A stretch of DNA of 45,726 bases from Acidobacteriota bacterium (lineage in GTDB: Bacteria; Acidobacteriota; Terriglobia; Acidiferrales; UBA7541), in the NCBI GenBank assembly GCA_003166795.1, contig PMUS01000099.1:39795-85520 (forward strand), given 5' to 3'. The notes below the pieces were generated by a model that was given only the letters and a program-made list of their open reading frames with translations, was not told the origin of the DNA and ran no database searches. The position numbers and the translations under genes are program-made. Of the stretch, positions 1 through 45,726 are shown one piece after another (positions within the stretch are counted from its first letter, which is position 1; each line of letters begins with the position of its first letter).

Positions 1-1055
1 AGGCGCCGCCCGCGAAACCCCAGCGAGTGGGGCAGGAAATGATTTTGCGCGACGGCTCTGCAGAGGCGCGGGAAATCGGCAAAGGCCGTGTTCGCCGAGA
101 GCGAGAGTATGACCAGGACGGAGACGATAGTTACGTAGTAGAACCACCCCCGCCCAACCACGGCTGCGACCAGCATGGAGAGCACGCTCTGGTATCCAGG
201 CCGCCCCGGATCGGTTGCGGCTATGCCATATGCGCGAATCAAGAAAGCGATGCCTGCGAGCATCACGATCAGCAATCCGATGATTACAGTCAAGGTGCGC
301 TGCGCGTTGCGCACAGTGGGCTCGCGAAACGCCTTGACACCGTTGCTGACCGCCTCAACGCCGGTCATCGCCGTGCAACCGTTCGAGAAAACTTGCAGCA
401 GCAGCCACATGCTCGCGACAGCGACGGCAGCGCTCGGCGGCACGGGGGGCGCAACGACGGGTATCGGATGCCCGCCAGCAAGAACCGTCTTGAACGTGCC
501 AATCGCAATCGCGGCAAGCAAAGTGCCGACGAACAGGTAAGTGGGAACCATAAAAAAGATTCCGGCCTCGCGCAGCCCGCGCAGATTCACGATGGTGATG
601 ACCACGAGGATACCGAGGCAAATTAAAACCGTGTGCGGCTGGAGACTCGGAATTGCGGAAACGAGCGCGCCAACTCCGGCGGAGATGCCCACGGCCACGA
701 CAAGAATGTAGTCAATCATCAGCGCCGCGGCGGCAAGCAGCCCCGGAAATGTTCCCAGATTTTCCGACGCAACGGTGTAGGACCCACCGCCGCCCGGGTA
801 GGCCGCAATCGTCTGACGATAGGAGAAGTAAACAATGGTCAGAAGCACGATGATGCTCGCGCTCACGGGCACGATATAAGCGATTCCCAGCGCTCCCAGC
901 GGAATCAGGAGAGTAAGAGCGGCCTCGGGCCCGTACGCCGCGGAGCTTAGGGCGTCCAGACCAAAAATGGGGATCCCGGAGTAGGTGCCGATTTGTTCGG
1001 CACGCTCATCCGACGTGGCGAGCGGTTTCCCGAGCAGGATATCCAGAACGGACAC
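1..1055 (-). CDS. KimA/YdaO-like APC-superfamily permease, 3' end cut by window edge
   Basis: The minus strand is open from a GTG at 1055, preceded by a strong GGGAGGGG ribosome site, to the left edge, giving about 351 residues without a stop. The translation begins MSVLDILLGKPLATSDERAE and contains GLDALSSAAYGPEAA, SYRQTIAAYPGGGGSY, ASENLG and GVEAVSNGVKAFREP. These blocks match, from memory, the Bacillus subtilis high-affinity K+/H+ symporter KimA (YdaO), an APC-superfamily inner-membrane carrier. About nine hydrophobic segments are visible. KimA-type proteins are roughly 600 residues with a cytoplasmic C-terminal domain, so about 250 residues should lie outside the window. Potassium uptake is the likely role, but related carriers are annotated as amino-acid permeases and the substrate cannot be fixed from this fragment. 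Confidence 0.85.
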   Translation of the reverse strand, partial: MSVLDILLGKPLATSDERAEQIGTYSGIPIFGLDALSSAAYGPEAALTLLIPLGALGIAYIVPVSASIIVLLTIVYFSYRQTIAAYPGGGGSYTVASENLGTFPGLLAAAALMIDYILVVAVGISAGVGALVSAIPSLQPHTVLICLGILVVITIVNLRGLREAGIFFMVPTYLFVGTLLAAIAIGTFKTVLAGGHPIPVVAPPVPPSAAVAVASMWLLLQVFSNGCTAMTGVEAVSNGVKAFREPTVRNAQRTLTVIIGLLIVMLAGIAFLIRAYGIAATDPGRPGYQSVLSMLVAAVVGRGWFYYVTIVSVLVILSLSANTAFADFPRLCRAVAQNHFLPHSLGFRGRR

Positions 1056-1271
1056 AATCCCCTCCCGATTCGTTACGATGGACGCATAGGGTAATTCGGA
1101 AGACGGTCAATTGGAACCGTAAAGCGCTGCCTCCGCCGGAAATGCGGAATGTTTGTCAGTCTGTAATTTCAGGTTCTTGGCGAGGCGGGTGGGCGGACGA
1201 GGCCCGCGCGCGGGAATGCGCGTTGACTTGCGGCAGGCCGCGGCCTAGCATGGCGCGCACGGGAGGTACGC

Positions 1272-3590
1272 TTGGACTCACCCAGCAGTCCGAGAGTGCG
1301 TCGAATACTGTCGAGCGCGGTGATCCTGGCCGCGATCCTGGTTCTATCGTTGATGGGCGTTCACCCCCCGGCGCCAAGGCCGTCGAGCGCACCAGCGACC
1401 GAGTTTTCGGCATCGCGCGCGCTGGATACCCTCCACCGAGTTCTAAAGGAAGACACACCCCATCCCATCGGTAGCGCGGCGAACGATGCTGTGCGCGGAC
1501 GAATCGTGGACGAGCTGACCAGGCTCGGCTATCAACCCCAAGTGCAGACGGCATTCGACTGCGGCCAGTACGTAAATTGCGCGACCGTGAACAATGTGGT
1601 CGCGCAGCTCGACGGAACAGAGGGCGGCCCGGATTCAAGCGGTGCCGTGCTGCTCGCGGCGCACTACGATTCGGTTCCGGCCGGCCCGGGCGATTCCGAC
1701 GACGGCACCGGCGTCGCTGCGGTATTGGAGATTGCGCGCGCCCTCAAGTCGCTTCCTGCGCCGAGGCACGCGATTGTCTTGCTGATAGACGACGGAGAAG
1801 AAGCAGGACTGCTCGGAGCGCACGCATTCGTTGACTTCAACCCGCTCGCGAAGGACGTGCGCGCGGCGGTGAATCTCGAAGCGCGCGGCACGTCCGGCCC
1901 GAGCCTGATGTTCGAAACCGGCAGCGCGAACGACTGGGTCGTCCGGCTATACGCGCGGCACGCCGCTCATCCCGCGGCTACTTCGATCTTTTACACGGTT
2001 TACCAACAGCTCCCGAACGATACGGACTTCACGGTCTTCAAAGCCGCGGGTTATCAGGGACTCAATTTCGCGTACGTCGGCGACGTGGTGCATTACCACA
2101 CGCCGCTGGACAATTCCGCCAACGTGAGTCTCGCAAGCCTGCAGCATCATGGCGAAAACGCTTTGCCCGCCATCGTCGCGCTCGCGAATTCCGATCTTGC
2201 GAACCCGCCACAGCGGGAAGCAGTCTATTTTGATCTATTCGGGCGCTGGCTCATCCAGTGGCAGGCGCGGCGGACGCTGGGATTCGCGCTGGCCGCCGCG
2301 ATTCTGTTGGTGCTGCAAATCGGCTGGCTGATTCGAAACAACCGCCTGACGCTGCGCGAGTTTCTATTGGGGATGATTAACTGGCCGGTGAGCATGATCG
2401 TAACGGGCTTGCTGGCGTTCATCGTGGTGCGGCTGGTTCATCTGGCCGGCGGGACGCCCGTGAAATGGATTGCGTATCCGCTGCCGATCGAGGTTGCGTT
2501 CTGGTCGCTGGCCGTAGCGGTGGTGACGACACACGCCATCCTGTTCGCGCGGCGCGCCGGATTCTGGGGGCTGTGGGCCGGAGCGTGGACGTGGTGGGCT
2601 CTGCTGGCGGTCGTGATTTCCTGGCAGACGCCCGGGCTCAGCTACATCGTGCTGGTACCGGCGGGCGTGGCCGCGCTTGCAGGATTGCCGGCGACGCTGC
2701 GTCGCAGCGAAAGCTTCGACGCCGCGGCCGTGGCGGCTATTCTGCCTCTCGCGGCGGTTGGAATCGTCGCGTTTGAACCGGCGTTACTTCTGTACAGCGG
2801 GCTCGGCAACGACATCCTGGTTGTGATCGCTCTCGTAATCGGATTGATCTGCACGCCGCTCGCACCGCTTTGCGCAGATTTGCGCGGAGTGCCGGGCTTG
2901 CGAGGATTGGCCATTCCATGGATTCCAATTCTGCTGACGGGGCTTGCCCTGTTCGCGGCAGTCGTGGTGCCAGCCTTTTCCGCGAAAGCGCCGGAGCGCT
3001 TGAATTTTGAATTCTCCCAGGACGCCGACACGGGAAACGCGCAATGGATCGTAGAGCCCGAGTCCGGCCGCCTGCCGGAGGCGATCCGGCTGGCGGCGGC
3101 CTTCCGCGCCGTCCAGCGCGGCGCATTCCCGTGGGACACGAGAGCCGCGTTCGTGTCTGACGCGCCGCACCTGGATCTGGCGCCGCCGACTTTCACGATA
3201 CTGGAATCGTCGCAAGGGGATGGCCGGCGAAACTACCGAACCCTGCTGCGCTCCGAGCGCGGTGCGCCGTTTGCCGCGCTGTTGTTTCCGCCGGACACGG
3301 GTGTTGAGAACGTACGGATGGCAGGACAGCCATTGCCACCGGCCACCGAGGGGACCCGGAGCCTCTTCAACGGCTGGGTAGCATACGCCTGCCCGGCGAT
3401 GCCCGCGAGCGGCGTCGAAGTCAGTTTTTCGGTACCGCTGGGAAAAACCGTGGAAGTCTCCGCGGCCGATCAGAGCTACGGTTTGCCGCCCGAAGGAAGT
3501 TTTCTGCTGAATTCGCGACCGCTCACGGCGACTCCCTCGCAGAATGGCGATGTCACTATCGTCACACGCCGCGTGCAGCTCCTGCCATAG
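1272..3590 (+). CDS. M28-family zinc peptidase with multi-span membrane C-terminus
   Basis: A 772-residue protein starting at TTG, chosen because GGGAGG lies five bases upstream. A signal-anchor segment covers residues about 12-30. The M28 aminopeptidase domain (about 45-310) shows the di-zinc signature: H131 in HYDSVP, D143 in DSDDGTG, the general base E176 and metal ligand E177 in DDGEEAGLLGA, E203 in NLEARG, and H276 in YHTPLD. From about 335 to 575 there are eight or so hydrophobic helices, followed by a soluble C-terminal beta-rich region to the end. This layout resembles the ER metallopeptidase ERMP1/Fxna and bacterial membrane-bound M28 proteins. The catalytic domain is predicted to face the periplasm and remove N-terminal residues from peptides. 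The substrate is unknown. It stands alone between divergent and downstream transport genes. Confidence 0.88.
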   Translation: MDSPSSPRVRRILSSAVILAAILVLSLMGVHPPAPRPSSAPATEFSASRALDTLHRVLKEDTPHPIGSAANDAVRGRIVDELTRLGYQPQVQTAFDCGQYVNCATVNNVVAQLDGTEGGPDSSGAVLLAAHYDSVPAGPGDSDDGTGVAAVLEIARALKSLPAPRHAIVLLIDDGEEAGLLGAHAFVDFNPLAKDVRAAVNLEARGTSGPSLMFETGSANDWVVRLYARHAAHPAATSIFYTVYQQLPNDTDFTVFKAAGYQGLNFAYVGDVVHYHTPLDNSANVSLASLQHHGENALPAIVALANSDLANPPQREAVYFDLFGRWLIQWQARRTLGFALAAAILLVLQIGWLIRNNRLTLREFLLGMINWPVSMIVTGLLAFIVVRLVHLAGGTPVKWIAYPLPIEVAFWSLAVAVVTTHAILFARRAGFWGLWAGAWTWWALLAVVISWQTPGLSYIVLVPAGVAALAGLPATLRRSESFDAAAVAAILPLAAVGIVAFEPALLLYSGLGNDILVVIALVIGLICTPLAPLCADLRGVPGLRGLAIPWIPILLTGLALFAAVVVPAFSAKAPERLNFEFSQDADTGNAQWIVEPESGRLPEAIRLAAAFRAVQRGAFPWDTRAAFVSDAPHLDLAPPTFTILESSQGDGRRNYRTLLRSERGAPFAALLFPPDTGVENVRMAGQPLPPATEGTRSLFNGWVAYACPAMPASGVEVSFSVPLGKTVEVSAADQSYGLPPEGSFLLNSRPLTATPSQNGDVTIVTRRVQLLP

Positions 3591-3730
3591 TCGGAAAACT
3601 TAACGCAGAGGCCCTAGAGTGCGGATCACACCGACGACACACAAATATAATGACGCACGGTTCACGCCGAGTTGCCGCGCGATCTCCCGGAAATTCGATA
3701 TGATGTTAATTGGGAAGGGCGCTCGCAGGG

Positions 3731-5485
3731 ATGAGTGACGCTGGAAATCTGCCGGCCGTATCCTGGTGGAAGACGCCGCTCCGCTGGTGGGCGCTGCATT
3801 TCGCGCAGCGCCAGGAGCGAGTGCTGCTGGTCTTGAGCATTCTGATTGGCGCGCTGACGGGTCTTTCGGTTGTAGCTTTCATTTTACTTACAGAACGGCT
3901 GGGCATGCGCCTGTACCCCGTGGGTAGCGCGGCTTGGCGGCGAGTGCTGATTCCGGTGGCCGGCTCGCTGGGCATGGGCTACTTGCTGTTCCGCTATTTT
4001 CCTGACGCGCGGGGCAGTGGCGTGCCGCAGACAAAAGCGGCGCTTTATGCGCGCGACGGCGTCATCACGTTCAAGACGATCGTCGGGAAGTTCTTCTGCA
4101 CCGCCGCCACGCTTGCCAGCGGCATCCCGCTGGGACGCGAGGGACCTTCCGTACAAGTTGGCGCCGGCATCGCTTCGGTGCTGGGGCGCCGGCTGGGATT
4201 GCGCCCGGAGAACGTGAAGGCGCTTATTCCCGTGGGCGCGGCGGCCGCGATCGCCGCCGCATTTAATACTCCGCTCGCTGCCGTGGTGTTTGCGCTTGAG
4301 GAAATCGTGGGCGATCTCAACGCGCCGGTGTTGGGTTCCGTCGTGCTGGCGTCCGCGACCTCCTGGCTGGTTCTGAAACTGTGTCTCGGCAACAATCCTC
4401 TATTTGAGGTGCCGCAATACCAACTGGTTCACCCGGTCGAATTTTTGATTTACGCCGTGCTGGGGGTTGTCGGCGGGTTCGTGTCCGTGGTGTTTACAAG
4501 GATGCTGCTTGTGATGCGCGAGCGCTTTCGGCTGTTTCCGCCGTGGACGCGCTGGTTCCAGCCCGCCGCGGGAGGCCTGGTGGCCGGATTGATTGCATGG
4601 CGCGTGCCGCAGGTGTTGGGCGTGGGATATGGGTACGTGGGCGACGTACTCAACAACAAAATGGCGCTCGAACTCATGGCCATGCTGGTTGTGTTCAAAC
4701 TTGTGGCTGTGACGACCAGCTATGCCTCGGGCAACGCAGGCGGAATTTTTGGCCCGAGCCTGTTCATTGGCGCGATGCTGGGAGGCACGCTCGGAAGCGC
4801 GGCGCACCATCTGTGGCCGGCGTACACGGCGGCTCCGGGAGCCTATGCGCTGGTAGGCATGGGCACTTTGTTCGCGGGAATTTTGCGCGCCCCGATGACG
4901 TCCGTGCTGATGATCTTCGAAACGACGCACGACTACGCCGTGATCGTCCCGCTGATGATTTCCAATATGGTGAGCTTTTTCATTTCTTCGAAACTGCAGC
5001 CGGAACCAATCTACGAGGCGCTGGCGATTCAAGATGGCATCCACTTGCCCAGCGAGGGAGCGCGCCGCCGGTATGGCCGGCGACAAGTGGCTCTGGTGAT
5101 GCGCGCCGCCAACGATCTGCTGGCAGCACAGACGACCGTGCAGGAAGCTTTCGAAACGAAGAAGGGCAGCCAATGGCACGCGTGGCCCGTGACAGACGAA
5201 ACCGGCATCGTGGGCGTCGTCAGCCGAGCACAGATCGAACAGGCTGTGGCGAAAGGCGAAGCGAAAAAGCCATTGCGAAATTTCCTCGATAAGCGCGAGT
5301 TTCCGCACGTCCACGCGGACCATCCACTCCACGTGGCGCTCGAACGCATGGGCGCGGCGAAATTGGATCTCTTGCCGGTCGTGAGCCGCGCGAACATTCA
5401 TTATTTGCTGGGGATCGTCGTCTTGCCCGACGTGCTTCATGCGTTTGGCGTCGAGCAGCGTGATTCGCCCGAGCACAAGGTTTGA
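3731..5485 (+). CDS. ClC-family chloride/proton exchanger with C-terminal CBS domains
   Basis: ATG at 3731 gives 584 residues; an in-frame TTG 21 bases upstream has no ribosome site, whereas GGAAGG lies 12 bases before the ATG. The ClC core has GSGVP at 95-99, GREGP at 135-139 with the gating glutamate E137, an NTPLAAVVFALEE segment ending in E190/E191 (the region of the proton glutamate of E. coli ClcA), and a GGIFGPSLFIG selectivity loop. Both gating and proton glutamates being present argues for a Cl-/H+ antiporter rather than a channel. The last 130 residues form a pair of CBS domains that usually bind adenine nucleotides. A TATAAT -10-like box lies at 3646-3651 but I see no convincing -35. 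The gene converges on the next one with a 28-bp gap. Confidence 0.93.
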   Translation: MSDAGNLPAVSWWKTPLRWWALHFAQRQERVLLVLSILIGALTGLSVVAFILLTERLGMRLYPVGSAAWRRVLIPVAGSLGMGYLLFRYFPDARGSGVPQTKAALYARDGVITFKTIVGKFFCTAATLASGIPLGREGPSVQVGAGIASVLGRRLGLRPENVKALIPVGAAAAIAAAFNTPLAAVVFALEEIVGDLNAPVLGSVVLASATSWLVLKLCLGNNPLFEVPQYQLVHPVEFLIYAVLGVVGGFVSVVFTRMLLVMRERFRLFPPWTRWFQPAAGGLVAGLIAWRVPQVLGVGYGYVGDVLNNKMALELMAMLVVFKLVAVTTSYASGNAGGIFGPSLFIGAMLGGTLGSAAHHLWPAYTAAPGAYALVGMGTLFAGILRAPMTSVLMIFETTHDYAVIVPLMISNMVSFFISSKLQPEPIYEALAIQDGIHLPSEGARRRYGRRQVALVMRAANDLLAAQTTVQEAFETKKGSQWHAWPVTDETGIVGVVSRAQIEQAVAKGEAKKPLRNFLDKREFPHVHADHPLHVALERMGAAKLDLLPVVSRANIHYLLGIVVLPDVLHAFGVEQRDSPEHKV

Positions 5486-5513
5486 GGACTCTTGAGAGAA
5501 CGGCAGCGATTTT

Positions 5514-7616
5514 CTATTTGAGGATCTTGAGCAGGCTGCTGTAATCGTCCGTCCAGAGCGCCCTGTAATTTGATGGCGCGAGGATTGTTCCCGCCTGTTC
5601 GATCCGGGGCTGGCCCAAGAATCCGGCTCGGCTGCCCACCAGAATCCACGACGCGGCGTAGACACCCTTCTGATGATCGTCCAGATTGCTGATCATCACC
5701 GCTTCCTTATCGAACCAGGTCGCAGCTGCCGCCACGACCGGCTCGAGGTCCAGATATTTATTCGAAATGTGCACGGCGAGCACTCCATCAGTTTTCAGAT
5801 GGCGGAAATATAGATCGAACGCCTGGCGGGTGAGCAGGTGAACGGGGATCGAATCTCCGGAGAATGCATCCACGGCGAGAATGTCGAACGCTTGCGGAGA
5901 CTGGCGTTCGAGTGACAACCGCGCGTCGCCCAGCACGATGTCAATATTCGCCTGGGAGTCTCGCAGAAATGTGAATTCTTGATTTGCGATTTGGACGTCG
6001 AGCGAATTGATCTCGTAGAACGAGTAATGGTCCCCCGGCTGCCCGTACGACGCGATCGTGCCTGCTCCAAGACCAATTATGCCCATTCGCAGAGCGCCAT
6101 TTTCCTGGGCGGCTTTCAGCGCCACGCCAATTCCGGAGTCCGGCCCGTAATACGTCGTCGGCCAGCGGCGACGGCTCGCCGCCAGGAATTGCAGGCCATG
6201 ATCGATCGTGCCATTCAACAATCTGCGGTAACGCGCGTCGTCGTCCGGCAACTGCACGGCGTTCTCCTTGACGAGGACTACGTTGGGCACGATTCCGTCT
6301 ATCACCCGCAGCACGCCATAGAAATTCCGGACCGCGAGCCGCGCCTCCGCAGACTGCTCCCTGGCGGTGGTGAAAAGGCTGGCAATCAGCGCGACGACAA
6401 GGGCGATCAGGACCAGCCAGGAGGGCTGCCAGCGCGTAATGCGAAATTCACTTTGCGGATCGCGGTAATTGACGACCAGGACCAGAATCGCGCAGATTCC
6501 CATGGCAACCTGCAGCTCGTAGTATCCGGAGAACAGGCGCGGAGCCACGAGCGCGACGAACACGGCTCCGGCGGCGCCGCCCACGGAGCACATCAGGTAA
6601 AACGTCGTCAGGTGCGCCGGATCAGGCTTCAACCGGGCCAGCTCGCCATGGCAGAACATGCAACATACGAAAAGGCCGCAGCAGAAAAGAGGAATCAGAA
6701 CCTTGATGGGAAGCCCGGTGAAGGATGGAGCCAGAGCGTAAGCCATGCCCCCGAGCATCACGCCGAGCAGACGCAAGAAAAGGCCGCGGCGGTACCAGCC
6801 GCGGGCGTCGAAACACAAGATAAAGCTGAGCAGATAGAGACTGAGCGGCAGGACCCACAGAAACGGAACCGACGCCACGTTTTGAGTAATGTGGTTCGTG
6901 ACGGCCAACAGGAGCGCCGAAGCGCAGGCGGCCAGCGCAACCCACAGCAGTTGCAGCTTCCAATCGGGCCGGGGAGTAGTTTCCGGGTTTGCGCGGGTGA
7001 CCGCTTCGCCGCGAGAAAGAAAACCTATCGCGGCGCACAAGAGCGCGACTCCCGCGTATGCCACGGACCATCCGACCGCTTGATGGGAACTGGAAAACAT
7101 TGGCTCGATCAGGATGGGATAGCTCAGCAACGCCAGCATCGAGCCGGCGTTGGATAGCGCGTAGAAACGGTACGGCGCAGCGCCCGCGCGTGTTTTCGTG
7201 TACCACGCCTGCAAAAGCGGGCTGGTTGCGGACAACAAAAAGTAGGGCAATCCCACCGCGACGCCGAGGAGCAGAAGAATATGAACCACGGGCGCAGCGG
7301 GGTCCGACGGCTTCCACGAGGCTTTGGGCAGAATCGGCAGCGCCAGAAAACTGGCGGCGAGTATCGCCGCATGAATTCGGCCCTGCGTTCGTGGCTGAAA
7401 TCTTCCGGACAAAAGATGCGCGTAGAAATATCCGAGCAACAGCACGAGCTGGAAAAACAGCAGGCAGACGATCCAAACCGCCGCGCCGCCTCCAAACCAC
7501 GGCAGGATGATCTTGGCGATGAGCGGCTGCACTTGAAACAGGAGGAACGCGCTCGAAAAAATCGCGACGCCGTAAAGCAACGTCGAAGGGCCGCGGGAAA
7601 CCGAACTGGCACTCAT
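5514..7616 (-). CDS. Fused multi-span membrane protein/spermidine synthase-like methyltransferase-fold protein
   Basis: A 700-residue protein. Residues 1-420 contain about a dozen hydrophobic helices, opening with ILPWFGGGAAVW after a long first span. The C-terminal ~230 residues form a Rossmann fold of the spermidine synthase type: GIIGLGAGTIASYG (AdoMet-site glycine loop), FYEINSLDV (acidic residue at the end of strand 2), VLGDARL, and DILAVDAFSGDSIPVHLLT. Proteins of this architecture are widespread and usually annotated as fused MFS/spermidine synthase. Their reaction is not established and true polyamine synthesis should not be assumed. It sits alone, convergent with the ClC gene. Confidence 0.85.
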   Translation of the reverse strand: MSASSVSRGPSTLLYGVAIFSSAFLLFQVQPLIAKIILPWFGGGAAVWIVCLLFFQLVLLLGYFYAHLLSGRFQPRTQGRIHAAILAASFLALPILPKASWKPSDPAAPVVHILLLLGVAVGLPYFLLSATSPLLQAWYTKTRAGAAPYRFYALSNAGSMLALLSYPILIEPMFSSSHQAVGWSVAYAGVALLCAAIGFLSRGEAVTRANPETTPRPDWKLQLLWVALAACASALLLAVTNHITQNVASVPFLWVLPLSLYLLSFILCFDARGWYRRGLFLRLLGVMLGGMAYALAPSFTGLPIKVLIPLFCCGLFVCCMFCHGELARLKPDPAHLTTFYLMCSVGGAAGAVFVALVAPRLFSGYYELQVAMGICAILVLVVNYRDPQSEFRITRWQPSWLVLIALVVALIASLFTTAREQSAEARLAVRNFYGVLRVIDGIVPNVVLVKENAVQLPDDDARYRRLLNGTIDHGLQFLAASRRRWPTTYYGPDSGIGVALKAAQENGALRMGIIGLGAGTIASYGQPGDHYSFYEINSLDVQIANQEFTFLRDSQANIDIVLGDARLSLERQSPQAFDILAVDAFSGDSIPVHLLTRQAFDLYFRHLKTDGVLAVHISNKYLDLEPVVAAAATWFDKEAVMISNLDDHQKGVYAASWILVGSRAGFLGQPRIEQAGTILAPSNYRALWTDDYSSLLKILK

Positions 7617-7653
7617 GAGCGCCGGTAGGATAGCCCCAAAAGCTACGGACTTG

Positions 7654-7694
7654 CCACAGAGGACACAGAGAAGGCCCAGAGAGCACGGAGAAAA
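7654..7694. repeat. Degenerate CACAGAG-type short tandem repeat
   Basis: Purine-rich intergenic tract with repeated units CCACAGAGG, ACACAGAGAA, CCCAGAGAG and CACGGAGAA. Similar tracts occur between genes in many bacterial genomes, including, from general knowledge, acidobacterial ones. Its function is unknown. It lies in the divergent gap before cysS. Confidence 0.45.
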
Positions 7695-7740
7695 CCTTAA
7701 GGCTCATGGCAGAGAACGCAGGGATGTCGCGGAGGAGGGT

Positions 7741-7769
7741 TTGCTGCCGGGCGAAGCGTCGGATACAAT
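7741..7769 (+). promoter_or_regulatory. Predicted sigma-70 promoter of cysS
   Basis: TTGCTG (7741-7746), a 17-bp spacer, then TACAAT (7764-7769). The inferred transcript start is about 18 bases before the cysS ATG, so the leader is very short, consistent with the absence of a clear Shine-Dalgarno. Confidence 0.6.
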
Positions 7770-7793
7770 AATCGTTTTGCGCGTGGCACAAAT

Positions 7794-9233
7794 ATGATCC
7801 AGATACGCCTCCACAATACGCTGACCAACGACCTGCAGCCGCTCGACCCGGTTCACCCGGGTGAAGTGCGCATTTACACGTGCGGGCCGACCGTCTACGC
7901 CTCCGCGCATATCGGAAACTTTCGCACGTTCATGTTCCAGGACGTGCTGCGGCGATTCCTGAAATCGCAGGGCCTGCGCGTGATGCAGGTGATGAACGTC
8001 ACCGACGTGGACGACCGTATCATCCAGTCGGCGGCCGCCGCCGGAATCGGCATTCGCGAATACACCGACAAATACATCCGCGGGTTCCTCGAGGATATTG
8101 ACGCACTGCATATCCAAATGCCCGAGGAGCTGGTCCGCGCGACAGATCACATCGAAGACATGGTCGCGTTGATCGAGAAGCTGCAGGAAAAGGGTTTTAC
8201 TTACAAGAGCGAAGGCTCCATCTATTTCCGAATCTCGAAGTTCCCCGCTTACGGAAAGCTTTCCAAAATCGACGTGGCCGGAATGCAGGCCGGCGCGCGC
8301 GTGGACATGGATCAGTACGAAAAAGACGACGCGCGTGATTTCGCAATGTGGAAGGCGCCGAAACCGGGCGAGCATTTCTGGGAAACGCGTATCGGGCCGG
8401 GGCGTCCCGGCTGGCACATTGAATGCTCGGCGATGGCCATGAAGTATCTCGGCGATACGCTCGATATCCACACCGGCGGAGTGGATCTCGCCTTCCCGCA
8501 CCACGAAAACGAAATCGCCCAGAGCGAAGGGGCCACGGGGAAAACCTTCGTCCGGACGTGGCTGCACGCGGAACACCTGATTATCGAAGGGCAGAAGATG
8601 TCGAAATCTCTCGGCAATTTCTATACGCTGCGCGATCTTTTCGCGCGCGGCCACAAACCCTCCACGATTCGTTTTCTGCTGCTCTCCGTTCCCTATCGCC
8701 GCCAGCTCAATTTCACGGAGGAAGGCATCGTGCAGGCGAGGAACTCGACCGAGCGGCTGCGGAATTTCGTGACGCGGCTGAGGACCGCGCAGTTTCCTCC
8801 CGGCTCGAACCCGGAAACGGAAAAACGCATCGCCCAAGCGGAGAACGATTTCGACGCGGGTCTCGCGGACGACATCAATACGGCCATGGCGCTGGCGGCG
8901 ATTTTCGATCTGGTGCGCGACGTCAATACGGCGATGGATCGGGGCGCGTTTCTGCAGCAGGACGCGCCACGCGCCGTGGCCGCGATGGAAAAATTCGACG
9001 CCGTCCTGGCGCTGCTCGAGGACGACGACGATGACAAGCTCGCCAAGCTCGGCTTCTCGCCGGAGAAAGCGCGGATGCCGGCTGCGGAAGTGGACGCGCT
9101 GATCGAAGAGCGCCAGGCGGCCAAGAAGCGGCGCGACTTCAAACGCGCCGATGAGATACGGCAGAATCTCGCGGATTCTGGTATTCTGTTGGAAGATGCC
9201 AAGGACGGAAGCGTCCGTTGGAAGTACAAATGA
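7794..9233 (+). CDS. cysS: Cysteine--tRNA ligase
   Basis: A 479-residue class I aminoacyl-tRNA synthetase that charges tRNA-Cys with cysteine in the cytoplasm. The N-terminal CGPTVY (C30) and the ATP-binding HIGN (39-42) are present. The zinc ligands are C30, C211 in ECSAM, H236 and E240 in HHENE. The KMSKS loop is at 268-272. The C-terminal helical region follows, with a lysine/arginine-rich anticodon-binding end (EERQAAKKRRDFKRADEIR). Length is within the usual 460-490 range. No clear ribosome site precedes the ATG, but a good promoter ends about 25 bases upstream. Confidence 0.97.
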   Translation: MIQIRLHNTLTNDLQPLDPVHPGEVRIYTCGPTVYASAHIGNFRTFMFQDVLRRFLKSQGLRVMQVMNVTDVDDRIIQSAAAAGIGIREYTDKYIRGFLEDIDALHIQMPEELVRATDHIEDMVALIEKLQEKGFTYKSEGSIYFRISKFPAYGKLSKIDVAGMQAGARVDMDQYEKDDARDFAMWKAPKPGEHFWETRIGPGRPGWHIECSAMAMKYLGDTLDIHTGGVDLAFPHHENEIAQSEGATGKTFVRTWLHAEHLIIEGQKMSKSLGNFYTLRDLFARGHKPSTIRFLLLSVPYRRQLNFTEEGIVQARNSTERLRNFVTRLRTAQFPPGSNPETEKRIAQAENDFDAGLADDINTAMALAAIFDLVRDVNTAMDRGAFLQQDAPRAVAAMEKFDAVLALLEDDDDDKLAKLGFSPEKARMPAAEVDALIEERQAAKKRRDFKRADEIRQNLADSGILLEDAKDGSVRWKYK

Positions 9234-9394
9234 ACTTTTCCTCAAAACACGCGCATTTGCTTCATAGCCAGCCTTCTCTGGACCGGCCGAATCTTTTCGG
9301 CGCAGCCTAATTTCCATTCCTCTTAAGGATTTGCCCGGCACGCATCGGCGGTAACCGCTCCGCGCACGGGACCAGTCTAATTTCGGAGGAACAC

Positions 9395-10747
9395 ATGCAA
9401 GTCGCTGAGAAGAAACGGAAACTGCCCCATCTCGTAACCGCCCTTCCCGGCCCCAAAGCGAAGGAGATCGTCCAGCGCGACCACGATGTGGTCTCGCCTT
9501 CCTACACGCGCGATTACCCGCTGGTCGCAAAGACGGGCCGCGGCGCCGTGGTGGAGGATGTGGACGGAAATACCTTTCTCGATTTCGCGGCCGGAATCGC
9601 CGTCGTTGCCACCGGGCATTGCCATCCGCAAGTGGTCGCCGCCATCCAGAAGCAGGCGGCTGAGCTGATCCACATGTCCTGCACCGATTTTTATTACGAG
9701 GGCATGGTCGAGCTCGCCGAAAAGCTGGCAGCGATCGCGCCGGGCAAGAGCGCGAAGCGCGTCTATTTCGGAAATTCGGGCGCGGAGGCCGTGGAAGCCG
9801 CGATGAAGCTCGCGCGGTATCATACGAAGCGCGACAAGTTCATCGCGTTTCACGGCTGCTTTCATGGCCGCACGTTCGGCGCGCTATCGCTGACTGCGAG
9901 CAAGGCCGTGCAGCGAAAACATTTCGGGTCATTGCTTGCGGGAGTTTTTCACGCGCCCTACCCAAACACATATCGCGGGGCCTACGGCGTGCGTCCAGAA
10001 AATGCGTCAGCCGATGCGCTAGCCTACATCGAGAACGAACTCTTTAAGCGCCTCTGCGATCCATCCGATGTGGCGGCGATCTTTATCGAGCCGGTTCAGG
10101 GCGAAGGCGGATATCTGCCGGCTCCGGCGGAATTTCTGCAGGGACTCGAGCGCCTCTGCCGCAAGCACGGCATCCTGCTCGTTGCCGACGAAGTGCAGTC
10201 GGGGATGGGCCGCACGGGAAAATGGTGGGCTGTGGATCACGCGGGAATCGAGCCGGACATCATTTGCACGGCGAAGGGAATTGCCTCGGGAATGCCGCTT
10301 TGCGCCGTGATTGCGAAAGCGGATGTGATGGATTGGAAACCCGGCGCGCACGCCTCCACATTTGGTGGCAATCCCGTCTGTATTGCCGCGTCGCTTGCGA
10401 CCATCGCCGTACTGGAGGAGACTGCCATCGCGAACTGCGCTGCCATGGGCGAATTTATCTCCCGCCAGACCGCTGGATGGCGCGAGAGGCACAAAAGCGT
10501 GGGCGACATTCGTGGCAAGGGTCTGATGATCGGAATTGAATTCGTGCGCGATCAAAAGACGAAAGAAAAGGCTCCTGGAATCCGCGACCATGTGATCGAG
10601 TCTGCGTACAAGAAGGGACTCCTGTTGCTTGGCGCCGGAGAAAACTCCCTGCGGCTCGCTCCTCCACTGGTGATTGACGAGGAGCAGGCCGATTTTGCCG
10701 TGCGCACCATTGATGAATGCATCAGCGAGGCCGAGCGGTCGCTTTAG
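9395..10747 (+). CDS. Class III PLP-dependent aminotransferase (4-aminobutyrate/acetylornithine type)
   Basis: A 450-residue protein with an excellent GGAGGA ribosome site four bases before the ATG. It has the fold-type I hallmarks: GNSGAEAVEAAMKLAR (phosphate-binding cup, about 126-141), DEVQSG with D265 that contacts the pyridine nitrogen, and the Schiff-base lysine K294 in CTAKGIASGMP. The GlyAlaHisAlaSerThrPheGlyGlyAsn segment that closes the PLP phosphate site follows. Family members move an omega-amino group from GABA, ornithine or acetylornithine to 2-oxoglutarate. The N-terminal SYTRDYPLV is typical of the GabT/archaeal ornithine-aminotransferase-like group. The substrate cannot be decided from sequence, and no arginine or GABA genes adjoin it. 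Confidence 0.9.
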   Translation: MQVAEKKRKLPHLVTALPGPKAKEIVQRDHDVVSPSYTRDYPLVAKTGRGAVVEDVDGNTFLDFAAGIAVVATGHCHPQVVAAIQKQAAELIHMSCTDFYYEGMVELAEKLAAIAPGKSAKRVYFGNSGAEAVEAAMKLARYHTKRDKFIAFHGCFHGRTFGALSLTASKAVQRKHFGSLLAGVFHAPYPNTYRGAYGVRPENASADALAYIENELFKRLCDPSDVAAIFIEPVQGEGGYLPAPAEFLQGLERLCRKHGILLVADEVQSGMGRTGKWWAVDHAGIEPDIICTAKGIASGMPLCAVIAKADVMDWKPGAHASTFGGNPVCIAASLATIAVLEETAIANCAAMGEFISRQTAGWRERHKSVGDIRGKGLMIGIEFVRDQKTKEKAPGIRDHVIESAYKKGLLLLGAGENSLRLAPPLVIDEEQADFAVRTIDECISEAERSL

Positions 10748-10816
10748 TTCTAGCCCGGGCGGGTCGAGCGGACTCGCCCTCGCGTATTGCCGGTTCATTC
10801 GCCCGTGGGAACGCAA

Positions 10817-11293
10817 ATGTTCGCGCGCTTCATTTTCGCCGTCGTGGACTTCGCCGCCCGCAAGGGCCTCGCCGAGGCCCGCGTCACGGACTCCACCGCG
10901 TCCTCCCCCAAGCAACACGCGCGCCGCACCGGCGTTCGAGGTGAAACGTATGCCTATTGGTATCTTCGCCGCCACGGCTACGTGCTCGTCGCGCGGAATT
11001 ACACCTCGCCGGGACTCAAGGGCGAGCTCGACATGGTTGGCTACGACGGGCCGGTCCTTGCGTTCGTGGAGGTGAAGACGCGCGCGGTGAGCGAGCGCGA
11101 GCAGCCAACGCCCGAAGAAGCGGTGAACGCGGATAAACGCCGCTTCATCGCGCGCATGGCGCGACAGTTTCTTCGCACGCGGCGTGCTGAGGCCGTCCCC
11201 TACCGCTTTGACGTCCTCGCCATCGAAACCCGTGCGGGCGCGCGTCCCGCAGTGCGCCTCCACAAGGGCGCGTTCGTTCCTGAAGCAACCTGA
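10817..11293 (+). CDS. yraN: UPF0102/YraN-family endonuclease-like protein
   Basis: ATG at 10817 gives 158 residues; an in-frame TTG 30 bases upstream would add an atypical leader. The core has GVRGETYAYWYLRRHGYVLVARNY, then the nuclease-like GELDMVGYDG and FVEVKTR, the (E)-xD-...-ExK arrangement shared with Holliday-junction-resolvase-like folds. The family is near-universal but its biological role is not settled. It starts 70 bases after the aminotransferase and may be co-transcribed. The N-terminal ~40 residues before the core are longer than usual. Confidence 0.88.
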   Translation: MFARFIFAVVDFAARKGLAEARVTDSTASSPKQHARRTGVRGETYAYWYLRRHGYVLVARNYTSPGLKGELDMVGYDGPVLAFVEVKTRAVSEREQPTPEEAVNADKRRFIARMARQFLRTRRAEAVPYRFDVLAIETRAGARPAVRLHKGAFVPEAT

Positions 11294-11391
11294 CTAACAC
11301 CGATCCTTCCGCGCGTGTGTGCCGTAGTAAAATGTTTGCCCACGGACTGCGTTTGGCCCATGATGGACCGCGCGAAATTGAGGAGGCAAGG

Positions 11392-12396
11392 TTGCCGGAG
11401 CTTCGCAGAGACCCGATCACTGGCCGGTGGGTCATTATTTCCTCGGACCGGAACAGGCGCCCGTCGGATTTTGTGCGGGAAAGCGTTCAGATCAAAGGGA
11501 TCGGGATATGTCCCTTCTGCCCGGGGAATGAAGGAAAGACACCGCCGGAAGTGCTTGCCTATGGACGCAACAGCAGCGGGAAGGACACCCCCGGGTGGTC
11601 GCTGCGCGTGGTGCCCAATAAGTTTCCGGGGCTGGGCATCGAAGGCGACTTGGACCGCGTGGGCGAAGGCATCTTCGACCGCATGAACGGCGTGGGCGCG
11701 CACGAAGTGATCGTGGAAACGCCCGACCATCAGCTCACGCTTGCATCCATGCCGGTGAGAGCGCTCGAGGAAACTCTGTGGGCGTATCGCGACCGCATGC
11801 TCGATCTCAAGAATGACCGCCGCTTCCGCTACATCCTGCTTTTCAAAAACCACGGAGAGCCGGCCGGCGCATCGCTGGAGCACACGCACTCGCAGTTGAT
11901 CGCGCTGCCGATCGTGCCCAAGCGCGTGCGCGAGGAAGTGGACAACTCAAAACACTATTACGACGAAAAAGAGCGCTGCATTTTCTGCGACATGATCCGC
12001 CAGGAAATTGAAACTGAGTCGCGCGTGATCCTGAATGACGATTACTTCATCGCGCTCGCACCCTACGCGCCGCGTTTCCCGTTCGAAACGTGGATCCTGC
12101 CGCGGCAGCACAGCTCGGCCTTCGAACACATGCCCACGCCGCACTATGGCGCGCTCGCGAGAGTACTGCGTAATTTTCTGGGGCGGCTCGACGCCGCGCT
12201 CGCTTTCCCCTCTTACAACTTCGTCGTGCACACCTCGCCCATCGGCGAGGAAACGAACGACCACTACCACTGGCACATCGAGATGATGCCCAAGCTGAGC
12301 AAGGTGGCGGGATTCGAATGGGGCACGGGCTTCTACATCAATCCCACGCCGCCTGAGGAAGCCGCGCGGTTTTTGCGTGAAGCGACGCCGCGGTAA
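11392..12396 (+). CDS. galT: Galactose-1-phosphate uridylyltransferase
   Basis: I chose TTG at 11392 because AGGAGG sits five bases upstream and the protein then starts MPELRRDPITGRWVIIS, the normal start of this family; upstream in-frame ATG and GTG codons lack ribosome sites. It has 334 residues. The zinc site is CPFC near the N-terminus, with a second CIFC pair in the middle. The HIT-type catalytic motif is EHTHSQ, in which the second histidine carries the UMP. HYHWHIEMMP near the C-terminus supplies further metal/fold residues. It transfers UMP between UDP-glucose and galactose-1-phosphate in the Leloir pathway. No galK or galE is adjacent. Related enzymes act on other sugar phosphates, so the exact substrate is probable rather than certain. 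Confidence 0.88.
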   Translation: MPELRRDPITGRWVIISSDRNRRPSDFVRESVQIKGIGICPFCPGNEGKTPPEVLAYGRNSSGKDTPGWSLRVVPNKFPGLGIEGDLDRVGEGIFDRMNGVGAHEVIVETPDHQLTLASMPVRALEETLWAYRDRMLDLKNDRRFRYILLFKNHGEPAGASLEHTHSQLIALPIVPKRVREEVDNSKHYYDEKERCIFCDMIRQEIETESRVILNDDYFIALAPYAPRFPFETWILPRQHSSAFEHMPTPHYGALARVLRNFLGRLDAALAFPSYNFVVHTSPIGEETNDHYHWHIEMMPKLSKVAGFEWGTGFYINPTPPEEAARFLREATPR

Positions 12397-12418
12397 CAAC
12401 TCGATAAGAAATCCATTC

Positions 12419-14629
12419 CTACGATTGTTTCAGTTTCTTCCTTGCGGAATAGAACAACGTTGCAGCGAGCGCGACAAATAGCAGCACGCCGAACCATGGC
12501 GCCTGCTGTAGGTGCGGCATGAACCTTTCGCCAAGCGCCGAAAAAAACGTCGGGGACCATGGAAGATGCAGCGCTCGCGCGAGCGAGTGCGGCACGTGAC
12601 TGCTCAATTCAGGGTCCTGGAGGAGGTTGATGATGATGGCGAGCAATCCAAAAACACCTCCGGCGGCGATTAAACCGCTCGAATAGAGCGAGCCAGGACT
12701 TACCTCACTTTCGACGCCGGCTTCCTTTTCACGGCCCTGCTCGGCCGCCCACCGAACTATACCTCCGGCGAACATCGCCATCGTCGTCCCGATGGAAATG
12801 TAAGAGCCGACGGCGAACGGCAGCGAACGCACTCCGAGAATCTCGATCGCAATTACCAGGAAAACTCCGAGGAATACAAGCCGCCAAGGCAGCCGGCGAT
12901 TCAGGATGCCGCTGATGACCGTGGCCATCAACCGCGCCTGAGGCGCAGCGGCGCGGGCGCTCCCGATTCCCTGCTCCCATTGAATTTCAATCTGCCGCGA
13001 GTCCGGGTCGTAGAGATACTTGCCGTCGGGTATCACGCCCGAGCCGATGGCGTTGACGAGCACGTAGGTTTTTCCATCGTGCACGTAGTTGCTGTCCTGC
13101 CGCTCGACGCCGACCGGGAGATTGTTGACATCCAGAGGCATCTGAATCGGCTTGTACTGCGCGAGGCCAACGTTCATCAGGATCAGCGTACCGCCAATGG
13201 CAAGCGACGAGACCAACACGCCAATGACCAGCGCGATTTGTTGTTTCGCCGGCGTGGCGCCAACCAGAAATCCGGTCTTCAAGTCCTGCGATGTGGCGCC
13301 GGCAATCGCCGCCGCGATGCAAACCACGCCGCCGATGGTTAGCGCGAGAATGGCGTAAGAGCTAGCGGTCCAGTGCGCGACCAGGAACATCGCGCATGTG
13401 GCCATCAACGTGGCGATCGTCATGCCGCTGATCGGGTTCGAGGAGTTGCCGATCAGTCCGCTGATGCGCGAGGCGACAGTCACGAACAGGAAGCCGAAGA
13501 CGACAATGAAAAGCGACGCGAGCAAATTCGCGAAGATGCCTGTCTGCGCCCCCGGTACAGGCTTGAACGTCAGAAACGCCCAGATCATCAGGAGGATCAG
13601 AATCGAACCGCCGGTGACGACCTTCATCGAAAGATCGCGCTCCGTGCGGCTCGCGACGGGCATGGATTCCTGCTTCGCGCGGACGTCCTTAAGGCCGGCG
13701 CTCAACGCCGCAAAAATCGTAGGCAGCGTTTTGATCAGCGTGATCAGACCCGAGCACGCCACGGCCCCGGCACCCATGGGGCGAATGTACGTCGCCCAAA
13801 GCTGATCGGGAGACATCTGCGGGATCGGAATGGTGCTGGGGTAGAGTGCGACGTTGGGCGCGAGCGAGCCGAAGAAGCGCATCGCCGGCATCATCACGAG
13901 CCAGGAAATCACGCCTCCCGCAAACAAGAATCCCGCCACACGCGGTCCGATAATGTAGCCGACACCCAGATATTCAGAGGTAATCGTGCAGCGCATGGAC
14001 GCGCCCGGCAACCATTTCGGCTGGTAGTCCGGTTGGCTAGGCCAGAGCCCCAGCGTGTTCATGCAGAAGGTGTACGCGCCGCCCAGCCCGAGGCCCCAAA
14101 AAACGCGCCCGGCAAAGGATCCGCCGCGCTCTCCGGCCACAAGCACGTCGGCGCAAGCCGTGCCCTCGGGAAAAGTGAGATTGCCGTGCTCCTTCACGAT
14201 CAGCTGGCGGCGGAGCGGAATCATGAACAGCACGCCCAGCGTTCCGCCGAGCAGCGCCAGGTAGAAAATGCGCCAGTACTCTGTGTTGAGCGAGTATCCG
14301 AGGAAAATCAGGGCGGGCATGGTGAAGATGACGCCCGCGGCGGCCGATTCGCCGGCCGAGCCCGTCGTCTGCACGATGTTGTTTTCGAGAATTGTCGAGC
14401 GCCCGAACGCGCGGAGGATGCTGATGGAAAGGACGGCGATCGGGATGGAAGCGGAAACGGTCAGGCCCGCGCGCAGGCCCACATATACGGAAACCGCGCC
14501 GAATAAAATCCCGAAGAGCGAGCCCAATACAATCGCGCGAAGGCTGAATTCGCGGACGCTTTCTTCCGAGTCAACATATGGGCGGAATTCGCCCGGCGGT
14601 GCGGTCGAACTCCAGGGCTTCGTGGCCAC
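12419..14629 (-). CDS. OPT-family oligopeptide transporter
   Basis: GTG at 14629 is preceded by GGGAGG six bases upstream and gives 736 residues. The frame is open for 94 more codons upstream, but that stretch is Arg/Cys/His-rich and unlike the family. After a short polar N-terminus (EFRPYVDSEESVREFSLRA) come about 14-16 hydrophobic helices. The signature ENNIVQTTGSAGES and GVIFTMPAL identifies the OPT superfamily, proton-coupled symporters of small peptides or metal chelates in the inner membrane. A hydrophilic periplasmic loop of about 75 residues lies roughly two thirds along. It converges on galT with a 22-bp gap. The substrate is unknown. Confidence 0.92.
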   Translation of the reverse strand: MATKPWSSTAPPGEFRPYVDSEESVREFSLRAIVLGSLFGILFGAVSVYVGLRAGLTVSASIPIAVLSISILRAFGRSTILENNIVQTTGSAGESAAAGVIFTMPALIFLGYSLNTEYWRIFYLALLGGTLGVLFMIPLRRQLIVKEHGNLTFPEGTACADVLVAGERGGSFAGRVFWGLGLGGAYTFCMNTLGLWPSQPDYQPKWLPGASMRCTITSEYLGVGYIIGPRVAGFLFAGGVISWLVMMPAMRFFGSLAPNVALYPSTIPIPQMSPDQLWATYIRPMGAGAVACSGLITLIKTLPTIFAALSAGLKDVRAKQESMPVASRTERDLSMKVVTGGSILILLMIWAFLTFKPVPGAQTGIFANLLASLFIVVFGFLFVTVASRISGLIGNSSNPISGMTIATLMATCAMFLVAHWTASSYAILALTIGGVVCIAAAIAGATSQDLKTGFLVGATPAKQQIALVIGVLVSSLAIGGTLILMNVGLAQYKPIQMPLDVNNLPVGVERQDSNYVHDGKTYVLVNAIGSGVIPDGKYLYDPDSRQIEIQWEQGIGSARAAAPQARLMATVISGILNRRLPWRLVFLGVFLVIAIEILGVRSLPFAVGSYISIGTTMAMFAGGIVRWAAEQGREKEAGVESEVSPGSLYSSGLIAAGGVFGLLAIIINLLQDPELSSHVPHSLARALHLPWSPTFFSALGERFMPHLQQAPWFGVLLFVALAATLFYSARKKLKQS

Positions 14630-14874
14630 GCTTTGCCTCCCTTGCCATATTGCCGAACGCCGGTGCGAACATACGCCGGATAGGGCGCAACAGAGCGGGC
14701 AAGTTAGCATCACGCGCGCGTACAGGCAAGGCGCAATCGGGTGGGCCGGCCTGTGTTTCGGCCAGGAACCAGGGCGTCGCATTAAACGAGGAGAGCGGTC
14801 GTGGCGAAGACATGGCGCTCCGGCAGCTTCTGATCTATGCCAAGTTACCCTTACGACTCCATCAGCCGGGTCAA

Positions 14875-14904
14875 TTGACAGGAGGCGGCGCTTCGGGATA
14901 GCGT
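14875..14904 (+). promoter_or_regulatory. Possible promoter for the DUF3857 gene pair
   Basis: A perfect TTGACA (14875-14880) is followed after 18 bases by TAGCGT (14899-14904), a weak -10. It lies in the 375-bp divergent gap 14630-15004, which otherwise shows no gene or obvious structure. Confidence 0.4.
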
Positions 14905-15004
14905 TGGACACACGTCACTACCTACAAACTAGGCGAAAGGCAGGCGCGGGAAGCGGTCCCGGCCGCGGAGCTGCCTGCAACAGCGAAAACGCGAGGAGGC
15001 TCGC

Positions 15005-16966
15005 ATGAATCGAACACGCACAACCATGTATGCCGTCGCCATTCTCATCGTGGTGTTTGCGGCCTTTCCGCGCGTCTCGCGAGCGGACGACTGGCTCCCG
15101 ATTCCACCTGAAGACCTTGCCCTGAAGGACAATCCGAAGCAGCCCGGCGCGGATGCGATGGTGCTCTATCGGGAGGTCAACGAGGATGCCAAACAGGCTT
15201 CCGTCAACAATTACATTCGCATCAAGATTTTTTCGCAAGTCGGCGTGAAGTCTCAGGCCGATATCGAACTCCCGTACAACAAGGTCACTGAAACGATCCA
15301 GGCGGTCCGTGGCCGTACGATTCGCCCCGACGGCAGCATCGCGGAATTCGACGGAAGGACATACGACAAGGAAATCGTGAAGGCTGGCGGGATCAAATAT
15401 CTAGCGAAGACTTTCACCATGCCTGATGTGCAGCCGGGCTGCATCATCGAATACCGCTATCGGGACCAGTACGACGATAAGTTTGCATGGAGCCTTGGAT
15501 GGACGGTGCAATACGATTTGTACACGCGTTTGGCACGTTTCTCAATTAAACCGGACGACTCCTCCTACTCGCCGCCGCTCTTTTCTCGCAGTTACGCCCT
15601 GCCGCCTGGCCTGGCTACTATCCAGAAGCAATCGAATCTATTTACGCTCGAAATCCACGATCTACCTGGAATCGAAGAGGAACAGCTGATGCCGCCGGTA
15701 GCGGCGCTCGAGGCGCAGGTGGAATTTTACTATCGCTCCCCGGGCGATCCGTCCAACGAGACGCCGGACCAATATTGGAAGCGAATAGGTAAGCAGTGGA
15801 ACGGCGATGTGGATCATTTTGTGGACAAGAAAAAAGAGCTCGCTGCGGAAGTTTCGCAGGATGTGAGCGCCGCCGATTCTCCGGAAATAAAGCTGCGGAA
15901 ACTCTACGCGCGCGTCCTTAAGATCAAGAACTTGGACATGGAGGACGAGAAATCGGAGAAGGAAACCAAGCACGAGGAGATCAAAGATAACAACAGCGCG
16001 GAAGACGTGCTCAAACATGGATACGGCCACAGCCTTGACATCAGTTTTTTGATGATAGGCCTCGCACGCGCGGCGGGATTCGAAGCCGCCGAGGTCCGAG
16101 TCGCACCGCTCACCGGAATGATTTTCATCCCGAGCAGGGAAGCAGCGTCGGATTTGAGCGCAGAACTCGTATGGATTCGCGCGGATAACAAGGAATACTA
16201 CCTCGATCCCGCAGCTCGGTTCTATCCCTTTGGCGTGCTCCCCTGGTATGAAGCGGCGGCAAGTGGAATGCGCGTCAGCAAGGACGGGAGCGAAAAAATC
16301 ATGACGCCCCCAGCTGCGACGGCAGATGCCACCATCGTGCGCCATGCCGACATCACAGTAGATAATGACATGGAGATTTCCGGAAAGATTCAAGTGGACT
16401 TTACCGGCCAGGAAGCTGCCACCCGCCGCTTCTACAATCGCAACGAAGATGACGCGGGTCGAAAAAAAATCCTCGGCGACGAAATCAAGGGATGGTTGAC
16501 GGCCGATTCAACGTTTGAGGTTACCAGCATCACGAACTGGGACAATACGGATGATCCGCTTCACGTGGAAGGAGCGCTGAAAGTGCCGTCCCTTGCCACT
16601 GGGTCCGTGCAGCGAATGCTGATGCCTTTGGACCTGTTTCAAACAACCGAGGTCGGCTACTTCCAATCTCAGAAACGTACGAATGAAGTTGATTTTCCGT
16701 ATCCGTACGAAAAGGTGGATGATCTGGTGATTCACATCCCGCTCGGATACAAGGTACAGGCCGTGCCGAATCCACAAAAAATCAGTCCCGGCCCGGTATC
16801 GTACGAAATCTCAGCCGCGCAACAATCGGATGGCGTCGAAGTGAAGCGCCAACTGATGGTCAGCGGAATACGTTACGCGAAAGAGTCTTATCCGGGCCTC
16901 CGCAATTTTTTCAGCGTGGTGAAATCGAATGACGATGCCCAGGTCATGCTGCAGGCGGGTAGGTAA
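15005..16966 (+). CDS. Exported DUF3857/transglutaminase-like protein with degenerate active site
   Basis: A 653-residue protein, ATG preceded by GAGGAG. A signal peptide covers 1-27 (cleavage near VSRA-DD). Residues about 55-240 are a DUF3857 domain (…GRTIRPDGSIAEFDG…PDVQPGCIIEY…). Residues about 290-410 align with a transglutaminase-like core, but the catalytic cysteine position holds S343 (HGYGHSLD where the neighbour has HQYGDCKD). The catalytic histidine position appears to be a glutamate in SAELVW. The conserved aspartate in YYLDPAARFYPFG remains. A beta-rich DUF2569/DUF3858-like tail follows. It is probably a periplasmic binding or scaffolding pseudoenzyme. The next gene starts 7 bases downstream and encodes an intact paralogue, so the two are likely co-expressed. 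Confidence 0.85.
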   Translation: MNRTRTTMYAVAILIVVFAAFPRVSRADDWLPIPPEDLALKDNPKQPGADAMVLYREVNEDAKQASVNNYIRIKIFSQVGVKSQADIELPYNKVTETIQAVRGRTIRPDGSIAEFDGRTYDKEIVKAGGIKYLAKTFTMPDVQPGCIIEYRYRDQYDDKFAWSLGWTVQYDLYTRLARFSIKPDDSSYSPPLFSRSYALPPGLATIQKQSNLFTLEIHDLPGIEEEQLMPPVAALEAQVEFYYRSPGDPSNETPDQYWKRIGKQWNGDVDHFVDKKKELAAEVSQDVSAADSPEIKLRKLYARVLKIKNLDMEDEKSEKETKHEEIKDNNSAEDVLKHGYGHSLDISFLMIGLARAAGFEAAEVRVAPLTGMIFIPSREAASDLSAELVWIRADNKEYYLDPAARFYPFGVLPWYEAAASGMRVSKDGSEKIMTPPAATADATIVRHADITVDNDMEISGKIQVDFTGQEAATRRFYNRNEDDAGRKKILGDEIKGWLTADSTFEVTSITNWDNTDDPLHVEGALKVPSLATGSVQRMLMPLDLFQTTEVGYFQSQKRTNEVDFPYPYEKVDDLVIHIPLGYKVQAVPNPQKISPGPVSYEISAAQQSDGVEVKRQLMVSGIRYAKESYPGLRNFFSVVKSNDDAQVMLQAGR

Positions 16967-16973
16967 CGCCGGA

Positions 16974-18962
16974 ATGATTCGGCGCATGGCTCTACTGGCG
17001 GTGGGCGCCGCTATGGCCGTGCTGTGGGCCGCTCCGCGCGCCGCGGCTGACTCGGCGCCGGATTGGCTTCGCGCAGCGGCCCGCGAGAAGCTTCCCGAGT
17101 ACCCGCCCGATACCGTTGCGGTCGAACTTCTCGACGAGTTGCAAACGACCGTGCAGGATAACGGCTCGATCGATACCCGCCACCGCGTTGCGTATCGGTT
17201 GCTCCGCCCTGAAGCCAAGGACCAGTATGGCTTTGCGAGCGTGCAGTTCGACAATGAAACCAAGGTTACGTCTTTCAACGCCTGGACCATCACCATGGAT
17301 GGCCACGAATTTGCGCTGAAGGACAAAGATTCGGCGGAAATAGGCCTGACGACTTACGAAGTATTCTCAGACGACAAAGCAAAGATCCAGAAGTTTACGG
17401 AGGCGAATCCAGGCAGCGTTGTCGGTTATGAATACGTCCAACGGAACCGCCCGTTTATCTTCGAGGATGATTGGACTTTTCAGGGCAGAATTCCGCTTCG
17501 TCACGGGCGCCTCATCTTGCAAATCCCGGCCGGATGGGATTTCACCGCGCGATGGTTTAATTACGCAGATCAAAAACCGCAGAATTCCGGAGGCAATCAA
17601 TCTGTCTGGGAAGTGAACGACGTTGCCGCCGTGGAGACCGAGCCTGAAATGCCCCCTTGGATAGCGGTGGCCGGCTGGGTGGGTCTGAAGTATTTCCCCC
17701 GCGATCCGGCCATGCGCGCCAGAACAACCGGATCCTGGAGCGACTTGGGGCTTTGGTATGCCGGTCTCACGCAATCAAGTCGTACGGCCTCCCCGGAAAT
17801 AAAGCAGAAGGTAGCCGAGCTGACGTCCGGGCTTTCGGACCCGGTCGCTAAAATGCGCGCGCTAACGGATTACATGCAGAAGAGGATTCGTTATGTCGCA
17901 ATCGAATTCGGCATCGGCGGCTACCAACCTCATCCCGCGGCCGACGTGTTCACCCATCAGTACGGCGACTGCAAGGACAAGGCGACTCTTCTGAGCACGA
18001 TGCTCCACGAAATCGGAATCGAGTCGTACTATGTGGTCGTGGATGCCGATCGCGGAATCGTCCGGTCGGACTATCCTTCGATGCACTTCGACCACGTGAT
18101 CGTCGCAATCAGGCTGCCGGATGGCGTGGATGCATCTTCGCTTTACGCGGTTGTTAATGACCCGAAATTGGGAAGGTTGCTCTTTTTTGATCCGACCAAC
18201 GAATATGTGCCTCTCGGCTATTTGCCTTGGTATCTCCAAAATAACGATGGGCTGGTGGTTACGAGCGGAGGTGGAGCGCTCGAATCGATGCCGCTCCTGC
18301 CGCCCGCGACTAATCGGTTGCTGCGAACGGCAAAGTTTAGTTTGAGTGGCGCTGGCGACCTTTCCGGGGAGGTTCACGAGGTCCAGTGGGGAGGGCCGGC
18401 GGCCCAACAACGCGAGGAGTTTCTCGAAGCTCAGCCTGCGAAGCGCGCCGAGGTCTTCGACAATTTTCTGGGTCGCTACCTAAACAACTTCACGCTGACG
18501 GGCGCCTCGCTCGGGAACCTCGATCAATATGAACTGAGCCTTGTACTCACCTACAAGTTTGTATCACCGGGATACGCGAACGCTTCGGGTGATTTGCTTT
18601 TCTTCCGGCCGCGTGTGCTGGGCGATCACTCGAGCAACCTCCTGCGCCTGTTCGCGGAACAGAAGCCGCGCAAGTACCCAATCGAGTTTAACGAGGCGAC
18701 CATTCAGGACGACGTCTTCGACATCGCGCTGCCCGCGGGTTACGTGGTGGACGGGTTACCACCGCCCGTGCAGGTCGATTGCGAGTACGCGACATACCAC
18801 AGCGAAACAAAAGTCGCGGACGGCGTGTTGCATTACAAGCGGAGCTTCCAAATTAATGAGGTTACGGTCCCCACCGAAAAGCTGCCCGAGATCAGGAATT
18901 TCCTGAAACAAGTCGCCGCCGACCAGAGCACGAGCGCGATTCTGCGACGCGCGACCCCCTGA
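16974..18962 (+). CDS. Exported DUF3857/transglutaminase-domain protein, intact catalytic site
   Basis: ATG at 16974 gives 662 residues beginning MIRRMALLAVGAAM, a signal peptide cleaved near ARAAA-DS; the frame extends 45 bases upstream into the preceding gene without a better start. The DUF3857 domain spans about 45-250. The transglutaminase core has the cysteine in QYGDCKDKATLL (C333), a histidine in MHFDHVIVAI and the aspartate in FFDPTNEYVPLG, a complete Cys-His-Asp triad. Members are periplasmic and may act as cysteine peptidases or cross-linkers, but substrates are not known. It is the second of a tandem pair and converges on yqeY. Confidence 0.88.
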   Translation: MIRRMALLAVGAAMAVLWAAPRAAADSAPDWLRAAAREKLPEYPPDTVAVELLDELQTTVQDNGSIDTRHRVAYRLLRPEAKDQYGFASVQFDNETKVTSFNAWTITMDGHEFALKDKDSAEIGLTTYEVFSDDKAKIQKFTEANPGSVVGYEYVQRNRPFIFEDDWTFQGRIPLRHGRLILQIPAGWDFTARWFNYADQKPQNSGGNQSVWEVNDVAAVETEPEMPPWIAVAGWVGLKYFPRDPAMRARTTGSWSDLGLWYAGLTQSSRTASPEIKQKVAELTSGLSDPVAKMRALTDYMQKRIRYVAIEFGIGGYQPHPAADVFTHQYGDCKDKATLLSTMLHEIGIESYYVVVDADRGIVRSDYPSMHFDHVIVAIRLPDGVDASSLYAVVNDPKLGRLLFFDPTNEYVPLGYLPWYLQNNDGLVVTSGGGALESMPLLPPATNRLLRTAKFSLSGAGDLSGEVHEVQWGGPAAQQREEFLEAQPAKRAEVFDNFLGRYLNNFTLTGASLGNLDQYELSLVLTYKFVSPGYANASGDLLFFRPRVLGDHSSNLLRLFAEQKPRKYPIEFNEATIQDDVFDIALPAGYVVDGLPPPVQVDCEYATYHSETKVADGVLHYKRSFQINEVTVPTEKLPEIRNFLKQVAADQSTSAILRRATP

Positions 18963-19006
18963 TCGCATCTGGCCCAATCATCCGTGGGAAAGTTGGATCA
19001 GGAACT

Positions 19007-19462
19007 TCAGGATTTTCCGCTGAGGCGTACGCGAACCAGGTCGCTGAGAACTTTCCCGTCCACGTTTTTTCCCTCGAGGCGCGCCCGGGCAGCCTTGACC
19101 ACAGCGCCCATTTGCTTCAGCGAGTCGGCGCCCGATTCGGCGATGGCGTCCTCGACAGCGCCACGAATTTCGTTATCGCTGGGCGCGACGGGCAAATATT
19201 CCTCGATGATGGCGATTTCCTTCGTTTCCTTGTCGGCCAAATCCTTGCGGCCACCCCTCGTGAATTGATCGACCGATTCACGGCGCTGCTTGACGAGCGT
19301 CTGAAGCACCTGGAGGGATTCCAGATCGTCCAGCGCGCGCTTCTTCTCGATTTCCTTATATTTCAGCGCGCTTTTGACCATGCGCAGCACGCTCAGCCGC
19401 AGCTCATTCTTCTCCCTCATCGCCGCGGTCAAATCTTTTTCGATGCGTTCGATATAGCTCAT
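19007..19462 (-). CDS. yqeY: GatB/YqeY-domain protein
   Basis: A 151-residue protein from ATG 19462, with GGGAGA about 9 bases upstream. The sequence MSYIERIEKDLTAAMREKNE, RLSVLRMVKSALKYKEIEK, EYLPVAPSDNEI and MGAVVKAARARLEGKNVDGK is the full YqeY fold, matching the tRNA-binding tail of the amidotransferase subunit GatB. Standalone YqeY proteins are common; their role is not established, though tRNA binding is suspected. In many genomes the gene neighbours rpsU or dnaG; here it is divergent from serA. Confidence 0.93.
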   Translation of the reverse strand: MSYIERIEKDLTAAMREKNELRLSVLRMVKSALKYKEIEKKRALDDLESLQVLQTLVKQRRESVDQFTRGGRKDLADKETKEIAIIEEYLPVAPSDNEIRGAVEDAIAESGADSLKQMGAVVKAARARLEGKNVDGKVLSDLVRVRLSGKS

Positions 19463-19556
19463 GCTTGCGCTTCTCCCGGCGCAAAATAGTAGCACACGCG
19501 TTGCGAGCGGCGCGCGTAATTGACACGCGAGCGTGCGCCCGATACCCTTGTGGCCC

Positions 19557-21167
19557 ATGAAAATTATCGTTGCGGACAAAATCAGCGAGCGCGGGATCGC
19601 GCTTCTTCGTGAAACAGGATGGGACGTGCTCCTGCCGGCGGCCGCGGCGCTTCCGAGCGAGCTCGCGGACGCCGATGCGTTGATTATTCGCAGCGCGACG
19701 AAGGCGACCGCCGCGCTGCTCGAAAAAGCGTCGAAGCTTCGCGTGATCGGCAGGGCGGGCGTGGGAGTGGACAACGTGGACGTGGAAGCCGCCACGAAAC
19801 GCGGCGTTCTGGTGATGAACACACCGGGCGGAAACGCCGTCAGCGTTGCCGAGCACACCATTGCGCTGATGCTGGGCCTGGCGCGCGCCGTGCCGCAGGC
19901 CAATGCCTCGATTCAGGCAGGCCGCTGGGAGAAATCCGCGTTTTCGGGCACGGAGATGCGCGGAAAAACGCTGGGACTGGTGGGCCTGGGCCGCGTGGGC
20001 ACCGAAGTCGCGCGGCGGGCTCGCGGACTCGAGATGAAAGTGGTCGCGTACGATCCGTTCGTGACGCCGGCAGCCGCGCGTGAAGTAGAAGTTGAGTTGC
20101 TTCCGCTGGATGAGGTTCTGCGCCAGTCGGATGTGGTTTCGCTGCATACATCGCTGAGCGGCTCGACCGAGAAGATGATTGATGCGACGGCGATCGCAAA
20201 GATGAAGAAGGGCGCCCGCCTGATCAATTGCGCGCGCGGCGAGTTAATTGACGAAGCCGCTCTCGCCGAAGCGCTGCGCTCGGGCCAGCTTGCCGGAGCG
20301 GCTGTGGACACATTCGCGACCGAGCCGCCGAAGAATTCTCCGCTCGTGGGTTTGCCAAATCTGATTGCGACGCCGCACATCGCCGGCTCCACGGCCGAAG
20401 CGCAGGAAGAAGTGGGCACGGCTATCGCGCTGCAGGTCCGCGATTATCTCGCCGAAGGAATCATTCGCAACGCCGTGAACATGCCGGCGCTCTCGCCGGA
20501 CCAGTATCAGAGGCTGCGGCCCTACATGGCGTTGGGAGAGCGGCTGGGAGCGTTCGTGGCGCAGGCGGCGCCCCCGCGAAGCTTCAACCGCATTCGCATT
20601 CGGTACGCTGGTGAACCCGCGGAGCTGGGTACGCACATGATTCGCAGCGCCGTATTGGTCGGCGTCCTGAATGCCGTGGTTGATGACCAGGTGAATCTCG
20701 TGAATGCTCCTGCAGAGGCCGCAGCGCGAGGCATGCAAGTGGAAGAAACGACCCGGCGGCGCGAGCGCGGTTTCCCCAATACAATCGAAGTCGGAGTTCA
20801 GGACAGCGGCCACGAGTTCACTCTCGAGGGAACGGTTGGGCAGGATGGATCGCCCCGCATCGTTTCGCTGGATGGCATGGTCCTGGAAGCACCGCTGGAG
20901 GGCACGATGCTGCTCACGCGGAATGTTGACGTGCCGGGCGTGATCGGGAGAATCGGAACCGAGCTCGGCGCGCTCGGCGTGAATGTTGCAACGTTTGCTC
21001 TTGGCCGGCGCGCACCCGGCGGAGGCGGCGAGGCCCTGGCGCTGGTCGGCCTCGACGGCACCGTGGACGCGTCCGTGGTGCAGCACATTCGCGCACTGCC
21101 GTCCGTCACCGACGTGCGCCTCGTACGGCTTCCCGCTGCGCCGCAGGCTAACGCCGCACCTCGATAA
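19557..21167 (+). CDS. serA: D-3-phosphoglycerate dehydrogenase
   Basis: ATG 19557 gives 536 residues, starting MKIIVADKISERGIALL as the family does. It oxidises 3-phosphoglycerate to 3-phosphohydroxypyruvate with NAD, the first step of serine synthesis. The NAD-binding GLGRVG is at 143-148, with the acidic D166 after strand 2. The catalytic triad is R227 (NCARGEL), E256 (DTFATEPP) and H274 (TPHIAGS). It is the long type: an allosteric substrate-binding domain occupies about 315-445 and a C-terminal ACT domain about 458-530 (NVDVPGVIGRIGTELGALGVN), so serine feedback is likely. Divergent from yqeY, convergent with the SDR gene. Confidence 0.95.
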   Translation: MKIIVADKISERGIALLRETGWDVLLPAAAALPSELADADALIIRSATKATAALLEKASKLRVIGRAGVGVDNVDVEAATKRGVLVMNTPGGNAVSVAEHTIALMLGLARAVPQANASIQAGRWEKSAFSGTEMRGKTLGLVGLGRVGTEVARRARGLEMKVVAYDPFVTPAAAREVEVELLPLDEVLRQSDVVSLHTSLSGSTEKMIDATAIAKMKKGARLINCARGELIDEAALAEALRSGQLAGAAVDTFATEPPKNSPLVGLPNLIATPHIAGSTAEAQEEVGTAIALQVRDYLAEGIIRNAVNMPALSPDQYQRLRPYMALGERLGAFVAQAAPPRSFNRIRIRYAGEPAELGTHMIRSAVLVGVLNAVVDDQVNLVNAPAEAAARGMQVEETTRRRERGFPNTIEVGVQDSGHEFTLEGTVGQDGSPRIVSLDGMVLEAPLEGTMLLTRNVDVPGVIGRIGTELGALGVNVATFALGRRAPGGGGEALALVGLDGTVDASVVQHIRALPSVTDVRLVRLPAAPQANAAPR

Positions 21168-21182
21168 CGGATGAACGCGGCC

Positions 21183-21932
21183 TCAGATTTGCCCCCGGCC
21201 GCCGTCCACGTCAATTTCCACACCGGTGATATACGAAGCGTCCGAGGACGCCAGGAAAGCGACGGTTCCCGCGACTTCCTCCGAAGTTCCGATGCGTCGC
21301 ATGGGAACACTGGCGATGAGGCTTTTCGTGATCTCGTCCAAAGCTTCCTTCGGCATTCCCGTGCGGCTCAAAATCGGCGTGGCAATCGGACCTGGTGCCA
21401 CGGCGTTCACTCGAATTTTGCGGCCTACCAACTCCAACGCCATTGACCGCGTGAAGGAACGCATCGCCGCTTTTGTGGCGGCATAGACGCTGCCATTCGC
21501 AATGCCTTCGTGGCTGACAACGCTCGTGTTGAGAATGATCGAGGCGCCGTCATTCAAAAAAGGCAGTGCCTTCTGAATCGTGAAGTATGCGCCCTTGGCG
21601 TTTGTATCGAACTGCTCGTCGTAAATCTGCTCCGTCGTCGCTTCCAGTGGAGCAAATTTTCCGATGCCGGCGTTGGCGAACAGAATGTCGATTTTTCCGA
21701 ACTTCTTAGTGACCGCGGCATAGAACTTATCAATCTCGGGAAGTTTTGAGACGTCGGATTGGACCGCGAGCACATCCTTGCCGAGGAGCGCCACGGCCTC
21801 GTCGAGAGTTTTCTGACTGCGCCCGGAAATCGCCACGCGCGCGCCTTCATCCTGAAGCCGCTTCGCGGACGCCAACCCGATTCCGCTGTTGCCGCCGGTA
21901 ACCACTGCTACTTTTCCTTCCAGTCTCTTCAT
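21183..21932 (-). CDS. SDR-family oxidoreductase
   Basis: I start at ATG 21932, where GGAGGCGGGA directly precedes it; an upstream in-frame ATG adds 23 residues with no family resemblance. The 249-residue protein has the cofactor loop TGGNSGIG (12-19), NAG (87-89), a catalytic serine in NTSVVS and YAATK (Y150, K154). The C-terminal GVEIDVDGGRGQI is typical of classical SDRs. Arg/Ser after strand 2 (SGRSQ) suggests NADPH preference. The substrate is unknown. It converges on serA with 15 bases between stops. Confidence 0.92.
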   Translation of the reverse strand: MKRLEGKVAVVTGGNSGIGLASAKRLQDEGARVAISGRSQKTLDEAVALLGKDVLAVQSDVSKLPEIDKFYAAVTKKFGKIDILFANAGIGKFAPLEATTEQIYDEQFDTNAKGAYFTIQKALPFLNDGASIILNTSVVSHEGIANGSVYAATKAAMRSFTRSMALELVGRKIRVNAVAPGPIATPILSRTGMPKEALDEITKSLIASVPMRRIGTSEEVAGTVAFLASSDASYITGVEIDVDGGRGQI

Positions 21933-22086
21933 TCCCGCCTCCGCCCCAAATGGGCTTTGAATTTGCGCCGCGTTGCCGACAATTGCGATCTTGCTGTCCA
22001 TGCTTAGATGATGGCGCGAGTGGCTGGATGCAGCTCATTTTGGCGGCGGAATCCGCGCGGATGTCGATCCTTGTCGGGTCGGCGCT

Positions 22087-22115
22087 TTGCAGGAATATGC
22101 GCGAGCGGCTACAAT
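22087..22115 (+). promoter_or_regulatory. Predicted sigma-70 promoter of secA
   Basis: TTGCAG (22087-22092), a 17-bp spacer and TACAAT (22110-22115), about 58 bases before the secA ATG, in the divergent gap with the SDR gene. Confidence 0.6.
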
Positions 22116-22172
22116 GCAATTGTGAGCATCTGAGATCGAGAATCGCCCCTGGAAGCATCGAAGCCAATACAC

Positions 22173-25073
22173 ATGGACGTTGAAAAGGTCATAGACAATG
22201 TCGTAGCGCGCTTCATCGGGACGAAGCACGAGCGCGACGTCAAGCGGATTCAGCCGCTCGTCGAGGCGGTAAACGCGCTCGAACCGGAAATGAAGCAGCT
22301 ATCCGACGAAGAGCTGGGCGCACGCACCCTCGCGCTGAAAGCCGAGGTGCAGGCGCGCCTCGAGGGCGTCGAGTGGGACGACCCCGACTATAAACAGAAG
22401 CTTCAGGAGGCGCTCGAGCCGGCCGTCGTGCCTGCATTCGCGACGGCGCGAGAGGCGGGACGCCGCACGCTGGGCATGCGGCACTTCGACGTGCAGCTGA
22501 TCGGCGGAATCGTGCTGCACCAGGGCAAAATCGCGGAGATGAAGACGGGCGAGGGCAAGACGCTGGTCGCCACGCTGGGCGCGTATCTGAATTCGCTGAC
22601 CGGCAAGGGCGTGCACATCGTGACGGTGAACGATTATCTGGCCCGCCGCGACGCCGAATGGATGGGCCCGATCTTCAAGATGCTGGGATTGACGGTCGGA
22701 GTGATCGTGCACGACCTGGACGACGCGCAACGCCGCGCCGCCTACGCCGCCGACATCACCTACGGCACGAACAACGAATTCGGATTCGACTATCTGCGCG
22801 ACAACATGAAATACGATCTGAAGGATTGCGTTCAGCGCGGCCACCAGTTTGCGATCGTGGACGAAGTGGACTCGATCCTGATTGACGAGGCGCGCACCCC
22901 GCTGATCATTTCCGGACCCGCCGAGGAATCCACCGACAAGTACTACCGCATTGACAAGATGATTCCGAAGCTGATCCGTGATATCGATTACACGCTCGAT
23001 GAAAAATTGCGCACCGCCACTCTGACCGAAGAGGGCGTGGCAAAGTGCGAGCGCCTGCTGAACCTGGGCAATCTCTACGATCCGGCGAACATGGAGATCA
23101 TCCATCACGTTTATCAGGGGTTGCGCGCACACACGCTATTCGAAAAGGACGTGGACTACGTCGTGAAAGACGGCGAAATCGTGATCGTGGATGAATTCAC
23201 CGGACGGCAAATGCCCGGCCGGCGGTGGTCCGACGGGTTGCATCAGGCAATCGAAGCGAAGGAGGCCGTGAAAATCGAGCGAGAAAATCAGACTCTCGCC
23301 ACGATCACGTTCCAAAACTATTTCCGGATGTACAAGAAACTTTCGGGCATGACCGGCACGGCCGAAACCGAGGCGCCGGAGTTTGACAAGATTTACAAAC
23401 TCGAAGTGGTCGCCATCCCGACGAACAAGAACCTGATCCGCATCGAGAATTCGGATGTGGTTTACCGCACCGAGAAGGAAAAATACGAAGCGGCCGTGAA
23501 CGGAATTATCCAAGAGGATGGCACGCGTGCGGGCGGTATCCGGCAATATCGCGAAAGCGGCCAGCCGGTGCTGGTCGGCAGCATCTCGATCGAGAAATCG
23601 GAAAAAATCGCAGAGCTCCTGAAGAAATTCAACATTCCGCACCAGGTTTTGAACGCCAAGCAGCACGAGCGCGAAGCCAAGGTAATCGCGCAGGCCGGGC
23701 GCAAGGGCGCAGTGACGGTTTCGACGAACATGGCCGGCCGCGGAACCGACATTTTGCTCGGCGGCAACCCCGAAGCCATGACGCGCGAGTACTGCCTGAA
23801 GGAAAAACTGGCGATACCGTATTTGCCTGCGGGACCGGTGATCGGCGCAGCGCCCGGAACCGAAACTCCCGCGCAGGCCGATGCCGCCGAGGCGGGCGTT
23901 TCAGGAAACGGCGCAGGGAACGCGGCGATGGTGCTCTTTCAGCAGGAAGGAAATATTTTCCAGGTGCCGCTCGATCAATGGAAGCCTCTCTACGATCAAT
24001 TTGCCGCGCAGTGCAAGGCGGAACATGACGAGGTCGTGGCCATGGGCGGCCTGCATATCCTTGGCACCGAACGCCACGAGGCGCGGCGCATTGACAATCA
24101 ACTCCGCGGACGCGCGGGACGCCAGGGCGATCCCGGCTCGTCTCGATTTTTCCTTTCGCTGGAGGACGATCTGCTGCGGATTTTCGGCGGCGAGCGCATG
24201 CAATCCATCATGTTCCGGTTGGGGATGACCGAAGGCGTGCCCATCGAATCGCGGCTGATCAGCAAGCGCATCGAGAACGCGCAGAAGGCGGTCGAGGCGC
24301 AGAACTTCGAGGCCCGCAAACACCTGCTGGAATACGACGATGTGATGAACAAGCAGCGGGAGACGATCTATTCGCTGCGCCGCTCGTTCCTGGAAGGCCG
24401 CGATCAAAAGGAATTCGTACTCGAACGCGCCGAAGCCATTCTGAATGAGCTTGTCGGGACTTATTGCCCGCGCGAGCAGCATCCAGACCAGTGGAACGTG
24501 ACCCAATTTGCGAACGAGCTGCTGAACCAGTTTGGCCTGGACCCGAAAGCGGCCGGTGTTGACGTGGTCGAACTCGGTCACGACGCGCTCGCCGAGACGC
24601 TGCTTGAAAAGGCGCGGGCGCGCTACGAAGAGAAGGAGACCCTCTTCAGCGCGGCCACGCTGCGATGGCTCGAACGGCACATCCTGCTCGATATCGTGGA
24701 TGCCCAGTGGAAGGACCACTTGCTCACGCTCGACCACCTCAAGGAGGGCATCGGGCTGCGCGGCTATGGGCAGAAGGATCCCCTGGTTGAGTTCAAGAAA
24801 GAGGCCTTTACCCTGTTCGACGAGCTGATGAACCGGATTGACACCGAGGCGGTCCGGTTCCTGTTCCTGATGCAGCCCGCCAAGCCCCAGGACGAGGCCA
24901 AACAGATCGAGCAGCGCCAGCGGCGCCAGCAGCAGAATCTACAGTTCCAGGCAGGGCCAGCTCAGGCTGAGGCCCCCAAACCCGTCCGGTCGGGCGCCAA
25001 AGTCGGGCGGAACGACCCCTGTCCTTGCGGCTCCGGCAAGAAGTACAAGAAGTGCCACGGCACGGCGGCCTGA
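22173..25073 (+). CDS. secA: Preprotein translocase ATPase SecA
   Basis: A 966-residue motor that binds SecYEG and drives unfolded proteins across the inner membrane. Walker A is MKTGEGKT (123-130), the DEAD-type box is DEVD (230-233), followed by the [15 protein letters not shown] segment. The second nucleotide domain has [11 protein letters not shown] and [17 protein letters not shown]. The C-terminus [17 protein letters not shown] is the zinc-binding SEC-C motif that contacts SecB or ribosomes. Between the NPEAM and [19 protein letters not shown] blocks lies an Ala/Gly-rich insertion of roughly 60 residues not present in the E. coli protein. The Gln-rich linker before the zinc motif is normal. 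Monocistronic as far as visible. Confidence 0.97.
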
Positions 25074-25338
25074 GCCCCTTCGAACCGATTCCCACTATCC
25101 AGTTCCACTAGATTTTGTGCTGCGTGCCACACCGTAGGTCTTTTGTAAACAATAACTTACATCGTTTATGGAACGGGCACACGCTTCCCGATCCCGCCTT
25201 GTTGCCACCTTCCTGGAATGGTACAACGAGGTCGGGGGCAATTGGGCGGGCTGAGCTAGCACTATTAGATCGTGGCCAGAGTCACCTCCCTCTCGTGCCG
25301 GAATCGGGCGCGAAAAATACAAATACCAGGAGCTATAA

Positions 25339-25857
25339 ATGAAAAGGTTGGCATTGTTTTGTGGGGCTATGTTGCTGTTCGCAGGAATCGCGTCCGCCCA
25401 GGATTCGCCCAGGGCGGAAGTCTTCGGTGGTTATTCGTTCGTGCATGCCACCAATGATGCGGGATCAGCAAACTTCAATGGCGGCACCGGCTCGTTGGCG
25501 TACAACCTGGCCCCGTGGCTGGGGGCTGTCGGAGACGTCGGAGGATATCACTGGAGCCAGGATGGTGCGGACGCGACCTTGGTCACTTACCTGTTCGGTC
25601 CCAAGGTTTCAATGCGCCGCGGCCCGGTCACTCCATTCGCACAGGCCCTCTTCGGCGGAGCACACCTCTCCGGCGGCGGCATTTCTTCCAATGGGTTTGC
25701 GATGACGCTTGGCGGCGGCGTGGACTGGAATGCCACACCCCACATCGCTATTCGGTTGGTTCAAGCCGAGTACTTGATGACGAGGTTTAGCGAAATCGAC
25801 GGTAACAACCAACAGAACAACGCTCGCATTTCCACGGGCGTGGTTTTCCGCTGGTAA
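25339..25857 (+). CDS. Small outer-membrane beta-barrel protein
   Basis: A 172-residue protein with AGGAG six bases before the ATG. The signal peptide MKRLALFCGAMLLFAGIASA is followed by Q21. The mature chain has alternating beta strands (AEVFGGYSF, GGTGSLAYNLAPWLGAVGDVGGY, TYLFGPKVSMR, PFAQALFGGAHL) and ends in GVVFRW, a terminal aromatic as in BAM-recognised barrels. It resembles the eight-stranded OmpA/OmpX-like 'outer membrane beta-barrel' family. Function is unknown. A rho-independent terminator follows directly, so it is probably monocistronic. The 265-bp gap upstream holds no clear gene. Confidence 0.85.
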   Translation: MKRLALFCGAMLLFAGIASAQDSPRAEVFGGYSFVHATNDAGSANFNGGTGSLAYNLAPWLGAVGDVGGYHWSQDGADATLVTYLFGPKVSMRRGPVTPFAQALFGGAHLSGGGISSNGFAMTLGGGVDWNATPHIAIRLVQAEYLMTRFSEIDGNNQQNNARISTGVVFRW

Positions 25858-25885
25858 TCGCCGAAGGTTAGAGTTGTAATTTCTG

Positions 25886-25916
25886 GGGCCGGCGGGAAAC
25901 TGCCGGCTCTTTTTTT
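25886..25916 (+). terminator. Rho-independent terminator after the beta-barrel gene
   Basis: A GC-rich stem GGGCCGGCGG / CTGCCGGCTC with a GAAA loop, followed by a run of seven T's, 28 bases after the stop codon. There is no T-run on the other strand, so it acts only on plus-strand transcripts. Confidence 0.85.
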
Positions 25917-25932
25917 GAGGCGAGGTTTTCTT

Positions 25933-28068
25933 TTAATTGCCGACCACAAACATGTGCCCGTCATTCTGCGTGTAAAGCTTCCCATCCGGACCGATCGAGA
26001 GCGGCGTATAGGCCGAGCCCACGGCCAAATTCAAGAAGAGGTTTGCCGTAGGCGTGGTGAAGACCCCCGTATTGCCCTGCGGGAGCACATAGAGATTGCC
26101 GTCCTCGCTGGTCACGTACACGTTCCCGTTCACATCCACCGCGGGCATGTTGATGCACCATTCAAAGCCATTCGGATTCGTAGTCGTGCATGAGACCGTG
26201 CCATTTGCATTGCGGGAGCAGCTCTGTGTATTCGTGCTCTGGAACTGCCATTCGATACCGAGATTCGGGTCGAGCTGCGTGATGTAATAGGGCCCCTGAG
26301 GCAGCGTCTGGCAGATCGGGTTATCGAGATTGCAGTAGAGCCCCGTATCGTAGTGATTGTCCTTGAGGACGATCGAATACGTCCCGCCGTGAGAATAGAC
26401 GGCCGGGGTCGAATCCCATCCAAAGTCGTAGGCGCCACTGAAGGTCCCCGTCGAGTCAAATTTAAACATGTGTCCGCGAAAGCCGTTGTAGTTCGTGATG
26501 GCTCCGAAAATCACCGAGCCGTCGGGCAGCGCCGTCGGAGAGGACGATGCTTGGTCAATAATGACGCCGGAGCCGGGCGCGTTCGTCGTGGGATCAACGC
26601 CCGGGTTCGCACCCACACGGCAAGCGTTGGGGGTGCTGTTCGTCGGACCGATCGGCACAATGGTCCCGCAGCCATCGGTCAGCAGGTGCTGCAACGGCGC
26701 TACCCATTTTGCGCCGGAAAAATCGGATTTCACGGCGATCAGGTAAGTTTGCATGCTATCGAAGTGAGCGCGGCTCGCCGTGAAGATCGTCCCGTCGGCC
26801 GCCACGGCTGGCGCAATGTTCAGTCCCGGCCGCTGCGATCCACAGGCTACGGTCGCTGGAACCGCAGTGGGGGATGGCGGCCACGGCAGCGTTCCGGCGC
26901 TAGAGAATTGTCCGGGACAAGTGGTCGCGCTGCCGGCGGGCGCGCCCGGAATAAGCGACGCGAAAGAAAGGACGCTTGTCGCGCCGGCCGAAGTGATTCT
27001 TACGAGCCACGCCCCCTGGACGTCATTCTGCCATGGATCTCCTGTGGTCGGATCGGCCAATTCGATCGCGTTGTAGTAGACGTTGCCGGCTGAATCGGCC
27101 GTGAGCGGTCCCGCGACATACGTATCAGCCGCGGTGATGTTCATTCCGGAGAATGGGTTGATCGCCGCCGACGTGCCATCCGCTTGCTTGACCTTCCAGA
27201 CTGTGCCGCCCGCGCCCGGCACGTAGATAAATCCGTTTGCGTCCACGGGATGAAATACCGGCTCCCACCCCTGCAGCCCGGAACCGTTCGGCTCCGGCTT
27301 CCAGTCGCTGGCAAACGTCCACAGGGGCACAAGGTTTCCGTCCAGCCAGCTGAATCGCACCTCGTTCCATTGTTCGGATGACCAGGTATTCGGCCCGCAG
27401 GCTGCGCCGTTCGCCCACGCGCCCGCCGGACTGCAGGATTTGTAGGTTCCGGTCTTCGTCATCATATAGACGTCGTTGCCGTCGGTAAGCGGCGCCTGGT
27501 AGTGAACCGTTAAATCTCCATCCCCGCCGGAACCGGCATTTTCGGCTTGCTCTTGAGCGACGAACGGGTCGTAAACGATGTTCGCAAGCTGATTCGTCGC
27601 GCCCTGTGCGGCGACGCTGACCATTCCAGCGTGCTGCGGGTCCGCACCCCACTGCGCCCAGAATGGGGCGTTCGCCGGTGCAGTCACGACATCAAACGTG
27701 ACGGTGATTGTGGCCGGAGGTACTTGCGCGCCGCTCGCCGCGACAGTGACGTGACCTGTATAAGCGCCCACCGCGAGATTCCCCGGGGCAACCGACACGC
27801 TCAGCGATTGAGGTGCCGTTCCACTTCCGGGCGTGACGACAAGCCATGGCGAGTCGCTCGTGGCCGCAAACGAGAGCGTGCCCGCGCCCGTGTTGGTTAC
27901 GTTTACAGGAGCGAGCACGGGGGTGTAGGCGATGCCGAAATTAGCGGCGAAGGAGAGCGTTGTTTGCGAGAGTTGGATGATCGGCGTTCCGCCCTGGCCG
28001 GAACCTCCTCCGCATCCCGCAAATCCGAAGCAGGACGTCAACAGCACGATTGCGCCGAACCGATTCAT
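25933..28068 (-). CDS. Lipoprotein with BACON-like domain and PQQ-type beta-propeller
   Basis: A 711-residue protein; GAGGGG immediately precedes the ATG. The N-terminus ends in a lipobox FAGC with lipidated C19, followed by a Gly-rich linker. Residues about 30-130 form an Ig-like BACON/choice-of-anchor type domain (VNVTNTGAGTLSFAATSDSPWLVVTPGSG). The rest is a long WD/PQQ-like propeller with repeated VDANGFIYVPGAGGTVWKV and VDVNGNVYVTSEDGNLYVL blades. Several Cys residues (GACGPN, CSPAG, DGCGT, CNLDNPICQ, CSRN, CINMP) could form disulfides. No catalytic site is apparent; a surface-exposed binding protein is a reasonable guess. Confidence 0.82.
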   Translation of the reverse strand: MNRFGAIVLLTSCFGFAGCGGGSGQGGTPIIQLSQTTLSFAANFGIAYTPVLAPVNVTNTGAGTLSFAATSDSPWLVVTPGSGTAPQSLSVSVAPGNLAVGAYTGHVTVAASGAQVPPATITVTFDVVTAPANAPFWAQWGADPQHAGMVSVAAQGATNQLANIVYDPFVAQEQAENAGSGGDGDLTVHYQAPLTDGNDVYMMTKTGTYKSCSPAGAWANGAACGPNTWSSEQWNEVRFSWLDGNLVPLWTFASDWKPEPNGSGLQGWEPVFHPVDANGFIYVPGAGGTVWKVKQADGTSAAINPFSGMNITAADTYVAGPLTADSAGNVYYNAIELADPTTGDPWQNDVQGAWLVRITSAGATSVLSFASLIPGAPAGSATTCPGQFSSAGTLPWPPSPTAVPATVACGSQRPGLNIAPAVAADGTIFTASRAHFDSMQTYLIAVKSDFSGAKWVAPLQHLLTDGCGTIVPIGPTNSTPNACRVGANPGVDPTTNAPGSGVIIDQASSSPTALPDGSVIFGAITNYNGFRGHMFKFDSTGTFSGAYDFGWDSTPAVYSHGGTYSIVLKDNHYDTGLYCNLDNPICQTLPQGPYYITQLDPNLGIEWQFQSTNTQSCSRNANGTVSCTTTNPNGFEWCINMPAVDVNGNVYVTSEDGNLYVLPQGNTGVFTTPTANLFLNLAVGSAYTPLSIGPDGKLYTQNDGHMFVVGN

Positions 28069-28260
28069 CGCCCCTCTTTCCCGGACTGTACGCGCATGTT
28101 GTCACCGCGAGCTCGCCAAAATGCAAATGGATTGTAACCAAAATTCCGATGGTTCCGGCGCCAATCTCGCCGTGGATACTTCCGCGCTTGCAGAAAAGTT
28201 ATGGTAGTCTCTGTCGCACGGGCCTCGGAAAAAATCCATTTTGGGTGATTGAGATTGGCT

Positions 28261-28599
28261 ATGAACACCGCTGCCGCTGGAAGGTGCCGAAGGTCCGGGT
28301 GTCCGAATTCGATTCCGTCGGCTCTCGCGAACGAGCAACTCTGCCTCGAACATTTTCTGGACGACGCATTTCTTCGCACGGACCAAACTTTCGGCCGCTG
28401 CCGCGAGGGGTGCGCGATGAATCCCGCGGATGTCGAATGGCTCCTCTCTGACGCGCTCGCGATCGTCAAAAACCTCGAGGAGAAGGCGAGCGATCCCCAG
28501 CCGCAGGACCGGGACCGAATGCTCGAATTGCTGCTGAAGCTCGCCAACCTTCATGAGTATGTGGCGCACCATTCCATACGCCTGGACAAGCTCGCATAG
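28261..28599 (+). CDS. Hypothetical protein with Cys-rich zinc-ribbon-like N-terminus
   Basis: An ATG at 28261 gives 112 residues (an in-frame TTG 12 bases earlier is possible). The N-terminal part has CRRSGCPN, then LCLEHFLDDAF and GRCREGC, a Cys/His spacing suggestive of a small metal-binding module. The second half (VEWLLSDALAIVKNLEEKA…RMLELLLKLANLHEYVAHHS) is helical and could be a coiled coil. Similar short Cys-rich proteins are, to my recollection, common unannotated genes in Acidobacteriota. No good ribosome site is seen, and open frames exist on the opposite strand, so this call is moderate. It is divergent from the propeller lipoprotein. Confidence 0.55.
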   Translation: MNTAAAGRCRRSGCPNSIPSALANEQLCLEHFLDDAFLRTDQTFGRCREGCAMNPADVEWLLSDALAIVKNLEEKASDPQPQDRDRMLELLLKLANLHEYVAHHSIRLDKLA

Positions 28600-28715
28600 T
28601 CCGGCCGCACCCAGCGGTTACCGCATGCGAAAGTGACAATACCCCGGACGCTCCGTAATCTTGCATTTCGCTAACCGCCCATTCAATCTGAAGGTGCCTT
28701 TCGAGGCGCCCCAGC

Positions 28716-29435
28716 GTGACGGACGAAAAAAAAGCCGATCCTTTCAAGCCCCAGCAGCCCAGCATTCCGGGCGTGTTGCCGAGCGAGGGAAAAGCCAAGC
28801 CCGAGCCGCCCGCTTCGCTCGAACATTCTGTCGTGCCGGAGCAAAAGGCGCCGCCTCCCGTCAAGTTGATCGCGATTGCGGCGGTGGGGGCGCTCATCAT
28901 CCTAGTAGGGCTCGTGTATTGGAGCAGGAGCTCGACTCCGAAACCCACGGTGGCATCCGCTGATTCGACTACGACGGCGGCTCCCGCTGCGCCTGCCCCC
29001 GCGCCCAAGAGCGCGCCAAGCCCACTCATCGGTCCCGGACCCGTCGCGACGACGCAGGAGCTGGCGAAAACCTGGTCCGCGAAGCGTTTCCTCTTTCGCA
29101 ATTCGATCACGGGTCAGCCCCAGCCGGCCATGGTGGTGCGCTTGCCGCGCGGCGAATATTGGGGGTTCTCGCTGGTTGAGCCGTTCGGCAGATGTGAGCT
29201 GGAATATGTCACGGACCTCGACAAATTGAAGACCGATTACGGATACCGCGCCGATCATCCGATGGTTGGCGACCCCTGCAACCACACGGTCTACGATTTG
29301 CTGCGTTACGGCGGCGGGGCGTCGAACGATGATCTCGTTCGCGGCGTGATCGTTCAAGGATCCGGCATCCGGCCGCCGATGGCGATTGAGATTCGCGCGG
29401 ACGGCAAAGACGTTGTTGCCGTGCGCGAAGAATAG
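28716..29435 (+). CDS. Hypothetical single-span membrane protein
   Basis: Starts at GTG 28716 and encodes 239 residues. A charged, Pro-rich cytoplasmic N-terminus (1-50) is followed by one transmembrane helix (51-69, LIAIAAVGALIILVGLVYW), a Pro/Ala linker, and a periplasmic domain from about 110 on. That domain contains GEYWGFSLVEPFGRCELEYV and GDPCNHTVYDLLRYG, whose two cysteines may pair, and ends in a PPMAIEIRADGKDVVAVREE strand. I do not recognise the family. The base composition and coding pattern match the neighbours. It ends about 80 bases before a terminator that belongs to the convergent gene. Confidence 0.7.
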   Translation: MTDEKKADPFKPQQPSIPGVLPSEGKAKPEPPASLEHSVVPEQKAPPPVKLIAIAAVGALIILVGLVYWSRSSTPKPTVASADSTTTAAPAAPAPAPKSAPSPLIGPGPVATTQELAKTWSAKRFLFRNSITGQPQPAMVVRLPRGEYWGFSLVEPFGRCELEYVTDLDKLKTDYGYRADHPMVGDPCNHTVYDLLRYGGGASNDDLVRGVIVQGSGIRPPMAIEIRADGKDVVAVREE

Positions 29436-29512
29436 AGCTCGCTCAAGCACAAAACGCCGTTCCCTCTGCTCGTCATCCTGTGATTGATTCACACCGTGGA
29501 GTAATCCAGAAG

Positions 29513-29568
29513 AAAAAACACGAACGCCACTGTGCCGGTTTCAGCTAAACGGAACGGTGGCGCTCGTG
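29513..29568 (-). terminator. Rho-independent terminator of the DUF4382 lipoprotein gene
   Basis: A long inverted repeat, 29519-29537 pairing with 29550-29568 (17 of 19 positions pair, counting one G-U), with the loop in between, followed on the minus strand by six T's (29518-29513). It begins 18 bases after the minus-strand stop. Confidence 0.85.
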
Positions 29569-29586
29569 CAGTATTTTGCCTTCGGG

Positions 29587-30978
29587 TTAGTCGGTTAACT
29601 GCTCGACCGATCGGGCCACCATTACCGGCGTGCCGGTGGCCGGATCGATGAGGATGAATCCGACCACGCGAAGCGGGATCGCCTGCATCCCCGTCAACGC
29701 CGAGAGCCCGCTGAGATTGATGAAGTTGGTGCTGTTTGTGGTCAGAACGGTCAGCGGCTGCGGCAACAAAACTCCGGCTGTCCATTGATCGCTCAGCTCG
29801 AAGCTTCCGGAATTGCCGGATTGCACGACCGTCTGACCGGTAACCAACGAACCCGCCTGTCCCTGACGTCGCAGCACGACGCGATGGACCGTAAGGGTTG
29901 CAACACCGTTCGTGGTTACGAGTTTTCCTCCGACGCCAACGGACTGTCCTGCAGCCAGCGCGGAGTTGTTAAATAGCAGGGTGGTGATCGGATTCGCGAT
30001 ATTTGCGATCCTGTACTGTTCGCTGCCGTTCAACGCCAGCGTTTCAATCTGGCCGTCCTCGACACCGGTAATATCCGGCAGCTCGGCGCGAACGTACAAA
30101 TCCGCTGCTGTCGCGGGTCCGGTAGGCGGACGAATGCTGGTAAACAACCCGGCGAGGTAGAAACCGTCGTTCGACACGACCTCGAGTTCTGAGGCATCGA
30201 TATCGTGCGTGACGGGATCGATGGTGCCCGAAACTTCAACAATCGTGTTCGTGGTGAACGAGCTGATCGGATCGCTCGGATCGTCGAGGATCGTATTGGC
30301 ATTCGTCTGGACGGTCCACTGACGGCCTTTCGGTCCCTGTATCACGAAGCTGGTGCCGGTCGTGGTGCCGACCACGCCACCGTAGAAGTCGTCGATCGCG
30401 ACATTCGCGTCATCTGCGGCGAGCAATTGCATATGGAAGACCGGATTGATTGCGCCGGTTACCTGGCCGTTCATGTCGGTCACAAGCGACTGCCGCAGGT
30501 CGAACTCCATGCGCAGGCCGACGAGCTGGGCATCGCTCATCACAAAGGGAGTCGCAAACGTGACGGGCACGCTCGATTCCGAGAGCGTACCGTCCATCGT
30601 GTTAATCGTCGGAGGATTCTGAGTTGTGTCAATAAAGCTGATGACCGGACTTGAGATCGTAACCGTCGCGGACGAATAGGTTCCCGTCGGAACGGCGCTG
30701 AGATCCAGAAGCTGGTGCAAGCCGCTCAATTGCGCGAAGTCAACCACTTGCGGCGCGCTCAAAACCGAAACGTTGGTCGTGCCATTATTCAACGTCACGC
30801 CCGTAACCATGATCTGGCAGGAGATCACGCTCGGCAATGGCGCATCGGTGCCGATCGTGAAAACCGAAGCCTGGCCCGTAGGTCCAGGATTGGAAGCTGG
30901 AGTTGATCCGCTGCAACTGCAAAGACCCAGCACAGCCAGAAGCACAAAAAACACACCCGTAGCTTTAGGATTCCCCAT
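29587..30978 (-). CDS. DUF4382/DUF5666-type lipoprotein
   Basis: A 463-residue protein with GAAGGAG eight bases before the ATG. The signal ends in a lipobox LCSC with lipidated C22. Residues about 35-185 resemble DUF4382 (FTIGTDAPLPSVISCQIMVTGVTL…VDFAQLSGLHQLLDLSAVPTGTYSSATVTIS). The remainder carries repeated OB-like beta segments of the DUF5666 type (GTSFVIQGPKGRQWTVQTNANTIL). Such lipoproteins are abundant in Acidobacteriota and of unknown function. The upstream 256-bp divergent gap contains a 7-bp stem hairpin (31013-31034) in the likely leader. A strong terminator lies downstream. Confidence 0.82.
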   Translation of the reverse strand: MGNPKATGVFFVLLAVLGLCSCSGSTPASNPGPTGQASVFTIGTDAPLPSVISCQIMVTGVTLNNGTTNVSVLSAPQVVDFAQLSGLHQLLDLSAVPTGTYSSATVTISSPVISFIDTTQNPPTINTMDGTLSESSVPVTFATPFVMSDAQLVGLRMEFDLRQSLVTDMNGQVTGAINPVFHMQLLAADDANVAIDDFYGGVVGTTTGTSFVIQGPKGRQWTVQTNANTILDDPSDPISSFTTNTIVEVSGTIDPVTHDIDASELEVVSNDGFYLAGLFTSIRPPTGPATAADLYVRAELPDITGVEDGQIETLALNGSEQYRIANIANPITTLLFNNSALAAGQSVGVGGKLVTTNGVATLTVHRVVLRRQGQAGSLVTGQTVVQSGNSGSFELSDQWTAGVLLPQPLTVLTTNSTNFINLSGLSALTGMQAIPLRVVGFILIDPATGTPVMVARSVEQLTD

Positions 30979-31234
30979 GATTATTCTCCTTCACCCTATG
31001 GATGACTGCTGTAGCCGAATACGCTATTTCGGCTGCTGAAGGTCAAACCCGCAGCATGCAAAAAAGTTGTGCCAATTTCTCGCCGTAAACCGGATTTTCC
31101 GGAGCCACGAGGCCGGGATTGGACGGCATTTAGACGCCTGGTCGCATCGTAGTAAAGTGAACCGCGCGACCCTGAAAGGTTTCGCTGACTGGTAAGCGCC
31201 CGGGGCCGGCGAGAAACAAGAAGGAGAAAGCAAA

Positions 31235-32299
31235 ATGCGCGAGAGATCGATCCTCTCGGTCACGATGTTGGCCATCGCGTTGGTAATCGGATGTTCCAGC
31301 AAGGCGAATGATGCGGCGCTCGTCACCAGCATCCAATCGCAAATGTTTTCTGATCAGCAGCTCAGGGGCGCGAGCCTGCAGGTAACGTCCGACCACGGAC
31401 AAGTGACGCTGAACGGGACCGTGCCCAACGACGAAGCGCGCCTCGACGCATTCAAAATCGCGACGCAGACCCCCGGCGTGAACAAAGTGAACGATCAAAT
31501 GACCATCGAAATCCCGGCGGCGCCGCAGGCGGAGATAGTCGCGCCTCCCGTGAAGAAACATGATCGCGCTGCACTGAAAGCAGGCGCGGATAAGAAAAAG
31601 AAAAAACATCAACCTATCCCGGACGATGCAGAGTCGGCTTACAACGCCCCGCAGGATGACCCGCCGCCCGCAGAGGCCCCTGTTGCGACGCCCGCACCGC
31701 GACCAGATCCGGTGCCAACTCCTGCTCCGGTCCCCGCACCGCCGCCACCACTGCAACCCGTACCGGTGTTGGTTGCCGCGGATACCACTCTGGCGATCCG
31801 CATGATTGACGGCATTGATTCGTCGGTGAACCACGCGGGCGAAATATTCCATGCCGCGCTCGACGCGCCCATCGTCGTCAACGATGAAGTGCTCGTTCCG
31901 AAAGGCGCGGATGTATATGTGCGGCTGGCGTCTGCCAGCTCCGCCGGAAGATACAGCGGCAAGAGCGAACTCCATCTCGAACTCGTGAAGCTCGAGCTCC
32001 GCGGACAATCCTATCCGCTGGTCAGCAGCACGTATTCACTGGCCGGCAGCTCGCAAGGCAAAGGCACGGCCGAGAAAGTCGGCGGCGGAGCCGTGATCGG
32101 CGCGATCATCGGCGCGATTGCCGGCGGCGGAAGAGGCGCGGCCATCGGAGCCGGAGTCGGAGGCGCCGGCGGCGGTATTTACCAAGGCGCGACGGGCGGC
32201 AAGCAGGTAAAAATCCCGTCGGAGACGAAATTGAATTTCCAGCTCGGCCAACCTGTGACGATCAACGCCATGCCGCGATCCGCCCCATCGGCGGAGTAG
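31235..32299 (+). CDS. BON-domain lipoprotein with glycine-zipper tail
   Basis: A 354-residue protein with AAGGAG seven bases before the ATG. The lipobox ends at C20 (LVIGC). A BON domain occupies about 28-92 (LVTSIQSQMFSDQQLRGASLQVTSDHGQVTLNGTV…VNKVNDQM), a fold thought to bind phospholipid. A Lys-rich stretch, then a Pro/Ala-rich linker (about 140-180) follow. After it is a beta domain (ALDAPIVVNDEVLVPKGADVYVRL) and a glycine-zipper segment around 285-318 (GGAVIGAIIGAIAGGGRGAAIGAGVGG) that could insert in a membrane. It probably helps maintain the envelope. No operon partner is evident. Confidence 0.85.
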   Translation: MRERSILSVTMLAIALVIGCSSKANDAALVTSIQSQMFSDQQLRGASLQVTSDHGQVTLNGTVPNDEARLDAFKIATQTPGVNKVNDQMTIEIPAAPQAEIVAPPVKKHDRAALKAGADKKKKKHQPIPDDAESAYNAPQDDPPPAEAPVATPAPRPDPVPTPAPVPAPPPPLQPVPVLVAADTTLAIRMIDGIDSSVNHAGEIFHAALDAPIVVNDEVLVPKGADVYVRLASASSAGRYSGKSELHLELVKLELRGQSYPLVSSTYSLAGSSQGKGTAEKVGGGAVIGAIIGAIAGGGRGAAIGAGVGGAGGGIYQGATGGKQVKIPSETKLNFQLGQPVTINAMPRSAPSAE

Positions 32300-32553
32300 G
32301 CGGCAGAGCGAAAAGTATTCGCCGCGAACCCGAAGAGAACATCCATCCTCTTCCCGCTCTATTTTCCCCCGCCATCCGCGCGCCGCAAGATTGAACTGGT
32401 TGGCTTATCCGGCGAATGCTACGCTTACGCCGCTTGGTCAGCGGTCAGTGCGGAAACTCTTTGTTCTCTCCCCGTTTGGCCCAGGAATGTTATTTTAGCC
32501 ATGGATAATGATGGCTCGCGCGGATCGGACCGCACGGGCCGGGGGCTTGGCGC

Positions 32554-32733
32554 ATGAGATTTTTTGGCTTTCTGCTTTTATTGGCGGGCTGGGTGATCGT
32601 CCTGACCGCTCTTGCCCTGATGGCGGCTGATGCGCCGCGAATCGCTTTCGTGCTGGCCGGCGTTGGCGTGGAAATTGTGGGACTTGTGCTCGTGATCCGT
32701 GCGCATCCGCTTCGGCGAGGTGCACACGAGTGA
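32554..32733 (+). CDS. Small two-helix membrane protein overlapping amt
   Basis: ATG 32554 gives 59 residues: MRFFGFLLLLAGWVIVLTAL, a short polar turn, then FVLAGVGVEIVGLVLVIRA and a basic tail HPLRRGAHE. Two hydrophobic helices are predicted. The stop codon TGA overlaps the GTG start of the ammonium transporter in GTGA, a classic coupling arrangement. The ribosome site is weak (GGGGG about 10 bases upstream). I do not recognise a family. Its position suggests a partner or translation leader of the transporter. Confidence 0.6.
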   Translation: MRFFGFLLLLAGWVIVLTALALMAADAPRIAFVLAGVGVEIVGLVLVIRAHPLRRGAHE

Positions 32734-34064
32734 TCCCCGCTCCCACTGTCGGTATTTCGTACCCGGCGACGCTGCTTTGCCTCGTATTCATTTTTCTGGT
32801 GCCGTGCGCGGCCGCCGGGCTCGCGCTGATCAGCACCGGTCTCGGGCGTTCGCGCAGCGCGGCGCATTCGATGATGTCTTCGATGTGCGTGCTTGCAGTG
32901 GCGGCCCTGGCGTATTTTGTGTGCGGCTTCGCGTGGCAGGGATTCGCCGGAGGCCCCGCGCACGTTGCGTTGGTTGGCGGCAAGGAGTGGAGCTGGATCG
33001 CCTTCGGCGAATTTTTCCTGCGCCATCAGGCGCTCGATGGATCGCCCGCATCGCTTGCGGCGTTGCTCGGAATTTTTAGCGTCGGATTGGCCGCGCTCAT
33101 TCCCCTGGGCAGCGGAGCCGACCGCTGGCGGCTGGGCGCGTGCTGCGCTTCGACTGCCGTGCTAGCCGGATGGACGTATCCGCTGTTCGCGCACTGGGTG
33201 TGGGGCGGCGGATGGCTGGCGGAGCTCGGGACCAATTACGGGCTGGGCCGAGGATTTGTGGATACCGGGGGCGCCGGAACGATTCAGGCTGTAGGCGGAT
33301 TGACCGCTCTCTCCATCGCGTGGATTCTGGGCGCGCGTCACGGCAAATACACGCATGAAGGATTGCCGACCGCGATTCCGGGGCACAACGGCGTGCTGGT
33401 AATGCTCGGCTGCATGCTCGCGTTGATTGGCTGGCTGGGATTGAACTCCGCCGGCGCAATCCTCTATAACGGCGCGGAGCCGGGCCAGACCGTGCAAGTG
33501 GCGATCAACACAATTCTGTCGGCGGCTGTTGCTGCGTTGACAGCTGCAGTGATTACCCACGCGCGCTTCGGCAAACCGGACGCATCGCTGACGGCGAACG
33601 GTTGGATCGGCGGCCTTGCGGCGAGCAGCGGCGCTTGCGCATTTGTCAGCCCGGCTATGGCCGCGATGATCGGATTGTTGGCGGGAGCGCTCGTCACGTT
33701 CTCGGTGGAATGGTTCGAGCTGCATATGTCGGTGGACGATCCCGGAGGTTCGATTTCAGCGCACGCGATGGGCGGGCTGTGGGGCGTGCTTTCGGTGGGG
33801 TTGTTCGCGAGAATCCCGGCGATGGGCGACGCCGGGATGCACGAAAGCGGCGACACCGGACAGTGGCTCGCGCAACTGGTGGGCATTGCGACGTTGATTG
33901 GTTTCGTCCTGCCAATGACCTACGGGCTGAATTGGCTCCTGGATCGCATGTACACGCAACGCGTGGCCGCCGAGGGCGAACGGCAAGGCATGGACCTTTA
34001 CGAATTGGGCGCGGGCGCATATCCGGATTTCATCGTCCACAACGACGAATTCACGGAGAGATGA
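32730..34064 (+). CDS. amt: Amt/MEP/Rh-family ammonium transporter with altered twin-histidine site
   Basis: A 444-residue protein starting at a GTG that overlaps the upstream small gene by four bases. Eleven hydrophobic helices are visible. Family landmarks are FAHWVWGGGWL (153-163), FVDTGGAGTIQAVGG with the conserved D178, NGWIGGLAASSGACAFVSP (290-308) and DDPGGSISAHAMGGLWG (336-352). In E. coli AmtB the pore is lined by H168 and H318. Here the second is H345, but the position of the first is Q186 (codon CAG at 33285-33287). The protein should still reside in the inner membrane as a trimer, but conduction or selectivity may differ. No glnK (PII) gene accompanies it, unlike the usual amtB arrangement. 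Confidence 0.9.
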   Translation: MIPAPTVGISYPATLLCLVFIFLVPCAAAGLALISTGLGRSRSAAHSMMSSMCVLAVAALAYFVCGFAWQGFAGGPAHVALVGGKEWSWIAFGEFFLRHQALDGSPASLAALLGIFSVGLAALIPLGSGADRWRLGACCASTAVLAGWTYPLFAHWVWGGGWLAELGTNYGLGRGFVDTGGAGTIQAVGGLTALSIAWILGARHGKYTHEGLPTAIPGHNGVLVMLGCMLALIGWLGLNSAGAILYNGAEPGQTVQVAINTILSAAVAALTAAVITHARFGKPDASLTANGWIGGLAASSGACAFVSPAMAAMIGLLAGALVTFSVEWFELHMSVDDPGGSISAHAMGGLWGVLSVGLFARIPAMGDAGMHESGDTGQWLAQLVGIATLIGFVLPMTYGLNWLLDRMYTQRVAAEGERQGMDLYELGAGAYPDFIVHNDEFTER

Positions 34065-34237
34065 CGCCGGGAAGCCGCCGCACCCTTCGATTGGAGTTGC
34101 GGAAGCTTGCGAACGCAATCAGGTTACAATCGAAGCATTCGGGTACTATATAGGCAGCGCGACGCGCGAACTGTAACCGCCTCTAAGTTTTCGCCGTCCA
34201 AGAAGCATCCGGCTCTGGGCCCGGTGGGGATCAACCA

Positions 34238-36001
34238 ATGAATAGACGCAAGTTGCTGTCGCTGCTGGGAATGTCTCCGGTGCTGCTAACCGGCAATCCT
34301 GCACAAGCGGGTCAAACCAAACATGCTGCCGCTCCGGCTGCCGACCCAGGCGCGGTCAAAATCACGACCGTCAATCCGAAAGGCACTCCGCCGTCCATTC
34401 AACTGATTCCGATGGCTCCTCGCCTCGACTCGCTCGATGGCAAAACCGTGTATCTCGTGGACACGGGATTCCACGGTTCGGACGCCCTCTTGCATCAGGT
34501 CGAGCTGTGGTTCAACAGGAACATGCCGAGCGTCACCCTGGTCTTCAAGCGCAAAGCCGGTCCCTACGCGCAAGACGATCCGCCCCTTTGGAAGGAAATC
34601 AAGGAAAAGGGCAACGCGGTCATCATGGCCACGGGCCATTGAAGCACGTGCACCCCAGCGACCGTCGGTCACTGCATAACAACTGAAAAGATGGGCATCC
34701 CCAGCGTTCCCCTGGTTACCAAGGCGTTCAAGGATCTCGCGATCCTCAACGCGGGAAAACGGGGAATGCCGCTTGAGCGCATCTGCTTCACGCCGCATCC
34801 CGTGTGGGGCAAGACTCCCGAAGAATTACGTGTGTACGTGGATGGTCCGGACCCGATCACCGGAAAGCCGCTGATGAAGGAAGTGGTGGATGGGCTGACC
34901 GTGCCGCTCAGCGCGGACGAAAAGAAGACGGGAATCGTTTCCGTCTCCGTGGGGCCTCCGACCTTTACGGACACCGCCGAGAATTTGCAGGAATTTTACC
35001 TCAACAACGGCTACACGGATTTTCTCCCGATCGTCCTGCCTACCCAGGAAAAAGTGGATGCGATGCTGAAGGGCTCGAGCCACCATCCCGACGAGGTCAT
35101 CGGCAAAATGGCGGCGGGCGCGTATCCACCATGGACCTACACGGTCCGGCAGGTGGCTGCAAGCGCGGTGATGGCGGGATGCAGGCCCGAATATTTCCCG
35201 ATTTTGCTCGCGATCGCCTCCACGGGAATCGCTTCGCTTTTCAGCTCGACGAATTCGTTCGCGTTTTCGATGATCATCAATGGTCCGATCCGCGACAAGC
35301 TCGAATTTAACTATGGGATCGGGGCCCTGGGGCCGTTCGCGCAGGCCAATGCCACGATTGGGCGCGCCTGGACGATCATGTCGAAGAATCTTGGAAACGG
35401 CGGAATTCCCGGCGACACGTATCTGGGTTCGGTGGGCAACAACCTGAACTACAACAACGTGGTGATTGCCGAGAACGAAGAGGCAAGCCCGTGGGATCCA
35501 TTCCACGTCCAAAGAGGCTTCAAGAAGGAAGAGAACGTCGTCAGTTTGTTCCGCGGGCTGGGCGTGGTTCCCGGACAGGTAGCTCGGGGCAGCAGCGTCA
35601 ACACCAGCCCGATGTTTGATGCCCAGCTGAGCGACCTCTTCAGCACGTTCACGGGATTCTTCGGCGCGTTGGTGATTGCCGACCCGTTGGTAGCCGTGCG
35701 CTTGAAGGAACAGGGCTACGACACGAAAGAAAAGCTAATTGATTGGCTATACAAGAATACGACTCAGACCGTGAAGGATTACAAAGGCCGGAACTACTCC
35801 TATCTGTTCGAGTACCCGCAGGCGTTGCAGGGCGTCGAACCCTTCGCGACCTGGTACAAACTTCCCGACGATGCCGTGATCCCGCATTTCCCGAGGGCGA
35901 GCAGCTTCAACGTTGTGGTCACGGGCGGACAGACGAACGCTTACCCGCAAGCCGCGAATATGAGTTACGGGGTCAGCGTCTCGATTGACAAGTGGATGTG
36001 A
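34238..36001 (+). CDS. Predicted selenoprotein, UGSC-type domain plus C-terminal domain, copy 1
   Basis: Read through the in-frame UGA at 34640-34642 as selenocysteine, this is a 587-residue protein. GGTGGGG precedes the ATG by about 8 bases. The N-terminus MNRRKLLSLLGMSPVLL is a twin-arginine-like signal. Residues about 45-200 match the UGSC-type family: MAPRLDSLDGKTVYLVDTGF, AVIMATGH-U135-STC138-TPATVGHC146, then EKMGIPSVPLVTKAFKDL and FTPHPVWGK. The U-x-x-C pair is a thioredoxin-like redox motif. Residues about 245-587 form an uncharacterised domain with VMAGCRPEYFPILLA, INGPIRDKL, NATIGRAW and VIAENEEASPWDPFHVQ. The final stop is also UGA, with no hairpin. Function is unknown; an exported oxidoreductase is inferred. 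The alternative, two separate genes, is unlikely because the second half has no ribosome site. Confidence 0.88.
34640..34677 (+). promoter_or_regulatory. Predicted bacterial SECIS element, copy 1
   Basis: UGA followed by a hairpin: CAG-C-GACC (34656-34663), loop GUC (34664-34666), GGUC-A-CUG (34667-34674), with one C/A mismatch. A possible basal 3-bp extension pairs 34648-34650 with 34675-34677. The loop G is 22 bases after the UGA, within the spacing known for bacterial SECIS elements, whose apical loop usually carries a GU. Confidence 0.7.
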
Positions 36002-36016
36002 CAACCCGATAAGGAT

Positions 36017-36067
36017 TGTCATCCCGAGGGAATCCGCCGAAGGCGGTTGACCGAGAGATCTGCTGTC
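36017..36067. repeat. Intergenic TGTCATCCCGAG…GATCTGCTG dispersed repeat
   Basis: Between selenoprotein copies 1 and 2 lies TGTCATCCCGAGG, a perfect hairpin CCGCC-GAA-GGCGG (36034-36046) and GAGAGATCTGCTGTC. This matches, from general knowledge, a short palindromic intergenic element (TGTCATcCCGAGc...GGATCTGC) found in many bacteria, including Acidobacteriota. It carries no transposase. Confidence 0.6.
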
Positions 36068-36110
36068 AACGACCGGATCGGAAGTATCGGCCACTGTTTT
36101 GAGGTGAACC

Positions 36111-37880
36111 GTGAATAGACGAAAGCTCCTGTCCCTGCTGGGAATGTCTCCGGCGCTCCTCGCCGGCGCTCAAATGGAAGCGCAGCAGCCCAAGGCCGCG
36201 AAATCCGGCAAAGTCGCCGCCGCGGAAAACGCCCAGTTCGAAGCGCTGAATCCGAAGGGCTCGCCGCCCCCCGTCAAGCTGATTCCGATGGCGCCCCGCC
36301 TCGACAGCGTTCACGGCAAGACAATCTATCTGGTTGACACCGGATTCATGAGCGGAGGCGTGCTCCTGCAGCAGATGCAGATCTGGTTCAACAAGAACTA
36401 TCCCGACGTCACCGTTGTATTCCGCAAAAAAGCGGGATCCTACATGGAAGACGACCCGCCGCTGTGGAAGGAAATCAAGGAAAAGGGCAACGCGGCGATC
36501 ATGGCCATCGGCCATTGAAGCAGCTGCACACCAGCGACCGTCGGTCACTGCATAACAATGGAGAAGTTGGGGATTCCCTCCGTCCCCATGGCGACGAAGT
36601 CGTTCGCCGATCTGGCGAAATCAAATGCCTCGAAGCGAGGCATGCCGCACATTCGCGCGTGTTTCACGCCGCACCCTGTTTGGGGCAAGACCGCCGAACA
36701 GTTGATGGCGTACGTCGAAGGAAACGATCCCGTCTCCGGCAAGCCGCTGATGCAGGAAATCATCGACGGGCTGACGGTGCCCCTCATCGCCGAAGACACA
36801 AAAACCGGGATGATGGACGTCAACGTCGGCCCGCCGGTCTACGGCCCCGACACGCTTGATAATCTGCAAATACATTTTCTCAACAATGGGATGACGGACT
36901 TCCTTCCCATCATCATTCCCACGCCGGAAAAAGTGGACGCGATGCTCAAAGGCTCGAGCCACCATCCCGACGAAGTGGTCGGCAAGATGGCCGCGGGCGC
37001 ATTTGCCGCGTGGACGTTCACCGTGCGGCAAGTGGCCGTGAACGCGGTGATGGCCGGATGCGAGCCGGAATATTTCCCGATCCTCCTGGCGGTAGCTTCG
37101 TCTGGAATGGCGGCGCTTGGCAGCTCCACCTCTTCCTTCGCGTACTCGATGGTCATCAATGGACCGATTCGCGACAAGCTCAACATGAATTACACTATCG
37201 GGGCGATGGGTCCTTTCGCGCAACCGAACGCAACCATCGGGCGCGCGTGGACGCTCATCGGAAAGAATCTCGGTAACGGCGGAATTCCCGGCGACACGTA
37301 CATGGGCTCGCAGGGCAACAACACGAACTACAACAACATCGTGATCGCGGAAAATGAAAAGGACAGCCTCTGGACGCCGTATCACGTGCAAAAGGGATTC
37401 AAGCCCGAGGATAATGTCGTCAGCCTGTTCGCGGGCGAGGACATTCGCCAGGGCCACGGCGCGCGTGGCGCGGGCGTGCTCGAGAATCCGATGTTCGACG
37501 ATCAGATCAGCGACATGTTCCGCACGCTCACAAGCCAGTTCGACGCGCTCGTGATTTGCGATCCGCTTACGATCAAACGCCTCGTCGAGCAGGGCTACGA
37601 CACTAAGGAAAAATTGACGGACTGGTTGTGGAAGAACACGATGCGCACCGCCAAGGACTACCGTGACTCCGCGTTTGTTTACACTTTCCATTATCCGCGC
37701 GCGCTTCGCGGTGAAGAACCCTACGCCACGTGGTACAAATGCCCCGAGGGCACGCTGATTCCCTATTGGCCCAAGCCGGATAACATCGTTCTCGTGTGCG
37801 CCGGCGGGCAAACGAATCCGTTCTTCCAGGTCGGTAACCTGACCTATCGCGTAAGCGTCTCAATTGATAAGTGGATGTGA
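36111..37880 (+). CDS. Predicted selenoprotein, UGSC-type domain plus C-terminal domain, copy 2
   Basis: GTG 36111, with GAGGTG four bases upstream, to UGA 37880, reading through UGA 36516-36518, gives 589 residues. Signal MNRRKLLSLLGMSPALL is twin-arginine-like. The active-site block is AIMAIGH-U136-SSC139-TPATVGHC147, then MEKLGIPSVPMATKSFADL and ACFTPHPVWGK. The C-terminal domain keeps VMAGCEPEYFPILLA, INGPIRDKL, NATIGRAW, GNGGIPGDTY and VIAENEKDS. By eye about two thirds to three quarters of the C-terminal domain is identical to copy 1. It has extra cysteines late in the chain (ALVICDPL, WYKCPEG, IVLVCAGG) not found in the others. The gap from copy 1 is 109 bp and holds the dispersed repeat. 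Confidence 0.88.
36516..36553 (+). promoter_or_regulatory. Predicted bacterial SECIS element, copy 2
   Basis: Same hairpin as copy 1: left arm 36532-36539, loop GUC 36540-36542, right arm 36543-36550. The differences from copy 1 are AGCAGC for AGCACG and ACA for ACC before the left arm; the stem and loop are unchanged. Confidence 0.7.
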
Positions 37881-37958
37881 GCGCACGGTCACCTCGATAA
37901 GAGGGAGCGCGCGGCGTTGTTGAGGTAAAATGGGGTCTACACAACCTAGGGGGTGGAA

Positions 37959-39707
37959 ATGAGCATGAATCGGCGAAGATTGCTGTCTTTGATCGGAATC
38001 TCTCCGGCGCTCCTGGCGGGTGCGACTGCCCAAGCGCAGTCCAAGGCAAAGGGAAAGAATGGAAAGCCTGGCGTCCCCGCTGAAATCAAGCTCACCGCGC
38101 TGAATCCGCGCGGCGTCCCGCCTCCGATTACGTTGATTCCGATGGCTCCGCGCCTCGCCACCTTGGATGGCAAGACGATTTACCTCGTCTCGGACGGTTT
38201 CCCGGGCGCCGACCATTTCCTCGCGCAGGTCGGGAGTTGGTTCACGAAGAACATGCCCAACGTGACGACGGTCTACCGGTTGAAGGCCGGAGGATTCGCC
38301 GACGACGATCCAAAGCTGAACGCGGAGATCAAGGACAAGGGGCAGGCCGTCATCATGGCCATTGGGCATTGAAGCACGTGCACCCCAGCGACCGTTGGTC
38401 ACTGCATAGCATACGAAAAGATGGGCATTCCGGCAGCTCCCATAGTGACGATCGCTTTTAAGGATCTCGCCCAAACAAACTGCGCAAAAAGAGGCATGCC
38501 GCTCCAGCGAATTTCCTACACCCCGCATCCGGTGTGGGGCAAGACCGACGAGCAGATGTACGCCTACCTCGAAGGAAACGATCCGGTCCATAACGTACCG
38601 CTGATGAAAGAAATCGTGGAATCACTCACGAGGCCTCTGACCGCGGACGAAATGAAAACGGGGACGGTCACCCCTCCGGTCGGTGCGCCTACCTTCACGG
38701 ACACGGCGGATAACCTGCAGCAATATTTCCTCGACAACGGAATGACGGACACCATGCCGATCATCATTCCCACGCAGGAAAGAGTGGATGCCATGCTCAG
38801 GGCCACGAGCCACAAGCTCGACGAAGTGGTCGGCAAGATGACTCCTGCGCAGGGTGCTTTCCCGGCGTGGTCATTCACGGTGCAACAGTGCGCGGTCAAC
38901 GCGGTGATGGCAGGCGCCCTGCCGGAATATTTTCCGACGATTCTGGCAATCGCTTCCACCGGGATTTCCGCGCTCTTCAGCTCCACCAACTCGCTGGTGT
39001 CCGCGGCCGTGATCAACGGCCCGATTCGCGACAAGCTCACCATGAATTACGGTATCGGCGCCATGGGTCCCTTCAACCAGCCGAACGCCACAATCGGCCG
39101 AGCGTGGACTTTGATGTCCAGAAACCTCGATGGCGGCGGAATCTGCGGCGAGACGTACATGGGCTCGCAGGGCAACGTCATCAACTACAGCAACCTGATT
39201 ATTCCCGAGAACGAAAAGGACAGCCCGTGGCCTCCCTTCCACGTGCAGAAGGGCTTCAAACCCGAGGAGAGCGTGATTAGCTTCTTCTTTGGATTCTGCA
39301 TCACGCAAGGGCAGGGAGGCAAAGGTCTCGGTGTGAAACCGGTGCCGCTCTACAACGTGGCCATGTCCGCCAACGTCGCACCCTTCGCTTCGCTCTTCGG
39401 CGCGCTCTTCCTCCTGGATCCGCTGGTGGCCAATGGACTGGGCGATCTGGGATTCAAGACGAAGGACTCGGTTGTGGACTGGCTCCAGAAAAATACGACG
39501 GTCACAGTGAAGGACGTCAAATCCATGCTATTCAGCGGGCTCCCGAGAGGTCCGGAGGCGGCGAACCTTAAGGACGACGACGTAATCCCGAAGTGGCAAA
39601 AATCCGACGCTTTCAACCTCGTCGTGGTCGGAGGCCAGACCAACCCGTATCACCAGCTGGCGAACATGAGCTACCGGGTAAGCGTGTCAATCGACAAGTG
39701 GACCTAG
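37959..39707 (+). CDS. Predicted selenoprotein, UGSC-type domain plus C-terminal domain, copy 3
   Basis: ATG 37959, five bases after AGGGGG, gives 582 residues when UGA 38370-38372 is read as selenocysteine (ATG 37965 is an alternative start that aligns with the other copies). Signal MSMNRRRLLSLIGISPALL is twin-arginine-like. The motif is AVIMAIGH-U138-STC141-TPATVGHC149, then YEKMGIPAAPIVTIAFKDL. Compared with copies 1 and 2 it has lost the cysteine in VMAGC (now VMAGALPEYFP) and in CFTPHP (now SYTPHP) and gained one in GGICGETY, with others in QCAVNA and FGFCITQG. It is the most divergent copy, and the only one ending in UAG. A strong terminator follows. Confidence 0.87.
38370..38407 (+). 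promoter_or_regulatory. Predicted bacterial SECIS element, copy 3
   Basis: Left arm 38386-38393, loop GUU 38394-38396, right arm 38397-38404. From the UGA through CACUGCAUA the DNA is identical to copy 1 except C to T in the loop, although flanking codons differ synonymously and non-synonymously. Confidence 0.7.
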
Positions 39708-39726
39708 TCAGCGGCTGAACCAATAC

Positions 39727-39766
39727 GAGAGAGCCGGACATGGCCTGTCATGCTCGGCTCTCTTTT
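39727..39766 (+). terminator. Rho-independent terminator closing the selenoprotein cluster
   Basis: Stem GAGAGAGCCG (39727-39736) pairs with CGGCTCTCTT (39755-39764), ten pairs including one G-U. An inner CATG/CATG helix extends it, and TTTTC follows. It starts 19 bases after the copy 3 stop. Confidence 0.75.
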
Positions 39767-39796
39767 CTCCTCAGTCAACGGATTTTCTGTATTGCC

Positions 39797-40444
39797 ATGA
39801 GCAAGCTCCGCATCCTCAGCATCGGCGTTTCTCTCGACGGCTTTAGCGCCGGCCCCGATCAAGATCTCCAAAACCCCCTCGGCATTGGCGGCGCCGCCAT
39901 ATTCGATTGGTTCTTCGCCACCCGCACGTTTCGTCAGATGCAGGGGCAAGACGGCGGCTCGACCGACGTGGACGACAACTTCGCGGTTCGTGGATTCAAG
40001 AACATCGGAGCGTGGATCCTCGGCCGTAACATGTTCGGCCCGATCCGGGGGCCGTGGCCTGACGATAGCTGGAAGGGATGGTGGGGCGATTCACCGCCGT
40101 TCCACACGCCAGTTTTCGTCCTTACTCATTACCCTCGCGAATCAATCACCATGAACGGCGGAACCACGTTCCACTTTGTCACTGATGGCATTCACTCCGC
40201 GCTTCAAAAAGCCGCCGACGCTGCCCGGGATCAAGACGTCCGGCTCGGCGGCGGGGTTGCCACCATCCGGCAATATCTTCGAGAGGGACTTGTCGACGAG
40301 ATGCATCTTGCCGTTTCGCCGGTCCTGCTCGGCTCCGGTGAAAACCTTTTCACCGGTATTGACTTGCCGAAGCTCGGCTACCAGCGCGCCGAATACGTTT
40401 CCACACCCAGCGCAACCCACGTAGTCTTCGCCAAACGAAGTTAG
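39797..40444 (+). CDS. DHFR/RibD C-terminal-like reductase
   Basis: ATG 39797 gives 215 residues starting MSKLRILSIGVSLDGFSAGP, the usual start of this family; upstream in-frame starts fall in the terminator region. Landmarks are LGRNMFGP, a TPVFVLTHYPRES segment, VRLGGGVATIRQYLREGLVDEMHLAVSPVLLGSGENLF. These are the NADPH-binding and dimer regions of the dihydrofolate reductase/RibD-C superfamily. The N-terminal insertion (about 40-70) is longer than in many members. It probably reduces a small heterocycle with NADPH, but the substrate is unknown. No clear ribosome site is seen. Confidence 0.87.
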   Translation: MSKLRILSIGVSLDGFSAGPDQDLQNPLGIGGAAIFDWFFATRTFRQMQGQDGGSTDVDDNFAVRGFKNIGAWILGRNMFGPIRGPWPDDSWKGWWGDSPPFHTPVFVLTHYPRESITMNGGTTFHFVTDGIHSALQKAADAARDQDVRLGGGVATIRQYLREGLVDEMHLAVSPVLLGSGENLFTGIDLPKLGYQRAEYVSTPSATHVVFAKRS

Positions 40445-40509
40445 TTCGATGTGAAGAGAGTGGGTTTCTCACTACGGAGCCGACGGAATGCCGCTACGCA
40501 ATCCAATAA

Positions 40510-42129
40510 TTACGGCAAAGCGAACGCAACATAGACGTTGCCTGCCGTCTCGAAGATGTATTGCTTGCCATCCACTTCGTAACTGATCGGATTCGACCGC
40601 GCGGCGTGCCCCATATAAAATTGCCACAGCGGTTTGCCGCTGGAAGCATCCAGCGCGAAAAAGTTTCCTTCGTCGGTGCCGCTAAATACCAATCCGCCCG
40701 CAGTTGAGAGCACCGGAACCCACGCCGGAGCCAGCAGCTTGAATTGCCACCGTAGCTTTCCCGAAGTCGCGTCGAGCGCGCGAATCGCGCCGTACGATTG
40801 TTCGCCGGCGAGCGCGCGGATTCCTCCTCCTCCCACGATCCCTTTCGGAGGTCCCGGTTCGATCTTGCCCTGACCCTTGATGAAGTAAGCGCCCGTTTCG
40901 TGGACGCTCACGTAGAAAAGTCCCGTGTCCGGACTGTAGGAGGGGCTCGTCCAGTCAACGCCTCCGGTGATACTCGGATAAACCAACGTTCCGGCGCCAA
41001 GAGTTGGCTCCTGATCGGGCGCGAGTATCGGGCGGCCGTCGGCATCAAGTCCCTTGGCCCACGTTTCCTTCACAAATGGCTGGCCCGTAATGAATTTTCC
41101 GGTGACGCGATCGAGTACGTAATAAAAGCCGTTGCGATTCGCAAAGCCGAGCAGCTTGCGCGGCTTCCCGCCGATCGTGGCGTTAAACAAAATTGCGGGC
41201 TCGTCCGAATCCCAGTCGTGGTTCTCGTGCGGAGAGAACTGGAAATACCATTTCAGTTTTCCCGTGTCCGCATCCAGCGCGATCACAGAACAGGTATAGA
41301 GGTTGTCGCCGGGGCGTTCGTCGTCGTTGAAGTCCGGCGCGGGATTTCCGGTGCCCCAGTAAATCAGGTTCAGCTCGGGATCGTATGAGCCGTTGTTCCA
41401 CGTGGTAGCTCCTGCGCTTTCGGAAGCGCCCACGCCCCAGCTTTCCGCGCCGGGTTCTCCCGGCCTCGGCGTGGTCCAAAATCGCCAAAGCCGTTTGCCG
41501 GTCTTCGCATCGTACGCGTCGAGAAAACCCCGGACCGCTGCTTCGCTTCCGGCGCTGCCGATAATCACTTCGTCTTTGATGGCAAGGGGAGGTCCCGTCA
41601 TGGCATAGCCCATGGCGTTGTCCGCGACGTGCACATTCCACCTGACCGCGCCGGTCTTCGCGTCGAGCGCGACCAGGTGCGAATCCGCTGTACCGATGAA
41701 AACCGTGTCGCCAAGTATCGCCACACCACGGCTCGTCGCGTATAAACCGATCGACACGACGTGTTCGGGAAGCACGGGTGACCAACTCCAGAGTCTGAGT
41801 CCGGTGCGAACGTCCAATGCCGTTACCGTGCTGGGCGGTTCGGTGATGTACATCACGCCGTCCACTACGATGGGAGACGCCTCCAGATTCGACACGGCCT
41901 TGCTCGGCTGGTACATCCACGCCACTTTCAAACTTGAGATGTTCTCGCGGTTGATCTGCTTGAGCGACGAAAACTGCTGCGACGAATAACTGCCGCCGTA
42001 GGTCAGCCAGCTTTGCGGCTCGCTTTGCGAGTGCAGAATACGATCGTAGGGCACATTCTGCGCGAGAGACGGCGCCGGACGGCATGCAAGAAGGGCAGCC
42101 AGGATCAGGGCGTATTTGATAATTTTCAT
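40510..42129 (-). CDS. PQQ-dependent dehydrogenase (quinoprotein)
   Basis: A 539-residue periplasmic propeller with signal peptide MKIIKYALILAALLACRPAPSLA. PQQ-propeller blades such as VIALDADTGKLKWYFQ and IRALDATSGKLRWQF repeat through the chain. The Ca2+/PQQ region is represented by WGTGNPAP and the catalytic Asp by HDWDSDEP. The vicinal Cys-Cys disulfide of classical methanol/ethanol dehydrogenases, normally before (N/S)RGVA, is absent: the sequence is IGLYATSRGVAI. Its ATG overlaps the stop of the upstream cytochrome gene by one base, so the two form an operon and the cytochrome is its likely electron acceptor. Substrate is unknown, presumably an alcohol or polyol. Confidence 0.88.
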   Translation of the reverse strand: MKIIKYALILAALLACRPAPSLAQNVPYDRILHSQSEPQSWLTYGGSYSSQQFSSLKQINRENISSLKVAWMYQPSKAVSNLEASPIVVDGVMYITEPPSTVTALDVRTGLRLWSWSPVLPEHVVSIGLYATSRGVAILGDTVFIGTADSHLVALDAKTGAVRWNVHVADNAMGYAMTGPPLAIKDEVIIGSAGSEAAVRGFLDAYDAKTGKRLWRFWTTPRPGEPGAESWGVGASESAGATTWNNGSYDPELNLIYWGTGNPAPDFNDDERPGDNLYTCSVIALDADTGKLKWYFQFSPHENHDWDSDEPAILFNATIGGKPRKLLGFANRNGFYYVLDRVTGKFITGQPFVKETWAKGLDADGRPILAPDQEPTLGAGTLVYPSITGGVDWTSPSYSPDTGLFYVSVHETGAYFIKGQGKIEPGPPKGIVGGGGIRALAGEQSYGAIRALDATSGKLRWQFKLLAPAWVPVLSTAGGLVFSGTDEGNFFALDASSGKPLWQFYMGHAARSNPISYEVDGKQYIFETAGNVYVAFALP

Positions 42130-42956
42130 TATTCCCCTTTCAAGCTCGCAAGATATGCGACTAGGTCGTCTATCTGCGTATCCGACAATTTGCCCTTGTA
42201 GCTGGGCATCACGCTTTTGCCCGGCTCCTTCTTGAACTCGCGCAGGTCGCTCTTCTGGAACGAATGGAACGTGCCATTGACGTCTTTGATCACGATGCGA
42301 AACGAGTCTTCCGTCACGCGCGTGCCATCGAATGTATGCCCGTCCTTGGTGACGATGTGGACGAACATGTAATCAAGGAGTCCGCCGGTTTCAAGGAACA
42401 CGCGCGCTTGGGGCAAATCCGAGCCGGGATACAGCAGCGTCGTCTTCAGGTAGCCGGGGCCGCGTAATTGGCCAACCTTCGTGAGTTCAGGGCCGGCGCC
42501 GCTGCCTTCTCCCGAAATAATGTGGCACGCGGCGCAACCGCTCGTGTCGTAGACGTCTTTACCCTTCACCGCATCGCCCGTCACCGTGCCGGAATCCTTG
42601 TGCGTGAGCGTGAGCAGATAGGCGATGACCTGCTGAATTTGCGACGCATCCAGCTGCCCCGCGAAAGACGGCATTCCGCCGCTCATTCCGTTCTTGATCA
42701 CGTCCGCGACCGCGGGCGCGCCCAGCCTCATGGGGATGGCCTGAATATTGGGGCCCATCGCGCCGCCGCCATCGAGGCCGTGGCAGGTGGAACAGCGCGT
42801 TTCAAAAGTCTGTTTGCCCTGATCAACGTCCGCGGCCTGCGGATTTGCGATCGGCGCATCCTGTCCCGCGCGCGGGGAAGCAGCGGCCCGATTCGCCGAC
42901 ATTCCCCACAACGGAATAATTACCGCGGCAATCCACAAACGGCGAATCGCAGTCAT
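42129..42956 (-). CDS. Diheme cytochrome c
   Basis: ATG 42956 preceded by GGGGGA gives 275 residues; upstream in-frame codons extend into a region unlike a signal peptide. The signal is MTAIRRLWIAAVIIPLWGMSANRAAA. Two class I heme c sites are CSTCH (55-59) and CAACH (141-145). Candidate methionine ligands are GGMPSF for the first heme and SVMPSYKGKLSD near the C-terminus, where a ~70-residue DGHTFDGTRVTEDSFRIVIKD insert separates it from the second CxxCH. That insert resembles the 'heme-binding domain' tail of Verrucomicrobia/Acidobacteria cytochromes. It should pass electrons from the downstream PQQ enzyme to the respiratory chain. Confidence 0.9.
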   Translation of the reverse strand: MTAIRRLWIAAVIIPLWGMSANRAAASPRAGQDAPIANPQAADVDQGKQTFETRCSTCHGLDGGGAMGPNIQAIPMRLGAPAVADVIKNGMSGGMPSFAGQLDASQIQQVIAYLLTLTHKDSGTVTGDAVKGKDVYDTSGCAACHIISGEGSGAGPELTKVGQLRGPGYLKTTLLYPGSDLPQARVFLETGGLLDYMFVHIVTKDGHTFDGTRVTEDSFRIVIKDVNGTFHSFQKSDLREFKKEPGKSVMPSYKGKLSDTQIDDLVAYLASLKGE

Positions 42957-43032
42957 GAGTATTCCCCCACTAGCTCGGCCAACCGCGCCGCTTGCGAGTG
43001 CAGGCCGGCGCTTCGTCGCATCAAGATGGGCG

Positions 43033-43068
43033 TAGTGTAACTCTGCGAACCAACCCACGGAACACGAA
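43033..43068. repeat. 36-bp direct repeat, copy A (upstream of cytochrome c)
   Basis: 30 of 36 positions match copy B at 45637-45672; the core TGTAACTCTGCGA and CGGAACACGAA are identical. It lies 78-112 bases upstream of the cytochrome c start and just beyond the kinase stop. Confidence 0.8.
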
Positions 43069-43160
43069 ATTGCCGTCGTGCTGCCGGCCCTAACCAAGGA
43101 AGAGCGCGTAGTGACTTATCGGGCCAACGAAAGGTCACGTGCGAGTGTGAGCAGGAATCG

Positions 43161-45554
43161 CTATTGAGGGAGGCCGAGACCGCGCAAGAGATCCACGAAC
43201 CGGGGATCGGCGCGCACCGAGTCCAGCAAGGGGAAACGCACAACGAGGCTCAGGTCGCTGGATTGGTCGGAGAGTGCCCGGTTCAAATACTCGAATGCTT
43301 TGTCGCGATCCCCTCTCAGCGCGAAGGTCAAGGCCCCGTCAGCGTACCAATCCCCTACTTTGGGCAATGCGACGACCGCGAGTTCGCTGTAGCCTTTGGC
43401 GTCCGGGCTCCAGTTGCCGGGGCTCGGAGAGAATTTCTGCATTTCGCTGATGGCTTCGGCGAAGCGTCCCGTTGTGGCGTACAAGAAACCGAGCTTAAGA
43501 TGTGCCGGTCCGAAATTGGGATCGCGTTCCAGGGTCTTTTGAAACTGCGCAAGAGCCTCGGGGTAGCGTCGAGCGGTCATCAAGGTCGCTGCATAGTTGG
43601 TGTTGACGATCGGAGAAAGTGGGTCGAGCGACAAGGCTATCTGAAATTCGTGCAGTGCCTCGTCAAGGCGATTTTCGGGAACCAGAAATGTGAACGCATA
43701 AAAATAGTGCACGGATGCACTGTTCGGGCTGAGTTGGAGCGCATGCCGGAACTCGGGCTCCGCTTCGCTCCATCTCCAGGCCATGGCCAGCGCAGCGGCC
43801 CGTGAAGCATGTGCCTCGGCAAGGGAGTCGTCGAGCTCAAGCGCTTTTCGAGAAGCTTCGTCGGCCAGCACACGAGCTTGCCGGGGGGTGATGCCTACGC
43901 CGTAACTGGGGGCGACGTTGTACGTGTCCGCAAGCCCGGTGTAGGCCAAGGCATAGTTGGGGTCGGCGGCAATCGCCTGCTGAAACAGGCCGATACTTTC
44001 CTTCAGGCCCTCGGTGGTACGCCCGTACCAAAGCTGGCGACCCTCCAGATACAGCCGGTACGCTTCCGGGTTCGTCGTGCCGGCGCTACCCAACCGCTGC
44101 TTCTCATCCGCGCCCACGTGCATGCGCAATCTGTCGGCGAGGTCGCGGGTGATGTCGCTCTGCACCTGCATGATGTCTGCCATTTGCGGAGAATAGTGCG
44201 CCCCCCAAAGTTCCGTGCCGTCGGCCGTATTGACCAGGTCGGCCTGAACGCTCAATCCCCCTGCATGCTGCGTGACAGTTCCCAGCAGCACCGCTCTCAC
44301 ATTCAGGTCCTGGCCGATTTTTTGCGGGAGCTCCTGATTTCCCTTGTAGCGAAATACCGTACTGCGCGCCATGACCTTCAGATTTGGCAGTTGCGAGAGC
44401 GCACTGATCAGGCTATCGGTCAAACCGTCGCTCATGTACTCCTTGTTCGGGTCATCCGTCGCATTCACAAACGGCAGCACGGCTATGGAATCAATTTGGC
44501 CGGCTTGGGACCTCCCGCGCAGAAAGTAGATCCCGCCGCCGGCGGCAACCACGAGAATCGTAGCGACGACGGCGCCTGCCAGATACTTTCGCGAACGCAA
44601 GCTCGGCGCGGCAGCTGGAATTGATGACGAACTCGCGGGCGCGGCCGCGGCCGGGTACGCCGAGGCGCTGGAACGGCCGGAGTCGAGGTCGCGCTTCAGC
44701 CGTGCGAGATCGGTGCGGAGATCGGCGGCATTCTGATAGCGCAGGTTGCGGTCCTTCTCGAGCGCTTTATGGATGATCCGCTCAAAATCCGCGGGCATGT
44801 CGTGATTGAATCGCAGCACGGGAATGGGCTCGCCATCCAGGATTGCCTTGAAGATCTCGGCGGAGCTGCCTCCGCGAAATGCGAGCTGACCGGTAGCCAT
44901 CTCATAGAGCACCGCGCCGAAGGAGAACAAGTCGCTCCGGGCGTCAACGTCCTTGGCGCGAGCCTGCTCCGGCGACATATATGCGACGGTGCCGAGCGTC
45001 GAGCCGGGGCTGGTAAGGTGCTGTTCACCGATCGTCTCCGCCATCGAATTCGCCATTGCGGCGTGGCCCGACAGACTGGTGGCAACCACATTCTTAGCCA
45101 GACCAAAATCGAGCAACTTGGCGTGGCCGCGCTTGGTGACGAGGATGTTGGCGGGCTTGATGTCGCGGTGGACGATCCCTTGGGAATGCGCCGCGTCCAA
45201 CGCATCGGCGATCTCGATTGCGAGCGTGAGGAGGGTGTCGTTCTCCAGCGGGCCTGCGGCAATCATGTGCCGCAGCGTCACCCCGTCAAGAAATTCCATG
45301 GCGATAAAAGTGTGCTCGCCATGCTTGCCTATTTCGTGGATCGTGCAAATATTGGGATGATTGAGCCCGGAAGCCGCGCGGGCTTCCCTGCGAAAACGCT
45401 CGAGCGCCTGCGGGTCCTTCGACATTTCATCGGGAAGGAATTTCAGGGCGACGAAGCGGCCAAGTTCGGTGTCCTCGGCCTTGTACACGATGCCCATGCC
45501 GCCGCCACCGACTTTTTCGACAATTCGGTAGTGCGATACGATTTCGCCGATCAC
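43161..45554 (-). CDS. Ser/Thr protein kinase with transmembrane helix, TolB-N-like domain and TPRs
   Basis: A 797-residue protein starting at GTG 45554. The kinase domain (about 10-270) has the glycine loop GGGGMG (16-21), K38, HRDIKPAN (129-136) and DFGLA (149-153), so it should be active. A transmembrane helix lies near 335-350 ([22 protein letters not shown]). A TolB-N/FlgO-like module ([33 protein letters not shown]) and about six TPR units ([55 protein letters not shown]) follow in the presumed periplasm. This layout is a hallmark of Acidobacteriota signalling kinases. Targets are unknown. It is flanked by the 36-bp direct repeat. Confidence 0.93.
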
Positions 45555-45636
45555 GGTCCGTGAATCTTACGTGGGGCCAACCAGGCAAGTCAACGAACGC
45601 CGCGAAGTCGGGTCCGACAAGCTGCCAGGATCGGAT

Positions 45637-45672
45637 TAATGTAACTCTGCGAGTCAACTTGCGGAACACGAA
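45637..45672. repeat. 36-bp direct repeat, copy B (upstream of kinase)
   Basis: Matches copy A with six differences in 36, all of them transitions. It lies 83-118 bases upstream of the kinase GTG. On the minus strand it reads TTCGTGTTCCG, 9 variable bases, then TCGCAGAGTTACA. Confidence 0.8.
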
Positions 45673-45726
45673 GCCGACATTGTTAGAGATGTCCGGTTAC
45701 CGCTGCCAGCTCAGACGGTCGACGCA

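Follow-up and report, generated by a model that had tools for sequence, protein, structure and literature searches.

The region at positions 34,238 to 39,707 of the window, the stretch of 45,726 nucleotides of Acidobacteriota DNA analyzed here, contains three consecutive pairs of open reading frames, and the halves of each pair are separated by a UGA codon. The question is whether these are six short genes or three genes in which UGA is read as selenocysteine (Sec), as the initial annotation proposed.

Three genes with an in-frame UGA

When TGA was translated as Sec, all three stretches proved to be single frames, each with one internal UGA and no other stop. The frames and their UGA codons are as follows.

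34238..36001, + strand: gene 1, predicted UGSC-type selenoprotein, 587 residues, Sec codon 135, terminal stop UGA
34640..34642, + strand: in-frame UGA of gene 1 (codon 135), read as Sec
36111..37880, + strand: gene 2, predicted UGSC-type selenoprotein, 589 residues, Sec codon 136, terminal stop UGA
36516..36518, + strand: in-frame UGA of gene 2 (codon 136), read as Sec
37953..39707, + strand: gene 3, predicted UGSC-type selenoprotein, Sec codon 140 counting from GTG 37953
38370..38372, + strand: in-frame UGA of gene 3 (codon 140), read as Sec

The start of gene 3 is either GTG 37953 or ATG 37965, of which the latter agrees better with the paralogs. Each product comprises about 585 residues; the UGA lies inside the UGSC domain (PF24696), which is followed by a domain of about 380 residues. 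Around the UGA, the three genes share the sequence Gly-His-U-Ser-(Thr/Ser)-Cys-Thr-Pro-Ala-Thr-Val-Gly-His-Cys. The shared frame, this common context and the lack of other stops agree with the initial annotation. For the C-terminal domain, no Pfam or NCBIfam family was matched, and an Rfam scan of the window gave no match.

Decoding of the UGA codon

The genes selB, selA, selD and selC are grouped on the window's own contig, 22-26 kb past gene 3 (C113:101258-105759), as a single run with the tRNA-Sec (UCA) gene selC. The selC match scored 67 bits, and the selD match covers positions 1-309 of 311. The genome thereby holds the complete Sec decoding set, which serves as a criterion for bacterial selenoproteins. 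In a sample of 297 genomes of the phylum, a selB match below 1e-80 (read by eye) was present in 33 of the 33 genomes that bear UGSC proteins; 194 of all 297 genomes passed the selB cut-off.

The UGA column was analyzed in the 99 related rows that have a letter there, after exclusion of 25 further rows that stop short of it. TGA was found in 80 rows, which come from many phyla, Cys in 12 rows and another residue in seven. Exchange between Sec and Cys in homologues is a further mark of selenoproteins. The Cys rows are scattered over three places of a 44-row tree, in which 10 of the 12 were included, and the Cys relatives checked as open reading frames (two in locus L061, and those at L080, an alphaproteobacterial relative, and L090) are uninterrupted genes. 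In L061, Sec and Cys paralogs stand in tandem within one array. The initial annotation had made its reading depend on the Sec machinery and on such homologues; the former is present, and the latter run through the UGA position.

Against its closest relative, gene 1 had a dN/dS ratio of 0.11 in the part upstream of the UGA and of 0.05 in the downstream part, which indicates that both parts are under purifying selection; in gene 3, dS of the upstream part was saturated. The codons that follow the UGA are conserved beyond the protein sequence. At seven invariant columns within codons +1 to +14, the synonymous codon identity was 0.87, compared to 0.47 at 113 other columns, and none of 20,000 random sets reached a value as high. 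The most constrained run of 12 codons in the gene is +1 to +12 after the UGA. A putative SECIS-type hairpin was located in this region of each gene.

34656..34674, + strand: putative hairpin of gene 1, 7/7 pairs
36532..36550, + strand: putative hairpin of gene 2, 7/7 pairs
38386..38404, + strand: putative hairpin of gene 3, 7/7 pairs, source copy of the tested structure

At 24 Sec sites the pairing of this hairpin was 0.97, compared to 0.65 under synonymous recoding (0 of 3,000 recodings as high), with a structure picked from one row (gene 3) of the same set. At Cys sites the values were 0.62 and 0.61, from three sites only. The free-energy test gave a weak signal, with a mean z of −0.63 for Sec (n = 83) and −0.09 for Cys (n = 12; p 0.14). 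The sequence after the terminal UGA of gene 1 also fits 6/7 pairs, so that pairing alone leaves the discrimination between the two UGA codons unexplained. Judged from these alignments, the codons after the UGA are under a synonymous constraint that is coupled to Sec.

A reading as six separate genes, in which the frame ends at the UGA and each second half uses its own ATG, would fit the open reading frame list, which shows six frames, and the purine-rich GAAAAG ahead of two of the ATGs. However, ATG 34691 and ATG 38421 encode the Met of EKMG, whereas ATG 36558 encodes that of ITMEKLG; these are non-homologous codons and hence not conserved starts. The UGSC domain also crosses the UGA, the Cys relatives checked are single genes, and the synonymous constraint continues just beyond the UGA. 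Six genes are therefore very improbable. By sight, the ATG without the GAAAAG has no sequence ahead of it that resembles a ribosome binding site.

Pseudogenization or an assembly error as the source of a premature stop has hardly any probability left: two other copies in the genome (C47:9670 and C109:17479) do look broken, but exactly one in-frame TGA is present in 130 of 138 matches of the genus (obtained by subtraction), the TGA recurs at the same codon across the related rows, and the dN/dS of gene 1 is low. A general reassignment or suppression of UGA in the host, for instance as Trp or Cys, is just as remote, since genes 1 and 2 terminate at UGA, relatives place Cys and not Trp at the site and the full sel set is present; nothing was found in its favor.

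Based on the frame through the UGA, the sel set, the Cys exchange, the selection on both sides and the synonymous constraint, genes 1-3 almost certainly encode selenoproteins. SelB with Sec-tRNA would decode the UGA, aided by the hairpin 16-34 nt past the first base of this codon.

Family, paralogs and predicted structure

The PF24696 (UGSC) match spans the UGA in all three genes (E 4.4e-25, 2.4e-27 and 6.1e-25), as the assignment in the initial annotation implied. The scores of 88.8-96.6 bits exceed the gathering score of 25, whereas those for NCBIfam NF041046 (73, 75.7 and 75.8 bits) are below the equivalog cut-off of 125. By these scores, genes 1-3 are homologous to the UGSC family but stand outside the narrow NCBI equivalog. 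The literal U-G-S-C is absent from them and replaced by U-S-T-C or U-S-S-C; a copy on another contig of the same genome (C85) has the UGSC motif. Features in common with the UGSC family (PF24696; NF041046; the GOS UGSC-containing protein, PMC2398784) are a homologous Sec-site domain, a U-x-x-C motif and a predominance of Sec with few Cys forms. Genes 1-3 differ in the motif U-S-(T/S)-C, the C-terminal fusion of about 380 residues, the Tat-like signal and the presence in multiple copies.

The UGSC family and the fusion of UGSC to a conserved unknown domain (Unknown_1) were published in 2008 (PMC2398784, available in part). The fusion as such is therefore not new, which corrects the initial annotation in this respect; the available part of the UGSC/Unknown_1 account mentions neither amplification nor tandem runs. 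Unknown_1 may correspond to the C-terminal domain described here.

The D-proline reductase PrdB and the glycine reductase GrdB (TIGR04483, PF07355) also have a U-x-x-C motif. Around the motif, PrdB matched genes 1 and 3 weakly (E 0.061 and 0.034; 12.7 and 13.6 bits, cut-off 300) and gene 2 not at all. These matches, all below the cut-off, did not establish homology to GrdB/PrdB, and neither did hhalign, with a probability of 0.3% to GRDB-like short proteins, although the latter appear to be without the Sec segment.

Nine matches of the UGSC family were found in the own genome. In the genus, 13 of 20 genomes carry 1-17 matches each; another genus reaches up to 28, some without Sec. The three tandem genes thus belong to a larger family, and a recent triplication was ruled out by the tree, according to which they are old paralogs. 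Orthologs of genes 1 and 3 were identified in locus L057 (4596-6356 and 6415-8154, respectively). In viral contigs, 29 pattern matches were obtained, none of which was confirmed. Some relatives have the partner domain fused to a thioredoxin-like domain, and UGSC is then encoded by the adjacent gene; this arrangement adjoins selA-selB in two loci.

The structure model (pLDDT 91.7) places U135 between a strand (127-133) and a helix (138-151). In this prediction, the Sec motif comes after strand three of an alpha/beta core. In the thioredoxin fold, the redox motif follows the first strand; judged from strand order only, the predicted UGSC domain is not thioredoxin-like. Foldseek searches of the PDB with the full and the C-terminal model gave no match at E 0.001 or better. 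The top matches of the C-terminal model were cyclic amide hydrolases and fumarate hydratases; with a probability of at most 0.2 they were set aside, as was the best hit of a PDB sequence search (E 0.066).

Putative export signal, genomic neighborhood and possible role

Tat-like signal peptides, with a putative twin-arginine motif, hydrophobic stretch and AxA site, were noticed by eye (NRRKLLSLLG...AxA; NRRKLLSLLGMSP..), and a location of the products in the cell envelope is likely. The FdnG-type formate dehydrogenase, a molybdenum enzyme, is a selenoprotein exported by Tat; genes 1-3 are unrelated to it in sequence. Downstream of gene 3, two recurrent neighbors are encoded.

40510..42129, − strand: PQQ-dependent dehydrogenase-like protein, recurrent neighbor of the family (PF01011, E 2e-91)
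42129..43097, − strand: cytochrome c, recurrent partner of the PQQ dehydrogenase (PF00034/PF13442)

A cytochrome c adjoins the PQQ gene also in locus L155 and, as judged by sight, in L159. Of 21 UGSC clusters in three genomes, 13 had a PQQ dehydrogenase at a distance of 5 kb or less, compared to 1.1 expected; the genomes share common ancestry, so the 21 clusters are not independent. The other eight clusters lie away from any PQQ dehydrogenase. Aldehyde dehydrogenases, used as a control, were near one of the 21 clusters. Some clusters are surrounded by aromatics genes, and some neighbors encode a Rieske oxygenase, a dioxygenase-superfamily protein and PQQ dehydrogenases with cytochrome c. These neighbor genes point to oxygen-using catabolism.

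Taken as a whole, three paralogous UGSC selenoproteins are a highly probable explanation of the locus. The protein would fold and be exported by Tat. Sec would be positioned at the helix start after the third strand of the alpha/beta domain and may work together with the C-terminal domain; the Cys three residues later (U-x-x-C) would act as the resolving one. A thiol reductant would recharge the enzyme. In the envelope, the enzymes may act on compounds formed by PQQ dehydrogenases when plant-derived alcohols and aromatics are used, each paralog serving a different substrate. A role tied to PQQ-dehydrogenase catabolism is proposed tentatively, at somewhat less than even chances.

The selenoproteins could instead be general envelope antioxidants or thiol-disulfide or peroxide reductases, the PQQ link then reflecting shared catabolic islands or oxidative by-products. 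This is fairly unlikely, although the U-x-x-C motif and the thioredoxin-like fusion in relatives speak for it. The predicted strand order of the UGSC domain argues against it, as do the divergent amplified paralogs beside different catabolic genes, which suggest substrate diversity. A specific form of the PQQ-linked role is a long shot: the exported selenoenzymes of this genus would receive the carbonyl compounds made by periplasmic PQQ dehydrogenases and, by selenolate attack, cleave or reduce a neighboring bond (e.g., an aryl ether). Such a route into lignin-type aromatics would depend on selenium, might be aerobic and would involve a C-terminal domain of new fold.

A literature search, with Haft and Gwadz (2023) and Haft and Tolstoy (2025) outside its scope, revealed no report of UGSC amplification, an export signal or a PQQ link. 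With the NCBI equivalog score below cut-off and a mechanical open reading frame list that halves the genes, such proteins are easily missed. According to the available part of a 2026 review, selenoprotein-rich bacteria are mostly anaerobes and aerobic bacteria seldom keep selenoproteins (PMC13188914). In contrast to this picture, a soil lineage with signs of oxygen-using catabolism has amplified one exported-looking selenoprotein family. The array in L061 offers a natural experiment on the reasons for retaining Sec, and the PQQ-dehydrogenase neighborhood offers a concrete lead to the function of UGSC proteins.

Selenocysteine codons, decoding machinery and a putative signal downstream of the UGA

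Three tandem genes form one single reading frame each, with one internal UGA:

34238-36001, plus strand, gene 1, UGA at codon 135
36111-37880, plus strand, gene 2, UGA at codon 136
37953-39707, plus strand, gene 3, UGA at codon 140

The UGA was found in the context Gly-His-U-Ser-Thr/Ser-Cys-Thr-Pro-Ala-Thr-Val-Gly-His-Cys in all three genes, as described in the initial annotation. The proposed membership in the UGSC family was confirmed by the Pfam domain PF24696, which crosses the UGA in genes 1-3 with 88.8-96.6 bits; the NCBIfam model NF041046 also matches them (73-76 bits, below its cut-off of 125). The host is a 3.92 Mb draft genome with a completeness of 92.87%, the window corresponding to positions 39795-85520 of its contig C113. 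In agreement with the reading of the UGA codons as Sec, tRNA-Sec (UCA anticodon, 67 bits), selD, selA and selB could all be identified on the minus strand of this contig (C113:101258-105759), 22-26 kb past the end of gene 3. A second, fragmented selA-like gene is located on a 5.5 kb contig (G000:C104:636-2001). All three genes hold a Sec codon within a U-x-x-C motif, their product is a conserved two-domain protein, and the genome has the decoding set.

Of 297 phylum genomes searched for UGSC and selB, 33 contain a UGSC match at E <=0.001 (32 above the cut-off). selB was matched at E <1e-80 in every one of these 33 (table read by eye), and 194 of the 297 pass the selB cut-off.

The terminal stop of genes 1 and 2 is UGA as well, so that one codon would serve as Sec and as stop inside the same gene. 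For the analysis of codon usage downstream of the Sec codon, 16 Sec rows of the Acidiferrales group were used. Pairwise codon identity was 0.87 in the 7 invariant columns at +1..+14 versus 0.47 in the 113 other invariant columns, a value reached by 0 of 20000 random sets, and no 12-codon window of the gene is more constrained than +1..+12. A hairpin model derived from gene 3 was tested on 24 distinct Sec sites and 3 Cys sites. Its pairs were kept to 97% in the Sec sites versus 65% under synonymous recoding (0/3000), and to 62% versus 61% in the Cys sites. Energy-based hairpin tests gave a weak signal, and the Rfam scan of the window matched no family. After the terminal UGA, 6 of the 7 hairpin pairs fit in gene 1 and 2 of 7 in gene 2. 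From these sequence comparisons, constraint and pairing are taken to reflect a real cis element, with the hairpin as its putative form.

Relatives, Sec/Cys exchange and amplification

A scan of genome contigs with the C-terminal part resulted in at least 544 confirmed stretches, of which the best 80 loci were kept. The closest relatives among the matches listed are Acidobacteriota, several records being titled Candidatus Acidiferrales, and on the basis of this similarity the host is assigned to the same group. Homologues with Cys at the UGA position do exist: the 99 aligned rows from the best 80 loci comprise 12 Cys, 80 TGA and 7 other residues, and 25 further rows stop short of this column. 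In a tree of 44 rows, including 10 of the 12 Cys rows, Cys was found in three places, namely the pair L061a/L063, L061b, and a seven-member clade (six Pseudomonadota and one Actinomycetota). Locus L061 likewise carries three family genes in tandem, two with Cys and one with Sec.

In loci L073, L088 and L096, Sec/Cys is replaced by Leu, Asn, Met, Ser or Ala. Each holds more than one such family member, which could possibly be non-catalytic partners. A short GRDB-like protein with an in-frame TGA close to its start was seen in a Terriglobia genome (L138, 1501-2031); it is possibly another selenoprotein, or a mere run-in.

The window's genome contains 9 UGSC matches, every one with one in-frame TGA, and none was found in 14 control genomes. 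Two copies, L036 (G000:C47:9670) and G000:C109:17479, end early or enter masked bases and look decayed or misassembled. Within the family, UGSC was found in 13 of 89 genomes, all among the 20 genomes of the window's genus and none in the 12 other genera of this set. The copy numbers of the 13 genomes are 9, 17, 1, 13, 9, 12, 12, 10, 14, 11, 14, 11 and 5 (138 in total). By eye, 8 matches are without a stop, 4 of them short of the Sec position; the other 130 have one TGA, whose identity with the Sec codon was checked in fetched loci only. Another genus of the phylum has 10-28 matches in each of nine genomes; among 26 listed of the 28 in the richest, G113, 19 have one TGA, 1 has two and 6 have none. 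Since contamination in these drafts reaches up to 7%, single counts should be taken as approximate. Further tandem runs are located at G409:C21:470960-475409 and on G413:C71.

The initial annotation regarded a fused triplicate run as undescribed. UGSC proteins as a family, and their fusion to a domain named Unknown_1, have already been published (PMC2398784). No UGSC amplification in Acidobacteriota was reported in the titles and abstracts searched.

Genes 1 and 3 pair in the tree with different genes of locus L057, and gene 2 falls into a third clade. Compared to the L057 ortholog, dN/dS of gene 1 is 0.11 upstream of the UGA and 0.05 downstream. For gene 3 the value is 0.10 downstream and not computable upstream, since dS is saturated there. 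L057 has two adjacent copies with upstream neighbours resembling those of the window (by sight), and a third copy beyond two PQQ dehydrogenases, apparently on the same contig (G401:C292). Judged from the tree, the array consists of old paralogs.

Gene neighbourhood

The array is flanked by genes for a PQQ dehydrogenase (40510-42129, minus strand) and a cytochrome c (42129-43097, minus strand). Further downstream, a large serine/threonine kinase-like protein with TPR-like repeats was recognized by sight (43161-45554, minus strand). PQQ dehydrogenases, several named by sight, also stand beside copies in L155, L157, L159, L160 and L162. In three genomes of the genus, a PF01011 gene is located within 5 kb of 13 of 21 UGSC clusters (1.1 expected by random placement); two clusters were counted with sub-cut-off members. 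Some of the weaker matches in the PF01011 set may be BamB-like, and since the three genomes have common ancestry, their clusters do not count as independent. Aldehyde dehydrogenases as control, counted as genes, gave 1/21 (Fisher p 0.00017), and this single positive itself sits in the UGSC locus L155.

Other neighbours in L155 are a vanillate O-demethylase-type Rieske oxygenase and an aldehyde dehydrogenase. The neighbours in L156 are an AMP-binding ligase, a glyoxalase/dioxygenase-superfamily protein, an amidohydrolase and an RraA-like aldolase. GCV_T proteins were found near copies in L157, L158 and L062, the latter also with a tannase/feruloyl esterase with cupin. Neighbours of this kind typically accompany genes for the use of lignin-type aromatics.

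A thioredoxin-like N-terminal part precedes the C-terminal domain in a fusion gene of alpha- and gammaproteobacterial relatives, where UGSC is encoded separately by the next gene:

L127 (Roseobacter sp.), 4425-6044, fusion gene, match above the Pfam cut-off
L133 (Henriciella sp.), 4452-6044, fusion gene, match marginal
L132, 4440-6017, fusion gene, match below cut-offs

The thioredoxin-like match is also below cut-offs in the Chloroflexi locus L136. In L127 and L133, selA and selB are located directly upstream of the fusion/UGSC pair, and in L133 a selD fusion follows it. Locus L135 has a gene for the C-terminal domain (340 residues, 5001-6023). Two genes come after it, one of 800 residues and one with ferredoxin-type Cys clusters, and by sight these two resemble a glycyl radical enzyme with its activase.

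Predicted structure, export and proposed function

Mean pLDDT was 91.7 for the full-length model (68 rows) and 92.3 when the C-terminal domain was modelled alone (78 rows). The modelled UGSC core has the order strand 70-75, helix, strand 100-105, helix, strand 127-133, Sec, helix 138-151, strand, helix. By this predicted secondary structure order only, the core is Rossmann/flavodoxin-like, which differs from the likely thioredoxin-like assignment in a passage of the 2008 paper (PMC2398784). Foldseek gave no PDB match at E <=0.001 for the full or the C-terminal model.

Most Acidiferrales rows start with a pattern like NRRKLLSLLGMSPALLAG followed by an AxA-like end, by sight a putative twin-arginine signal; such a start is apparently, again by sight, missing from most proteobacterial relatives. 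Neither a Tat-exported UGSC protein nor a UGSC-PQQ link was reported in the titles and abstracts searched. In this lineage the UGSC proteins probably work in the envelope after putative export by Tat, and there they may act upon products of PQQ dehydrogenases, each paralog serving one substrate class. As a guess at their chemistry, an active-site selenolate would be recharged by thiols.
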